A program made the translations under genes and the position numbers. Below are positions 1-50,632 of a DNA stretch of 50,632 nt, one piece after another (within the stretch, counting starts at the first letter, position 1; every line of letters begins with the position of its first letter). This DNA comes from Erysipelotrichaceae bacterium (lineage in GTDB: Bacteria > Bacillota_I > Bacilli_A > Erysipelotrichales > Erysipelotrichaceae): assembly GCA_022767445.1 (NCBI GenBank), contig JALENJ010000059.1, positions 1-50,632 on the forward strand. The letters run 5' to 3'. The notes below the pieces were generated by a model, which was given only the letters and a program-made list of their open reading frames with translations, did no database searches and was not told the origin of the DNA.

Positions 1-977
1 ATATCTCTCTTACCAATAGATGTACGTTCTCTAGACTTTCTTTCTGCCAAGAGGCCATTGAATCCCAGTAGAACATGCGTGTCCTACGTGTTCCATCTTC
101 ACGTATCTCAGCTTCTTCTGCTAGGACGAATTCACTTCCTCTGTCTGTTAATATGACCTCTACTTCCTTTTCAAACATCTCTTTTCCTAATATCTGTTCC
201 AACAATAAGATCCCATCCAATATATGTAAGGAGTCCTTTACTGTTTGATAGATACATATCAACAGGTCATACTGTCTGAATTTGAAGGTCTGTAGGGAAG
301 GACCGTTAGACACGTCGCTGTATACTGTAACCATCTCTACGACCTTGGCATTTGGATTCTTTTCCATGTATATCAAGAAGTCAGCGTACTTTCTTCCTAG
401 CAGGTATCGATTGTCTTTTTGATACGCCCACACCCTGGAAGACACCATTTTCGATATAGTTGTATATTGTCTTTTCTGATAGTTTGATCTCTCTGTGGCT
501 TTGAAGAATAGAGTAAATAGAGTGACCTCTCTTGAGCAGTGGTAATAATAGTTCACCGAGCTGCTTGATATCGTTTACTGTCGCATTGATACCTTCCCGT
601 GAAGATATAAGTGTCATCTGGTAGTCGTGCTGTGCATCAAGGGCAGAGTATCGATATTTGTCATAACGGCAGGAGCGATAGTTTCCACATCCATTACAAG
701 CTCCTGGTGACTTGTCCCTGCGAGTACATTTGAAAGGGATATAATTGATACAATCTAGAGTACACTGGTGTTCATGTTTACATCGTTTGTAGTTAGCACA
801 CTCTAGAGGCAGATTACATTTGTATGTAAGGGCACGATGGAGTTTGATTTCTTTTCCTATGGTTGATTTGTCTTTACCAAGGGTAGTTGCGATAGCTTGT
901 TTGGTAGAACCATTTTCGATACCAGTTTCGATGATCTGTCTATCTGAATAAGACATGTGCAAATTCTTCGTTAACAT
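1..977 (-). pseudogene. IS30-family transposase, broken and incomplete
   Basis: The start ATG at 977 has an AGGAGG box just upstream, which favours it over in-frame starts further out. The first about 198 residues carry the IS30-type N-terminal helix-turn-helix (DRQIIETGIENGSTKQAIA), a Cys-rich insert and the YNYIENGVFQGVGV segment that precedes the catalytic core. Reading then stops at 381. The homologous protein continues in another frame (RYLLGRKYADFLIYMEKNP, later LTDRGSEF) to the window edge, so roughly 25-30 residues and the frame were lost near 390-420. The first catalytic Asp, expected in a MDTV-type motif, reads MVTV. The familiar CDP and QKGSLEN motifs read YWDSMASWQKESLEN. I infer a dead transposase. 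The true 3' end lies outside the window. Confidence 0.88.
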
Positions 978-1040
978 AATGTTTTTCCTCCTAAAAACAC
1001 GAAGAATCAGCACTTATATTGAACTAAAAGTGTAAGAGTC

Positions 1041-1104
1041 AATTCAACTAGAATTTGGTAAACGATTAAATTCAACTTTCATACCGGGGAAGTGGAATTT
1101 AACT
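1041..1104. repeat. Three short AATTYAACT repeats beside the IS30 gene
   Basis: AATTCAACT occurs at 1041-1049 and 1069-1077, and AATTTAACT at 1096-1104, spaced 27-28 bases apart between the transposase start and the recX promoter. They may belong to the terminal region of the IS30 element. I could not fix the exact insertion-sequence end or a target duplication. No gene is visible between 978 and 1141. Confidence 0.4.
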
Positions 1105-1141
1105 TTTCACTTGAGGTGCTTTTTATTTTCGTGAGTGTTCG

Positions 1142-1170
1142 TTGTGATGGTATCTTGAAAATAGTATAAT
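1142..1170 (+). promoter_or_regulatory. Promoter of the recX operon
   Basis: TTGTGA at 1142-1147 and a perfect TATAAT at 1165-1170 are separated by 17 bases, about 40 bases before the recX start. This is a good housekeeping sigma-factor match. Confidence 0.65.
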
Positions 1171-1211
1171 GTACAAGCAGATGAAATCATTGTGCTAGGA
1201 AGGACGCATGG

Positions 1212-2069
1212 ATGGCTGATATCTTAGAAGAAATTAAACACGTAGAAAAACAGAATCATAATGAAATTACGCATGTACATGTACAACCAAAACATGCGAT
1301 CATCACAGTCCTTTTATCAAGTGGATATATCAAGAAGATAAAAGTATCCCTAGATGATTATGTACAATATCATCTACGTAAGGGTATAAAGATATCCAAT
1401 CAAGATTTAGATAACTTTGAGTTGCGCAATTATATTGATGAAATGTATCTAAAGTGCTTGCGTAAACTAGCGATGAAAGACCGTACGGTGTATGAGATTT
1501 GCAAGTGGTTAAAAGACAATAGTCCACTTGAAGAAGCTGAAATTCAACAAGTGATAGAAAAGTTGAAGTCCAATGGTTTCCTCGATGATGAAAAACTATG
1601 TAGAGAACAGATCATCAAGCTATCAAATAGCTTCTATGGTTCAAAACAAATCACAGAGAAACTCAAACAACGTGGTCTTAAAGAGACATTCATCCACCAG
1701 TATTTATCAGAAGCTAAAATCGATGAATTAGAGAATGCAAAGGACTACGCAAATAAGATTATCAAACAAAACTCAGCTATCTCAGTCAATAAATTTCGTA
1801 GTAAATTACAAAGCAAATTGATGTTACGGGGGTATCATAGAAGTATCATTGAACAAGTGATGGCGGATATTGATGTATCCAGTATTCAAGAGAAAGAACC
1901 AGATGTCATTGATAAAGTTATACAAAAATCATATAAACGATATCGCAGAAAATATGATGGGTATGCTTTAAAACAACGTATTCAACAGTATTGCATGTCA
2001 CAAGGATTTCCAAGTGATGTTATCAAAGATGCGTTAAATAGATTGGAGTTAGATTATGACGAAGATTAA
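1212..2069 (+). CDS. recX: RecX, regulator of RecA
   Basis: RecX proteins bind RecA filaments and modulate recombination and SOS induction. The product has 285 residues, typical for the long RecX of Bacillota (the proteobacterial form is about half this). The core shows the repeated three-helix RecX pattern, e.g. CLRKLAMKDRTVYEICKWL, then LKSNGFLDDEKLCREQI and ITEKLKQRGL. The ATG at 1208 runs into a stop after two codons, so the ATG at 1212 is the start, preceded by AGGAAGG. It is first in an operon: it overlaps yhaM by 14 bases, and murT and gatD follow with no gaps. The assignment rests on pattern and length. Confidence 0.9.
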   Translation: MADILEEIKHVEKQNHNEITHVHVQPKHAIITVLLSSGYIKKIKVSLDDYVQYHLRKGIKISNQDLDNFELRNYIDEMYLKCLRKLAMKDRTVYEICKWLKDNSPLEEAEIQQVIEKLKSNGFLDDEKLCREQIIKLSNSFYGSKQITEKLKQRGLKETFIHQYLSEAKIDELENAKDYANKIIKQNSAISVNKFRSKLQSKLMLRGYHRSIIEQVMADIDVSSIQEKEPDVIDKVIQKSYKRYRRKYDGYALKQRIQQYCMSQGFPSDVIKDALNRLELDYDED

Positions 2070-2997
2070 TGAATTAGAAGTAGGGAAAAGATATGTACTT
2101 CCTTTATTGATAAAGGATGTAAAAAATGGCACAACCAATAAGGGTGCCCAATACTTAAGCTTAGTTGTACAGGATAGCAGTGGTTTTATGGATGCTAAGT
2201 TTTGGGATGTGAAACAAGAGGATAAAGATGCGGTGAAAGTTGGTCATGTCCAAGAGGTCAGCTTTGAAGTTTTAGATTACAACAAGAATCTACAGTTAAG
2301 AATCAATCGCATTACACCAATCGATGAATCCCAGTTAAACATGAGTGAGTTTGTGATATCCAGTTCACAAAGCGAACAGGAAAGAAGAGATAAACTACAG
2401 GCAATCTTAAACTCCATTCATAACGATGTATATCGAACACTTGTGATGGGTATGTTAAAATATGTCGGCAGAAAATTTATCGATTATCCTGCTGCCTCAC
2501 AGATTCACCACAACTACTTAGGTGGTTTAAGTGAACACTCCATCAGTATGGTGGAAGTATGTCAGATGTTATGCAAGCACTATCCACAGCTTGACTATGA
2601 TTTACTTGTATCAGGTGCACTCATCCATGATATTGGTAAGACAAGTGAAATGAGTGGCGCAATCGCAACAGAGTACACACTAGAGGGTAAGCTTGAAGGT
2701 CATATCTCTATCGCCAATGGCTGGTTAACAGAAGTAGCTGCACAAGAACACCTTGAAGATAGAGAAGAGACAGTCTTATTACATCACATGATACTATCCC
2801 ATCATGGCAAGATGGAATTTGGCTCACCAGTAACTCCTCGCTTACAAGAGGCAGAAGTACTATATCTTGTGGATAATCTAGATGCTAGAATGAATATGTT
2901 AAAACAGGCACTCGATACCGTAAAACCTGGTAATTGGACAACGAAACTATTCGCTTTAGAGAATCGACAATTCTACAAGCCAAAGGGGAACCGGTAA
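2056..2997 (+). CDS. yhaM: 3'-5' exoribonuclease YhaM
   Basis: YhaM is a metal-dependent 3'-5' exonuclease acting on RNA and single-stranded DNA in Gram-positive bacteria. The 313-residue product has the usual length and order. An N-terminal OB-fold (residues about 10-90, with SGFMDAKFWDV) precedes an HD phosphohydrolase domain, with metal-ligand motifs HHNYLGGLSEHS, LIHDIGKTSE and HHMILSHHG, then VLYLVDNLDARMN. The ribosome site TTGGAG lies in the end of recX, and the gene overlaps recX by 14 bases. MurT begins one base after its stop, so the four genes are probably co-transcribed. Confidence 0.95.
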   Translation: MTKINELEVGKRYVLPLLIKDVKNGTTNKGAQYLSLVVQDSSGFMDAKFWDVKQEDKDAVKVGHVQEVSFEVLDYNKNLQLRINRITPIDESQLNMSEFVISSSQSEQERRDKLQAILNSIHNDVYRTLVMGMLKYVGRKFIDYPAASQIHHNYLGGLSEHSISMVEVCQMLCKHYPQLDYDLLVSGALIHDIGKTSEMSGAIATEYTLEGKLEGHISIANGWLTEVAAQEHLEDREETVLLHHMILSHHGKMEFGSPVTPRLQEAEVLYLVDNLDARMNMLKQALDTVKPGNWTTKLFALENRQFYKPKGNR

Positions 2998-2998
2998 G

Positions 2999-4309
2999 AT
3001 GGATTTACGATTACTGACAGTACAACTATCACACAAAGTACTAAGGGCTTTTGGTCGTGGTGGATCTATGCCTGGTAGACTCGCACTCAAGATGGATCCA
3101 ACATTTATCTCTAAGTTTCAAATGCCAAAAATTGTCATTCTTGTGACTGGTACAAATGGTAAGACAACAACATCCAATCTGATCGCAAGATCACTGGAAC
3201 AAGCTGGTTTAAAAGTGATTAACAATCACCGCGGTGATAACTTGAATGTTGGTATTGCGACATTATTAGCAGCCAACTCTGATGCAAATTTTTGTATTCA
3301 AGCAGATGCGGCAGTGATTGAAGTCGATGAGTTAACACTCTATCGCCAATTCAAAGCACTAAAGCCAACAGCACTTGTGGTCAATAACTTCTTCCGTGAT
3401 CAATTAGATCGCGCAGGAGAAATGGAAACCATCATCCGTAAGATACAAGAAGTCACACAAAATTTTACAGGTGATTTAATCCTGAATGGAGATGATCCAA
3501 ATGTTGTCCGCATTGGTGATACAGCTAGGAGTGCACAGGTTCATTACTTCTCTGTATGTAAGAATGCGGTATCCACAGATACAACCAACGAAGCTAGTGA
3601 AGGTAAGTTTTGTCCACGCTGTGGAAATCCTTTGATATATTCGTATTATCAATACTCTCATATCGGTAGATTTATCTGTAAACATGATAATTTTGGGGAT
3701 ATTACACCATATACCTATGTAGAGAGTATTGACTATCAAAATGAGACATTTACAGTGGATCATATCCAGTATCATTCATTCATGAATACCATCTATGCTA
3801 TCTATAACTGCTCTGCAGTCCTAACAGTGATGAAACTGTTAGGATTAGATACCAAGTACGCAAATGAGGTATTTACTAACTTTAAGATGAGTGAGGGAAG
3901 AAACGAAGTATTTGCCTTATCAAAACCATGCATTATTAACTTGGTGAAGAATCCAACAGGTGCAAATGAGGTCATGAAATATATCGTTGCACAACCAGGT
4001 GATAAGAATATCTGTATATTCTTAAATGACAATGCCCAAGATGGACACGACATCTCTTGGATATGGGATGCTCACTTTGAACGTCTAAATCAAAGTGATG
4101 TAAAGACAATCGTATGTTCTGGCTTACGTGCTTATGATATGGCACTACGTCTAAAGTATGAAGGTATGGAAGATCGTATCCAAGTCATTGAGGACAAAGA
4201 AAAAGCCATTCAATGGCTTGATCAAGCAAACATGAACTCCTATGTCATTGCGACTTATACCGCACTACATAGTGTGCGTGCAATCCTAGAGAAGGAGAGT
4301 ACAAAATGA
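2999..4309 (+). CDS. murT: Lipid II isoglutaminyl synthase, MurT subunit
   Basis: MurT with GatD amidates the alpha-carboxyl of D-glutamate in lipid II to D-isoglutamine on the cytoplasmic face of the membrane. The 436-residue product is a Mur-ligase relative with an ATP-binding loop GTNGKTTT at residues 51-58, the central segment with NNFFRDQLDRAGE, and a C-terminal DUF1727-type domain (NLVKNPTGANEV). The inserted zinc ribbon has CPRCGNP, but its second half reads ICKHDNFG, so the usual fourth Cys appears to be Asp. The last four bases overlap the gatD start (ATGA), which agrees with a tight two-subunit enzyme. Confidence 0.95.
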   Translation: MDLRLLTVQLSHKVLRAFGRGGSMPGRLALKMDPTFISKFQMPKIVILVTGTNGKTTTSNLIARSLEQAGLKVINNHRGDNLNVGIATLLAANSDANFCIQADAAVIEVDELTLYRQFKALKPTALVVNNFFRDQLDRAGEMETIIRKIQEVTQNFTGDLILNGDDPNVVRIGDTARSAQVHYFSVCKNAVSTDTTNEASEGKFCPRCGNPLIYSYYQYSHIGRFICKHDNFGDITPYTYVESIDYQNETFTVDHIQYHSFMNTIYAIYNCSAVLTVMKLLGLDTKYANEVFTNFKMSEGRNEVFALSKPCIINLVKNPTGANEVMKYIVAQPGDKNICIFLNDNAQDGHDISWIWDAHFERLNQSDVKTIVCSGLRAYDMALRLKYEGMEDRIQVIEDKEKAIQWLDQANMNSYVIATYTALHSVRAILEKESTK

Positions 4310-5043
4310 AGCTAAAGATATTATGGATGTATCACAATCTGATGGATTTATATGGTGATAAGGGAAACATAGAAGTTCTTCGCTATCGCGCAAGTAAACG
4401 AGGAATTGAAGTTGTTGTGGATACTTGTACGATTGGGGAAGAGAAAGATATCACAGACTATGATTTATTCTTTCTAGGTGGTGGTGCAGACCGTGAACAG
4501 ACACTGATCTATAAAGATCTATTACAACGTAAGCCACAGATACTACAAGCATTAGACAATGGTATTGCGTGCCTATTAATCTGTGGGGGATATCAACTGT
4601 TTGGTCAATACTATTTAGACCAAGATGGTAATCGTATTGATGGACTTGGTATCTATGACTACTATACAGAAAGTAGTGATCGTGATCATCGCTGTATTGG
4701 TAATATTGTAGTTGAGACTACAATACAAAACCAAACTATAACAGTCGTTGGTTTTGAAAACCATGGCGGTCAAACCAAGAATGTATCCACAGTCTTTGGT
4801 AAAGTTCTTTCTGGTCATGGAAATACTTTCCATGATGGAACAGAGGGATTCATGAATGATCAGACAATTGCGACTTACATGCATGGTCCACTGTTACCAA
4901 AGAATCCTATGATTGCGGATGAGGTCATTCGTCGTGCATTAAAGAAAAACTATGGTGATTTACAACTTGATCCACTCAATGATGAATTAGAGAATCAAGC
5001 ACACTATACAATGGTAAAACGTATCTTAAAGAAAAACTCTTAG
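4306..5043 (+). CDS. gatD: Lipid II isoglutaminyl synthase, glutaminase subunit GatD
   Basis: GatD is a class I (triad) glutamine amidotransferase that releases ammonia for MurT. The product has 245 residues. The nucleophile is Cys93 in LLICGGYQLFG, and the catalytic His is His193 in ATYMHGPLLPKNP, a motif typical of GatD/CobB-like amidotransferases. It overlaps murT by four bases and is last in the recX-yhaM-murT-gatD unit. A strong hairpin terminator includes its final codons. Confidence 0.96.
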   Translation: MKLKILWMYHNLMDLYGDKGNIEVLRYRASKRGIEVVVDTCTIGEEKDITDYDLFFLGGGADREQTLIYKDLLQRKPQILQALDNGIACLLICGGYQLFGQYYLDQDGNRIDGLGIYDYYTESSDRDHRCIGNIVVETTIQNQTITVVGFENHGGQTKNVSTVFGKVLSGHGNTFHDGTEGFMNDQTIATYMHGPLLPKNPMIADEVIRRALKKNYGDLQLDPLNDELENQAHYTMVKRILKKNS

Positions 5044-5066
5044 AACTTATTATTCTAAGAGTTTTT
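5032..5066. terminator. Intrinsic terminator after gatD, probably two-way
   Basis: A perfect 14-bp stem (5032-5045 pairing with 5053-5066) with a 7-base loop, with A and T runs at its two ends. It overlaps the gatD stop and sits 4 bases from the end of the convergent HIT gene, so it can serve both strands. Confidence 0.85.
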
Positions 5067-5069
5067 AGA

Positions 5070-5465
5070 TTACCCTTTTACTGTTTTGAGTACTTCATCC
5101 AAGTCTTGTGGCTTGGACTTTTCAAAAGTGAACTTACAAGCATCATCCTTGCTGTAGCGAGGGATGATATGGAAGTGAAGGTGTTGTACCGTTTGTCCAG
5201 CAACTTCACCACAGTTGTTTAGAACATTACATCCAGCAGCTTTTGTATTCTTTACAATCTGCTTAGCTAAAGTGGAAACTACACTTGCACATTGCTGGAT
5301 TGTTTCACTGTCTGCCTCGATGATATTCTCAACATGTTTTTTTGGCATCACGATGGTATGACCATAGGTGACTTGTGAGATATCTAGGATGGCGAGTACA
5401 TTGTCATCTTCATAGACGACTTTGGATGGGATTTGATGAGTGATGATATCACAGAATACACACAT
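5070..5465 (-). CDS. hit: HIT-family nucleotide-binding hydrolase
   Basis: HIT (histidine triad) proteins of the Hint branch hydrolyse nucleoside phosphoramidates and related nucleotides. The 131-residue product begins CVFCDIITHQIPSKVVYEDD, typical of the Gram-positive Hit proteins, and has the triad HLHFHI near residue 100. The start ATG at 5465 follows AGGAGGAAAAACT. It lies downstream of two PrsA-like foldase genes on the same strand. An intrinsic terminator 26 bases upstream means it is expressed either by read-through or from its own promoter, which I could not identify. Confidence 0.95.
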   Translation of the reverse strand: MCVFCDIITHQIPSKVVYEDDNVLAILDISQVTYGHTIVMPKKHVENIIEADSETIQQCASVVSTLAKQIVKNTKAAGCNVLNNCGEVAGQTVQHLHFHIIPRYSKDDACKFTFEKSKPQDLDEVLKTVKG

Positions 5466-5490
5466 AGTTTTTCCTCCTGTATTGTGTTTT

Positions 5491-5515
5491 AAAAAAGTCG
5501 CAGGTTGACTGCGAC
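5491..5515 (-). terminator. Terminator after the foldase pair
   Basis: On the minus strand GTCGCAG pairs with CTGCGAC (5497-5503 with 5509-5515, 5-base loop) and runs into six T (5496-5491). It lies one base past the lipoprotein stop and just before the HIT start. Confidence 0.85.
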
Positions 5516-5516
5516 A

Positions 5517-6398
5517 TTATTTCATATCTTGAACAAGATTATCTGGGTATTGATCCTTAACAGCATCATAGATTGTCTTGTCATAAATATGGAAGTTATG
5601 TTTCTTAAAGAAGTATGTCGTTGCGTCAGCTGAGATTTGTTTCACAGTTTGTACAGCTGTAACTACTTCATCTTTCATCTTCGAAGCATCATCCTCATCT
5701 ACCTTGATGACAAAGTAACTAGAACCATCACTCGAAGGGGATTCTGTCCAATCTTCATCCTTAGAATTTGATGTGATGATTGTACGTGCTAGTCCATCTA
5801 AGTCAGTGGATTCTGATGTATATAACGTAGAAGATGGAACTGTAGTCGCATTATGCGCTGCAGCGACTGCTACAAAATCAGTATTACCACCTTTTAGATC
5901 AGCGAGTGCCGCATCCGCATCACTTTGAGAGTTGAAAGTGATAATCGTAGCTTTAACTGGCTTATAAGTATCAACGATAGAATCGAAGTTTTCATCGATA
6001 TATTGCTTGGTTAATTCCTGTGCTTGTAAGCTAGGAATTAAATAATCATTGAGGTAAGTATCTTCATCTAGGTTATTGTTCTTTAAGTAAGAGGCGAATG
6101 TATCACCATATAAAGACTTATAACTATCTAGACTAGATTGTGCAGACTGTTTCATTTCATCTGTTACTTCAACTTCCGCAATTGCGATTGCTTTGTTTGC
6201 GTCGTTGATGACAGTTGTAGCACCTGCATTTTGTTTCATGAGTGTGAATACATCACCCTTGGTAACAGTCTTATTACCAACAGAGAAGATGACTTCACTG
6301 CTATCGTTTAGTTTCGCTACTGCATCTGAACAACCAGCTAAAGTAGCTAAGAGGGCAACTGTACCAACGAAACCAGCTAATTTCTTATAGTTTCTCAT
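5517..6398 (-). CDS. PrsA/SurA-like foldase lipoprotein
   Basis: The product has 293 residues. The N-terminus is a lipoprotein signal (positively charged RNYKK, hydrophobic GFVGTVALLATL, lipobox LAGC), so it should be anchored on the outer face of the membrane. The rest resembles the chaperone part of PrsA/SurA: helix-rich segment with VTDEMKQSAQSSLDSYKSLYG, then LKNNNLDEDTYLNDYLIPSLQAQ split across the core. A canonical parvulin domain is not clear, so it may act as a chaperone without proline isomerase activity. Its ATG shares a base with the stop of the upstream foldase gene (TAATG), indicating translational coupling. A GAGGG box lies upstream. Confidence 0.8.
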   Translation of the reverse strand: MRNYKKLAGFVGTVALLATLAGCSDAVAKLNDSSEVIFSVGNKTVTKGDVFTLMKQNAGATTVINDANKAIAIAEVEVTDEMKQSAQSSLDSYKSLYGDTFASYLKNNNLDEDTYLNDYLIPSLQAQELTKQYIDENFDSIVDTYKPVKATIITFNSQSDADAALADLKGGNTDFVAVAAAHNATTVPSSTLYTSESTDLDGLARTIITSNSKDEDWTESPSSDGSSYFVIKVDEDDASKMKDEVVTAVQTVKQISADATTYFFKKHNFHIYDKTIYDAVKDQYPDNLVQDMK

Positions 6399-7387
6399 TA
6401 CTTTGTTCCCTCACTTTCATCTGTACTTACACCGAGTGACTTCTTGATAGAGTTTTCTAATTCTGTGTTTCCCTTGAAGTCAACGCCTAACTCTTGTGCC
6501 TTATCCCATAAAGCTTTATCAGCTAATGAAGTATCGTAATTCTGTACAAGTGTTAGATATGGGTTATCATCACCAGATAGTTCTTCTAGTTTAGATTGTG
6601 TTGTCGCATTAGCGATAATCTTAAAGTATCCGAATGAAGAAGAGCGTACCCATTGGCTAACTTCACCTTCATTTAATGCAAGGGATGTCTCTAAGAATGT
6701 CGCATCTAATGTCGAAGTATTCTTATCAATGACGCCTAATAAACCACCGTTAACGGATGTTGATGTATCTTCACTATGTCTGCTTGCGACATCTGCAAAG
6801 GAATCGCCAGCAGCTAATTCATCATCAACAGCCTTCATGCGAGCTGCTTCATCTTCTGTAGGTTCAGCAGAAGGGTTTGTTGTATCTGTGAATTTAATCA
6901 AGATATAAGATATTTGACGAATCTTTAATTCATCAAAGTGCTTCTGTGCATATTCAGCTGTTAACTGATTGACTTTTTGTTGTTGGATTAAGTATTCCTC
7001 AAGATCTGTATAACCAGTAGCTGCTAAATCACTTTGAAGCTTTGTCTCATAGTTATTACCATAAGATGTACGGTAGTTAGAAATAATGGATTCTGCTTGT
7101 TTTGCGGCAGAGTCTTTAATTTCATTTGTTGTTGAGATGCTGGCATCCGCAACTGTACGTCTGAATAGTGCTAACTCAGCGGAACTTCCATTTGTCTTAA
7201 ACAATGTGTCATAGAATTCGGAAGCAGTTGTATCATTATCACCGATAGAATAAACTACATCCTCACCATTTACTTTTTTACCTTTTAGTTTTCCTTTATT
7301 GGTGTCGTAGATGTAGTATGTACTGATGACGATAAATATCGCTACTACTAACATTACGAACCAGTTCTTTTTCAAGAATTTGCCCAT
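6398..7387 (-). CDS. Membrane-anchored PrsA-like peptidyl-prolyl isomerase
   Basis: This 329-residue extracytoplasmic foldase has one N-terminal membrane segment (about residues 9-28, FVMLVVAIFIVISTYYIY) and no lipobox. A chaperone region follows, then a parvulin-type domain from about residue 160: RQISYILIKF, then GDSFADVASRHSEDTSTS, NGGLLGVI and NEGEVSQWV, the usual order for PpiC/PrsA. The start ATG at 7387 follows AGGAGGT. It is first in a unit with the lipoprotein paralogue. Two adjacent homologous foldases suggest an old duplication with a split of roles, which is inference. Confidence 0.85.
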   Translation of the reverse strand: MGKFLKKNWFVMLVVAIFIVISTYYIYDTNKGKLKGKKVNGEDVVYSIGDNDTTASEFYDTLFKTNGSSAELALFRRTVADASISTTNEIKDSAAKQAESIISNYRTSYGNNYETKLQSDLAATGYTDLEEYLIQQQKVNQLTAEYAQKHFDELKIRQISYILIKFTDTTNPSAEPTEDEAARMKAVDDELAAGDSFADVASRHSEDTSTSVNGGLLGVIDKNTSTLDATFLETSLALNEGEVSQWVRSSSFGYFKIIANATTQSKLEELSGDDNPYLTLVQNYDTSLADKALWDKAQELGVDFKGNTELENSIKKSLGVSTDESEGTK

Positions 7388-7423
7388 AATACCTCCTGTT
7401 TTTGGTATGAGAAACGCTTATTA

Positions 7424-7452
7424 ATTATAGTGTATCTATAGCTTAATTGCAA
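7424..7452 (-). promoter_or_regulatory. Promoter of the foldase genes
   Basis: On the minus strand TTGCAA (7452-7447), a 17-base spacer and a perfect TATAAT (7429-7424) lie about 37 bases before the start codon of the membrane-anchored foldase. Confidence 0.7.
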
Positions 7453-7589
7453 TTTAACCAAGCTGAAGTTTATGTGAAGGTAAGTACAATTTGATATAGA
7501 TATAGGCTTTTTCACAAGAAATGAGATAGTTAAACCACATGAATTGTGTACTTAATGTTACAATAAGGAACGGAAATGAAGGTGATTGT

Positions 7590-8426
7590 GTGAGAACTTT
7601 AGAGATAAAAGACCTCCATGTATCGGTGGAGGATAAAGAAATTTTGAAAGGTGTTAACCTCACAATAGGAGAAAATGAGGTACATGCTTTGATGGGTCCT
7701 AACGGAAATGGTAAGTCAACATTATTGGCTGCGATTATGGGTAATCCTGTATATACCGTTACACAAGGATCAATCATATATGATGGTAATGATGTATTGG
7801 CTATGCCTGTTAATGAGCGCAGTGTGGCAGGTCTATTTTTAGCCATGCAGTATCCACAAGAGATTCCAGGTGTTACAAACAGTGACTTCTTACGTGCTGC
7901 GATGAATGTACGTAGGGAATCTCCAGTACCTCTGTTTACTTTTATCAAGTCCATGGAAAAGACGATCCAAGACTTACAGATGAAAGAAGATTTAGCACAT
8001 CGTTTCTTAAACGAAGGTTTCTCAGGTGGTGAAAAGAAACGTAATGAAATCGTACAGATGGAGATGTTAAGACCTTCCCTTGCGATGCTTGATGAGATAG
8101 ACTCAGGACTTGATGTCGATGCGATGCATATCGTCGCAAATGCGATTAACAATCTTCGTCAAGAAACAAAGATGTCATTGATGATTGTCTCCCATTACGA
8201 AAGATTCTTTGAACTCATTGAACCACAATATACACACGTATTAGTGGATGGAAAAGTTGTACTAGAAGGTGATGGTCAATTGGCACGTAAGATTGATAGT
8301 GAAGGTTATGATTGGATCTATGATGAATACGGCATTGAAGCACCTAAGGAAAAGCAGAAGAATAAGCGTGTCACAAATACGATTGGCACTTGTGCAGTAC
8401 GTACTGCAGCAGAGGCTAAAAAATAA
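7590..8426 (+). CDS. sufC: SufC, ATPase of the SufBCD Fe-S scaffold
   Basis: SufC is the ABC-type ATPase that drives cluster assembly on SufB/SufD. I start it at GTG 7590 (MRTLEIKDLHV), which has GAAGGTG upstream and gives the standard N-terminus. An in-frame ATG at 7539 adds 17 unusual residues and has no ribosome site. Walker A is GPNGNGKST at about residues 36-44, the ABC signature is FSGGEKKR, Walker B is LAMLDEIDSGLD, and the switch His is in IVSHYERFF. The C-terminal tail after DWIYDEYGIE is Lys-rich. It heads the sufCDSUB operon and touches sufD. Confidence 0.95.
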   Translation: MRTLEIKDLHVSVEDKEILKGVNLTIGENEVHALMGPNGNGKSTLLAAIMGNPVYTVTQGSIIYDGNDVLAMPVNERSVAGLFLAMQYPQEIPGVTNSDFLRAAMNVRRESPVPLFTFIKSMEKTIQDLQMKEDLAHRFLNEGFSGGEKKRNEIVQMEMLRPSLAMLDEIDSGLDVDAMHIVANAINNLRQETKMSLMIVSHYERFFELIEPQYTHVLVDGKVVLEGDGQLARKIDSEGYDWIYDEYGIEAPKEKQKNKRVTNTIGTCAVRTAAEAKK

Positions 8427-9226
8427 TGGATACGATTCACATGAATACGGATATTCAACTATCACAGGGTTTTAGTCAATATGTGATTGATACACATCGT
8501 GATATTGAATTAACTTTTAGTGCCGATGCTGGCGAATACGAAGTTTTTGTACGTATTGTAAATGCAGGTAAACTACGTATTCGTACATTTGCGTATGAAG
8601 ATGCGCATGTTAAATATTTATTCTGGAATGATATGAATCATGCATGTGATGTGGATGAAACACATGAGGTATTACGCAATGCAAATGTAGAGGTAGCACA
8701 TGCGGAAATTAACCCATATGCAGTAAAGAGAAATACTTATATGGCATTGCGTGATACAGGTGCGATTGGTCATTTGGTTTCTTCTTCTTTAGTAGCTAGT
8801 GATAAGAACTATACGCAGAATGTTGTCAATTTTGCCAAGCATACAACAGGGCTGATTGATAACTTTGCGGTTGTACTAAAGGGTGGAAAGTTATATGTAG
8901 ATGCCATTGGCAAAATTGTAAAGGGTGCCTCACGTTCTGAAAGTCATCAAAAATCACGTGTGATGTGTTTTGATGATGGACAAAGTTCTACCGTGATTCC
9001 TGAGTTATTGATCGATGAAAACGATGTACAAGCAAGCCATGCATTAACAATTGGTCGTATCGATCGCGAGCAGTTATACTACTTGCAATCAAGGGGATTA
9101 GATCAACGTCAATGTACTTCATTGATTAGTGCAGGCTATATGTATCCAATTACTGTGTTCTTAAGTGATGAAAAGCTACAGGAACAACTACATGCGGAAA
9201 TGGAGGCGAAGTTAATTAACTTATGA
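8426..9226 (+). CDS. sufD: SufD, Fe-S scaffold subunit
   Basis: SufD forms the SufBC2D complex that assembles iron-sulfur clusters. The product is 266 residues, short for SufD (often 350-440), with the reduced part mostly N-terminal. The conserved beta-helix core is present: YTQNVVNFAKHTTGLIDNFA, FDDGQSSTVIPELLIDENDV and ASHALTIGRIDREQLYYLQS, ending in SRGLDQRQCTSLISAGY. The last pattern is shared with SufB, which confirms the family. It begins on the sufC stop (TAATG), and sufS overlaps its end by 4 bases. Confidence 0.9.
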   Translation: MDTIHMNTDIQLSQGFSQYVIDTHRDIELTFSADAGEYEVFVRIVNAGKLRIRTFAYEDAHVKYLFWNDMNHACDVDETHEVLRNANVEVAHAEINPYAVKRNTYMALRDTGAIGHLVSSSLVASDKNYTQNVVNFAKHTTGLIDNFAVVLKGGKLYVDAIGKIVKGASRSESHQKSRVMCFDDGQSSTVIPELLIDENDVQASHALTIGRIDREQLYYLQSRGLDQRQCTSLISAGYMYPITVFLSDEKLQEQLHAEMEAKLINL

Positions 9227-10443
9227 TAGATGTATACAAAATTCGCCAAGACTTTCCGATGATTGTAAATCATCCAAATTTAATCTATTTCGATAATGGT
9301 GCAACGACATATAAACCAAAAGCAGTGATCGATGCAATCTGTGGTTTCTATACAAACTTTACATCAAACGTTGAACGTGGTGACTATGAAACAGCAATCC
9401 AGGCAGATCGTGCATATGATCATACACGTGAAGTTGTTGCACGATTTATCCATTGCCAACCAAAAGAAGTTGTCTTTACTGCCAATATTACAGCTTCGCT
9501 AAACCAAGTCGCTTACGGTTTAGGAAAAGGCTGGTTAAAGAAGGGTGATGTTGTACTAACAACTCTGAATGAACATGCTAGTAATCTATTACCATGGTAT
9601 CGTTTAGAAAAGGAAATAGGTATTAAGCTTGCATATATTCCAGTTGATAACCATGGTGTTGTTGACATGCAAGCATATAGAGACTTACTGAGCAGTGATG
9701 TGAAGGTAGTAACACTTGCAGAGACAACCAATGTTTTAGGCGCATTACAACCAATCAAAGAAATGACCAAACTAGCACATGAGGTTGGTGCCTTGATGGT
9801 AGTTGATGGGGCACAGAGTGTACCTCATCATGTGACGGATGTGATGGACAGCGATGTGGATTTCCTAGGCTTCTCCTCACATAAGATGTGTGGACCAGAT
9901 GGTGTTGGTGTCTTATATGGTAAGTATGCATTGTTAGATAAAATGGAACCACTATTACTTGGTGGTGGTATGAATGCACGTTTTTCATCAGATGGTGAAG
10001 TGACATTAAAGAATGCGCCTATTAAGTTTGAAGCAGGTACACCGAATATCGAAGGTGTCATTGGCTTGGCTGCTGCCTGTGAGTACTTGATGTCCATCGG
10101 TATGGAAAATATCAGTGCTTATGAAAAAGAATTACGTGCATATTTTGCAAGTAAATTAAAAGAGTTAGATAACATCGACTTCTATAATCCAGAGAATGTT
10201 TCTGGACCTATTACATTTAATGCTAAGGGTGTCTTTGCCCAAGACGCTGCAGGTTACCTAGGTGCCAATCACATTGCGGTAAGATCTGGTAACCATTGTG
10301 CAAAAGTATTGCATGAGGTCATTGGTACAGATCAGACCATTCGTGCATCCTTGTATTTTTATAACACGAAAGAAGAAGTAGACCGATTCATCGAAGTTGC
10401 GAAGAAAATCAGTCTAGAGAATGCTGTTGGTATTTTCTTCTAA
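9223..10443 (+). CDS. sufS: SufS cysteine desulfurase
   Basis: SufS is a PLP enzyme that takes sulfur from L-cysteine to form a persulfide for SufU. The product is 406 residues, normal for the group. The PLP lysine is Lys221 in FSSHKMCGPDGVGVLYG, and the catalytic cysteine is Cys359 in RSGNHCAK (usual form RSGHHCAQ). The N-terminal YFDNGATTYKP motif and the VDGAQSVPHH cofactor segment are intact. It overlaps sufD, and sufU follows 11 bases later after AAAGGAG. Confidence 0.96.
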   Translation: MIDVYKIRQDFPMIVNHPNLIYFDNGATTYKPKAVIDAICGFYTNFTSNVERGDYETAIQADRAYDHTREVVARFIHCQPKEVVFTANITASLNQVAYGLGKGWLKKGDVVLTTLNEHASNLLPWYRLEKEIGIKLAYIPVDNHGVVDMQAYRDLLSSDVKVVTLAETTNVLGALQPIKEMTKLAHEVGALMVVDGAQSVPHHVTDVMDSDVDFLGFSSHKMCGPDGVGVLYGKYALLDKMEPLLLGGGMNARFSSDGEVTLKNAPIKFEAGTPNIEGVIGLAAACEYLMSIGMENISAYEKELRAYFASKLKELDNIDFYNPENVSGPITFNAKGVFAQDAAGYLGANHIAVRSGNHCAKVLHEVIGTDQTIRASLYFYNTKEEVDRFIEVAKKISLENAVGIFF

Positions 10444-10454
10444 AGGAGTTAAGA

Positions 10455-10910
10455 ATGAGTGAAGTAGAAAATTTAATGAATGATCCTCAAGTGTTGCGAG
10501 AGCTTATTATGGATCATTATCAATACCCACACAATCATAAGTTAATTAAAGATAATGGCTATATGTCAGTACATATGGCATCTGATAGTTGTATTGATGA
10601 TATTACAGTACAATCTGATATCAAAGATGGCATCATTCAAGATATTCGCTTTGATGGTATTGCATGTACAATCTCAACAGCTAGTACTTCGATGATGACA
10701 GATTTACTCAAGGGTAAATCCATTGCGGAAGCTAGAGAAATTATCAAGAATTACTTCGATATGATTGAAGAAAAAGACTACGATCCTGAATTACTTCAGG
10801 AAGCGGTTGCTTTAAAGAACGTATACAAGCAAGCAAATCGCATTAAGTGTGCGACAATTGGTTGGAAAGCAATCGAAGAAATGATCGATGAAAGTGAGGC
10901 TAAGAAATGA
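10455..10910 (+). CDS. sufU: SufU, zinc-dependent sulfur-transfer protein
   Basis: SufU accepts persulfide sulfur from SufS in Gram-positive bacteria and was first described as a scaffold. The 151-residue product keeps the zinc/acceptor ligands: C-x-D in DSCIDDITV, Cys in [16 protein letters not shown], and Cys in [11 protein letters not shown]. The usual NPxCGD reads SDSCID, so the Gly after Cys is replaced but the Asp ligand is kept. The insert of about 20 residues before the last Cys is characteristic of SufU rather than IscU. It overlaps sufB by 4 bases. Confidence 0.95.
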
Positions 10911-12334
10911 GTGATCGAATTCAATTGAACACTGATGATGAAGCTGTCATATCATCACAAGACGATTACAAATACGGTTTCCATGATGATGTAAAATCTT
11001 TGATTGATACAGGTAAAGGCATCACAGAAGAAATCGTAAGACAGATATCTGCTTATAAGAATGAACCAGAATGGATGTGTGAGAAGCGTGTAGAAGCCTA
11101 TCACATCTTTACTAAGAAAGAGATGCCAAAGTGGGGACCAGATCTAAGTGAGATTGATTTCCAAGACTTTACGTACTACCGCAAGGTATCTAACGAAACA
11201 GAAAAGAATTGGGATGAAGTTCCAGAAGAAGTCAAGAATACATTTGAAAGACTTGGTATTCCTGAGGCAGAGCGCAAGTTCCTTGCGGGAGTTACAACCC
11301 AATACGAATCTGAAGCTGTCTATCATAACATGTTAAAAGAAGTGGAAGAGAAGGGAGTTATCTTCCTAGATATTGATTCCGCTTTAAAGGAACAACCAGA
11401 ATTATTCAAGAAATACTTCGGTAAGATTGTCAGTGCTGGTGACAATAAGCTATCTGCACTTAACAGTGCAGTATGGTCAGGTGGTAGCTTTATCTATGTG
11501 CCAAAAGGCGTCAAACTAGAAAAGCCACTACAATCTTATTTCCGTATCAATTCGGAATCGATGGGACAGTTTGAAAGATCCATCATCATCGTAGATGATG
11601 GGGCTGAATGTTCCTATGTAGAAGGCTGTACAGCCCCACAATACTCCAAGGACTCCTTACATGCGGCTGTTGTTGAAGTATACGTAGGTAAAAATGCTAA
11701 ATGCAGATATTCATCTGTACAAAACTGGTCCGGCAATATCTTGAACCTAGTAACTAAGCGTGCAAGAGTTGATGCTGGTGGAACAATGGAGTGGATTGAT
11801 GGAAACATCGGTTCTAGAATCTCTATGAAATATCCATCTTGCATCCTTGCAGGAGAAGGCGCAAATGGACTATGTATCTCCATTGCGGTTGGTTCAAAGG
11901 GACAATTCCAGGATACAGGTTCCAAGATGATCCACGCTGCACCAAATACACACTCTTCCATTATCTCTAAATCAGTATCTCGCAATGGTGGTGTAACGAA
12001 CTTCCGTGATGAAGTACACTTTACACCAGCTGCTAGAAACTCTAAGGCACATATTGAGTGCGATACTCTAATCTTAGATGAATTATCCAAGAGTGATACG
12101 ATCCCAATGAACTCAAATATGAATAACTCTTCGACGATCGAACACGAAGCGAAAGTTTCAAAGATTTCGGAAGATCAATTATTCTATTTGATGTCACGTG
12201 GTTTAAGTGAAGAACAGGCAACAGAAATGATTGTCATGGGATTCTTAGAGCCATTTACCAGAGAGTTACCAATGGAGTATGCTGTAGAGCTTAACCAACT
12301 GATGAAGTTAGATATGAGTGGTTCCGTTGGATAA
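10907..12334 (+). CDS. sufB: SufB, Fe-S scaffold subunit
   Basis: SufB is the main scaffold on which SufBCD builds clusters. The product is 475 residues, the standard length. Diagnostic segments include FYRKVSNE-type N-terminal sequence ([19 protein letters not shown]), [46 protein letters not shown] and the C-terminal [17 protein letters not shown]. The conserved Cys of the scaffold are in EGCTAP and ECDTL. It is the fifth suf gene. Its end overlaps a 5-formyl-THF cyclo-ligase gene by 17 bases, so that gene is probably co-expressed. Confidence 0.97.
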
Positions 12335-12848
12335 GAAACAAGCACGCAGTTGTGGTTTACAAGCACGTGCTAGCATGTCTTCTTTATCACGCATGCATAA
12401 GAGTGAAGAAGTATGCAAGCAGGTACTTGCTAAAATCCATGCTGGCATGAAGATAGGTTGTTATGTGTCCATCAATGATGAACTAGATACTACAATGATT
12501 CTGCAGTATTGTTTTCATCAAAAGATTGATGTCTTTGTACCTAAGGTAGAAGGTAATACTTTAGGGTTTTACCAAATACAATCTTTTGATGACCTACATC
12601 CTGCATCGTTCAACTTATTGGAACCAAATACTGATATCATAATACAAGTCGAAGATATCGATATGATGATTGTGCCATTATCCAGTTATGATGAATACAA
12701 TCATCGTACCGGATATGGTAAAGGGTATTATGATTCAGTACTAGGAAAATGTAAGTATAAAGTAGGCGTAGCCTTTCAATGTCAAAGAGTACTATCTATC
12801 GACATTGAAGAACACGATATTACTTTAGATGAAATCATTTCTGCATGA
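12318..12848 (+). CDS. 5-formyltetrahydrofolate cyclo-ligase
   Basis: This enzyme converts 5-formyl-THF to 5,10-methenyl-THF using ATP, returning a stored folate to one-carbon metabolism. The 176-residue product has the ATP/folate motif [13 protein letters not shown], an N-terminal basic helix ([15 protein letters not shown]) and the [12 protein letters not shown] strand. The start is uncertain: GTG 12318 or TTG 12327, both inside the sufB end and without a strong ribosome site, which suggests translational coupling. The overlap with sufB places it in the suf transcript. Confidence 0.9.
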
Positions 12849-12860
12849 GATGATTTTTTT
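12832..12860 (+). terminator. Weak terminator of the suf operon
   Basis: AAATCAT (12832-12838) can pair with ATGATTT (12850-12856), followed by T to 12860. The stem is AT-rich and 7 bp long, so confidence is moderate. Confidence 0.45.
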
Positions 12861-12880
12861 TATGAATAATTTATGAATAT

Positions 12881-12916
12881 TCAGAGTTTCAAATATAGAA
12901 TGCATGGAAACTCTGA
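12881..12916 (+). promoter_or_regulatory. 10-bp inverted repeat in the degV leader
   Basis: TCAGAGTTTC (12881-12890) is perfectly repeated in reverse at 12907-12916, with a 16-base centre. It ends 31 bases before the preferred degV start. It could be a leader hairpin or a protein-binding site. No T run follows, so it is not a terminator. Confidence 0.5.
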
Positions 12917-12947
12917 TATGATTACTTTGTCAAACAAGGAGAATGTC

Positions 12948-13802
12948 ATGAAAAAAGTTATACTTGTTGCTGAATCAGGTGCAGATATACCAGCTGATAT
13001 TGTGGAACAAGAAGGTATTTATATCGTTCCTATGCATGTAAGTTTTGATCAGGAAACCAAAGATGATGGATCATTTCCACCGTCCGATATTGTTACGTAT
13101 TTTGAGAAGCATCTAAAGATACCAAAGACCAGTGGTTCAACCATTGTTGATTTTGATTACATCTTTGATCGTATCCATGAAGAACACCCAGATGCAAAGA
13201 TTCTGTATTTAGCATATTCATCTGTAACAACTTGTTCTTATGGCTGTGCTAAGATTGCGATGGAAAATCGTCCATATATCACAGCCATTGATACCAAACT
13301 ATATTCCATTGGACAAGGACAGATTGTTGTTAGGGTTGCGGAATACTTGAAACAGAATCCAGAATGTGAGATCGATGAAGCTGTACAAGTTTCCAATGAC
13401 TTGATTTCACGTGGACATATGTCATTTATGCCTAAGACATTAGCGTTCTTAGTAGCTGGTGGTAGAGTCAGCAACGCCAAAGCATTGTTGGCAGGAGTAC
13501 TCTTACTACATCCAAGTATTGAGGCTAAGGATGGTCATCTTGTGGCAGGAAAGAACTATCGTGGTAAGATGTCTCGTGTTATCTATAAGATGATGGATGA
13601 TTTCATCCAAGCAAATCAGATTGAACAACAAGAAATTTGGTGTTGTACATGTGTTGGTTTCGATGAAAATCTTAAACCAGAGATTGATAACTACCTTCAT
13701 AACAAAGGGGTTCAACGTGTACGTTGGAGTCAATGTGGTGGTGTAATCACAACACATGGAGGCCCTGGTGCCTTTGGTATTGCAGGCTTTACGCAGAAGT
13801 AA
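12948..13802 (+). CDS. DegV-family fatty-acid-binding protein
   Basis: DegV/FakB proteins bind a fatty acid and, in the FakB branch, present it to the kinase FakA for incorporation into phospholipid. I take ATG 12948 as the start because AAGGAG precedes it. The earlier ATG at 12873 would place the leader repeat inside the gene. That gives 284 residues, the family norm. Visible features are the N-terminal VAESGADIPADIVEQ, the PKTSGST motif (fatty-acid head-group site in FakB), LVAGGRVSNAKA and the C-terminal THGGPGAFGIAG. No FakA gene is in the window, so the substrate is inference. Confidence 0.93.
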   Translation: MKKVILVAESGADIPADIVEQEGIYIVPMHVSFDQETKDDGSFPPSDIVTYFEKHLKIPKTSGSTIVDFDYIFDRIHEEHPDAKILYLAYSSVTTCSYGCAKIAMENRPYITAIDTKLYSIGQGQIVVRVAEYLKQNPECEIDEAVQVSNDLISRGHMSFMPKTLAFLVAGGRVSNAKALLAGVLLLHPSIEAKDGHLVAGKNYRGKMSRVIYKMMDDFIQANQIEQQEIWCCTCVGFDENLKPEIDNYLHNKGVQRVRWSQCGGVITTHGGPGAFGIAGFTQK

Positions 13803-13805
13803 TAT

Positions 13806-13824
13806 AGGCGCCATGCGCCTTTTT
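13806..13824 (+). terminator. Terminator after the DegV gene
   Basis: AGGCGC (13806-13811) pairs with GCGCCT (13815-13820) around a 3-base loop and runs into T residues to 13824. Confidence 0.8.
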
Positions 13825-13885
13825 AGATAATAATCACAGTCAAAAATATAAATATCATATATACTTAACAACGGGAGTGAATAAT

Positions 13886-15091
13886 ATGCATAATACAAGA
13901 AAAATACATGATGATATTTATTGGTTAGGTGCCAATGATAGACGTATTGAAAAATTTGAGAATACCTATACAGTACCGAATGGAATGTCTTATAACAATT
14001 ATCTCATTTTAGATGAAATGACATGTTTGATAGATGGAATCGATACTGCGGTTTCCAATCAGTTTCTAGAGAATCTGCTCTATGTTTTAGAAGATAGAAA
14101 CTTAGATTTTATGATTGTTAATCATATGGAACCAGATCACTGTGCGATGATTCCAGAACTTGTAAAGATGTATCCAGGGATGCAGATAGTCGCAACAGCG
14201 CAAGCTTTCAAGATGATGAACCAGTTCTATCATCTTGACTTACAAGGTCGTACAATTGTTGTAAAAGAAAATGATCAACTAGCACTAGGAAAACATACAT
14301 TGCAGTTCTTCATGGCTCCAATGGTACATTGGCCTGAGGTAATGGTAACCTATGATACAAGTGATAAAGTACTCTTTAGTGCAGATATCTTTGGCAGTTA
14401 TGGAGCCATGAGTGGTAATATCTTTGCAGATGAAATTGATTGGCAACATACATTCAAGGATGAATGTAGAAGATATTATGCATGTATTGTTGGTAAGTAT
14501 GGCATGCAAGCAAGTGCAGTGTTGAAGAAACTCGAAAAGTTAGAGATTGGGATGATATGTCCTTTACATGCACATATATGGCGCAAGGATTTTGATCAGA
14601 TTCTAGATTTATATAAGCACTGGACTAGTTATACACCTGAAGAGAAACAAGTAGTTATTTACTACGGATCTGTATACAACAATACAGCAAATGCGGCGGA
14701 TATCTTGGCTGTTAAACTTGCAGAGAAGGGTATTACAAATATCCAGGTATACGATACATCTAAGAGTGATTTATCATACATGCTAGCAAGTGCATTCAAG
14801 GCACATACATTGGTATTTGCGGCCGCAACATATAATGCTGATGTATTTGATTCTATTCAAGCTTTATTAACAGAGATTCAACATCATAACTTATCCAATC
14901 GTAAGATTGGTTTGATGGAGAATGGTTCATGGGCACCAATGGCAAATAGTATGATGGAAAAACAAGTATCAACTTGGAAGAATACAGAGATGCTTGAACC
15001 AAAGGTACGTATCGTATCTTCTGTGGATGAGGTAAGTCTTAAACAGATAGATGAGCTAGCAGATGCGATTGTAAACTCTGTGAAGGAGTAA
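13886..15091 (+). CDS. FprA-type flavodiiron protein
   Basis: A-type flavoproteins reduce oxygen or nitric oxide to protect anaerobic cells. The start is ATG 13886, 8 bases after GGGAG. GTG 13877 would overlap the ribosome site. The 401-residue product has an N-terminal metallo-beta-lactamase-like domain whose diiron motif is HMEPDH (His80, Glu82, Asp84, His85), with later ligands in VHWPE, FSADIFGSYG and CPLHAHIW. A C-terminal flavodoxin domain begins near residue 255 (VVIYYGSVYNNTANAAD). No rubredoxin domain is fused. A small membrane protein gene follows 5 bases later. Confidence 0.93.
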   Translation: MHNTRKIHDDIYWLGANDRRIEKFENTYTVPNGMSYNNYLILDEMTCLIDGIDTAVSNQFLENLLYVLEDRNLDFMIVNHMEPDHCAMIPELVKMYPGMQIVATAQAFKMMNQFYHLDLQGRTIVVKENDQLALGKHTLQFFMAPMVHWPEVMVTYDTSDKVLFSADIFGSYGAMSGNIFADEIDWQHTFKDECRRYYACIVGKYGMQASAVLKKLEKLEIGMICPLHAHIWRKDFDQILDLYKHWTSYTPEEKQVVIYYGSVYNNTANAADILAVKLAEKGITNIQVYDTSKSDLSYMLASAFKAHTLVFAAATYNADVFDSIQALLTEIQHHNLSNRKIGLMENGSWAPMANSMMEKQVSTWKNTEMLEPKVRIVSSVDEVSLKQIDELADAIVNSVKE

Positions 15092-15096
15092 AGATT

Positions 15097-15405
15097 ATGG
15101 TGATATTTGTAAATACATTTGTGATTATCTTTGGAGGCTTGAATATGATCGCAGCCTCCAACCATATGTCTGTCAACAAGAACAACAGTATTTTGATGAT
15201 GGTTGGTGGACTTCTTGCGGTACTTTCGATCTTTCTAAAAATTTTCTTGTTAAGAAGTTCTGTGTATTTATTGGTACTTGGTTTTCTATGTATTAGTATC
15301 GCTGCTTTCTTGAATGGAAAGCAGAGTGGTAAGTTAAATATTATGCATCATATCATACGTTTATTCATTGAGGTTGTATTGGTAGTGTTGTATGTGATGT
15401 TTTAA
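15097..15405 (+). CDS. Small hydrophobic membrane protein
   Basis: I do not recognise a family. The 102 residues form three or four membrane segments: residues 2-20 (VIFVNTFVIIFGGLNMIAA), about 32-52 (SILMMVGGLLAVLSIFLKIF region), about 55-70 (VYLLVLGFLCISIAAFL) and about 86-101. AAGGAG lies 6 bases before the ATG. It starts 5 bases after the flavodiiron gene and is closed by a terminator, so the two are probably co-transcribed. No catalytic motif is visible. Confidence 0.75.
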   Translation: MVIFVNTFVIIFGGLNMIAASNHMSVNKNNSILMMVGGLLAVLSIFLKIFLLRSSVYLLVLGFLCISIAAFLNGKQSGKLNIMHHIIRLFIEVVLVVLYVMF

Positions 15406-15437
15406 AGGAAGCTAGCTTTTCACTAACTTCCTTTTTT
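15404..15437 (+). terminator. Terminator after the small membrane protein
   Basis: AAAGGAAG (15404-15411) pairs with CTTCCTTT starting at 15428, extended inward by a further 3 bp after one mismatch, then a T run to 15437. Confidence 0.75.
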
Positions 15438-15447
15438 AAAGTGCATT

Positions 15448-15695
15448 CTAGATTGTGTTGATGACTTTTTGTTGAGGAGTTGTTGTCTTTGCGGTGACGA
15501 TCTTTGGAAAATTACCACCACTAGCTTCTAATGATTCTTGGATAGCTGCATAGATATCTCTTGCCTTACCCTCAGGTGAGATAATCGCAATATTGGTTGT
15601 CTCATCTTGTGTTGTGATTAAGACTTTACGTATATCTTGAATCATTGCGTAACTTCGTTAGTCTTTGGTTGGTTGCTAGAGAGACTGTTGTGCAT
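15448..15695 (-). pseudogene. Deleted partial copy of the AlaX-like gene
   Basis: The DNA closely matches parts of the full-length AlaX-like gene at 18165-19271. A 65-residue reading frame (15448-15645) shares the stretches TTNIAIISPEGKARDIYAAI and QESLEASGG with the parent C-terminus. It joins parent sequence from near 18580-18640 directly to sequence from 18175-18350. The about 222 bases (74 codons) between two AAGACYTTTG-type repeats are missing. Similarity ends near 15695, so the N-terminal two thirds are absent. There is no start region or ribosome site. I infer a non-functional remnant of a duplication. Confidence 0.85.
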
Positions 15696-15737
15696 AAGTT
15701 GAAACATAACTTTGTGAAAAAGCATTTTAAAATCCTA

Positions 15738-15766
15738 TTGTAAAAGTAAAAAAGTTCAATTATAAT
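15738..15766 (+). promoter_or_regulatory. Promoter of the pyr genes
   Basis: TTGTAA (15738-15743), a 17-base spacer and a perfect TATAAT (15761-15766) lie about 40 bases before the pyrC start. The leader is too short for a PyrR attenuator. Confidence 0.65.
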
Positions 15767-15805
15767 ATCGAAGATTTAAGTAGTTGGCTCTAGAAGGGGT
15801 TTCAT

Positions 15806-16203
15806 ATGAAAACAATCTTAAGAAACACAACAGTCTTTACGCGAAAGGGTTTTGAGAAGATGGATATCGCTACCTTCGGTGATAGACTTCTTGTCCTATT
15901 TGGTGTTTCAGACATTGTTCAAAGTGACGATATCATTTTTGACTTCGACAATAAATATATTTTACCGGGTTTCGTTGATGTACATGTACATTTCCGTGAG
16001 CCCGGCTTTTCTTATAAAGAAATGATCGACACAGGTTCAATGACGGCTGCACATGCAGGATTGACAACAGTATTTACGATGCTTAACTTAAATCCACCTA
16101 CTTGTAATTATGCAAGCCTCAAACAACAACTCGATCTCATTGAAAAGTTATCGCTACATTCGTAGATGGAGAACTCGTCTATCAAGACGAGAAAGAAAGA
16201 TAA
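15806..16203 (+). pseudogene. pyrC: Dihydroorotase pyrC with a large internal deletion
   Basis: The first about 113 residues are a normal dihydroorotase start: strand-rich region, zinc motif DVHVHFREPGFSYKEM and SMTAAHAGLTTVFTMLN. At about 16143-16150 the sequence jumps to the gene's own C-terminus in another frame (KVIATFVDGELVYQDEKER, stop at 16201-16203). The translated frame stops at 16163-16165. An intact dihydroorotase has about 420 residues, so roughly 290 are missing, including the remaining zinc ligands and active-site Asp. The ribosome site and promoter are intact, so the remnant may still be transcribed with pyrK and pyrD. Confidence 0.92.
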
Positions 16204-16223
16204 ATCTTTGTGGAGGGAAAAGA

Positions 16224-16949
16224 GTGAGAATTATTGAGAATACAAAAATAGCACTGGATACGTACAAGATGATATTACAACCAACTGGTCCAGAATCTGA
16301 GAAGTTAAAAGCTTTAGTACCAGGTCAGTTTATCAATATCAAAATTGAGGGCTTCTATTTACGTAGACCAATCTCCATCGCAGATTGGGACGATGAAAGC
16401 CTAATCATCATTTACAAGGTAGTAGGCAAAGGCACAAAGGCATTAAGCCATATGGAAACAGGAATTGCATTAGATATTCTTTGGCCTTTGGGAAATGGCT
16501 ACAACCTAACTTGGATTCCTAATTCATCGATATTGATTGGTGGTGGAGTAGGTGTTCCTCCAATGTATGGTTTAGCGAAAAAATTAGTTAAAATGGGAAA
16601 GAAGCCAAGAATCATTCTTGGTTTTCGAGAGAAGAATCAAGTTTTCTATGATGAAGAATTTAGAAAACTCGGTTTAGAAGTCGCAGTGTATACAGAAGAT
16701 GGTTCCTATGGAGAAAAGGGCTTTGTGACAAATGGGTTTGATCAAGCAGAGTATGTTTGTGCCTGTGGACCTGAACGTATGTTAGAAGCGATTTATCGTA
16801 AAGTGCAGGATGGTCAATATAGCTTTGAAGCACGCATGGCATGCGGCTTTGGATGCTGTATGGGTTGTTCATGCGAAACACTTGTAGGAAATAAGCGTAT
16901 CTGTAAAGAAGGACCAGTTCTTTTACATAAGGAGTTATTATGGAAGTAA
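16224..16949 (+). CDS. pyrK: Dihydroorotate dehydrogenase B, electron-transfer subunit PyrK
   Basis: PyrK carries FAD and a 2Fe-2S cluster and passes electrons from PyrD to NAD+. I choose GTG 16224, preceded by GGAGGG, giving 241 residues, the usual size. The upstream in-frame ATG at 16110 lies inside the broken pyrC. FAD binding is shown by FYLRRPISIADWD, NAD binding by ILIGGGVGVPPMYGLAKKL, and the cluster by a Cys-rich tail (Cys207, 211, 212, 215, 217, 227 in CGFGCCMGCSCETL and RICKEG). It overlaps pyrD by 10 bases. Confidence 0.94.
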   Translation: MRIIENTKIALDTYKMILQPTGPESEKLKALVPGQFINIKIEGFYLRRPISIADWDDESLIIIYKVVGKGTKALSHMETGIALDILWPLGNGYNLTWIPNSSILIGGGVGVPPMYGLAKKLVKMGKKPRIILGFREKNQVFYDEEFRKLGLEVAVYTEDGSYGEKGFVTNGFDQAEYVCACGPERMLEAIYRKVQDGQYSFEARMACGFGCCMGCSCETLVGNKRICKEGPVLLHKELLWK

Positions 16950-17860
16950 ATACAAAAGTAAATTTAAGTGGGTTAATTCTAGATAATCCAGTGATTCCAG
17001 CTAGTGGCACCTTTGGTTTTGGCAAAGAATATGTAGACTTTTATGACATCAATATCTTAGGTTCAATTTCTATCAAGGGAACTACTGTTCAAAGACGTAA
17101 GGGAAACCCTCAACCTAGAATCGCAGAATGTAATTCTGGATTGATTAACTCTGTAGGTCTTGAAAATCCAGGCATGGAAAATGTAATTCAGAAAGAACTC
17201 AAAGATTTAGAGATGATCTATCGAAAACCAGTTATTGCAAATATCAGTGGTTTTTCAGTAGATGAATATATAACACTGGCAAAAGAAATGGATAAGGTTG
17301 ATAACGTTGGTATTATCGAGGTCAATATCAGTTGTCCAAATGTATACCATGGAGGTCTGGTATTTGGCACAAATGCAGATAATGTTAGAGAACTAACAAA
17401 GAAAATCAAAGAAGTCACAACAAAACCTATCTATATGAAGCTTAGTCCAAACGTAACAGATATCAAAGAAATTGCACGTGCAGCACAAGAAGGTGGAGCA
17501 GATGGTATTTCACTCATCAATACACTGATGGGAATGCGTATTGATATCAATCGTAGAAAACCAGTCATTGCCAATACAAAAGGTGGCTTCTCTGGACCTG
17601 CAATTTTTCCAGTTGCGTTAAGGATGGTATATGAAGTTTACGAGGCAACAAATCTTCCAATTATTGGTATTGGTGGTATCTCAAGTGCTGAAGATGTAAT
17701 TGAGATGATGATGGCAGGTGCTACTGCTGTACAAATTGGAGCCGCAAATCTAATCAATCCTATGGCATGTAAAGAAATCATAGAAGAGCTACCTATAGTA
17801 ATGAAAAAACTAGGAATTACTTCACTTGATGAAATCATAGGAACTGCACATAAAGACTAG
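16940..17860 (+). CDS. pyrD: Dihydroorotate dehydrogenase B, catalytic subunit
   Basis: PyrD oxidises dihydroorotate to orotate with FMN, the fourth step of UMP synthesis. The 306-residue product is class 1B: the catalytic base is Cys132 in EVNISCPNVYHGG. Other motifs are ASGTFGFGKEY near the N-terminus, KLSPNVTDIKEIA, the FMN-phosphate loop in IIGIGGISSAEDV and TAVQIGAANL. It overlaps pyrK, with which it forms a heterotetramer in the family. AAGGAG lies 5-6 bases before the ATG. It appears intact although pyrC in front is destroyed. Confidence 0.96.
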   Translation: MEVNTKVNLSGLILDNPVIPASGTFGFGKEYVDFYDINILGSISIKGTTVQRRKGNPQPRIAECNSGLINSVGLENPGMENVIQKELKDLEMIYRKPVIANISGFSVDEYITLAKEMDKVDNVGIIEVNISCPNVYHGGLVFGTNADNVRELTKKIKEVTTKPIYMKLSPNVTDIKEIARAAQEGGADGISLINTLMGMRIDINRRKPVIANTKGGFSGPAIFPVALRMVYEVYEATNLPIIGIGGISSAEDVIEMMMAGATAVQIGAANLINPMACKEIIEELPIVMKKLGITSLDEIIGTAHKD

Positions 17861-17897
17861 GAACGAGAATCGTTCACATATAAACCAAAAATGGGGA

Positions 17898-18158
17898 AAG
17901 ACATTTTATTGAAATTTCAAAAATCAACAGTAGTGATGAATCATTGATGAATGGTGATGTAATTAATTTCATTTTAAACCCAAAGATACTTTCTCTTGAA
18001 AAATGGGGATAGACCTGGATTGGTCAACCCCATAGAATACTACTTAATAGGTCGTCAGAAATGATAATACAAGTGTAGCGCCGTATACAAAACCGTACGT
18101 ACGGTGCAACGAGAGGGTTGATGATAATCAAATAAATTGATTATCATCACTCTACTCT
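17898..18158 (+). pseudogene. 3' remnant of a dead group II intron
   Basis: This stretch matches the 3' end of the intron at 35265-36810 but is diverged. It still encodes the reverse transcriptase C-terminus in pieces: NFILNPKILSLEKW near 17965-18006, then after a frameshift DRPGLVNPIEYY and a stop. Domain V follows at about 18077-18109 (GCGCCGTATAC pairing with GTACGGTGC). A domain VI-like hairpin lies at 18119-18149 and the 3' end CTACTCTAT at about 18151-18158. The 5' part, including most of the reverse transcriptase, is missing. It fills the gap between pyrD and the AlaX-like gene. Confidence 0.85.
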
Positions 18159-18164
18159 ATTAAC

Positions 18165-19271
18165 TTAGATGGATTTTTGTAGTAGTTCAATGATTTCTTG
18201 TTTTGGCTTAGATGAGCGTGCGGTGACGATCTTTGGTGATCCACCACCACTAGCTTCTAATGATTCTTGGATAGCTGCGTAGATATCTCTTGCCTTACCC
18301 TCAGGTGAGATAATCGCAATATTTGTTGTCCCATCTTGTGATGTGATTAAGACCTTTGTAGATGTTAAAGAATTGAGTAAGCTTTGTGCGACATTACGCA
18401 TACTATTAACATCGACAACATCCACTAGAATCGTATCTTCTAGTTTGAGGATGTCCTGTACTTTGTAGGCTGTTAATTGTTTTTGTAGTTCATCAATTTC
18501 TTTCTTATACGCTTTGTTTGAATCACGTAATGTCTGTACGCTATCTACGATTTCATCTTCCTTCGCATTTAAGACTTTGTGCATATCTTGAATCATGGTG
18601 TAATACTTCTTAAGTCTTTGATTGGTTGCTAGAGAGACTGTTGTGTATACACGTGTACCACGTGAAGTCTTTTCACTACCTAAGATGACGAAGCTACCAA
18701 TTTGGTTGACATTATCAACATGTAATGTACCGCATGGTTGTGAGTCTAAACCACCAAATGTTACGACTCTAACTTGTTCGTGGTTCGCATATTTTTGATC
18801 AGGATATTCACTTCCTTTATAGTAGGTGAATGTAGATGGAATATCCTGTAGTAAAGCATTGTTCATAAAAGTTTGTAGGGTATTGAGGTGTTGTTCATCA
18901 ATATCCTTACTATTCACTTCAAACCACTCATTATCAGGATTGACACCAACCGCAACAAGATACATACCTAACTTTTCATAATATCCATCTAATAGATGGA
19001 AGGCACTTTGTACAGTTGTGTTTGTAATTCTAGTTTCTGGATCAACTTCCATATGAATTGGATTTTCTAGTTTTCCATCTACTTTGTGGTAGAGAACATC
19101 ATCTTCCCATTTTAAGTCAATGACTTGCAGACCATTAATGGTACCTTTATCGGCTAGCATACCACCTTTTTCTCCATAGAAGATTGTTTCTTCGAAGACG
19201 TAGTAGCCGTCTTTTTCTTCTTTGATCGTTGTATCAAGGTTAAATTTTAACCATGCATCAATATATGACAT
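18165..19271 (-). CDS. Alanyl-tRNA-editing-like protein (AlaX-L type)
   Basis: AlaX proteins remove serine or glycine from mischarged tRNA-Ala. The 368-residue product has a small barrel domain with ETIFYGEKGGMLADKG (AlaRS form FYxExGGQxxDxG) and the editing core around residues 85-190. A coiled coil (about 235-270) and a DHHA1-like C-terminal domain with SLEASGGGSPK follow. Zinc ligands Cys180 and His184 (CGTLH) are present, but the HxxxH motif reads Gln88-x3-His92 (QSAFH), so one ligand is changed. There is no aminoacylation domain. A strong ribosome site (GGAGG) precedes the ATG. A deleted copy lies at 15448-15695. Confidence 0.85.
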   Translation of the reverse strand: MSYIDAWLKFNLDTTIKEEKDGYYVFEETIFYGEKGGMLADKGTINGLQVIDLKWEDDVLYHKVDGKLENPIHMEVDPETRITNTTVQSAFHLLDGYYEKLGMYLVAVGVNPDNEWFEVNSKDIDEQHLNTLQTFMNNALLQDIPSTFTYYKGSEYPDQKYANHEQVRVVTFGGLDSQPCGTLHVDNVNQIGSFVILGSEKTSRGTRVYTTVSLATNQRLKKYYTMIQDMHKVLNAKEDEIVDSVQTLRDSNKAYKKEIDELQKQLTAYKVQDILKLEDTILVDVVDVNSMRNVAQSLLNSLTSTKVLITSQDGTTNIAIISPEGKARDIYAAIQESLEASGGGSPKIVTARSSKPKQEIIELLQKSI

Positions 19272-19310
19272 TTTGTCCTCCTTTGTTTTCTAAATTATAT
19301 CATAAATAAC

Positions 19311-19319
19311 TGTTATAAT
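19311..19319 (+). promoter_or_regulatory. Extended -10 promoter seven bases from the GTPase-NYN start
   Basis: TGTTATAAT is a TG-n extended -10 element with a perfect TATAAT (19314-19319). There is no good -35 at 17 bases, which the TG can offset. Initiation about 6-7 bases downstream would fall on the ATG at 19326, and no ribosome binding site lies between, so the mRNA may be leaderless. Confidence 0.55.
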
Positions 19320-19325
19320 ATTTTC

Positions 19326-21830
19326 ATGGAAAGCAAGAGAAAAACAGTCATTGGTATACTGGCACATGTAGATGCTGGAAAGACTACATTGATCGAAAGT
19401 ATACTTTATAAAACAGGTGCGATACGTAATTTTGGTAGAGTAGATCACCAAGATTCCTTTTTTGATTATGATGAACAAGAAAGAGATAGAGGAATAACCA
19501 TCTACTCTAAGGAAGCACATTTTATCTATCAAGATGTTGAAGTTTATATTATCGATACTCCAGGTCACGTAGATTTTTCATCAGAGATGGAACGAACACT
19601 ATCCATACTGGATATGGCAGTACTGGTAATCAATGGACAAGATGGTGTACAGGCCCACACAGAGACAATCTGGAAGTGTTTAGAGTACTATCATGTTCCT
19701 GCTGTAGTATTTGTAAATAAAATGGATATTACACGTCTTAGCAAAGATGAACTCTTTTATGATGTGACAAAACAGCTTTCATCAACATGTATCGATTGGC
19801 AAAGTGATAATCGAAATGAAGAAATCAGTCTTTCTAGCGATGCATTACTAGAAGAGTTTGAAAAAGAAGGATCACTATCCAATGATTCTGTAATATCTAG
19901 TTTTTATCAACGCCAATTCTTTCCGTTGCTGTTTGGCTCTGCTTTGAAAGTGGAGGGGGTTGATACACTATTGGATGTCATCGCAAAACTATCACAGGAT
20001 AAGAAATATCCTGAAGAATTTGGTAGTCGCGTATACAAGATTACGATGGATGAAAACCACACACGATTAACCCACATGAAGATTACAGGTGGATGCTTAT
20101 ACGCAAAACAAAAGTTATCAGATGATGAAAAAGTCGATCAAATCCGTCTGTATCACGGCATCAGATATACATTGCTAGATAAAGCAGAAGCAGGTATGGT
20201 CGTAGCGATAAAGGGATTAAAACAGATTGAAGCGGGCGATGGCCTTGGCTTTGAACAGGATACAAGCAAGCCAATTTTAAATGCATACATGGACTATCAC
20301 ATAGTGTATCCAAGTGATTGCGACCTACTTGCGTTAAATCAAGCATGTCGTATCATCAGTGAAGAAGATCCTTCACTACAGATATGTATCCAAGAGAATA
20401 CACACCAAATCGATGTACATATCATGGGTGAGATGCAGATGGAAGTCTTGCAGAAACGCATCTTTGATGAATGTGGAATCTCCGTAGGGTTTACCAGCGG
20501 AAAGATTATCTATCTTGAAACGATACAAGAGACAACACGTGGTGTTGGTCACTTTGAACCACTACGACACTTTAGCGAAGTACAGGTACGTATTGAGCCT
20601 GTCAGTAGAGGAAAAGGAATTATCATCGCCAGTGAAACATTTTCAGACCAACTTTCCTTTAACTATCAAAACGCAATCCTATCCGCATTGCGTACAAAGA
20701 AACACCGTGGTGTATTAACAGGGAGCCAATTAACAGATGTTAAGATTACTCTAACAGCTGGTAAAGGTCACTTAAAACATACACAGGGTGGTGATTTCCG
20801 CCAAGCCGCAACACGGGCAGTTCGTCAAGCATTGATGAAAACCACATCGATTTTATTGGAACCATACGTACAGTTTAGCTTGAAGGTTCCAACAGAATCA
20901 CTATCTAAAGCATTGTTTGATTTAGAAAACAAAAAAGCTAAATTCGAGATTAAAGATAGTGATGGAGATATAAGTCAAATCCAAGGAAGAGGTAGCGTCA
21001 AAGAGTTGGCTCACTATCAAAACGAAGTGAGTGCATATACCAAGGGACTTGGTCGATTTGCCTACCAGATGGATGGATATGATATATGCATGAATCAAGA
21101 TGAAGTTATCAACAACATGCATTATGATCCTGAAGGTGATTTACGAAATCCTTCTTCATCTGTATTCTGTGCAAATGGTAGTGGTTTTACAGTAACTTGG
21201 GATAAGGTAGATGAATATCTAGGAATTGATGAAGTTAAGAAAGAATCTACATCAATTCACAGTAACAAGATACGTGTTGATGAAGATGAACTAAAGAGAA
21301 TCTTTGCTAGTTCAACTTCAAATAATCGTAATCCCAATAAACAAAAGCCAGAGAAAAAGAAGATCAAGGAAGAGAAACCAAGACAGATTATACATCTACA
21401 TAAATGTCTTATCATTGATGGATATAACATGATATTCTCTTGGGATATCTTCAAAGAATATCGTCAAGATGAATTGGCAATTTCACGTCAAAAGTTATTG
21501 GATATTTTGTATAATTATCAAGGATATACAAATGAGAAGATGATTGTGGTATTTGATGGTTATCGCGTGAAAGATAACCTTGGCACTGACTATCGTAAGA
21601 ATGATATGGAAGTCGTATATACCCACAGCAATGAAACTGCAGATGCGTATATCGAACGTCTCGTTTATGAAAACAAGAATCTCTACGATATGACTGTGGC
21701 AACCTCAGATGGACTGATCCAAAATGCAATCTTTGCCCAAGGTGCTAAACGCATGTCAGCAAGAGAATTCTACCAACAAATCAAATACGTAAATCAACAG
21801 ATTGATGAACAACTGGAACACAGGAGATAA
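19326..21830 (+). CDS. EF-G/Tet(M)-like GTPase fused to a Rae1-type NYN nuclease
   Basis: The 834-residue product joins two ribosome-acting modules. Residues 1 to about 640 follow EF-G/Tet(M) order: G1 AHVDAGKTT (13-21), G3 DTPGH (77-81), G4 NKMD (131-134), G5 region FGSAL, a beta-barrel domain 2, GEMQMEVLQKRI (domain III), and a domain IV/V part with GDFRQAATRAVRQAL and LLEPYVQFSLKVP as in ribosomal protection proteins. A Lys-rich linker (about 663-688) leads to a YacP/Rae1 NYN domain with acidic residues Asp698 (IIDGYNM), Asp744 (VFDGY), Glu770/Asp773 (ETAD) and Asp795 (ATSD). Rae1 cleaves mRNA in the ribosomal A site. The G1 motif starts at residue 13, so no later start is possible. tdk follows 2 bases on. 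Confidence 0.93.
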   Translation: MESKRKTVIGILAHVDAGKTTLIESILYKTGAIRNFGRVDHQDSFFDYDEQERDRGITIYSKEAHFIYQDVEVYIIDTPGHVDFSSEMERTLSILDMAVLVINGQDGVQAHTETIWKCLEYYHVPAVVFVNKMDITRLSKDELFYDVTKQLSSTCIDWQSDNRNEEISLSSDALLEEFEKEGSLSNDSVISSFYQRQFFPLLFGSALKVEGVDTLLDVIAKLSQDKKYPEEFGSRVYKITMDENHTRLTHMKITGGCLYAKQKLSDDEKVDQIRLYHGIRYTLLDKAEAGMVVAIKGLKQIEAGDGLGFEQDTSKPILNAYMDYHIVYPSDCDLLALNQACRIISEEDPSLQICIQENTHQIDVHIMGEMQMEVLQKRIFDECGISVGFTSGKIIYLETIQETTRGVGHFEPLRHFSEVQVRIEPVSRGKGIIIASETFSDQLSFNYQNAILSALRTKKHRGVLTGSQLTDVKITLTAGKGHLKHTQGGDFRQAATRAVRQALMKTTSILLEPYVQFSLKVPTESLSKALFDLENKKAKFEIKDSDGDISQIQGRGSVKELAHYQNEVSAYTKGLGRFAYQMDGYDICMNQDEVINNMHYDPEGDLRNPSSSVFCANGSGFTVTWDKVDEYLGIDEVKKESTSIHSNKIRVDEDELKRIFASSTSNNRNPNKQKPEKKKIKEEKPRQIIHLHKCLIIDGYNMIFSWDIFKEYRQDELAISRQKLLDILYNYQGYTNEKMIVVFDGYRVKDNLGTDYRKNDMEVVYTHSNETADAYIERLVYENKNLYDMTVATSDGLIQNAIFAQGAKRMSAREFYQQIKYVNQQIDEQLEHRR

Positions 21831-21832
21831 CG

Positions 21833-22417
21833 ATGGCAAAATTATACTTTTACTATGGAGCGATGGGAAGCTCAAAGACTGCTAATGCTTTAATGGCTGA
21901 CTACAACTATCAAGAAAGAGGACAGAAGACCATACTTGCAAAAACAAATATTGATACACGTGATGGCAAGAACATCATTCGCTCTCGTATTGGTTTAGAA
22001 AAAGAATGTATCTTACTAACAGATATCTGTTCAATGGAAGAGAGCAAACTAAAACAATATGACGCAATCATCGTAGATGAAATACAGTTTGCAAAAAAAG
22101 AACAGATTGATTTCTTGGCACATATTGTAGATGACTATAAAGTGCCAGTACTATGTTATGGTTTACGTTCAGACTTCCAGTTAAATCTATTTGAAGGTAG
22201 CCAACGATTATTAGCGATTGCGGATGAAATCCATGAAGTTAAGACAGTTTGTTGGTGTGGTAAGAAAGCTATCTGCAATGCACGTTATAACGCAAATGGA
22301 ATTGTAAGAGAAGGCTCCCAGGTACTATTAGGTGCTAACGATGAATACATTGCTTTATGTCGAAAGCACTTCATTGAAGGTAAACTTCATGGTGAAGCAG
22401 TTGGTTTGAAGAAGTAG
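21833..22417 (+). CDS. tdk: Thymidine kinase
   Basis: Thymidine kinase phosphorylates thymidine to dTMP in the salvage pathway. The 194-residue product is a type II enzyme: Walker A YYGAMGSSKTANAL near residues 7-20, Walker B IIVDEIQF, the lid segment and the C-terminal lasso with KARYN-like CNARYNANG. A zinc site is partly visible (CWCGKKAIC and LCRKH). AGGAGATAACG precedes the ATG. It begins 2 bases after the GTPase-NYN stop and is closed by a strong terminator, so the two share a transcript. Confidence 0.96.
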   Translation: MAKLYFYYGAMGSSKTANALMADYNYQERGQKTILAKTNIDTRDGKNIIRSRIGLEKECILLTDICSMEESKLKQYDAIIVDEIQFAKKEQIDFLAHIVDDYKVPVLCYGLRSDFQLNLFEGSQRLLAIADEIHEVKTVCWCGKKAICNARYNANGIVREGSQVLLGANDEYIALCRKHFIEGKLHGEAVGLKK

Positions 22418-22438
22418 AGTTGGTTATTACAAATAATT

Positions 22439-22470
22439 GGGATAAACAATGATATGTTTATCCCTTTTTT
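22439..22470 (+). terminator. Terminator after tdk
   Basis: GGGATAAACA (22439-22448) pairs with TGTTTATCCC (22455-22464) around a 6-base loop, then six T. Confidence 0.9.
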
Positions 22471-22518
22471 CATATGTTTCATGATATACTTTTTTACATT
22501 GCGAAAGGAGAACTGAGG

Positions 22519-23889
22519 ATGTTTAAACATAGACAAACAGATATGTTAAATGGAATTATTTGGCAGGAAATTCTGCTGTTTTTTGTGCCCATTATGTTTG
22601 GTTCTATCTTTCAACAGCTATACAATACAGCGGATGCGATGGTTGTAGGTAACTATGTAGGTAAAGAGGCACTTGCTGCAGTAGGTGGATCAACAGGTGT
22701 TGTGATTGGTCTGTTGGTAAATTTAATTGTAGGTTTATCTTCTGGTGCGACTGTCGTGATTGCGCAAGCCTATGGTAATAACGATTATAATACGGTACAA
22801 AAATCAGTTCAGACTGCCATGAGTTCTAGTGTATTTATTGGTGCGGTATTTACTATCTTTGGTGTAACACTAGCACCATGGGCAATGCATGTATTGAATG
22901 TACCTGCAGATATCATGGATTATTCTGTTCTATATCTTAGAATCTATATGTTAGGTATGATACCTACAATGATTTATAACAGTGGTGCTGGTATCTTACG
23001 TGCGGTTGGTGATTCTAAAAGACCTCTGTACTTCTTGGTAGCAGCTTGTATTACAAATATTGTATTGGATGTGTTATTTGTTGTTGTGTTCCATTGGGGA
23101 GTTGCTGGAGTATCTATTGCGACTGTAGTATCGCAAGTTGTCAGTGGTGTTTTAACACTATATATTTTATCTTCTGAAGATAGTGCATATCACTTTAATA
23201 TCCGTAATTTGACATGTGATTTCCATATCCTAAAACAGATTATGGTCATTGGCTTACCAAATGGTATTCAAGGTGCACTTTATAGCTTTGCGAATTTATT
23301 CATTCAAGCCAGTGTAAATGGTTATGGTACCAATACGGTTGCAGCTTATACAGCTTTCGGTAAAATTGATGCGTTGTTCTGGAATTTCTCTGGTGCGATA
23401 GGTACTGCTGCCTTGACATTTGTCGGACAAAACTTTGGGGCTGGAAAAATCAAGCGTATGAAGCAGGGTGTATGGAACTCTGTTGGTATCTATACGATAG
23501 GAACACTGATTATTTCTAGTTTGTTATATTTCTATGGCAATGTTGTCTGTGGATGGTTTACATCTGATCAAGAGGTAATAGATATCTGTGTAAGAATGCT
23601 TAGACAGCTATGTGTATTTTGGCCTGTGTTTGTATTCATTGAGATATATGCATCAGCTACACGTGCGTGTGGAGATTCCATCTATCCAATGTTAATTACG
23701 ATGTTTGGCATAGGTGTGTTAAGAATTGTTTATATTCTATTTGTGCCATCTAGTACAGTTTATCAAGCATTATGGATCTTCCCAGTATCCTGGGTGATTA
23801 CAAGTACGATTTTTGTGATTTATTACTTCCAAGGAAGTTGGTTAAAGCGCAGTATTAAAATACGGCATATAAAGATTGTTGAGGAATAA
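22519..23889 (+). CDS. MATE-family efflux transporter
   Basis: MATE transporters export cationic drugs or metabolites in exchange for Na+ or H+. I choose ATG 22519 (MFKHRQTDMLNG), 8-9 bases after AAGGAG. The earlier ATG 22474 has none. The 456-residue product has about twelve membrane segments in two similar halves, with the family opening FVPIMFGSIFQQLYNTADAM and VVGNYVGKEALAAVG, and the second-half counterpart GLPNGIQGALYSFANLFIQ and VAAYTAFGKIDALFW. It appears monocistronic. The substrate cannot be told from sequence. Confidence 0.93.
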   Translation: MFKHRQTDMLNGIIWQEILLFFVPIMFGSIFQQLYNTADAMVVGNYVGKEALAAVGGSTGVVIGLLVNLIVGLSSGATVVIAQAYGNNDYNTVQKSVQTAMSSSVFIGAVFTIFGVTLAPWAMHVLNVPADIMDYSVLYLRIYMLGMIPTMIYNSGAGILRAVGDSKRPLYFLVAACITNIVLDVLFVVVFHWGVAGVSIATVVSQVVSGVLTLYILSSEDSAYHFNIRNLTCDFHILKQIMVIGLPNGIQGALYSFANLFIQASVNGYGTNTVAAYTAFGKIDALFWNFSGAIGTAALTFVGQNFGAGKIKRMKQGVWNSVGIYTIGTLIISSLLYFYGNVVCGWFTSDQEVIDICVRMLRQLCVFWPVFVFIEIYASATRACGDSIYPMLITMFGIGVLRIVYILFVPSSTVYQALWIFPVSWVITSTIFVIYYFQGSWLKRSIKIRHIKIVEE

Positions 23890-24001
23890 GGGGAAACTCT
23901 TATTCTTTCATTTTTGTAAGATATCTGTTGTGTTTGTCATCTTAGATAAATGCATGTATGTATGATTGTTTTTATACTATCTTCATATACTGGAGGTTTT
24001 T

Positions 24002-25210
24002 ATGAAGATAGTAAAGAAAGTAGTGAAGTGTTTATTATGTGTAGTGTTGATTGTAGTGATTGCACTGGGTATTTATAATCTATTTCCTCTTGCTACAGCA
24101 ATGCATAAAATAGATGGAATTGAAGATAGTCAAAAGAAAGTCAGTGAGATTGAAGTTAGTGATCAAACGAAAATATTCGCTTTGGGTGAGGCAAGTCATG
24201 GGAATCATGAATTTCAAGATTTAAAATTAGAAGTATTTGATAATCTTGTAGAGAATGATGGATATCGGACATTTGTATTGGAATGTGATTATGGTGAGGG
24301 ATTGAAGTTGAATGCATATATCCATCATGAAATGGATATTAATCCAATCGATACGTTTTCTTTTGATATCTATCACAGTCAAGAGATGTTAAATTTGATC
24401 GATTGGATGAAGAATTATAATCTTGTACATCCGGATGATATGGTTTCTTTCTACGGTATGGACATTCAGAATCCTGCATCGAGTATTGAGATGATAGATG
24501 GGTATTGTAAGAAGAATGGTATTGTGGTGGATTCTGCTATACATGCATTACTTATGAAAAATAGTGTATATGCATACAACCAAAATGAAATCAATCAGAT
24601 AGAGTCATACATGCATGATTTACAATCAAAGATTAGCGATGAAACGATTGTGTACGCTACTAACAATATTATCAACGGTTTAGAATATGTACGTATCTAT
24701 CAAAATCATCCAGGTGAAAGTAATCAAATACGTGATGAGTACATGGCCAATACTGTTTCATGGATTCAACAACATGAAGATAAACCAATTATGGTATCTG
24801 CTCATAATGGACATGTCAGTAAAACAGCTAGTTATACAAATATGGGAACATTATTAAAGCAAAGTTATGGGGATGCTTACAAAGTCATTGGTACAGATTA
24901 CTTTATGACTTTGGATAATATCTCTACAGGCAATCGTCGTATGAATCTATTCTTTTATTCCTGTGATACACTTGCATATCAAGCTAAGTACACGCAAGAG
25001 AATAGATATTATCTAGACTTTACTCAAACATCCACAAAGATACAGGATATGATTCATTCTTCTATGCCTAGTGGTTCACTTGGTGAGGGGTTTGATTGGT
25101 TGATGTATGTACTACCAACTAGAACAACGATGATTTATACACCACCAGTGGATATGTATGATGGTATGATTTACGTGTATTTTGTACATCCAATTCATTA
25201 TAAAAAGTAG
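24002..25210 (+). CDS. Membrane-anchored erythromycin-esterase-like hydrolase
   Basis: The start is ATG 24002, after TGGAGG. The 402-residue product opens with a basic segment and one hydrophobic stretch (residues about 8-30, CLLCVVLIVVIALGIYNLF), so it is probably exported and anchored. The body is the erythromycin-esterase (Ere/PF05139) fold: LGEASHGNHEFQDLK (residues 62-76, with catalytic His and Glu candidates His66, Glu63 and Glu70), FYGMDIQNP and MVSAHNGHVSK. Family members include macrolide esterases, but chromosomal anchored homologues have unknown substrates. I would not infer resistance. A two-way terminator follows immediately. Confidence 0.85.
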   Translation: MKIVKKVVKCLLCVVLIVVIALGIYNLFPLATAMHKIDGIEDSQKKVSEIEVSDQTKIFALGEASHGNHEFQDLKLEVFDNLVENDGYRTFVLECDYGEGLKLNAYIHHEMDINPIDTFSFDIYHSQEMLNLIDWMKNYNLVHPDDMVSFYGMDIQNPASSIEMIDGYCKKNGIVVDSAIHALLMKNSVYAYNQNEINQIESYMHDLQSKISDETIVYATNNIINGLEYVRIYQNHPGESNQIRDEYMANTVSWIQQHEDKPIMVSAHNGHVSKTASYTNMGTLLKQSYGDAYKVIGTDYFMTLDNISTGNRRMNLFFYSCDTLAYQAKYTQENRYYLDFTQTSTKIQDMIHSSMPSGSLGEGFDWLMYVLPTRTTMIYTPPVDMYDGMIYVYFVHPIHYKK

Positions 25211-25225
25211 CCTAGGCTACTTTTT
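25202..25225. terminator. Two-way terminator between convergent genes
   Basis: A perfect 24-base palindrome (AAAAAGTAGCCT and its complement) with A and T runs at either end. It spans the Ere-like stop and the end of the CmpB-like gene. Confidence 0.9.
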
Positions 25226-26110
25226 ATCAGTTCTAAATATGATGCGTTTTACTTCTTCTAAGGTATCGTGATAAAGATGAGAGTCTATCTTAGGGAAGGC
25301 ATCAATCATACGTTTTGTAAGATTGAACTTGTCTGAGGATAATGTCTCTTTGATAGAGTTGATCTTTTGTTGAAGCTCTGCAAGTTGTTCATCTTTAAAT
25401 TGAACTGCAGTATCTTTTACGTTAACAATGCTTTCTTTCAGCTCATCTCCCGCAAGTTTTGCTTGTACGCTAGCTTCGTTTACTTTCTGTGCAGTTTCAT
25501 ATGCACTACCACCAATACGCTCTGTTAATTCATTGCTGACAAGGCGTAGGGTACTTTGTAGCTTATCTAACTGTGCAAGCTTTTTGTTTAAGCCAATCAT
25601 GATAGATACTGAAACGATGATATCTACCAGGATTGTAAGATAGATTGCCAGTAAAATCCACCAACCGATGCGTTCGGGTATCCAATTAACAAAGTCAATC
25701 ATCATAGGGTGAATAAAACCAAGAGCGATAACGCAACCCACACCCCAAGCTAATGAGAATACCAAGCATACATAGCCATTGATATTTAGTGGCATATCAC
25801 GATAATCCCATAGACGTGCATGGAAGAGGTGGTCTAACACCCATCCACCTATATATTCAACTAACGTACATACAATCAAACCAACATTGAATATAACTAA
25901 GAAGTTGATGTGTTGGATATCTGTCTTTGTGATTGTTGTTAATATCGTAATCAGTGCCAGCATACCAAATCCATAGATGGGGCAAACTGGACCATTTAAG
26001 AATCCTCTGTTGATAACCTTTCCGACGATGGCTCCATGAAACGAAACTTCAAGTATCCAGCCGAGAAAGGAGTAGATTGAAAAATAAAAAAGTATTTGGT
26101 AAATCGTCAT
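25217..26110 (-). CDS. CmpB-like membrane protein with a long helical tail
   Basis: The start is ATG 26110, 6 bases after AGGAG. TTG 26116 is possible but too close. The 297-residue product has a membrane part of five or six segments (residues 1 to about 170) matching the putative ABC-transporter type IV/CmpB family: FSIYSFLGWILEVSF, NRGFLNGPVCPIYGFG and DHLFHARLWDYRDMPLN. From about residue 180 a soluble, helical, charged tail follows (TERIGGSAYETAQKVNEASV, LAELQQKINSIKETL), likely coiled coil. No ATPase gene lies next to it, so transport by an ABC mechanism is doubtful. Function unknown. Confidence 0.8.
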   Translation of the reverse strand: MTIYQILFYFSIYSFLGWILEVSFHGAIVGKVINRGFLNGPVCPIYGFGMLALITILTTITKTDIQHINFLVIFNVGLIVCTLVEYIGGWVLDHLFHARLWDYRDMPLNINGYVCLVFSLAWGVGCVIALGFIHPMMIDFVNWIPERIGWWILLAIYLTILVDIIVSVSIMIGLNKKLAQLDKLQSTLRLVSNELTERIGGSAYETAQKVNEASVQAKLAGDELKESIVNVKDTAVQFKDEQLAELQQKINSIKETLSSDKFNLTKRMIDAFPKIDSHLYHDTLEEVKRIIFRTDKK

Positions 26111-26162
26111 ACACAACTCCTAACATATATGATGATAACGTATCTAAGGGGTGTAAGACAAG

Positions 26163-26186
26163 AAAAACGGTAGCCATTGGCTACCG
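26163..26186 (-). terminator. Terminator after the DUF1846 gene
   Basis: CGGTAGCCA and TGGCTACCG (26168-26176 and 26178-26186) form a near-perfect palindrome, with a T run on the minus strand (26167-26163). It is 2 bases past the stop. Confidence 0.88.
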
Positions 26187-26188
26187 AA

Positions 26189-27676
26189 TTAACGCTTATG
26201 ATATAGCTTTTTATGTTGGTGAATTGGATCAAATGTGACATTGATACCAAGTTTACGTAGGACATTCTTATCTTCTTCTGGCAAGATGACAGTAGAATGT
26301 GCTTCGCTTCCTTTTAGATTACCTAATTCTTTCATCGCTTTATCTGCTTCTTGATTGTTCATAGCAGTAATCGCAAGGGCGATGAGCAATTCATCTGAAT
26401 GTAATCTTGGGTTATGATTGCCAAGATGATCAATCTTTAGACTTTGGATAGGCTTTACATATTCAGGCTCGATTAGATGAACTTTCTTTTCAATGCCACT
26501 TAACTTCTTAATTGCGTTGATGATCACTGCAGCGGATGGTCCAAATAATGAGGAAGTCTTGCCAGTTACAATTTCACCGTTAGGTAACTCAAGTGCTAAT
26601 GCAGGACTGCCTGTCTTTTCTGCTTTCTCTCTTGCGACAAGAGCGACTTTGCGATCAGTAGGGGAAATACCACATTCATTCATGAGTAACTCAATCTTCT
26701 TGACAGCGGATTCAGGAATTCTTTCTTCTTTGAAGTCTACAAGAGCTTGATAGTAACGACGGATTGTCTCTTGTTTGGCTGCTTCAATGGCAGCTTCATT
26801 ATCTGTGATACAGAAACCAACCATGTTTACGCCCATATCCGTAGGGGAAGCGTATGGAGATTTATTCAGGATTCTTTCGATTGTGCGATTTAATACAGGG
26901 AATACTTCAATATCACGGTTGTAGTTAACAGCTGTTTGATTATACGCTTCCAAGTGGAATGGGTCGATCATATTGACGTCATTCAAGTCAGCTGTAGCTG
27001 CTTCATAAGCTAGGTTTACTGGGTGATGTAGAGGTAAGTTCCACACCGGGAATGTTTCGAACTTCGCATATCCAGAAGTGATACCGTGAAGTTGATCATG
27101 ATAAAGTTGAGAGATACAGGTAGCGAGTTTTCCAGAACCAGGACCTGGTGCAGTTACGACAATGAGGTTACGAGATGTCTTTACATACTCATTCTTGCCA
27201 AGTCCTTCATTTGAGACGATGTAATCAATATCTGTAGGATATCCCTTGATAGGATAGTGTAGGTAGGATGCGATACCATTCTTCTTGAGTTGGTGACGGA
27301 ATGCATCTGCAGCAGGTTGGTGTGCATATTGTGTGATCACAACAGATCCAACATAGATGTCAAGGTCATGAAAAGCGTCTAATAGACGGAATACTTCTTG
27401 ATCGTAGGATACACCTGAATCACCACGCGCTTTTGTGTGTTCGATGTTATTAGCGTTAATACAGATTAGGATTTCTACTTGATCTCTTAGCTCTGTTAAA
27501 AGTTTTACTTTATTGTTAGGATTGTATCCAGGTAATACGCGTGCTGCGTGATAGTCCTCAAACATCTTACCGCCAAATTCCATATACAATTTACCGTTGA
27601 ATTGACCGATACGATTTAAAATTTTGTCTCGTTGTAAGTTTAAATATAATTCTGAATCAAAAGCCTGTTTTCTCAT
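26189..27676 (-). CDS. DUF1846-family protein
   Basis: The product is 495 residues from ATG 27676, which has GCTGGAGG upstream. An earlier in-frame start at 27709 lacks one. DUF1846 proteins are conserved, soluble and about 500 residues long in Bacillota and other bacteria, with no established function. Recognisable segments are [38 protein letters not shown] and [15 protein letters not shown] at the N-terminus, an internal [20 protein letters not shown] that looks like a nucleotide-binding loop, and DEYLIALA-like [20 protein letters not shown] near the end. It is divergent from the MmcQ/EVE-like gene. Confidence 0.9.
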
Positions 27677-27699
27677 AATTAAAATTTCCTCCAGCAAAG

Positions 27700-27752
27700 A
27701 GTATATCAAAAATAACCTCCTTTTTGGAGGATGTTTTTAAAATTGATATACT
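27700..27752. promoter_or_regulatory. Divergent promoter region with dyad symmetry
   Basis: AGTATATCAA (27700-27709) is perfectly mirrored by TTGATATACT (27743-27752), and between them CCTCC (27716-27720) mirrors GGAGG (27726-27730). TATACT at 27747-27752 with TTGGAG at 27724-27729 (17-base spacing) is a plausible plus-strand promoter. The mirror TATACT on the minus strand would serve the DUF1846 gene. One regulator could control both. Confidence 0.45.
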
Positions 27753-27772
27753 TAATTCAAAGGAGTTTATAT

Positions 27773-28858
27773 ATGCGTTTAGAAGATGAGTTATTTCGAT
27801 TTCTAAGACCAGATGTCAAGAAATTGGAACAATATGGTTTTATAAAAGATAGAAATCGATATGAATATACAAAAGAATTAATCGATGTATGTATGACTGT
27901 AATTGTTGTGGTAGATAAGGGTAGTTTGTATGGCAAAGTAATCGACAATCAAACAAGGGATGAATACATTACCATACATACCGCAGGTAATAAAGGGAAT
28001 TACGCTACTAAGGTACGTACACAATATCTAGAGGTATTAGAGGATATTGCAAGTCATTGTTTCTATCGTGTTACATATGCAAGTGATCAAGCAAACAGCA
28101 TGCATGAATGGATGACTAATACTTTACATGATATCTGTGGTCATCCATTTACTAAAGTGGTGAATCATAAGCGTGTAACAGCAGAGGATGTCAGTGCATA
28201 TCACCAACAGGACAATAATAAGTTGTATGCGATGATGTTAAGTATATCTAGAAGTAAAGTGGATGGTAAAGATGATACAAATCTAGAAGATATTATCACC
28301 ATCAAAGTAAACCCAGACGACATACATGCATTACTTGAAAAAGATGGAATCTATCCAGGATATCATATGAATAAGAAACACTGGATATCCATTATCATGG
28401 ATTCTAGTGTTGAAGATAAGCAGATACAACAACTGATTATAGAAGCTAGAAAGCTTGTTGGAAATCATAGATCAGTGAATCATACATGGGTCATTCCAGC
28501 AAATCCTAAATATTTTGATGTCGATCACGCGTTTCAAGAAAGTGATTTGTTATATTGGAATCAACGCGCCAACTATACAGTTGGAGATACGTTGTTTATC
28601 TATTATGGAAAACCTTTTAGCCAACTACGTTACATGTGTAAGATTGTTGAAAAGGATATCAAATTCCATGACAAACAGGGTAATCCAATTGATGAGAATC
28701 TCTATATCCGTATACAGAAAATGCACTTTTTTGATGATGGTGAGTTGAATCGCAATTTTATTGCCAAGTATGGCTTAACAAGCATAAGAGGTGCTAGGTC
28801 TATGCCTAAGGAATTAATGATGCAAATTGCGAAAATGTATCCATTTTTGGTGATATAA
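27773..28858 (+). CDS. MmcQ/YjbR-like protein with EVE/PUA-like C-terminus
   Basis: The start is ATG 27773 after AAAGGAG. An in-frame ATG at 27731 lies in the promoter. The 361-residue product appears to have two modules. The N-terminal part includes DELFRFLRPDVKKLEQYGF and, around residues 180-240, a MmcQ/YjbR-type segment (MNKKHWISIIMDSSV, IIEARKLVGNH). The C-terminal part (about 240-330, TWVIPANPKYFDVDHAF, LYWNQRANYTVGDTLFIYYG) resembles EVE/PUA-like domains that bind modified nucleic-acid bases. The assignment is by pattern only. pepF follows after 23 bases and may be co-transcribed. Confidence 0.6.
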   Translation: MRLEDELFRFLRPDVKKLEQYGFIKDRNRYEYTKELIDVCMTVIVVVDKGSLYGKVIDNQTRDEYITIHTAGNKGNYATKVRTQYLEVLEDIASHCFYRVTYASDQANSMHEWMTNTLHDICGHPFTKVVNHKRVTAEDVSAYHQQDNNKLYAMMLSISRSKVDGKDDTNLEDIITIKVNPDDIHALLEKDGIYPGYHMNKKHWISIIMDSSVEDKQIQQLIIEARKLVGNHRSVNHTWVIPANPKYFDVDHAFQESDLLYWNQRANYTVGDTLFIYYGKPFSQLRYMCKIVEKDIKFHDKQGNPIDENLYIRIQKMHFFDDGELNRNFIAKYGLTSIRGARSMPKELMMQIAKMYPFLVI

Positions 28859-28881
28859 TATTGCAATCAAGGAGAGATATT

Positions 28882-30687
28882 ATGACAGAATTAAAAGATA
28901 GAAGTCAGATAGATGTAGCTGATACTTGGGACTTAACCAGTCTATTTGCCAGCGACGAGGATTGGCAAAAGGCGTTAGATGCTTTAGACGCTGATATTCA
29001 AAAAGCAGCTTCCTTTCATGGAACATTGAAGGATGCGGATCACATTTTAGGATATTTTGAAGCATCCGATGCTTTGGACATTGCATTGAATAATGTGTTT
29101 GATTATGCAATGTTACGCAATAGTGAAGATACAAGAGATACGGCAGGACAAAACATGTATGCCAAGGCTTATGCAAAAGCCATCGAGGCAACAAGTGCAG
29201 TTTCTTATGCACAACCTGAAATCTTAAGCAATGATGAATCTGTATTAGACAGTATCATCAATGATCCTAAACTACAGGATTATGCCTTCTACTTAAAAGA
29301 TATTGTTCGTAACAAGGCACATACTTTAAGTGCAAGTGAAGAGAAATTACTTTCAAGTTTAGGAGAGGTTTTATCCGCATCTGGTAGAACAAGTGAGACA
29401 TTGATGGATGCGGACTTGGTATTTGATAGTGTTGAAGATGGTCAAGGAAACAAGCATGATGTGAATGGATCAAGCTATATTCTTTTGCAGAGTAGCGATG
29501 ATAGAGAATTACGTAAGAATTCTTTTGAGTCCTTATACAAGGGATATAAACAACATATCAATACATTCGCCTCAACATATAGCACAACTGTAAAATCATC
29601 CGCTACACAAGCACGTATCAGAGGATATGAATCTTCTCGTCAAGCAGAGATGTTTTCTGATAACATTCCTGTTAGTGTTTATGATAACTTAGTAGAAACT
29701 GTACACAAACATTTACCAACAATGTATCGCTATGTCAGTCTTCGTAAGAAGATGATGGGATTGGATGAATTACATTATTATGATGTATACGCTCCTTTAC
29801 TAAAGGGTAGTGCAAAATCCTATACATACGATGAAGCCAAACAAATGGTATTAGACGCAGTAAGTCCACTTGGTAGCGAATATACAGATGTAGTAAAAAA
29901 TGGATTAGAAAACCGTTGGGTCGATGTATATCCAAACAAGGGTAAACGTGGTGGAGCGTATTCATCAGGTACATATACATCCAATCCATACATCTTAACC
30001 AACTTTACAGGTACATTGGATAGCGTATCAACATTGGCACATGAGATGGGACATTCCATGCATAGCTATCGTACAAACCACACACAACCAGCACACTATG
30101 CAAACTACTCCATGTTTGTAGCAGAAGTAGCTTCTACTGTAAATGAGAACTTACTCATTGAACAACTACTACAAAAGGAACAAGATCCAGCATTGCGTAT
30201 GGCACTATTGAATCAATACATGGAAGGATTTAAGGGAACAATCTATCGTCAGACAATGTTCGCTGAATTTGAAAAAGAGGCACATGCGGCAAGTGAACGT
30301 GGTGAGACTCTAACAGCTGAATTCTTAAACCAACTATACTTTAAACTAGTGAAACAATACTTTGGCTCAGATTTAGCATTGGATGATGCAGTACAGTATG
30401 AGTGGGCACGTATTCCACATTTCTATCGTCCATTCTACGTATATGTATACGCAACAGGATACAGTACAGCAGTTGCACTATCTGAGGGTATCCTACATGG
30501 TGGAAAAGAGAACGTACAAAAGTATCTAGAGTTCTTATCCATGGGTAGCAGTGCATATCCAATTGATGAGTTAAAGCATGCTGGTGTCGATCTTACAACA
30601 CCACAACCAATTGATATTGCACTAGAGAAGTTTGCTCGTATCTTGGATGATGCTGAGGAAACATTCGCTAAACTACAACAGAAATAA
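28882..30687 (+). CDS. pepF: Oligoendopeptidase F
   Basis: PepF is an M3-family zinc peptidase that cuts oligopeptides in the cytoplasm. I use ATG 28882, 8 bases after AAGGAG. TTG 28861 is weaker. The 601-residue length is standard. The zinc motif HEMGH is at residues 387-391 (STLAHEMGHSMHS), with the third ligand in FVAEVASTVNE. Substrate-binding tyrosines lie in PHFYRPFYVYVYATGYS, and the N-terminal DTWDLTSLFASDEDW is characteristic. The upstream MmcQ/EVE-like gene is close, but a functional link is not evident. Confidence 0.96.
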   Translation: MTELKDRSQIDVADTWDLTSLFASDEDWQKALDALDADIQKAASFHGTLKDADHILGYFEASDALDIALNNVFDYAMLRNSEDTRDTAGQNMYAKAYAKAIEATSAVSYAQPEILSNDESVLDSIINDPKLQDYAFYLKDIVRNKAHTLSASEEKLLSSLGEVLSASGRTSETLMDADLVFDSVEDGQGNKHDVNGSSYILLQSSDDRELRKNSFESLYKGYKQHINTFASTYSTTVKSSATQARIRGYESSRQAEMFSDNIPVSVYDNLVETVHKHLPTMYRYVSLRKKMMGLDELHYYDVYAPLLKGSAKSYTYDEAKQMVLDAVSPLGSEYTDVVKNGLENRWVDVYPNKGKRGGAYSSGTYTSNPYILTNFTGTLDSVSTLAHEMGHSMHSYRTNHTQPAHYANYSMFVAEVASTVNENLLIEQLLQKEQDPALRMALLNQYMEGFKGTIYRQTMFAEFEKEAHAASERGETLTAEFLNQLYFKLVKQYFGSDLALDDAVQYEWARIPHFYRPFYVYVYATGYSTAVALSEGILHGGKENVQKYLEFLSMGSSAYPIDELKHAGVDLTTPQPIDIALEKFARILDDAEETFAKLQQK

Positions 30688-30694
30688 CACAAAT

Positions 30695-30719
30695 TGGGAA
30701 TATGGATATATTCCCATTT
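30695..30719 (+). terminator. Hairpin after pepF
   Basis: TGGGAATAT (30695-30703) pairs with ATATTCCCA (30708-30716) around GGAT, followed by only three T. It is a likely but weak terminator and overlaps the start of the next promoter. Confidence 0.5.
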
Positions 30720-30745
30720 GACATGTCATTAAAATTGTATACAAT
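30718..30745 (+). promoter_or_regulatory. Promoter of the glutathione peroxidase gene
   Basis: A perfect TTGACA (30718-30723), a 16-base spacer and TACAAT (30740-30745). The -10 lies inside a 12-base palindrome ATTGTATACAAT (30734-30745), a plausible repressor site. Confidence 0.7.
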
Positions 30746-30771
30746 ATAATTGCTATAAAGGAGAACGAACT

Positions 30772-31314
30772 ATGAGCTTTTATGATTATACTTTAACAGA
30801 TAGAAACAACAACGAAGTTTCAATGAAAGATTATGCAGGTAAAGTTGTGTTAGTAGTTAATACAGCAACAGGATGTGGATTTACACCACAATATAAAGAT
30901 TTAGAAGAGATGTATGAGAAATATCATGATCAAGGATTAGAGATCATTGATGTACCATGCAATCAATTTGCGGGACAAACACCAGGGACAGATGAAGAAG
31001 TACATGAATTCTGTACACTGAAATACAACACACAGTTTGATCAGTTTAAAAAGAGTGATGTAAATGGTGAACATGCATTACCATTATTTACATTCTTAAA
31101 AAACGAAAAAAGTTTTGAAGGATTTGGTAATAGTGTTAAAGCATTGAGTATGCGTGCAATGTGTAAACTTAAAGATCCAAACTATAAGAAAAACCCTGAT
31201 ATTAAATGGAATTTCACGAAGTTCTTAATTGATCGTGATGGTAATGTTGTAAGAAGATTTGAACCAACTGAAGATATGAATAATATTTCAACATGCATAC
31301 AAACTTTGATATAA
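30772..31314 (+). CDS. Glutathione-peroxidase-family thiol peroxidase
   Basis: Bacterial members reduce hydroperoxides, usually with thioredoxin. The 180-residue product has the peroxidatic Cys35 in NTATGCGFTPQY (Cys, not selenocysteine), the catalytic Gln in PCNQFAGQTPG and Trp in KWNFTKFLIDRDG. A second Cys in PCNQF and one in HEFCTLKYN could be the resolving residue. GGAG lies upstream of the ATG. It is probably monocistronic, with its own promoter. Its length and motif order are normal. Confidence 0.96.
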   Translation: MSFYDYTLTDRNNNEVSMKDYAGKVVLVVNTATGCGFTPQYKDLEEMYEKYHDQGLEIIDVPCNQFAGQTPGTDEEVHEFCTLKYNTQFDQFKKSDVNGEHALPLFTFLKNEKSFEGFGNSVKALSMRAMCKLKDPNYKKNPDIKWNFTKFLIDRDGNVVRRFEPTEDMNNISTCIQTLI

Positions 31315-31327
31315 ATAATTAAAAATA

Positions 31328-31341
31328 TGTAAGCGTTTTTA
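31328..31341 (+). promoter_or_regulatory. cre-like site before the Nudix gene
   Basis: TGTAAGCGTTTTTA fits the CcpA cre consensus (TGNAANCGNWWNCA) at all but one fixed position. It lies upstream of a TATACT (31374-31379) that may be the -10 of the Nudix gene. Confidence 0.4.
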
Positions 31342-31398
31342 ATTTATCTCACAAAAAAGATTAAAAAACATGTATACTATCTCATATGGAGGTAGTGT

Positions 31399-31830
31399 AT
31401 GAAAAAAGAAAAATCATGCGGTGCGATTGTATATCGTAAAGTGGATGGAGTTGTACAATTCTTACTGATTCATCAAACTTTGGGACACTGGACTTTTCCG
31501 AAAGGACATGTAGAAGAAGGAGAGACAGAGTTAGAAACTGCTCATCGTGAAATCTTAGAAGAGACTGGAATTTCTGTTTCATTTGATGAAGGATTTAGAG
31601 TTGTAAATACATACTCCCCAAAGCAGGATACAATGAAAGATGTAATTTTCTTTTTAGCACAACCTGTTGGTGGTAAAGAAACACCGCAACTGTCAGAAGT
31701 GAGTGATGTTAGATGGTTGACATGCATTGAAGCTGCTGCGATCATCACATATCCATCTGATCGTGCAGTGTTCAAGAAAGCCGTTGATTATATGAAAGTT
31801 AGAGGTAATTGGAAAGATAACTTGGAGTAA
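31399..31830 (+). CDS. Nudix hydrolase, Ap4A-hydrolase-like
   Basis: The 143-residue product has a complete Nudix box starting at Gly36 (GHVEEGETELETAHREILEE then TGI). It is preceded by WTFPKGHVE, the pattern typical of diadenosine-tetraphosphate hydrolases of this family. The N-terminal KSCGAIVYRK strand fits the same group. The likely substrate is Ap4A or another nucleoside polyphosphate, by family resemblance only. GGAGG lies 8 bases before the ATG. A strong terminator overlaps the last codons. Confidence 0.9.
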   Translation: MKKEKSCGAIVYRKVDGVVQFLLIHQTLGHWTFPKGHVEEGETELETAHREILEETGISVSFDEGFRVVNTYSPKQDTMKDVIFFLAQPVGGKETPQLSEVSDVRWLTCIEAAAIITYPSDRAVFKKAVDYMKVRGNWKDNLE

Positions 31831-31841
31831 GTTATCTTTTT
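31813..31841 (+). terminator. Terminator of the Nudix gene
   Basis: AAAGATAACTT (31813-31823) pairs with AAGTTATCTTT (31829-31839) around a 5-base loop, then T. The left arm lies in the end of the coding sequence. Confidence 0.85.
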
Positions 31842-31860
31842 CTATCGTTAGGTGATTTAT

Positions 31861-31892
31861 CCTTGATATGTTAAAATTGATACATATCAAGG
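31861..31892 (+). promoter_or_regulatory. Inverted repeat covering the ribosome site of the ParB-like gene
   Basis: CCTTGATATGT (31861-31871) is perfectly mirrored at 31882-31892 with a 10-base centre. The right arm contains the AAGG of the ribosome binding site for the gene starting at 31900. It could hide that site in RNA or act as an operator in DNA. Confidence 0.5.
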
Positions 31893-31899
31893 ACATACT

Positions 31900-32175
31900 A
31901 TGATAAACAAGAAAGTACATATTTCAAAAATTCACTACATAACGATAGAAGACAAAGAGTTACTAGATTCTATCGCTAAACGAGGTGTTGCGATTGCTGT
32001 ACAGGTCAATGCACTAGAAGATGGATATGAGTGTATTGATGGAAACAAACGACTCACAGCTTGTGCAATTCTGGCACAACAAAATGATAAATATGCGATG
32101 GTGCCAGTGATGATCTTAAATGATTATTCCAAGGCAGGCAGTGCCTTTTGGGGGAATACCCAAAACAAGCATTAA
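31900..32175 (+). CDS. Small stand-alone ParB-like domain protein
   Basis: The 91-residue product matches the N-terminal ParB/Srx-like fold. A strand-helix start (HISKIHYITIEDKELLDSIA) is followed by GVAIAVQVNALEDGYECIDG and NKRLTACAILAQQ, the latter resembling the nucleotide-binding IDGxRRxxA motif of ParB. It lacks the helix-turn-helix and dimer domains, so it is not a partition protein as such. Its C-terminal tail (AGSAFWGNTQNKH) looks unlike the family and may be a truncation. Its ribosome site lies in an inverted repeat. rluB follows 33 bases later. Confidence 0.65.
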   Translation: MINKKVHISKIHYITIEDKELLDSIAKRGVAIAVQVNALEDGYECIDGNKRLTACAILAQQNDKYAMVPVMILNDYSKAGSAFWGNTQNKH

Positions 32176-32208
32176 TGATTCAAATAAAAGATTATACTAG
32201 GAGAGAAG

Positions 32209-32928
32209 ATGGAACGATTACAAAAGGTGATAGCGAAAGCAGGTATCGCAAGTAGAAGAAAAGCAGAAGAATTGATTCAACAAGGTAAGGTGAAAGTCAA
32301 TGGTGTTGTCGTCACGCAACTTGGTACACAGGTATCTGTTGATGACGATGTAACTGTCAATGGCGTACAGCTAAAGAAAGAAGAGAAAGTATACTACTTA
32401 CTCAATAAGCCACGTCGTGTGATTTCCAGTGTCAGCGATGAAAAAGGAAGAGAGACAGTTTTAGCTTACCTAGCGGATGTTAAGGAGCGTATCTATCCTG
32501 TTGGTCGTTTGGACTACGATACTTCTGGAATCTTACTTTTAACCAATGATGGTGATTTTGCGAATGCGATGATGCATCCATCTTCCCATTTGCCTAAGAC
32601 TTATGAAGTTGCTGTATCTGGTGTATTAACAGATGATATGCTTTCGAGATTGGAAAGAGGAATTCCATTGGAAGATGGAAAAACACTTCCTGCAGAAGTC
32701 TTTCTATTAGAGCGTTCTACAAAGAAAAATAAAACCGTCATTCACATTACAATCCAAGAAGGACGTAACCGTGAAGTACGGCGTATGATGGAATATTTCC
32801 ATACTGAAGTAACAAGATTGAATCGTATTCGCTATGGTTTCCTCGAACTCGGAAATCTTCGCCAAGGTCAATATCGCAAGCTACGTAGCTTTGAGGTTAG
32901 AAAACTATTGGCGATGGTGAATCACTAA
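32209..32928 (+). CDS. rluB: rRNA pseudouridine synthase, RluB/RsuA type
   Basis: This enzyme isomerises a uridine in rRNA to pseudouridine. The 239-residue product has an N-terminal S4 domain (residues 1-60, LQKVIAKAGIASRRKAEELI) and the catalytic domain with Asp102 in VGRLDYDTSGILLLTNDGD, plus NREVRRMMEYF near the end. In Bacillota this type modifies 23S rRNA (RluB), but 16S (RsuA) cannot be ruled out from sequence. AGGAGAG precedes the ATG. The gene overlaps the convergent rqcH by 4 bases. Confidence 0.92.
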   Translation: MERLQKVIAKAGIASRRKAEELIQQGKVKVNGVVVTQLGTQVSVDDDVTVNGVQLKKEEKVYYLLNKPRRVISSVSDEKGRETVLAYLADVKERIYPVGRLDYDTSGILLLTNDGDFANAMMHPSSHLPKTYEVAVSGVLTDDMLSRLERGIPLEDGKTLPAEVFLLERSTKKNKTVIHITIQEGRNREVRRMMEYFHTEVTRLNRIRYGFLELGNLRQGQYRKLRSFEVRKLLAMVNH

Positions 32929-34565
32929 AGTTCAATATACTGTTCAAGTTGTTCTTCGCTTGGGTCAATATAAATTGTCTTATAGCTACCAAGTTCTACC
33001 ATTCCAGGTTTCGTACCTGGAATTTTTTTGAGGTTTTTAATTGGACAGTAGGATACTGGTACACTGGAAGACATACGTCCAGCAGAGTAATAAGCAGCGA
33101 TATTTGCGGCTAAGCGCAATGTATCCTCATCCGCAGTTTCACTGTGGATGACAACGTGTGCTCCATGATAATCTTTGGCGTGTAACCAGATAAAGCTTTT
33201 ACGCATATGCCAAGTAAGAGCTTCGTTTTGTAAGTTGTTTTTACCAAAGGAAATCTGAATGTCATTTTTGGTTGTGATTGTTGTGTATGCAGGTGTTGTT
33301 TCTTTTTTCTTTTTCTTTGGTTTGCGTGATGACTTATCATTGAGATAGTTTAGTTTAATCAATTCATCACGTATCTGCATAGCGGTTGTAAAATCAGCGT
33401 ATTTCAGTTGTTCTAAAAGTCCGCTGAAGTAGTCGATTTCACTTTGACAGATCTGAATCTGTTCCTGTAGATACACTTGTCCTTTTTTGAGTTTATTGTA
33501 TTTTTGGAATGCCTTGCGGGCATTTTGTTTACCATCTAACTTTTCATCCAAAGGAATACGTACAGGTTGATTATCTTCAAAGCGATTGAGGATAATTTCT
33601 TTTTGTCCTTTTGTATCTTGAATTTGATATGCATACAAAAGATCACCATACTCACGCCACTTATCGCAATCCTTGGCAGTTTCATATTCATCCAATAGAC
33701 GAGGTAACTTAGTCTGTTGGTGTTTGAGCTGACGATTAATAAAGTGTTGAATATCACCGGATATCTGTTTGATACGCTCTTTTTCTTCACGGTGATAATA
33801 CAAAATATCGATTCCCTCAAAGAGTGGGTATTCCTTGCATGGACCTACACTGGTTAGATTGATGCAGTGGAATACAGGTTCATTGTCACGATTGGCGATG
33901 AAGATCGTTTTACTATCGTGAATTTCCTGCATGATGGAATGGAAGGATTGTCCATTTGCCATACGATACTCAACTTCCTTTGCAAGAAATGGCGAGAAAC
34001 CAGAGAATTGCTTGGTTAGTGAGATGGATGTATCGACTACATCCTCTTTAAAAGGATTCTTCTTGTTTTGTGAAGGCGTAGAAACAAACATCGCACCTGC
34101 TTGAATTGTACGTCTGCTATTTTCGAATGGAGGGATACGCTTCATCGCATCGATAATTTTATTTTCCGCGTTCACGAGAATTACATTTGCGTATTTACCC
34201 ATCAATTCAATATATAGCTCTAGATACTCTAAATCACCAATTTCGTTGTGTCTGCGTATATGAAAAGTTAGCCAGCGATCTAGTTCGGCTTGTTGAATAT
34301 TCTCGACAACAGCACCTTCTAAATATTTACGCAAAACCATAACGAAATTAGAAGGCTCATTTGGTGTAGGATAACTTCTTTTCGTAAACAGAATGCGGTT
34401 ATATACAGAGTGCGTAGAAATTAACAACTGTTTTTTGCCAGCGTTACCGTGAATATGAAACAGAAGTTCTGTTTGTGATATCGTATATATTCTCTGAATC
34501 CGGAAGGGTAGAGTTTCCTGAATTTCAGGAAGTATTTTCGCTAATAAGATTCCATCTAATGCCAT
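32925..34565 (-). CDS. rqcH: RqcH (NFACT family), ribosome quality control factor
   Basis: RqcH, the bacterial Rqc2/NEMF homologue, binds split 50S subunits with stuck peptidyl-tRNA and recruits tRNA-Ala to add alanine tails. The 546-residue product has the NFACT-N domain (MALDGILLAKILPEIQ, LLISTHSVYNRILFT, NFVMVLRKYLEGA), a coiled-coil middle and the C-terminal NFACT-R domain (IQISFGKNNLQNEAL, WLHAKDYHGAHVVI). Older annotations call such proteins fibronectin-binding. TGAGG lies upstream of the ATG. A terminator for rluB is embedded in its 3' end on the other strand. Confidence 0.95.
   Translation of the reverse strand: MALDGILLAKILPEIQETLPFRIQRIYTISQTELLFHIHGNAGKKQLLISTHSVYNRILFTKRSYPTPNEPSNFVMVLRKYLEGAVVENIQQAELDRWLTFHIRRHNEIGDLEYLELYIELMGKYANVILVNAENKIIDAMKRIPPFENSRRTIQAGAMFVSTPSQNKKNPFKEDVVDTSISLTKQFSGFSPFLAKEVEYRMANGQSFHSIMQEIHDSKTIFIANRDNEPVFHCINLTSVGPCKEYPLFEGIDILYYHREEKERIKQISGDIQHFINRQLKHQQTKLPRLLDEYETAKDCDKWREYGDLLYAYQIQDTKGQKEIILNRFEDNQPVRIPLDEKLDGKQNARKAFQKYNKLKKGQVYLQEQIQICQSEIDYFSGLLEQLKYADFTTAMQIRDELIKLNYLNDKSSRKPKKKKKETTPAYTTITTKNDIQISFGKNNLQNEALTWHMRKSFIWLHAKDYHGAHVVIHSETADEDTLRLAANIAAYYSAGRMSSSVPVSYCPIKNLKKIPGTKPGMVELGSYKTIYIDPSEEQLEQYIEL
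33001..33029 (+). terminator. rluB terminator inside the rqcH coding region
   Basis: ATTCCAGGT (33001-33009) pairs with ACCTGGAAT (33015-33023) around TTCGT and runs into seven T on the plus strand (33023-33029). It lies about 75 bases past the rluB stop, within antisense rqcH. Confidence 0.75.
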
Positions 34566-34655
34566 TTTTATTCCTCAAACTTTTTATTATTATATCATGA
34601 TTGACGAAGTTAAAATTAATGAGTAATCTATTAGGTATGGATGGAGGATACAACT

Positions 34656-35228
34656 ATGGCTAAGGGATTATTGATTGTATTAAGCGGACCTTCTGGCGTC
34701 GGTAAGGGAACTGTTTTAAAAGAATTTATACATGATAAAGATTTGAAACTGGCTTACTCGGTTTCCATGACAACACGTAAACAAAGACCTGGTGAAGTTG
34801 ATGGTGTAAACTATCACTTCGTCACAAAAGAGGTATTTGAAAAAGCTAAGAATAATGGGGAACTATTAGAATCTGCTGAATTCGTAGGTAACTACTATGG
34901 AACACCACTTTCAGAGGTAGAAAGACTACGCAATGAAGGTAAGAATGTTATCTTGGAGATTGAAGTACAAGGTTGTACACAGGTAAGAGAAAAGGTAAAA
35001 GATGCTTTGACAATCTTCATCGTACCACCAAGCATGACAGAGCTTGAAAAGAGAATCCGTGGACGTAATACAGAACCTGAAGAGATTGTACAGGAACGTC
35101 TTGCGAAGGCTTCTCGTGAGATGGAACTCATCGGTATGTACAAGTATGTTGTATGTAATGATGATCCAAAACTTGCGGCGGATATCATTCGCGTTATCAT
35201 CAAGCGTCACATGAAATCTAATATCTAA
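34656..35228 (+). CDS. gmk: Guanylate kinase
   Basis: Guanylate kinase phosphorylates GMP to GDP. The start is ATG 34656, 8 bases after GGAGG. The in-frame ATG at 34641 overlaps that box. The 190-residue product has the P-loop SGPSGVGKGT (10-19), the GMP-binding SMTTRKQRPGEVDGVNYHF, EFVGNYYGT and the lid RIRGRNTEPEE. There is no omega subunit gene behind it: the usual rpoZ position is taken by a terminator and a group II intron. Confidence 0.97.
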   Translation: MAKGLLIVLSGPSGVGKGTVLKEFIHDKDLKLAYSVSMTTRKQRPGEVDGVNYHFVTKEVFEKAKNNGELLESAEFVGNYYGTPLSEVERLRNEGKNVILEIEVQGCTQVREKVKDALTIFIVPPSMTELEKRIRGRNTEPEEIVQERLAKASREMELIGMYKYVVCNDDPKLAADIIRVIIKRHMKSNI

Positions 35229-35230
35229 GC

Positions 35231-35260
35231 AAACTATCGGAAAATCCCGATAGTTTTTTT
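35231..35260 (+). terminator. Terminator after gmk
   Basis: AAACTATCGG (35231-35240) pairs with CCGATAGTTT (35247-35256) around a 6-base loop, followed by seven or more T. The group II intron begins 5 bases later. Confidence 0.9.
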
Positions 35261-35264
35261 TAGA

Positions 35265-36810
35265 GTGTGACGGGCATGTCGCAAATCTAACTGGTGAAAG
35301 TCCAGTCGTAGGTAGTTACCGCCAAGCGTAGCGAACCACAAGCTGTAAGCCGTGAGGCTTTGGGTGAAGGAAGTGGTGTAGCGATTCTTTCGAGGTTACG
35401 AACAGAAATCTGATATAAGGCTTCAGGTGGGTGAGATAGCTATACAAATCGAAGCTCAAAAGGTAAACGTAAAACCAAAACAGTAAATCAGGAACTTGTG
35501 AAAGAAGAGAGAAAGGTATGTGACTTACTTGTGAGGTCTTGTGGACGATGAATCCTAGACGTTTTCAAACAACTATAGTAGCATCGGTCGGAAAAGGTCT
35601 ATCACAAGAAGTCAGCTGAGCCCATAGTAGGTATACACCAAGACTGAAGGGGGGTTAATGTTTGTATAGTGCAAATCACTATATGTAGGAAAATGAATAC
35701 TCTGGAATTGAGATATCACCTAGAACCATAGAACGTAACTATGGATGGTGAAAAGGCAAGAAGAGAATTTCATTATTTGTGCAATAGAAGGAGGAGCAGC
35801 CATGGAATTAATGGACAAGATTCTAAGTCAAAAGAACTTACAAGAGGCGATGAAAAGAGTCAAGAGTAATCCAACAAGCAGTGGCACAAGTGTTTAGTGA
35901 ACTCTATGACGAGTGCTTTAGTGAGCATAGTTACGGATTCAGACCAAACAGAAGTTTCCACCAAGCGATGGAGAAAGTAAAAGATGATGTAACGCTACAT
36001 CTCGTAAGGACCTTTTTGAGGGCTGGAATCATGGAAGATGGAATCATCCACAGAAATGAAGAAGGTGTTCCACAAGGAGGTCTGCACAGTCCAATATTAT
36101 CCAATATCTACCTAGATAGGTTAGATAAGGAACTGGAAAGCAGAGGGCTAAGATTCGTAAGATGCGCAGATGACTGTAATATCTTCGTGAAGAGTGAGAT
36201 GTTAGCCAACAGAGTCATGAAGTCTGTATCAAGTTGGCTAGAAAGAAAACTGTTTCTAAAGGTCAACATGACAAAAACAAAAGTAGTAAGACCTAGCAAT
36301 AGTTCGTTTCTTGGCTTCACGTTCTGGAAAAACAAAGATGGATGGAAAAGTATGCCTACATACGATAGAAAAAAACTATGTAAGAAAATAAAAGAAGTGC
36401 TATGCCGTAAAAAGGCAAGTGCACTTCCTTTATCGACTGTATTCACCCAAGTAAACCAAATCGTGAGAGGATGGATAAACTACTTCAGGATTGGTTCGAT
36501 GAAGACCTTCTTAAAAGAATTTAAAGAATGGTTGCGACACAAGATACGTGTGATAATTCTAAAACAGTGGAAGAAACCAAAACGTATCTATATCGACAGG
36601 CAAATGGAAACACAATAAACTTCTTATTGAGTCCAAAGGTACTATCGATGAAAAGCAAAGACAGACCGGGATTAATCAATCCACTAGAATATTATCAATC
36701 TAAGTAAAGGTAGAAACAATACAAATGTAGCGCCGTATACGAGACCCGTATGTACGGTGCAATGAGAGGGTCGAGGAATACTGGATAAGATATTCTCACT
36801 CTACTCTATT
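35265..36810 (+). mobile_element. Group II intron with decayed reverse transcriptase
   Basis: The 5' end GTGTG (35265-35269) matches the GUGYG consensus. The next bases contain the well-known bacterial domain I segment with ACTGGTGAAAGTCCAGTCG. The ribozyme part fills 35265-35801, and the reverse transcriptase gene lies in domain IV. Domain V is at about 36729-36762 (GCGCCGTATAC pairing with GTATGTACGGTGC), and domain VI follows with a probable bulged branch A near 36792. The 3' end CTACTCTAT lies at about 36801-36809. The element sits between the gmk terminator and the galactoside operon promoter. The protein is defective, so it could move only with help. Confidence 0.9.
35802..36707 (+). 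pseudogene. Group II intron reverse transcriptase/maturase, broken
   Basis: The ATG at 35802 has GGAGGAG upstream and begins MELMDKILSQKNLQEAMKR. It then loses about 80 residues and the frame near 35875 (stop at 35895). The next frame resumes at AQVFSELYDECFSEHSYG and FRPNRSFHQA. A second, in-frame loss after KVKDDV removes the part with the first catalytic Asp residues. GVPQGGLHSPILSN is present, but the YADD active site reads CADD (VRCADDCNIF). A third break near 36618 precedes the C-terminus NFLLSPKVLSMKSKDRPGLI. At least three lesions make a functional enzyme very unlikely. Confidence 0.92.
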
Positions 36811-36812
36811 AC

Positions 36813-36841
36813 TTGCGTAAGCGTTTACAATCATTTATAAT
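36813..36841 (+). promoter_or_regulatory. Promoter and cre site of the galactoside operon
   Basis: TTGCGT (36813-36818), a 17-base spacer and TATAAT (36836-36841). GTAAGCGTTTACAA (36817-36830) fits the CcpA cre consensus closely on the reverse strand and lies between -35 and -10, so catabolite repression is likely. The promoter begins only about 3 bases after the intron's 3' end. Confidence 0.65.
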
Positions 36842-36869
36842 GGAAACCAAAGAGGGGGAATTGGTTTCC

Positions 36870-37436
36870 GTGGAGAATTTAGAGAAGAATATATTAGATA
36901 CAACTTTTAATCAATTTTTAACGCAAGGATTAGACTTTACAATGAACGATATTGCACAGACATTGCATATCGCCAAAAAGACAATTTATCGCTTCTACGA
37001 TTCTAAACAAAATCTTTTGATTGCATTATTGGATCACGCTTTCGCAGATATCCAAAAGGAGAAACAAAACATTCTAGCATCTGATAAACCAATCGCTAAA
37101 AGACTTGAAGAGGCTATGATAGCGATGCCAAAGAAGTATGCCAAGATTGACTTTGGCATCGTTGTAAAAGTGAAGGATACCTATCCGCTTGTTTACAAAC
37201 GCCTCAATGAACATTTAGAGAATAATTGGGAGCCTATTATTGAACTTATTAATGAAGGCATAAGGAAGAAAGAATTTCGTAAGATTAATCCATATATCTT
37301 ACGAGAAATCGTAACTGCTTCTTTTGAACAATTTTTATACCAATCAAATCTAGATGCGATGCATATTACTTATGCAAAGGCATTGAAGGATATGATGAGT
37401 ATTTTGATGAAAGGGATTGCCTATGACAATGCATAA
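36870..37436 (+). CDS. TetR-family regulator
   Basis: I place the start at GTG 36870, 11 bases after GAGGGGG. TTG 36861 is an alternative, and starts further up lie inside the promoter. The product is about 188 residues. The N-terminal helix-turn-helix is FTMNDIAQTLHIAKKTIYRFYDSKQNLL, here quoted in part as MNDIAQTLHIAKKTIYRF. The C-terminal ligand domain is helical and has a conserved-looking WEPIIELINEGI. It overlaps the GH2 gene by 14 bases, so it is the first gene of the galactoside operon and probably its local regulator. Confidence 0.88.
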   Translation: MENLEKNILDTTFNQFLTQGLDFTMNDIAQTLHIAKKTIYRFYDSKQNLLIALLDHAFADIQKEKQNILASDKPIAKRLEEAMIAMPKKYAKIDFGIVVKVKDTYPLVYKRLNEHLENNWEPIIELINEGIRKKEFRKINPYILREIVTASFEQFLYQSNLDAMHITYAKALKDMMSILMKGIAYDNA

Positions 37437-39786
37437 GATCAATAATGAATGGGAATATATCGATCGTTTTAATGAACAGTTTATCTTGGATGGTAACTAT
37501 GACTCTATCGTAAGAATTCCACACACCGTACAAGAGTTACCATTGCACTATGCAAACTCACAAAGTTATCAAAAGATTGTTGGATATCGTAAACGTCTGT
37601 TCTTTTCTAGCGAGCAGAAGAATCGTCGTCACTTTATCAAGTTTGAAGGGGTTGCACATCAAGCAACTGTTTATTTCAATGGTGAACAACTTCTACAACA
37701 TGCATGCGGATATACTGCATTTGTTGTGGAGTTAACAGATAAGATTCACTATGATGAAGAGAATATCTTAACTGTGAAAGTGGATAGTAGAGAGGATTTG
37801 AATATTCCTCCATTTGGCTTTGTGGTGGATTATTTAACCTATGGAGGAATTTATCGCAATGTATGGCAATATGATAAACCTTCATGCATGATTTCAGATA
37901 TCTTTGTAAAGACAGAAAACTTACATGAGGTTGAAGTAGAAGTGAAAATCGATGGCAAAGCCAATTTCAATCACTACAGTGTAGAGATATTAGATCATGA
38001 TAAGCATCGTGTAGTAAAAATAGATGTACCAGTACAAGATTCAAAAGTACGTATGCCAGTTAAAGATATACATGCATGGTCTGACTCTTCACCATACTTA
38101 TATCATTGTGTTGTTACGTATGGTGAAGATATACAGGAAACTACATTTGGCTTCCGTACGATTAGCTTTGATGAAAAAAATCTATTCATCAACAAAGAGA
38201 AAGTCTTTTTAAGAGGACTCAATCGTCATCAAAGCTATCCGTATATTGGTTACGCTGCCACAGATTCTTTACAAGAAGAGGATGCCCGCATTCTAAAGGA
38301 AGAGTTACATGTCAATGCGGTAAGAACTTCACATTACCCACAAAGTCAATCCTTCATCGATGCATGTGATCGTCTTGGTCTATATGTATTTATGGAGATT
38401 CCTGGTTGGCAACATATTGGTGATAACCATTGGCAAAAACAAGCAATTGAAAATACCAAGGAGATGGTCTTGCAGTATCGGAATCATCCATCGATTATCT
38501 TATGGGGAGTACGTATCAATGAATCGATGGACAATGATGAATTGTATACAGCAACCAATCAAATAGCACATGCATGTGATCCAACAAGACCTACTGCAGG
38601 TGTGCGCTATATTACAAATAGTCATCTATTAGAAGATATCTATACATTTAATGACTTCTCTCATTCTGGTCTTAATAAAGGTGCCTTGAATAAATCGGAA
38701 GTCATGAAAGATACACATCACCCACTGATCATATCGGAATCCAATGGACACATGTTTCCGACCAAGAGTTTTGATACACAACAAAGAAGAGAAGAACATG
38801 CATTACGTCATGCCAAAGTCTTCTCTGATGCGATGTTAGATGGTCAACATACTGGTGTATTCCAATGGTGTATGTTTGACTATGCAACACATAAAGACTT
38901 TGGATCTGGTGATCGTATCTGTTATCACGGTGTTATGGATAGCTTTCGCAATCCTAAACTTGCGGCCAGTGTCTATGCAAGCCAACAAGATGAAGAGCCT
39001 GTATTAGAAATCAGTACCTCCATGGATATCGGTGATTATAATGCGGGTAATATACCTTCGTTTTACGCATTTACAAATGCGGATGAAGTACGCCTTTATA
39101 AGAATGATGAGTATGTATCTACCTTTAAAGAATCAAGTTATAAAGGCTTAATGCATGGTCCAATCTGTATCGATGATACGATTGGAGAGCTACTTGTTCG
39201 TCATGAACACTATACTCAAAAACAAGCAGAACAAGTACGTAAATGTTTATTGGCTACTAAGAAATATGGCAGTAACTTGCCACTGTTGGAGAAGTTGAAG
39301 TTTGCAAAGATGATGTTGCAATATAAGATGAAGTACAGTGATGGAGTTGTCTTATATGGTAAGTATGTCTCTGGGTGGGGATCAGATTCAATACGTTGGA
39401 GATTTGATGCGATCAAGGATGGAGTCGTAGTGAAATCAGTTACGAAGAGTCCGTCTGATCAACTACATCTCACGACACAAGTATCAAGTACAACATTACA
39501 TGAGGGTGATAGCTATGATATGGCAGCGATCCGTATTCAAGTACGCGATGCGTATCAAAATATCGCTTCTTATGCACAACTACCTTTAAAGATCATGATA
39601 TCAGGTCCAATTGAAGTTGTCGGTGACAAGATGATTGTGACCGAAGGTGGTATGGGTGGTTGTTATATTCGTACAACTGGTGAACAAGGAGAAGCAGTCC
39701 TAACAATTTCTTCACCAAATATGAATGCTGTATCGATTTCTTTCACGATCATAAAGGGGGGAGTAAAACGTGAAACAGTTTGGTAA
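37423..39786 (+). CDS. Glycoside hydrolase family 2 (beta-galactosidase-like)
   Basis: The start is ATG 37423, 7 bases after AAAGGGA. The 787-residue product has the GH2 order: sugar-binding jelly roll (FEGVAHQATVYFNGEQL), Ig-like domain, TIM barrel (LRGLNRHQSYPYIG, VRTSHYPQSQ) and a C-terminal Ig-like extension. The acid/base is Glu367 in WGVRINES and the nucleophile Glu439 in IISESNGH. There is no signal peptide, so it acts in the cytoplasm on an imported glycoside. The neighbouring alpha-galactosidase suggests galactosides, but beta-glucuronidase or another GH2 activity is possible. It overlaps both neighbours. Confidence 0.92.
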   Translation: MTMHKINNEWEYIDRFNEQFILDGNYDSIVRIPHTVQELPLHYANSQSYQKIVGYRKRLFFSSEQKNRRHFIKFEGVAHQATVYFNGEQLLQHACGYTAFVVELTDKIHYDEENILTVKVDSREDLNIPPFGFVVDYLTYGGIYRNVWQYDKPSCMISDIFVKTENLHEVEVEVKIDGKANFNHYSVEILDHDKHRVVKIDVPVQDSKVRMPVKDIHAWSDSSPYLYHCVVTYGEDIQETTFGFRTISFDEKNLFINKEKVFLRGLNRHQSYPYIGYAATDSLQEEDARILKEELHVNAVRTSHYPQSQSFIDACDRLGLYVFMEIPGWQHIGDNHWQKQAIENTKEMVLQYRNHPSIILWGVRINESMDNDELYTATNQIAHACDPTRPTAGVRYITNSHLLEDIYTFNDFSHSGLNKGALNKSEVMKDTHHPLIISESNGHMFPTKSFDTQQRREEHALRHAKVFSDAMLDGQHTGVFQWCMFDYATHKDFGSGDRICYHGVMDSFRNPKLAASVYASQQDEEPVLEISTSMDIGDYNAGNIPSFYAFTNADEVRLYKNDEYVSTFKESSYKGLMHGPICIDDTIGELLVRHEHYTQKQAEQVRKCLLATKKYGSNLPLLEKLKFAKMMLQYKMKYSDGVVLYGKYVSGWGSDSIRWRFDAIKDGVVVKSVTKSPSDQLHLTTQVSSTTLHEGDSYDMAAIRIQVRDAYQNIASYAQLPLKIMISGPIEVVGDKMIVTEGGMGGCYIRTTGEQGEAVLTISSPNMNAVSISFTIIKGGVKRETVW

Positions 39787-41149
39787 AAAGCAGATTGCGG
39801 CCTATGGTCTTGGTGCTGTAGGTAAGGATATGGTATATGCCTTATCCGCAACTTATGTCATGTATTATTATCAAGATATTCTTGGTTTGTCTGCGACTTT
39901 TGTCGGTTTCATATTGATGATTGCCCGTGTATTTGATGCCGCAAATGATCCATTTATGGGTGTATTGGTCGCTAAGACAAACACAAAGTGGGGTAGATTT
40001 AGACCTTGGTTATTTACAGGTACAATCTTAAATGCATTTGTGTTATATGCACTGTTTGCTACACCGAATATAACAGGTAAGGCATTGATGGTTTACTTTG
40101 CGGTTATGTATATCCTTTGGGGTATGACATATACCATGATGGATATTCCATTCTGGTCAATGATTCCAGCTGTCACCAGCACAATCAAAGACCGTGAGAA
40201 TCTATCTGTTGTAGGTCGTACTTGTGCAGGTGTTGGTAATGCATTAATTACAGTGTTTACAGTGATTGCTGTATCGAGTCTAGGTGGTGGTGTAGAGCGT
40301 GTTGGTTTTAAGTGGTTTGCGCTGATTGTTGCGATTATATTTGTTTTATTTATTTCAATTACATGTTTTAGCATCCATGAAAGTAAATCAGAAAACATGC
40401 AGACAACATCTGTTAAAGAAATGTTCCGTGCATTATTTGTTAATGATCAAGCGATGGTAACAGTACTAACGATTGTCTTAATCAACTCTGCATTGTATAT
40501 CACGTCAAACTTGATGATCTACTTCTTTAAGTATGATATGGGTGGAGAGGCTTGGAAGAAATCATATACCATCTTTACTTCTGTTGGTGGTATATCGCAG
40601 ATTCTGGGTATGATGGTAATCTATCCACTACTGCGTAAGAAGCTAAATAACATTTCTATCTTTAAAACATGCTTAACGATGGCAGTGATTGGCTATGCAA
40701 TTTTACTTGCTCAGTGCTTAACAGGTAACTCTGCTAACTTAGCACTATTGATGATTCCTGGTGTATTAATCTTTGTGGCAAATGGAATACTAACAGTATT
40801 AACAACTGTATTCTTAGCAAACACAGTTGATTATGGGGAAGCTAAGACAGGGCATCGTGAAGAATCTGTTATCTTTAGCATGCAGACATTTGTTGTTAAA
40901 GCCGCAAGTGGATTAGCAGTATTCCTTACAGGACTGGGATTAGACCTAATTGGACTTAATGGTAATAACAGTGAAACAGGTGAAATCATTCAACAATCCG
41001 CAAGTACACTAACAGGCTTACGTTTATTGATGACAATCTTACCTATTATCGGTCTTGTTGTAGCTTTGTTGATCTTTAAGAATGAGTTCATCCTGACGGA
41101 TGAAAGAGCAGAGAGTATTAGAGAACAACTCCAAGCAAAGAAGGTGTAA
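39770..41149 (+). CDS. GPH-family sugar:cation symporter
   Basis: GPH symporters (relatives of MelB and UidB) import glycosides with Na+ or H+. The 459-residue product has twelve predicted membrane segments. Family signatures are GLGAVGKDMVYALSATYVM, RVFDAANDPFMGVL (the Asp-rich helix II cation site) and KWGRFRPWLFTGTI. A YGEAKTGHREE motif lies in the second half (VDYGEAKTGHREESVIFS). Translation starts at GTG 39770 after GGGGGGAG, inside the end of the GH2 gene. Context suggests that it brings in the substrates of the GH2 and GH36 enzymes. Confidence 0.94.
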   Translation: MKQFGKKQIAAYGLGAVGKDMVYALSATYVMYYYQDILGLSATFVGFILMIARVFDAANDPFMGVLVAKTNTKWGRFRPWLFTGTILNAFVLYALFATPNITGKALMVYFAVMYILWGMTYTMMDIPFWSMIPAVTSTIKDRENLSVVGRTCAGVGNALITVFTVIAVSSLGGGVERVGFKWFALIVAIIFVLFISITCFSIHESKSENMQTTSVKEMFRALFVNDQAMVTVLTIVLINSALYITSNLMIYFFKYDMGGEAWKKSYTIFTSVGGISQILGMMVIYPLLRKKLNNISIFKTCLTMAVIGYAILLAQCLTGNSANLALLMIPGVLIFVANGILTVLTTVFLANTVDYGEAKTGHREESVIFSMQTFVVKAASGLAVFLTGLGLDLIGLNGNNSETGEIIQQSASTLTGLRLLMTILPIIGLVVALLIFKNEFILTDERAESIREQLQAKKV

Positions 41150-41151
41150 GT

Positions 41152-42741
41152 ATGCAAGTGGCGTGGAAAGTTACCAGCAAAGAAAGCACAATTCAACTAC
41201 AAGGTAATGAAACATGGCAACAGGAACAACTACATATTCATATCAATACTTCATCGTTTGTATTAGGGGATGTGGTTGCTAATTTAAAAGTTCCGGTGGA
41301 TAAAGGTGAAAAGATATTCATGAATGGCTATCAAACATGGACGAAATCTTCTGAGCTAGGTATTCGCGGATATACACGAGGTCTTAACAAAGTTCCAAAG
41401 AATATCGTGAATAAGTATAGTTTTGATCGCTATGGTGATTATCACTTTGTAAAGTATCCAGAAAGAAAAGGAGTCATGCATGGTGAGTCATGGTGTTATT
41501 TCCGCAATAACGATAGCTATCGACTATTTGCCTCACTGGATGAAGATCCAGGCTATACGTTATTTCAGTATGATGCACGCAAACAGGAATTAGAAATCAA
41601 GCGTGATTGTAGTGGTGTTCAGACGGATGGTGTATTCCATGCATTTGACTTATTCTATGCAGAGGGTAGTGAGGAAGAAGTCTTTGAAGCATGGTTTCAA
41701 GCGCTCAAAGTAAAACCACTTACAACAAAGAAACTATTTGGTTATTCTAGTTGGTATAATCACTATCAAAATATTGATGAAAATAAGATTCAAGATGACT
41801 TAGATGGTTGTATCAAAATCTTTGAGCAGAAAGATTTATTCCAGATTGATGATGGTTGGGAAACCTATATCGGAGATTGGCTAGAGACAGATAAAGATAA
41901 ATTCCCAAATGGATTAAAACCACTTGTGGATAAAATCCACGCACAAGGATTAAAAGCAGGCTTATGGTTAGCACCATTTGTAGCAGAAGAAAAATCATCC
42001 TTATATCAAAATCATCAGGATTGGTTTATTCATATCAATGGCAAGCCATGGAAGTTAGGTTGTAACTGGTCAGGATTCTATGCATTAGATTTTGATCATC
42101 CAGAAGTACAGGAGTATCTTCAGAAAGTATTCCATCTAGTTTATCAAGAGTGGGGATTTGATCTGGTAAAACTAGACTTCCTATATGGTGCAGCACCATT
42201 TGGCTCTATTGGTGAAAGCCGTGCGAAACGCATGCGTCGAGCAATGCTGATGCTAAGAGATTTATCAAAAGATAAACAAATTCTTGCATGCGGTGTTCCA
42301 CTGATGCCAACATTTGGCTTAGTAGAGTATTCAAGAATAGGGTGTGATGTATCACTGGATTGGGATGATGTATTCTATATGCGCTTCTTCCATCGTGAAA
42401 GAGTATCTACAAAGAACGCAATTATCAACATCATCAATCGAAGACAACTCAATGGTAATGTATTCATGAATGATCCAGATGTATTCTTCATCCGCCAGGA
42501 CAACATTAAGTTAACGCCTCAGCAAAAAGATGATCTAGCTAAGCTACAAGCATTACTTGGAGGTGTATTCTTAACATCCGATAATCCAAGTACATACACA
42601 GCACAAATGATTGCAAAGTATAAAGAGTACAGAAAACTTGCTAATGCTGTGGTCACTAAAGTACATATCAATCAAGGTATCGATATTACCTATGCACTAG
42701 ATGGTAAAGTAGATACAATTCATTTTGATTTTCAAAATTAA
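41152..42741 (+). CDS. GH36 alpha-galactosidase
   Basis: The enzyme hydrolyses terminal alpha-galactosides. The 529-residue product is a compact GH36 member: N-terminal beta-domain, then barrel with WYNHYQNIDENKIQDDL, FQIDDGWETYIGDW and GLKAGLWLAPFVAE. The nucleophile is Asp342 in LVKLDFLYG, and the acid/base is Asp399 in RIGCDVSLDWDD. It is shorter than the 700-residue tetrameric type. It has no signal peptide. It begins 2 bases after the symporter stop and ends the operon. Confidence 0.94.
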   Translation: MQVAWKVTSKESTIQLQGNETWQQEQLHIHINTSSFVLGDVVANLKVPVDKGEKIFMNGYQTWTKSSELGIRGYTRGLNKVPKNIVNKYSFDRYGDYHFVKYPERKGVMHGESWCYFRNNDSYRLFASLDEDPGYTLFQYDARKQELEIKRDCSGVQTDGVFHAFDLFYAEGSEEEVFEAWFQALKVKPLTTKKLFGYSSWYNHYQNIDENKIQDDLDGCIKIFEQKDLFQIDDGWETYIGDWLETDKDKFPNGLKPLVDKIHAQGLKAGLWLAPFVAEEKSSLYQNHQDWFIHINGKPWKLGCNWSGFYALDFDHPEVQEYLQKVFHLVYQEWGFDLVKLDFLYGAAPFGSIGESRAKRMRRAMLMLRDLSKDKQILACGVPLMPTFGLVEYSRIGCDVSLDWDDVFYMRFFHRERVSTKNAIINIINRRQLNGNVFMNDPDVFFIRQDNIKLTPQQKDDLAKLQALLGGVFLTSDNPSTYTAQMIAKYKEYRKLANAVVTKVHINQGIDITYALDGKVDTIHFDFQN

Positions 42742-42752
42742 ATGATCGAATG

Positions 42753-42805
42753 AAATGCGCATGTAGGAATATATGTGCATTTACTATGTAAGGGGTTACA
42801 TTTTT
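42753..42805 (+). terminator. Two hairpins ending the galactoside operon
   Basis: AAATGCGCAT (42753-42762) pairs with ATGTGCATTT (42773-42782, one G-T pair). Close behind, ATGTAA (42786-42791) pairs with TTACAT (42796-42801) around GGGG and runs into five T. The second is the better terminator. Confidence 0.6.
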
Positions 42806-42852
42806 ACAACCTGTATGCTAGATTATAGGTATAAAAGTGAATGGGGGGGAAT

Positions 42853-45042
42853 ATGAAGCATAATTTTAAAAAGTTATTTTCTTTCGTAATGGCATTCTTA
42901 TTAGTAATGTTGTTACTGCCTGTTCGTGTAATTGCGGTCGTTAATCCGATTACAATTCTTTACACGAACGACGTGCATTGCGGTCTGGAGGGATACTCGA
43001 AGTTAGCTGCGTATCGAACGTCGCTTACGAATGATGGTATTTCGACAGTGCTAATTGATGCTGGTGATCACGTACAGGGTGAATTAATTGGTACTCTAGA
43101 TCATGGTGAAACAATCATCGATATCATGAATGCGATGAATTATGACTATGCAGTGCCAGGTAATCATGAGTTTGATTATCAAATTCCGCAATTCTTAAAG
43201 CTAATGGAAAGAGCTAACTTTCCTTACTTAAGTGCTAACTTTAAGAAGAGTGATGGTTCAAAGGTAACCAGTGACACAAAGACTCTTGAAGCCTATGCAA
43301 TCAAGGAAGTCGACGGCCACAAGATTGGTTTCGTAGGTATTGCAACTCCTGAATCCTATACGAAATCTACGCCGGTATATTTCCAAAATGATGATGGAAA
43401 CTATATTTATACATTCTCTGAGAATACTTTCTATCAGACGATTCAAAGTGCTGTTGATGATGCAAAAGCGGATGGTGCAGAAGCAATCATTGCCATTGGT
43501 CATACGGGTATGGATGGTACAACCAGTGAGTGGACATCCAAAGCTATCATTGAAAATACAAATGGCATTGATGCCTATATAGATGGACACTCACATGAAG
43601 TAAGCGTAGGTCCTGGTTATACACACAAAGTAAATGGTGTTGAGCAAACAGATGAATTCCATAACAAAGATGGAAAACTTGTTTATTACACACAAACCGG
43701 TACAAAACTAAAGAACTTTGGTGAATTAAAGTTAACGTTTGATACAGACTTAGAAATCGAAGCAGTCATGCATAATGTAAATGATTTGACTGACAAAGAT
43801 CCTACAATTGAAAACATGATCGTTGACTCTCGTCAAAAAGAACATGATTACTCAGGTGCGAAAGCAGGTGATTCAGAAGTAGACTTACTTGCGAAAGATC
43901 TCAATACAGGAAATTGGTTAGTTCGTAATCAAGAGACAAATCTAGGTGATTTTAATGCGGATGCTTATCTTTGGAGGACAGGCGCTGATATTGCCTTGAT
44001 GAATGCTGGTGGTGTACGTACAAACGTGATGACGGGTCTCGTTACAAGAGAGAATCTCATCAATGTTAACCCATGGATGAATCAAGTTGGTGTTGTATCC
44101 GCAAGCGGACAGACAATTCTGGATGCGTTGGAACATGGTGCTCGCTTCTATCCAAATATGAATGGTGGTTTCTTACAGGTTGCTGGTCTTACATATGAGA
44201 TCAATACCAAGGTAACAACATCTCCTGTCATCGAAGATAGCAAGGGTGGTTTCCAATCTGTTGACCCAACAAAACCAAGACGTGTACAGAATGTCATGGT
44301 TCAAGGGGAACCACTTGATCCTAACAAGATGTACAACGTTGCAGGTACATTCTATATCTTGCAGTATAGTGGTGATGGTATGTCCATGTTCCAAAACTGT
44401 GCAGTTGTCAGTGGCAATTATCCATCCGATGCAGATGTGCTAATTCAATATACCGAACAAAAACTAAATGGATTAATTCCAGCAAGTCTATATGGTGATA
44501 TAAATGGTTCTGGTCGTATCAAAATCATCGATGAGAATCGCTTTAAAGAAGTTGAAAGAGTTGAGCCAACACACAGTGCAGCTGGTTATATCAAATACAA
44601 GTGTGAAATTGATGGTACAGAGAAGATTGAGCCATTAGCTCAACTTGAATACACTGTACTAGACGGTGAAAATTCTGAATGGAATGAAAGCCAAGAAATA
44701 CTTTCATTCCGTGTAGATGGTGATGATACATTGTTAGTAGAAGTTAGAGTTGATGATGTATTGTTAACAAGAGATGTGGATTACACAGTGAAACATGGTA
44801 GTACAATTGTTGAACTGAAAGCTAGTTTCTTAAAGACATTAGCGAAAGGTCAACATGTTATGAAACTCATCTATCCAGACGGTTCTGTGTCAATTCACTT
44901 TACAACCAAGTACAGAGCTTCAGGATCAAGATATGCAGTTAGAACAAGTGATACAACAAATTCGCAGTTGTGGGTACTATGCTTAGGATTTGCTTTAGTG
45001 GCAATGGCTACAGCTTCGTATTATCGTTTCAAGAAACAATAG
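42853..45042 (+). CDS. Surface 5'-nucleotidase/UshA-like phosphoesterase
   Basis: The start is ATG 42853 after seven G. An ATG at 42841 overlaps that box. The 729-residue product has a signal peptide (residues 1 to about 29, LFSFVMAFLLVMLLLPVRV). A metallophosphoesterase domain follows (TNDVHCG with Asp40 and His42, GDHVQGE, GNHEFD at 103-108, IGHTGMDG, DGHSHE), then a 5'-nucleotidase C-terminal domain (MNAGGVRTNV, YSGDGMSMFQ). Next come an Ig-like region resembling X2 modules (about 595-680) and a C-terminal membrane segment with a KK tail. The RTSDTTN before that segment resembles a degenerate sortase motif. It acts outside the cell on nucleotides. Confidence 0.9.
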   Translation: MKHNFKKLFSFVMAFLLVMLLLPVRVIAVVNPITILYTNDVHCGLEGYSKLAAYRTSLTNDGISTVLIDAGDHVQGELIGTLDHGETIIDIMNAMNYDYAVPGNHEFDYQIPQFLKLMERANFPYLSANFKKSDGSKVTSDTKTLEAYAIKEVDGHKIGFVGIATPESYTKSTPVYFQNDDGNYIYTFSENTFYQTIQSAVDDAKADGAEAIIAIGHTGMDGTTSEWTSKAIIENTNGIDAYIDGHSHEVSVGPGYTHKVNGVEQTDEFHNKDGKLVYYTQTGTKLKNFGELKLTFDTDLEIEAVMHNVNDLTDKDPTIENMIVDSRQKEHDYSGAKAGDSEVDLLAKDLNTGNWLVRNQETNLGDFNADAYLWRTGADIALMNAGGVRTNVMTGLVTRENLINVNPWMNQVGVVSASGQTILDALEHGARFYPNMNGGFLQVAGLTYEINTKVTTSPVIEDSKGGFQSVDPTKPRRVQNVMVQGEPLDPNKMYNVAGTFYILQYSGDGMSMFQNCAVVSGNYPSDADVLIQYTEQKLNGLIPASLYGDINGSGRIKIIDENRFKEVERVEPTHSAAGYIKYKCEIDGTEKIEPLAQLEYTVLDGENSEWNESQEILSFRVDGDDTLLVEVRVDDVLLTRDVDYTVKHGSTIVELKASFLKTLAKGQHVMKLIYPDGSVSIHFTTKYRASGSRYAVRTSDTTNSQLWVLCLGFALVAMATASYYRFKKQ

Positions 45043-45048
45043 TCAATA

Positions 45049-45074
45049 GGGTATCTAGTAGCTAGATACCCTTT
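45049..45074 (+). terminator. Terminator of the nucleotidase gene
   Basis: GGGTATCTAG (45049-45058) pairs with CTAGATACCC (45062-45071) around 3 bases, then TTT. Confidence 0.85.
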
Positions 45075-45081
45075 GTTATAC

Positions 45082-45105
45082 AAAAAAGACCAACATAAGT
45101 TGGTC
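45082..45105 (-). terminator. Terminator of rpsD
   Basis: On the minus strand GACCAAC and GTTGGTC (45105-45099 with 45094-45088) flank a 4-base loop and are followed by six T (45087-45082). Confidence 0.88.
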
Positions 45106-45117
45106 CTAATTGAATTC

Positions 45118-45720
45118 TTATCTGTTGTAGAATTCGACAACGAGTGATTCGTTGATTTCTTGGTTTAATTCGCTTCTTTCTGGAAGACGAACGAATGTAC
45201 CTTTTTTGTTTTCCTTATCAACTTCAACGAAAGCTGGGATTGTGATAGCTGATTCTAGAGATTCAGCGATTGCCTTCATGTTACGAGCATTTTCACGAAC
45301 AGCGATTGTTGAACCTGGCTTGATTAAAGCAGAAGGGATGTCTAACTTCTTTCCGTTTACTTCAATGTGACCATGGTTAACTAACTGACGAGCAGCCTTA
45401 CGAGTTCTAGCTAAGCCCATACGGTATACGATGTTATCTAATCTGCTTTCAAGCAAGATTAAGAAGTTAACACCAGCCATACCTTCCATCTTAGAAGCCT
45501 TGTTGAATAGATTAGCGAATTGACGTTCGTTTAATCCATACATGTTACGAATTCTTTGCTTCTCACGAAGCTGTGTTCCGTAACCACTTAATTTAATACG
45601 CTTTGTTGGTCCATGTTGACCAGGAGCATAAGTTCTCTTCTTAAGCTCTTCACCTGTTTCAAGAATGGAGAAGCTTAAGCGTCTAGCTTTCTTCCATACA
45701 GGTCCTGTGTAACGTGCCAT
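45118..45720 (-). CDS. rpsD: Ribosomal protein S4
   Basis: S4 is a primary 16S rRNA-binding protein of the 30S subunit and, in Bacillus, represses its own mRNA. The start is ATG 45720 after AGGAGG, giving [20 protein letters not shown]. The 200-residue length is standard. The S4 RNA-binding domain is visible at [20 protein letters not shown] with [12 protein letters not shown]. The N-terminal zinc-type Cys motif is absent, as in many Gram-positive S4 proteins. It stands alone with its own terminator and a long structured leader. Confidence 0.97.
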
Positions 45721-45734
45721 GTTTTGTTTCCTCC

Positions 45735-45960
45735 TATATATGGCTGAGAAACAATAACAGGTGTAGATCATCCTTGCGGGGTGTTATCATGAGCCTGTTC
45801 ACCTATTGCAGCAGGATACTTAGGAACCAGTTAAACTGTCGATAACGCCTGACGCATGACTCTACATGCTGCCATCATTTAACGCACCCATGATAATAAC
45901 ATTGAAATCCGGTATCCGTCAATGCTTTAGTGCTATCTACAATGTTTTGAAATGATAATC
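45735..45960 (-). ncRNA. Structured rpsD leader, probable S4 autoregulatory RNA
   Basis: About 225 bases upstream of rpsD hold no reading frame but several complementary stretches. In the minus-strand RNA an AACATTG/CAATGTT pair frames a first stem-loop. TTATCATG pairs at long range with CATGATAA, GCATG/CATGC makes a small hairpin, and an AGGTG element can pair with CACCT close to the ribosome site. Bacillus rpsD is controlled by S4 binding to a pseudoknot leader. I infer the same here from position and structure; I did not compare it with a covariance model. Confidence 0.55.
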
Positions 45961-46174
45961 CTGTAAATAAATGTAGGGTAATCAACAGGATATAAATATT
46001 AGTTGAGCCTTAAGTCTTAAAGATAAGAAGGTTATATGAGCAAATTTTTGTGATAATAATAAAATCATTGGTGATATGAATTATGGAAAGATATGTGAAA
46101 GTGATGATGGATATGCCAATTTATAGGTTTGCTGTGTTAAAATATAGCAGAGACTATCAGAAAGGTGGAGACAT
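45961..46174. other. AT-rich spacer between rpsD leader and ezrA
   Basis: This spacer between divergent transcription units shows no gene. It must hold the rpsD promoter (minus) and the ezrA promoter (plus), but I found no hexamer pair good enough to call. AAAGGTGG before 46175 is the ezrA ribosome site. Confidence 0.5.
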
Positions 46175-47905
46175 ATGAATCAGGTATTAACACTATTATC
46201 AGATATCAGATTTATCATAGCGGTTGGTGCAATTTTTGTACTTTTATTGATTATATTAATTGTTACAGCAATTCGTTCACGTCATTTTAAATCTGAATTC
46301 ATAGAATTAGAAAATCGTTATCAAACAATTAAGCAAATTCCTTTATCACTAAAAATGAACAAGGCAATTGCAGTTAGTAGAGTAGATCAGGATACTGTAG
46401 ATCGTGTAAACTCTGCCCAAAATAAATTTGATGAAGTGCAGTCAGTAATCTCTGCTTTATCTAGCAAGTTATCTGATTTGGAAGGATATATCTCTGCTGG
46501 GTCTTTGACAAAAGCAGGTAATCTTGTCAAAGATTTAGAAATTAGAATGACGGATGCAGAAACTGATGTGAAGAGCTTAGAGAATATGCTCGATGCTATT
46601 CTTGCAAAAGAGACAGCACAAAGAGAAGAGGTTACAACACTTAAGAATCGCTTCCGTGCATTGAAGGCACAAGCTGCTGAGATTGCGCCTAAGCTTGCTT
46701 TTGCTTGGCCGCTAATTGAACAAAAGGTTGCGGATACAGAGAAGATGTTTGCGACTTTCGAGGAATGGATGTTCTCAAGTGACTTCGATAAAGCAAACCG
46801 TGAACTTGTAAGTATCAAAAACGGTATGGCCGAACTTGAAGAGATGGTTGATAATATGCCAACGCTGATTGAGGATGCTAGAGGTGTGATCCCTAACATG
46901 GCTGAGGTATTACATAAGGACTATATTTCAAATCGTAATCGTGGTGTTTATCTAAAGCATTTAAATGTTGAAGAAAACCTATCTACAATGACAGAGTCAT
47001 TGCGTGAATCCTTGAAACAGTTAAAGACTGGTTCTACTCTTGGTGTGAAAGAAAACCTAGAGTCTATGAAAGCAAATCTAAGAGAGATGGATAAGGCCGT
47101 AAAAGAAGAGGGACAAAGCTTTGATTTAATTCAAGAATTATCTAAGGAATCTACTGTAATTGCGGATGAAGCAGATAAGAATGCAATTTATGTAAAAGAA
47201 GCTTTTGCGAAATCATCCTCTCGATTTGGTTTTGCGGATTTAGAGGAACAGTTAAATACACAAATCTCTATGTTACAAGCACTTGAAGCAAAGATGCCTA
47301 CCGTATTAGATAGTGTTAGAAACTACCAGGTACCAGCAAGTACAATTGCTGGTTCTCTAAAGGAGTTAAACCAAGAGTTATCCGCTTGCAATTCTGAATT
47401 CAAGAATATTCGTTCTAGAATTGAAGCGGCATCTGGAGATGAAGAGCGTTGTCGTAAACAACTTATTAAATTACAGATTGTTATGAATCAGATGCAGGTG
47501 AAGATTCGCAAGTATAAGTTACCTAATATCTCTGAGGCATATGAAGACGATATGCGTCGTGCAAATGATTATATCCATCGTTTGAATCACTTGATGGAAG
47601 AGATTCCGCTTAATATGCAGTTGTTAAATGGAACACTACAAGAGGCTTTAGATTTCATCTATAAGCTATACAACAATGTGAATAACGTTGTAGGTACTGT
47701 AATGATGGTGGAAAATACAATTGTATTTGGCAATCGTTATCGTTCTACATATGCAGATATCGATTCTGAATTAACACGTAGTGAGTTGAGTTTCCGCAAT
47801 GGCGAATATACGCAAGCCTTAACAACAGCTATTGCTACAATTGAAAAGATTCATCCAGGTAACTATGAATCGATGATTAAGGAGAATGCAAAGAGTGCAG
47901 CGTAG
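46175..47905 (+). CDS. ezrA: EzrA, septation ring regulator
   Basis: EzrA is a membrane protein of Bacillota that restrains FtsZ ring formation and helps to recruit division proteins. The 576-residue product has one N-terminal membrane segment (about residues 13-32, FIIAVGAIFVLLLIILIVTA) with the rest cytoplasmic. The rest is almost wholly helical and coiled coil, in spectrin-like repeats. The C-terminal MMVENTIVFGNRYRSTYADI matches the conserved EzrA patch around FGNRYRS. It overlaps the cysteine desulfurase gene slightly, giving the ezrA-desulfurase-thiI order seen in other Bacillota. Confidence 0.92.
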   Translation: MNQVLTLLSDIRFIIAVGAIFVLLLIILIVTAIRSRHFKSEFIELENRYQTIKQIPLSLKMNKAIAVSRVDQDTVDRVNSAQNKFDEVQSVISALSSKLSDLEGYISAGSLTKAGNLVKDLEIRMTDAETDVKSLENMLDAILAKETAQREEVTTLKNRFRALKAQAAEIAPKLAFAWPLIEQKVADTEKMFATFEEWMFSSDFDKANRELVSIKNGMAELEEMVDNMPTLIEDARGVIPNMAEVLHKDYISNRNRGVYLKHLNVEENLSTMTESLRESLKQLKTGSTLGVKENLESMKANLREMDKAVKEEGQSFDLIQELSKESTVIADEADKNAIYVKEAFAKSSSRFGFADLEEQLNTQISMLQALEAKMPTVLDSVRNYQVPASTIAGSLKELNQELSACNSEFKNIRSRIEAASGDEERCRKQLIKLQIVMNQMQVKIRKYKLPNISEAYEDDMRRANDYIHRLNHLMEEIPLNMQLLNGTLQEALDFIYKLYNNVNNVVGTVMMVENTIVFGNRYRSTYADIDSELTRSELSFRNGEYTQALTTAIATIEKIHPGNYESMIKENAKSAA

Positions 47906-49025
47906 AATTTATTTTGATGGTGCTTCTACTACAGCGATTCATCCTGATGTTTTAAGTACTTATAAAACGCTGTTGGATAAGTATTATGTCAACAGTGAAT
48001 CTCTGTATGATGAAGGCAGTGAAATTAGTAGAATGATGGAAAAAGCTCGGAGTGCGATTGCCGAGCTTTTGGGTGTAAATGCCAATGATACTATTTTTAC
48101 ATCTGGTTCTTCCGAAGCAAATTCATCTGCGATAAAGGGAGTTTGCTTCAGCCAACCAGACAAGAAACATATCATCACAACCAATGTAGAGCATTCCTCT
48201 ATCATGAATGCATGTTTACAAATGGAACAGGTATTTAGTTATGATGTAACGTATCTTCCTGTTAATCATGAAGGTGTTGTAACTTTACGACAAGTAAAGG
48301 ATGCTATGCGTCCTGATACTGCACTTGTAAGTATTATGGCAGTGAATAATGAAGTAGGCTCTGTCAATCCAATTGATGAAATCAGTGAGTATGTAAAGAA
48401 ACATACACATGCATACATGCACACTGATTTAACACAAGCAATTGGTAAGGTGGATGTAAATCTACAGAATGTAGATTTAGCTTCTATCTCTGCGCATAAG
48501 TTAGAAGGCTTAAAGGGTAGTGGTATTCTTGTTAAGAAGGTACATGTACCATTTGTTCCATTGATTAATGGTGGAGAACAAGAGTATGGTATTCGTGGTG
48601 GAACATCCAATGCTTGCGTCAATATGATATTCGCAAAGACATTGCGTTTAGCAATAGAGAATGGCAAGAAGTATCACGATTACATCACAGATTTACAAAC
48701 ATACTTGATTGATGAATTGAAGAAGATTCCAGATATATTGATGAACCAACCAGAGAAAGCAACATGTAATATTGTTAATTTCTCGTATGAGAAAATTCCA
48801 AGTGAAGTGATGCAGAATGCATTAAACAAACGAGGATTCATGGTTAGTGCTAGAAGTACATGTGCTTCAAAGTCGGATGATCCGAGCTATGTTTTAAGCG
48901 CGATGGGCTATTCATCAAGACGAGCAAGTTCATGCATACGCATTAGCTTGACATATCGCAATACAAAAGAAGAGATACAACAGTTTATTGAATCACTAAA
49001 GGAGATTATTTCGCAATATGGTTAA
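47895..49025 (+). CDS. Cysteine desulfurase of the NifS/IscS type
   Basis: This PLP enzyme moves sulfur from cysteine to a protein cysteine. I prefer GTG 47895, 10 bases after GGAG. ATG 47886 is only one base from it. The product has about 376 residues. It starts RRIYFDGASTTAIHPDV, has the PLP Lys in SISAHKLEGLKGSGILV, the cofactor Asp/Gln in HTDLTQAIGK and the catalytic Cys in VSARSTCASKSDDPS. Its position before thiI, with an 8-base overlap, suggests that it feeds ThiI rather than the Suf system, which has its own SufS. Confidence 0.94.
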   Translation: MQRRIYFDGASTTAIHPDVLSTYKTLLDKYYVNSESLYDEGSEISRMMEKARSAIAELLGVNANDTIFTSGSSEANSSAIKGVCFSQPDKKHIITTNVEHSSIMNACLQMEQVFSYDVTYLPVNHEGVVTLRQVKDAMRPDTALVSIMAVNNEVGSVNPIDEISEYVKKHTHAYMHTDLTQAIGKVDVNLQNVDLASISAHKLEGLKGSGILVKKVHVPFVPLINGGEQEYGIRGGTSNACVNMIFAKTLRLAIENGKKYHDYITDLQTYLIDELKKIPDILMNQPEKATCNIVNFSYEKIPSEVMQNALNKRGFMVSARSTCASKSDDPSYVLSAMGYSSRRASSCIRISLTYRNTKEEIQQFIESLKEIISQYG

Positions 49026-50205
49026 ATACGATACAGTATTAATTCGCTATGGTGAGTTAAGTACAAAGGGAAAAAATAGAAGAGACTTTATTACACGTCT
49101 TTATACAAATATCAAATACATGTTAAGAGATTATCCAAATCTAACTTACCGTAAGACACATGATCGTATCTATATCAAGTTAACGGATGAAAATCCTGAG
49201 GATATCTCTAATAAGCTAAAGAAGGTATTTGGTATCAGTTCTTTCTCTTTTACAGAAAGAATTCCTAGTGATATAGAGGCAATCAAAGAAACATGTTTAC
49301 GCATTGCAAAAGTAAGCAATAAGAAGACATTTAAGATGATCACCAAGCGTCATGATAAGAGTTTCCCACTTAATAGTGATTCTATCAATCGTCAGGTAGC
49401 TGGTGAAATACTACAGAATACAGACTTAAAGGTTGATGTTCATCAACCAGATCTTGCGATAAGAGTTGAAGTTCACAGTAATGATACATATATCACTTCA
49501 GATAAGATTCAAGGTGCTGGTGGATATCCAGCAGGTATCAATGGTAAAGTGTTATTAATGTTATCGGGTGGTATTGATTCACCAGTCGCAGCTTATCAGT
49601 TGATGAAGCGTGGTTTAAATGTTGAAGCGGTACATTTCGCATCCCCACCATATACAAGTGAAAATGCGAAACAAAAAGTATTGGATCTAGCAGCGCAAGT
49701 CAGTGAATACCAAGGACATATGAAAGTCCATGTAGTAAACTTCACACAATTACAGCTTGAAATTTATAAACATGCAGGTGATCCATACGCAGTTACTCTC
49801 ATGCGTAGAATGATGTATCGCTTAGCAGAGAGAATCTCTACTAAGTATGGCTGCTTGGCAATCGGTACAGGTGAAAGTGTAGGACAGGTTGCTAGTCAAA
49901 CCCTTGAAAGTATCAACTGTATTAATGCAGTTACAAACATGCCAGTTCTAAGACCACTAGTATGTTATGACAAGGTGGAAATCATCGAATTAGCACGTAA
50001 GATTGGAACCTATGAAACATCTATCTTACCATTTGAAGATTGCTGTACAATCTTTGATCCAAAGAATCCAGTCACAAAACCATCAATTGTAAAGAGTGAG
50101 TACTACGAATCTAAATTTGATTACGAAACACTCATTCAACAAGTAGTTGATGAGATTGAAACAGTAAATGTACAAGTTAAGAGGAGCGAAGAAGACTTTT
50201 TGTAA
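49018..50205 (+). CDS. thiI: tRNA 4-thiouridine synthetase ThiI
   Basis: ThiI adenylates U8 of tRNA and inserts sulfur to make 4-thiouridine. In some bacteria it also helps to make thiamine. The 395-residue product has an N-terminal ferredoxin-like region, a THUMP domain (about 60-165) and a PP-loop ATPase with SGGIDS at 183-188 (MLSGGIDSPVAAYQLMKRG). There is no C-terminal rhodanese domain, as is usual in Bacillota, so sulfur must come directly from the neighbouring desulfurase. It overlaps that gene by 8 bases. Confidence 0.96.
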   Translation: MVKYDTVLIRYGELSTKGKNRRDFITRLYTNIKYMLRDYPNLTYRKTHDRIYIKLTDENPEDISNKLKKVFGISSFSFTERIPSDIEAIKETCLRIAKVSNKKTFKMITKRHDKSFPLNSDSINRQVAGEILQNTDLKVDVHQPDLAIRVEVHSNDTYITSDKIQGAGGYPAGINGKVLLMLSGGIDSPVAAYQLMKRGLNVEAVHFASPPYTSENAKQKVLDLAAQVSEYQGHMKVHVVNFTQLQLEIYKHAGDPYAVTLMRRMMYRLAERISTKYGCLAIGTGESVGQVASQTLESINCINAVTNMPVLRPLVCYDKVEIIELARKIGTYETSILPFEDCCTIFDPKNPVTKPSIVKSEYYESKFDYETLIQQVVDEIETVNVQVKRSEEDFL

Positions 50206-50214
50206 GGAGATATT

Positions 50215-50454
50215 ATGGCTAAACACAATCAAGACATTCGTAATGAGTTCAACGAAAAAATGCAACATTGTACAACAATGGATGAACAAGAGCTTCTAGA
50301 TATTGCAAATGTAACAATTGTACGTGTAGAAAAAGATGATACATATAACACGAAGTCTAAGTTGAAGATATTTGCATTATTTACTTCGCTATTTAATTGT
50401 TCAGAAAACGAACGTATGAAATACGTAAAGAAAATTTATGCAGCGTTAAAGTAA
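50215..50454 (+). CDS. Small protein of unknown function after thiI
   Basis: The 79-residue product is not recognised. It is charged and probably helical, with an N-terminal IRNEFNEKMQHCTTMDEQEL region and a C-terminal KLKIFALFTSLFNCSENERM. It has two Cys but no metal motif and no membrane segment. A GGAG box lies 5-6 bases before the ATG, and the gene starts 9 bases after thiI, so it is the last gene of the ezrA-desulfurase-thiI unit. A strong terminator follows. Confidence 0.75.
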   Translation: MAKHNQDIRNEFNEKMQHCTTMDEQELLDIANVTIVRVEKDDTYNTKSKLKIFALFTSLFNCSENERMKYVKKIYAALK

Positions 50455-50457
50455 TGT

Positions 50458-50489
50458 AAAACGGGAAGTCAGGATCGACTTCCCGTTTT
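50458..50489 (+). terminator. Terminator of the ezrA-thiI unit
   Basis: AAAACGGGAAGTC (50458-50470) pairs perfectly with the 13 bases 50477-50489 around a 6-base loop, the right arm ending in TTTT. Confidence 0.92.
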
Positions 50490-50632
50490 CAAATTATAGG
50501 AAACGAAGTTTCCTATAAAAACCATACGCTAAGCGTATGAGAAGGGAAAAGCTTAAGCGATGAAAAAAGCCTCCGTATATAATTGAATAAGGCTGACAAC
50601 CGAAATTCAAAATATAAGGAGGAGATATCAAT
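50490..50632 (+). promoter_or_regulatory. Hairpin-rich leader of the next gene
   Basis: ATAGGAAAC-GAA-GTTTCCTAT (50497-50517) and CATACGCT-A-AGCGTATG (50523-50539) are two perfect short palindromes. AAGCCT and AGGCT further on can form a third stem. The window ends with AAGGAGGAG about 10 bases before its edge, a ribosome site for a gene starting just outside. No T-box or known riboswitch motif was recognised. Confidence 0.45.

Follow-up and report, generated by a model that had tools for sequence, protein, structure and literature searches.

The window analysed here is a 50,632-nucleotide stretch of DNA from a gut bacterium of the Erysipelotrichaceae. A gene at positions 19326-21830 of its forward strand starts with ATG and runs as a single frame of 834 amino acids, in which a translational GTPase is followed by a linker and a YacP/Rae1-type NYN domain. 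The features of this locus, with residue numbers in brackets, are listed below.

19314..19319, + strand: TATAAT, 6 nt 5' of the ATG and without a Shine-Dalgarno sequence, a possible leaderless promoter (sequence inspection)
19326..21830, + strand: fusion gene, 834 aa, translational GTPase + linker + YacP/Rae1 NYN (ORF and Pfam)
19344..19991, + strand: G domain (7-222), GTP_EFTU at 2.5e-52 and GTPase motifs
20028..20486, + strand: domains II and III (235-307, 329-387), EF-G_D2 (sub-threshold) and EFG_III
20499..20843, + strand: domain IV (392-506) with the family-specific tip loops GxGHFEPLRHYAEV and HxKHTEGGDFR (EFG_IV; alignment with Tet and EF-G)
20853..21095, + strand: domain V (510-590), EFG_C
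21123..21224, + strand: conserved C-terminal extension (600-633), Y-D..D-x-NPxxSVFCxxGxGFxVxWxxVxxxMH, common to unfused sister GTPases
21225..21407, + strand: Lys-rich, low-confidence linker (634-694), pLDDT below 50 for 635-689 (also composition)
21276..21320, + strand: short linker motif (651-665), consensus [VI]SEEELxRI[F]..TYG (conservation in bits)
21408..21821, + strand: YacP/Rae1 NYN ribonuclease domain (695-832) with Asp698, Asp744, Asp773 and Asp795 (NYN_YacP; Rae1 alignment; fold match)

In the window protein, GTP_EFTU, EFG_III, EFG_IV, EFG_C and NYN_YacP all score above their Pfam cut-offs, and EF-G_D2 (235-307) falls below, at 21.8 against 27. The features of an EF2-type GTPase are present, namely the complete set of G1-G5 motifs (AHVDAGKTT, RGITI, DTPGH, NKMD, GSA), the catalytic His of DTPGH, and domains II-V. 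A first-pass annotation, made from the sequence alone, had described one 834-residue frame with EF-G-type GTPase motifs, a Lys-rich linker and a complete NYN domain; Pfam and the motif check agree, and the region between the C-terminal extension and the NYN averages 20% Lys across the fusion family. Residues 635-689 of the linker are predicted to be disordered. The linker motif, located about 45 residues before the NYN Asp, reaches 2-3.5 bits against 0.5-1.2 in the remaining linker and is present in all deletion variants, including the NYN-only genes described below. In a full-length AlphaFold model the individual domains are reasonable; its global arrangement is poor (pTM 0.40, rmsd about 25-30 A to EF-G chains), and the arrangement of domains and the docking of the NYN in this model were left out of the interpretation.

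In the region corresponding to window positions 19310-19328, 12 of 27 homologues of the same genus carry a TATAAT-like box 4-14 nt before the ATG (mean 3 and maximum 7 after shuffling), and only 2 carry a Shine-Dalgarno sequence. These observations suggest that the mRNA of the fusion gene may be leaderless. No conserved operon was found: the alaX-like, tdk, MATE and pyrD neighbours of the window are not kept beside homologues, except for unrelated MATE matches. PADLOC gave no match to a defence system. The gene divergent and upstream of the fusion (18165-19271, - strand) encodes an AlaX-like protein with a tRNA_SAD domain and is not kept there in homologues. Elsewhere in the window, an apparent pyrC remnant at 15806-16200 consists of a 119-aa N-terminal part followed by an apparent C-terminal tail in another frame; pyrK and pyrD downstream of it are intact. 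RNA signatures of a group II intron (Rfam RF02001, RF01998) were found at 35346-35652.

The NYN domain is closely related to Rae1. PF05991 matches residues 695-832 with E 1.1e-43 and 149.5 bits (cut-off 24.6), covering positions 1-140 of 166, and the best solved relative of residues 695-829 in a sequence search is Rae1/YacP of Bacillus subtilis (E 1.3e-23). A model of the last 204 residues superimposes on Rae1 5MQ9 with Z 19.7 over 133 residues at an rmsd of 1.8 A; in the fold search, the next-best chain outside Rae1 reaches Z 9.4 and protein-only RNase P about 7. Asp698, Asp744, Glu770/Asp773 and Asp795 align to D7, D53, E78/D81 and D104 of B. subtilis Rae1. All of these had been named as the acidic residues of the domain in the first-pass annotation. 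The four Asp are 100% conserved in 77 fusions and invariant also in 22 stand-alone NYNs; Glu770 did not stand, since this position is Gln in 71% of the fusions.

According to published descriptions, Rae1 cleaves mRNA endonucleolytically within the A site of the ribosome (PMC12320835; also PMC6613710). Loss of rae1 suppresses an efp mutant (PMC6613710), which links Rae1 to pausing. The B. subtilis protein (PDB 5MQ8, 5MQ9) has the NYN fold and the catalytic Asp in common with the window NYN; however, it is a stand-alone protein encoded in an operon with yacO. In the window, by contrast, the NYN is joined to a GTPase and comes with an additional linker motif, and the C-terminal tail of Rae1 is missing. 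By alignment and fold match, this tail (about residues 144-170) is absent from the window protein, which ends at the equivalent of residue ~143. The tail lies outside the Pfam definition of the PF05991 domain, but it is part of Rae1 itself, and the missense change R166P in it behaves as loss of function in B. subtilis (PMC6613710). Many Clostridia fusions keep the C-terminal NYN tail (profile to 164-166). S1025 in yrzI and bmrCD are known targets of Rae1.

The fusion is widespread and maintained. PF05991 has one match in the window's own genome, the fused copy, and one match each in 52 of 60 relatives, almost always within an unbroken frame of about 830-880 aa. In the more complete genomes among the relatives without an NYN, the best match to the body is merely an ordinary EF-G; thus, the two halves were lost together. 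Between homologue pairs, dN/dS lies at 0.03-0.17 in the body and at 0-0.19 in the NYN, and both halves are under purifying selection. The same GTPase-NYN architecture recurs across Clostridia, where 343 genomes from the class of G494 (a Clostridia MAG) were sampled. PF05991 scored above its cut-off in 216 of them, and fused or unfused status was assigned by searching with the body and checking again those genomes that had stayed unresolved. The domain pair was found as a fusion in 119 genomes, and a stand-alone NYN, mostly of 160-216 aa, in 98. Just one of the 119 fused genomes (G778) has both, against 97 of the 224 non-fused genomes with a stand-alone NYN, in counts that ignore relatedness. 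The first-pass supposition that genomes with the fusion would lack a stand-alone yacP therefore holds. Second NYN copies in G614, G668 and G702 proved on recheck to be sub-threshold noise, lowering the double carriers from 4 to 1.

An unfused sister GTPase of about 655 aa occurs in 22 of the Clostridia genomes, none of which has the fusion. A stand-alone NYN accompanies it in 16 of the 22, and the other 6 are without any NYN. The co-occurrence (16/22 versus 81/202, Fisher p 0.005, relatedness ignored) is only suggestive. The fusion replaces both the stand-alone NYN and the unfused GTPase. That it almost always takes the place of a separate nuclease across a large group of Firmicutes suggests that the two halves work together.

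A natural deletion series is found in one related genus (g19), where the full fusion, about 815-870 aa long, is the form in most species. The frames of L091 and L113 contain G-II-III and then the linker and NYN, domains IV and V being missing. These two are sisters (100% SH-aLRT), so the loss of domains IV-V was probably one event seen in two assemblies. L114 and L115 retain only the linker and NYN, and no body was found elsewhere in either genome. The genes flanking these NYN-only copies match those around the full fusion in L123, which indicates that the GTPase half was lost in place.

The reading we favour, at about even confidence, is that the fusion is the Rae1 of this lineage, an mRNA endonuclease that depends on the ribosome and forms one chain with a dedicated translational GTPase. 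The match to Rae1 in sequence and fold, the invariant catalytic Asp and the low dN/dS of both halves argue for it; so do the exclusion of stand-alone NYN and unfused GTPase by the fusion and the retention of the NYN where the body was lost. For this protein we infer nuclease activity, ribosome binding, A-site cutting, GTP gating and an order of events, in which docking on paused ribosomes is most likely helped or gated by the attached GTPase. With GTP bound, the body would dock on a paused ribosome at its factor-binding site, and the family-specific tip of domain IV would probe the A site. Once GTP had been hydrolysed or domain IV had withdrawn, the flexible tether, roughly 60-90 residues long, would allow the NYN to reach and cut mRNA lying in the emptied A site or close to it. 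Cutting is placed after the departure of domain IV because domain IV and the NYN could not fill the A site together. The truncated message would then be open to degradation, and other rescue systems would clear the ribosome. The earlier description of a self-contained rescue factor thus goes too far; cutting by the NYN would at most feed those other systems.

Several points weigh against the Rae1 reading. The hand-over between domain IV and the NYN must be assumed, and in two species the NYN persists without any GTPase, which shows that it can do without the body. The exclusion counts take no account of phylogeny, and the full-length model is poorly arranged overall. The window NYN also lacks the tail in which R166P behaves as loss of function (PMC6613710). 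This absence would fit a GTPase that has taken over part of ribosome binding, but such an idea offers no account of how the NYN-only genes manage without either. A more specific and more tentative proposal is a GTP-delivered A-site nuclease: the GTPase may pass a paused ribosome's A site on to the nuclease tethered to it, the nuclease may replace domain IV in L091 and L113 (a G-II-III-nuclease factor), and in other Firmicutes the unfused GTPase and stand-alone Rae1 may form this machine as two proteins. For the question of how Rae1-type nucleases select stalled ribosomes, one fused chain replacing a separate Rae1 and a separate GTPase points to a GTPase partner. This partnership becomes directly testable, also in species with both proteins unfused, and the natural deletion series provides ready-made constructs.

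The main rival, possible but on the whole unlikely, is that the halves are tethered but independent. The NYN would be an ordinary Rae1 and the GTPase would have a separate job, such as a translocation-like or recycling step, with the fusion only keeping both on the ribosome and co-expressed. The persistence of the NYN alone at the fusion locus in two species is consistent with this, as are the 6 Clostridia genomes with an unfused GTPase and no NYN and the length and predicted disorder of the linker. However, both separate genes are excluded by the fusion, and two species that have lost domains IV-V still keep GTPase and NYN linked, suggesting that the coupling is important in itself.

An improbable alternative is that the fusion protects ribosomes from tetracycline or some other A-site drug and that the nuclease contributes a further step. 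It derives from Atkinson 2015 (PMC4342817), who reported fusions of Tet and YacP NYN in ten Clostridiales, classed them as Tet and suggested RNase-based resistance. Tet(M) and Tet(O) are indeed the closest characterised relatives of the body: Tet(M) is the best solved relative of residues 9-589, identity to the two is 26%, and both have the G-II-III-IV-V architecture in common with the fusion body. Nevertheless, the window protein scores 399.8 bits on the tetracycline protection model NF012153, below the cut-off of 775, against 892 and 874 bits for the true tets L168 and L171. Domain IV of Tet(M) occupies the A site, and its Pro509 overlaps tetracycline (PMC7456112). An alignment of domain IV with Tet and EF-G showed that the Pro509-type loop III (SPVST) is absent from the window protein and its family; where Tet(M) has SPVSTPADFR, the tip reads HLKHTQGGDFR in the window and HxKHTEGGDFR in the family. 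The fusion thus differs from Tet(M)/Tet(O) in its domain IV tip loops, and also in its SVFC... C-terminal extension, its NYN and its separate clade. In addition, it is found in most of the order, and a true tet gene stands alongside it in some genomes (G034, G041, G042, G043, G047).

EF-G also has its domain architecture in common with the fusion body. However, the window protein scores 259.9 on the EF-G model TIGR00484, below the equivalog cut-off of 659.4; the EF-G tip loop is SYHDVDSSE in place of the family's HxKHTEGGDFR, and a separate EF-G is encoded on contig C61 of the window genome. The unfused sister GTPase of Clostridia (e.g. L154, L161) has the tip signature and C-terminal extension of the fusion at 38-43% identity, but it stops after the MHC motif, without linker or NYN. 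In a quick tree with long branches, fused and unfused GTPases form one clade (99% SH-aLRT) apart from Tet (99%) and EF-G (100%). A fast-evolving genus is drawn to the base of this tree. As judged from sequence, the fusion GTPase is a subfamily separate from the tetracycline-protection proteins, and the first-pass wording that set it beside Tet(M) was not borne out. With its own clade, no Pro509 loop and a score far below the model cut-off, it does not belong among the tetracycline-resistance genes, for all its similar build. Judged by similarity, the family can easily pass for one of them, and its separation is useful for resistome annotation.

The domain architecture itself has been known since 2015 (PMC4342817), and the fusions reported then have the same domain order as the window, an EF-G/Tet-like GTPase followed by a YacP-like NYN. 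In contrast to their treatment as Tet with a possible role in resistance, the GTPase is placed here in a separate subfamily, and the fusion replaces stand-alone Rae1 and reaches Erysipelotrichales. As far as our searches reach, it is new how widely the family extends, that the fusion replaces the separate genes and that the GTPase stands apart from Tet; the unfused sister, the linker motif and the deletion series are likewise new. In agreement with the first-pass statement that no functional study of such a fusion was known, none was found in the open-licence papers searched.

Still less probable than tetracycline protection is rRNA or tRNA maturation on assembling ribosomes, the first proposal for NYN/YacP domains (Anantharaman and Aravind 2006). 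The fold group does take in protein-only RNase P, but Rae1, described as an mRNA endonuclease, is by a wide margin the nearest solved relative (Z 19.7 versus 9.4 for the next), and some related genomes have lost the gene, so it is dispensable. An artefact (assembly join, frameshift or decayed gene), for which broken frames in a few relatives could speak, is refuted by intact genes in dozens of genomes across two classes and dN/dS well under 1, and the joining of two genes by assembly error, considered in the first-pass annotation, is discounted by the same architecture in the 52 relatives.

The broken frames occur in L092, L097 and L098, where body and NYN lie in separate frames owing to a frameshift or sequencing error; the NYN frame of L092 has no in-frame ATG 5' of the NYN. 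In L120 (5866-8157, + strand), a 764-aa fusion has a strongly diverged body and an intact NYN, and Pfam detects only its G domain and NYN. Three identical copies of the fusion spaced by exactly 71,006 bases were found in G894 (contig C1, 2304129-2446536) and are probably an assembly duplication.
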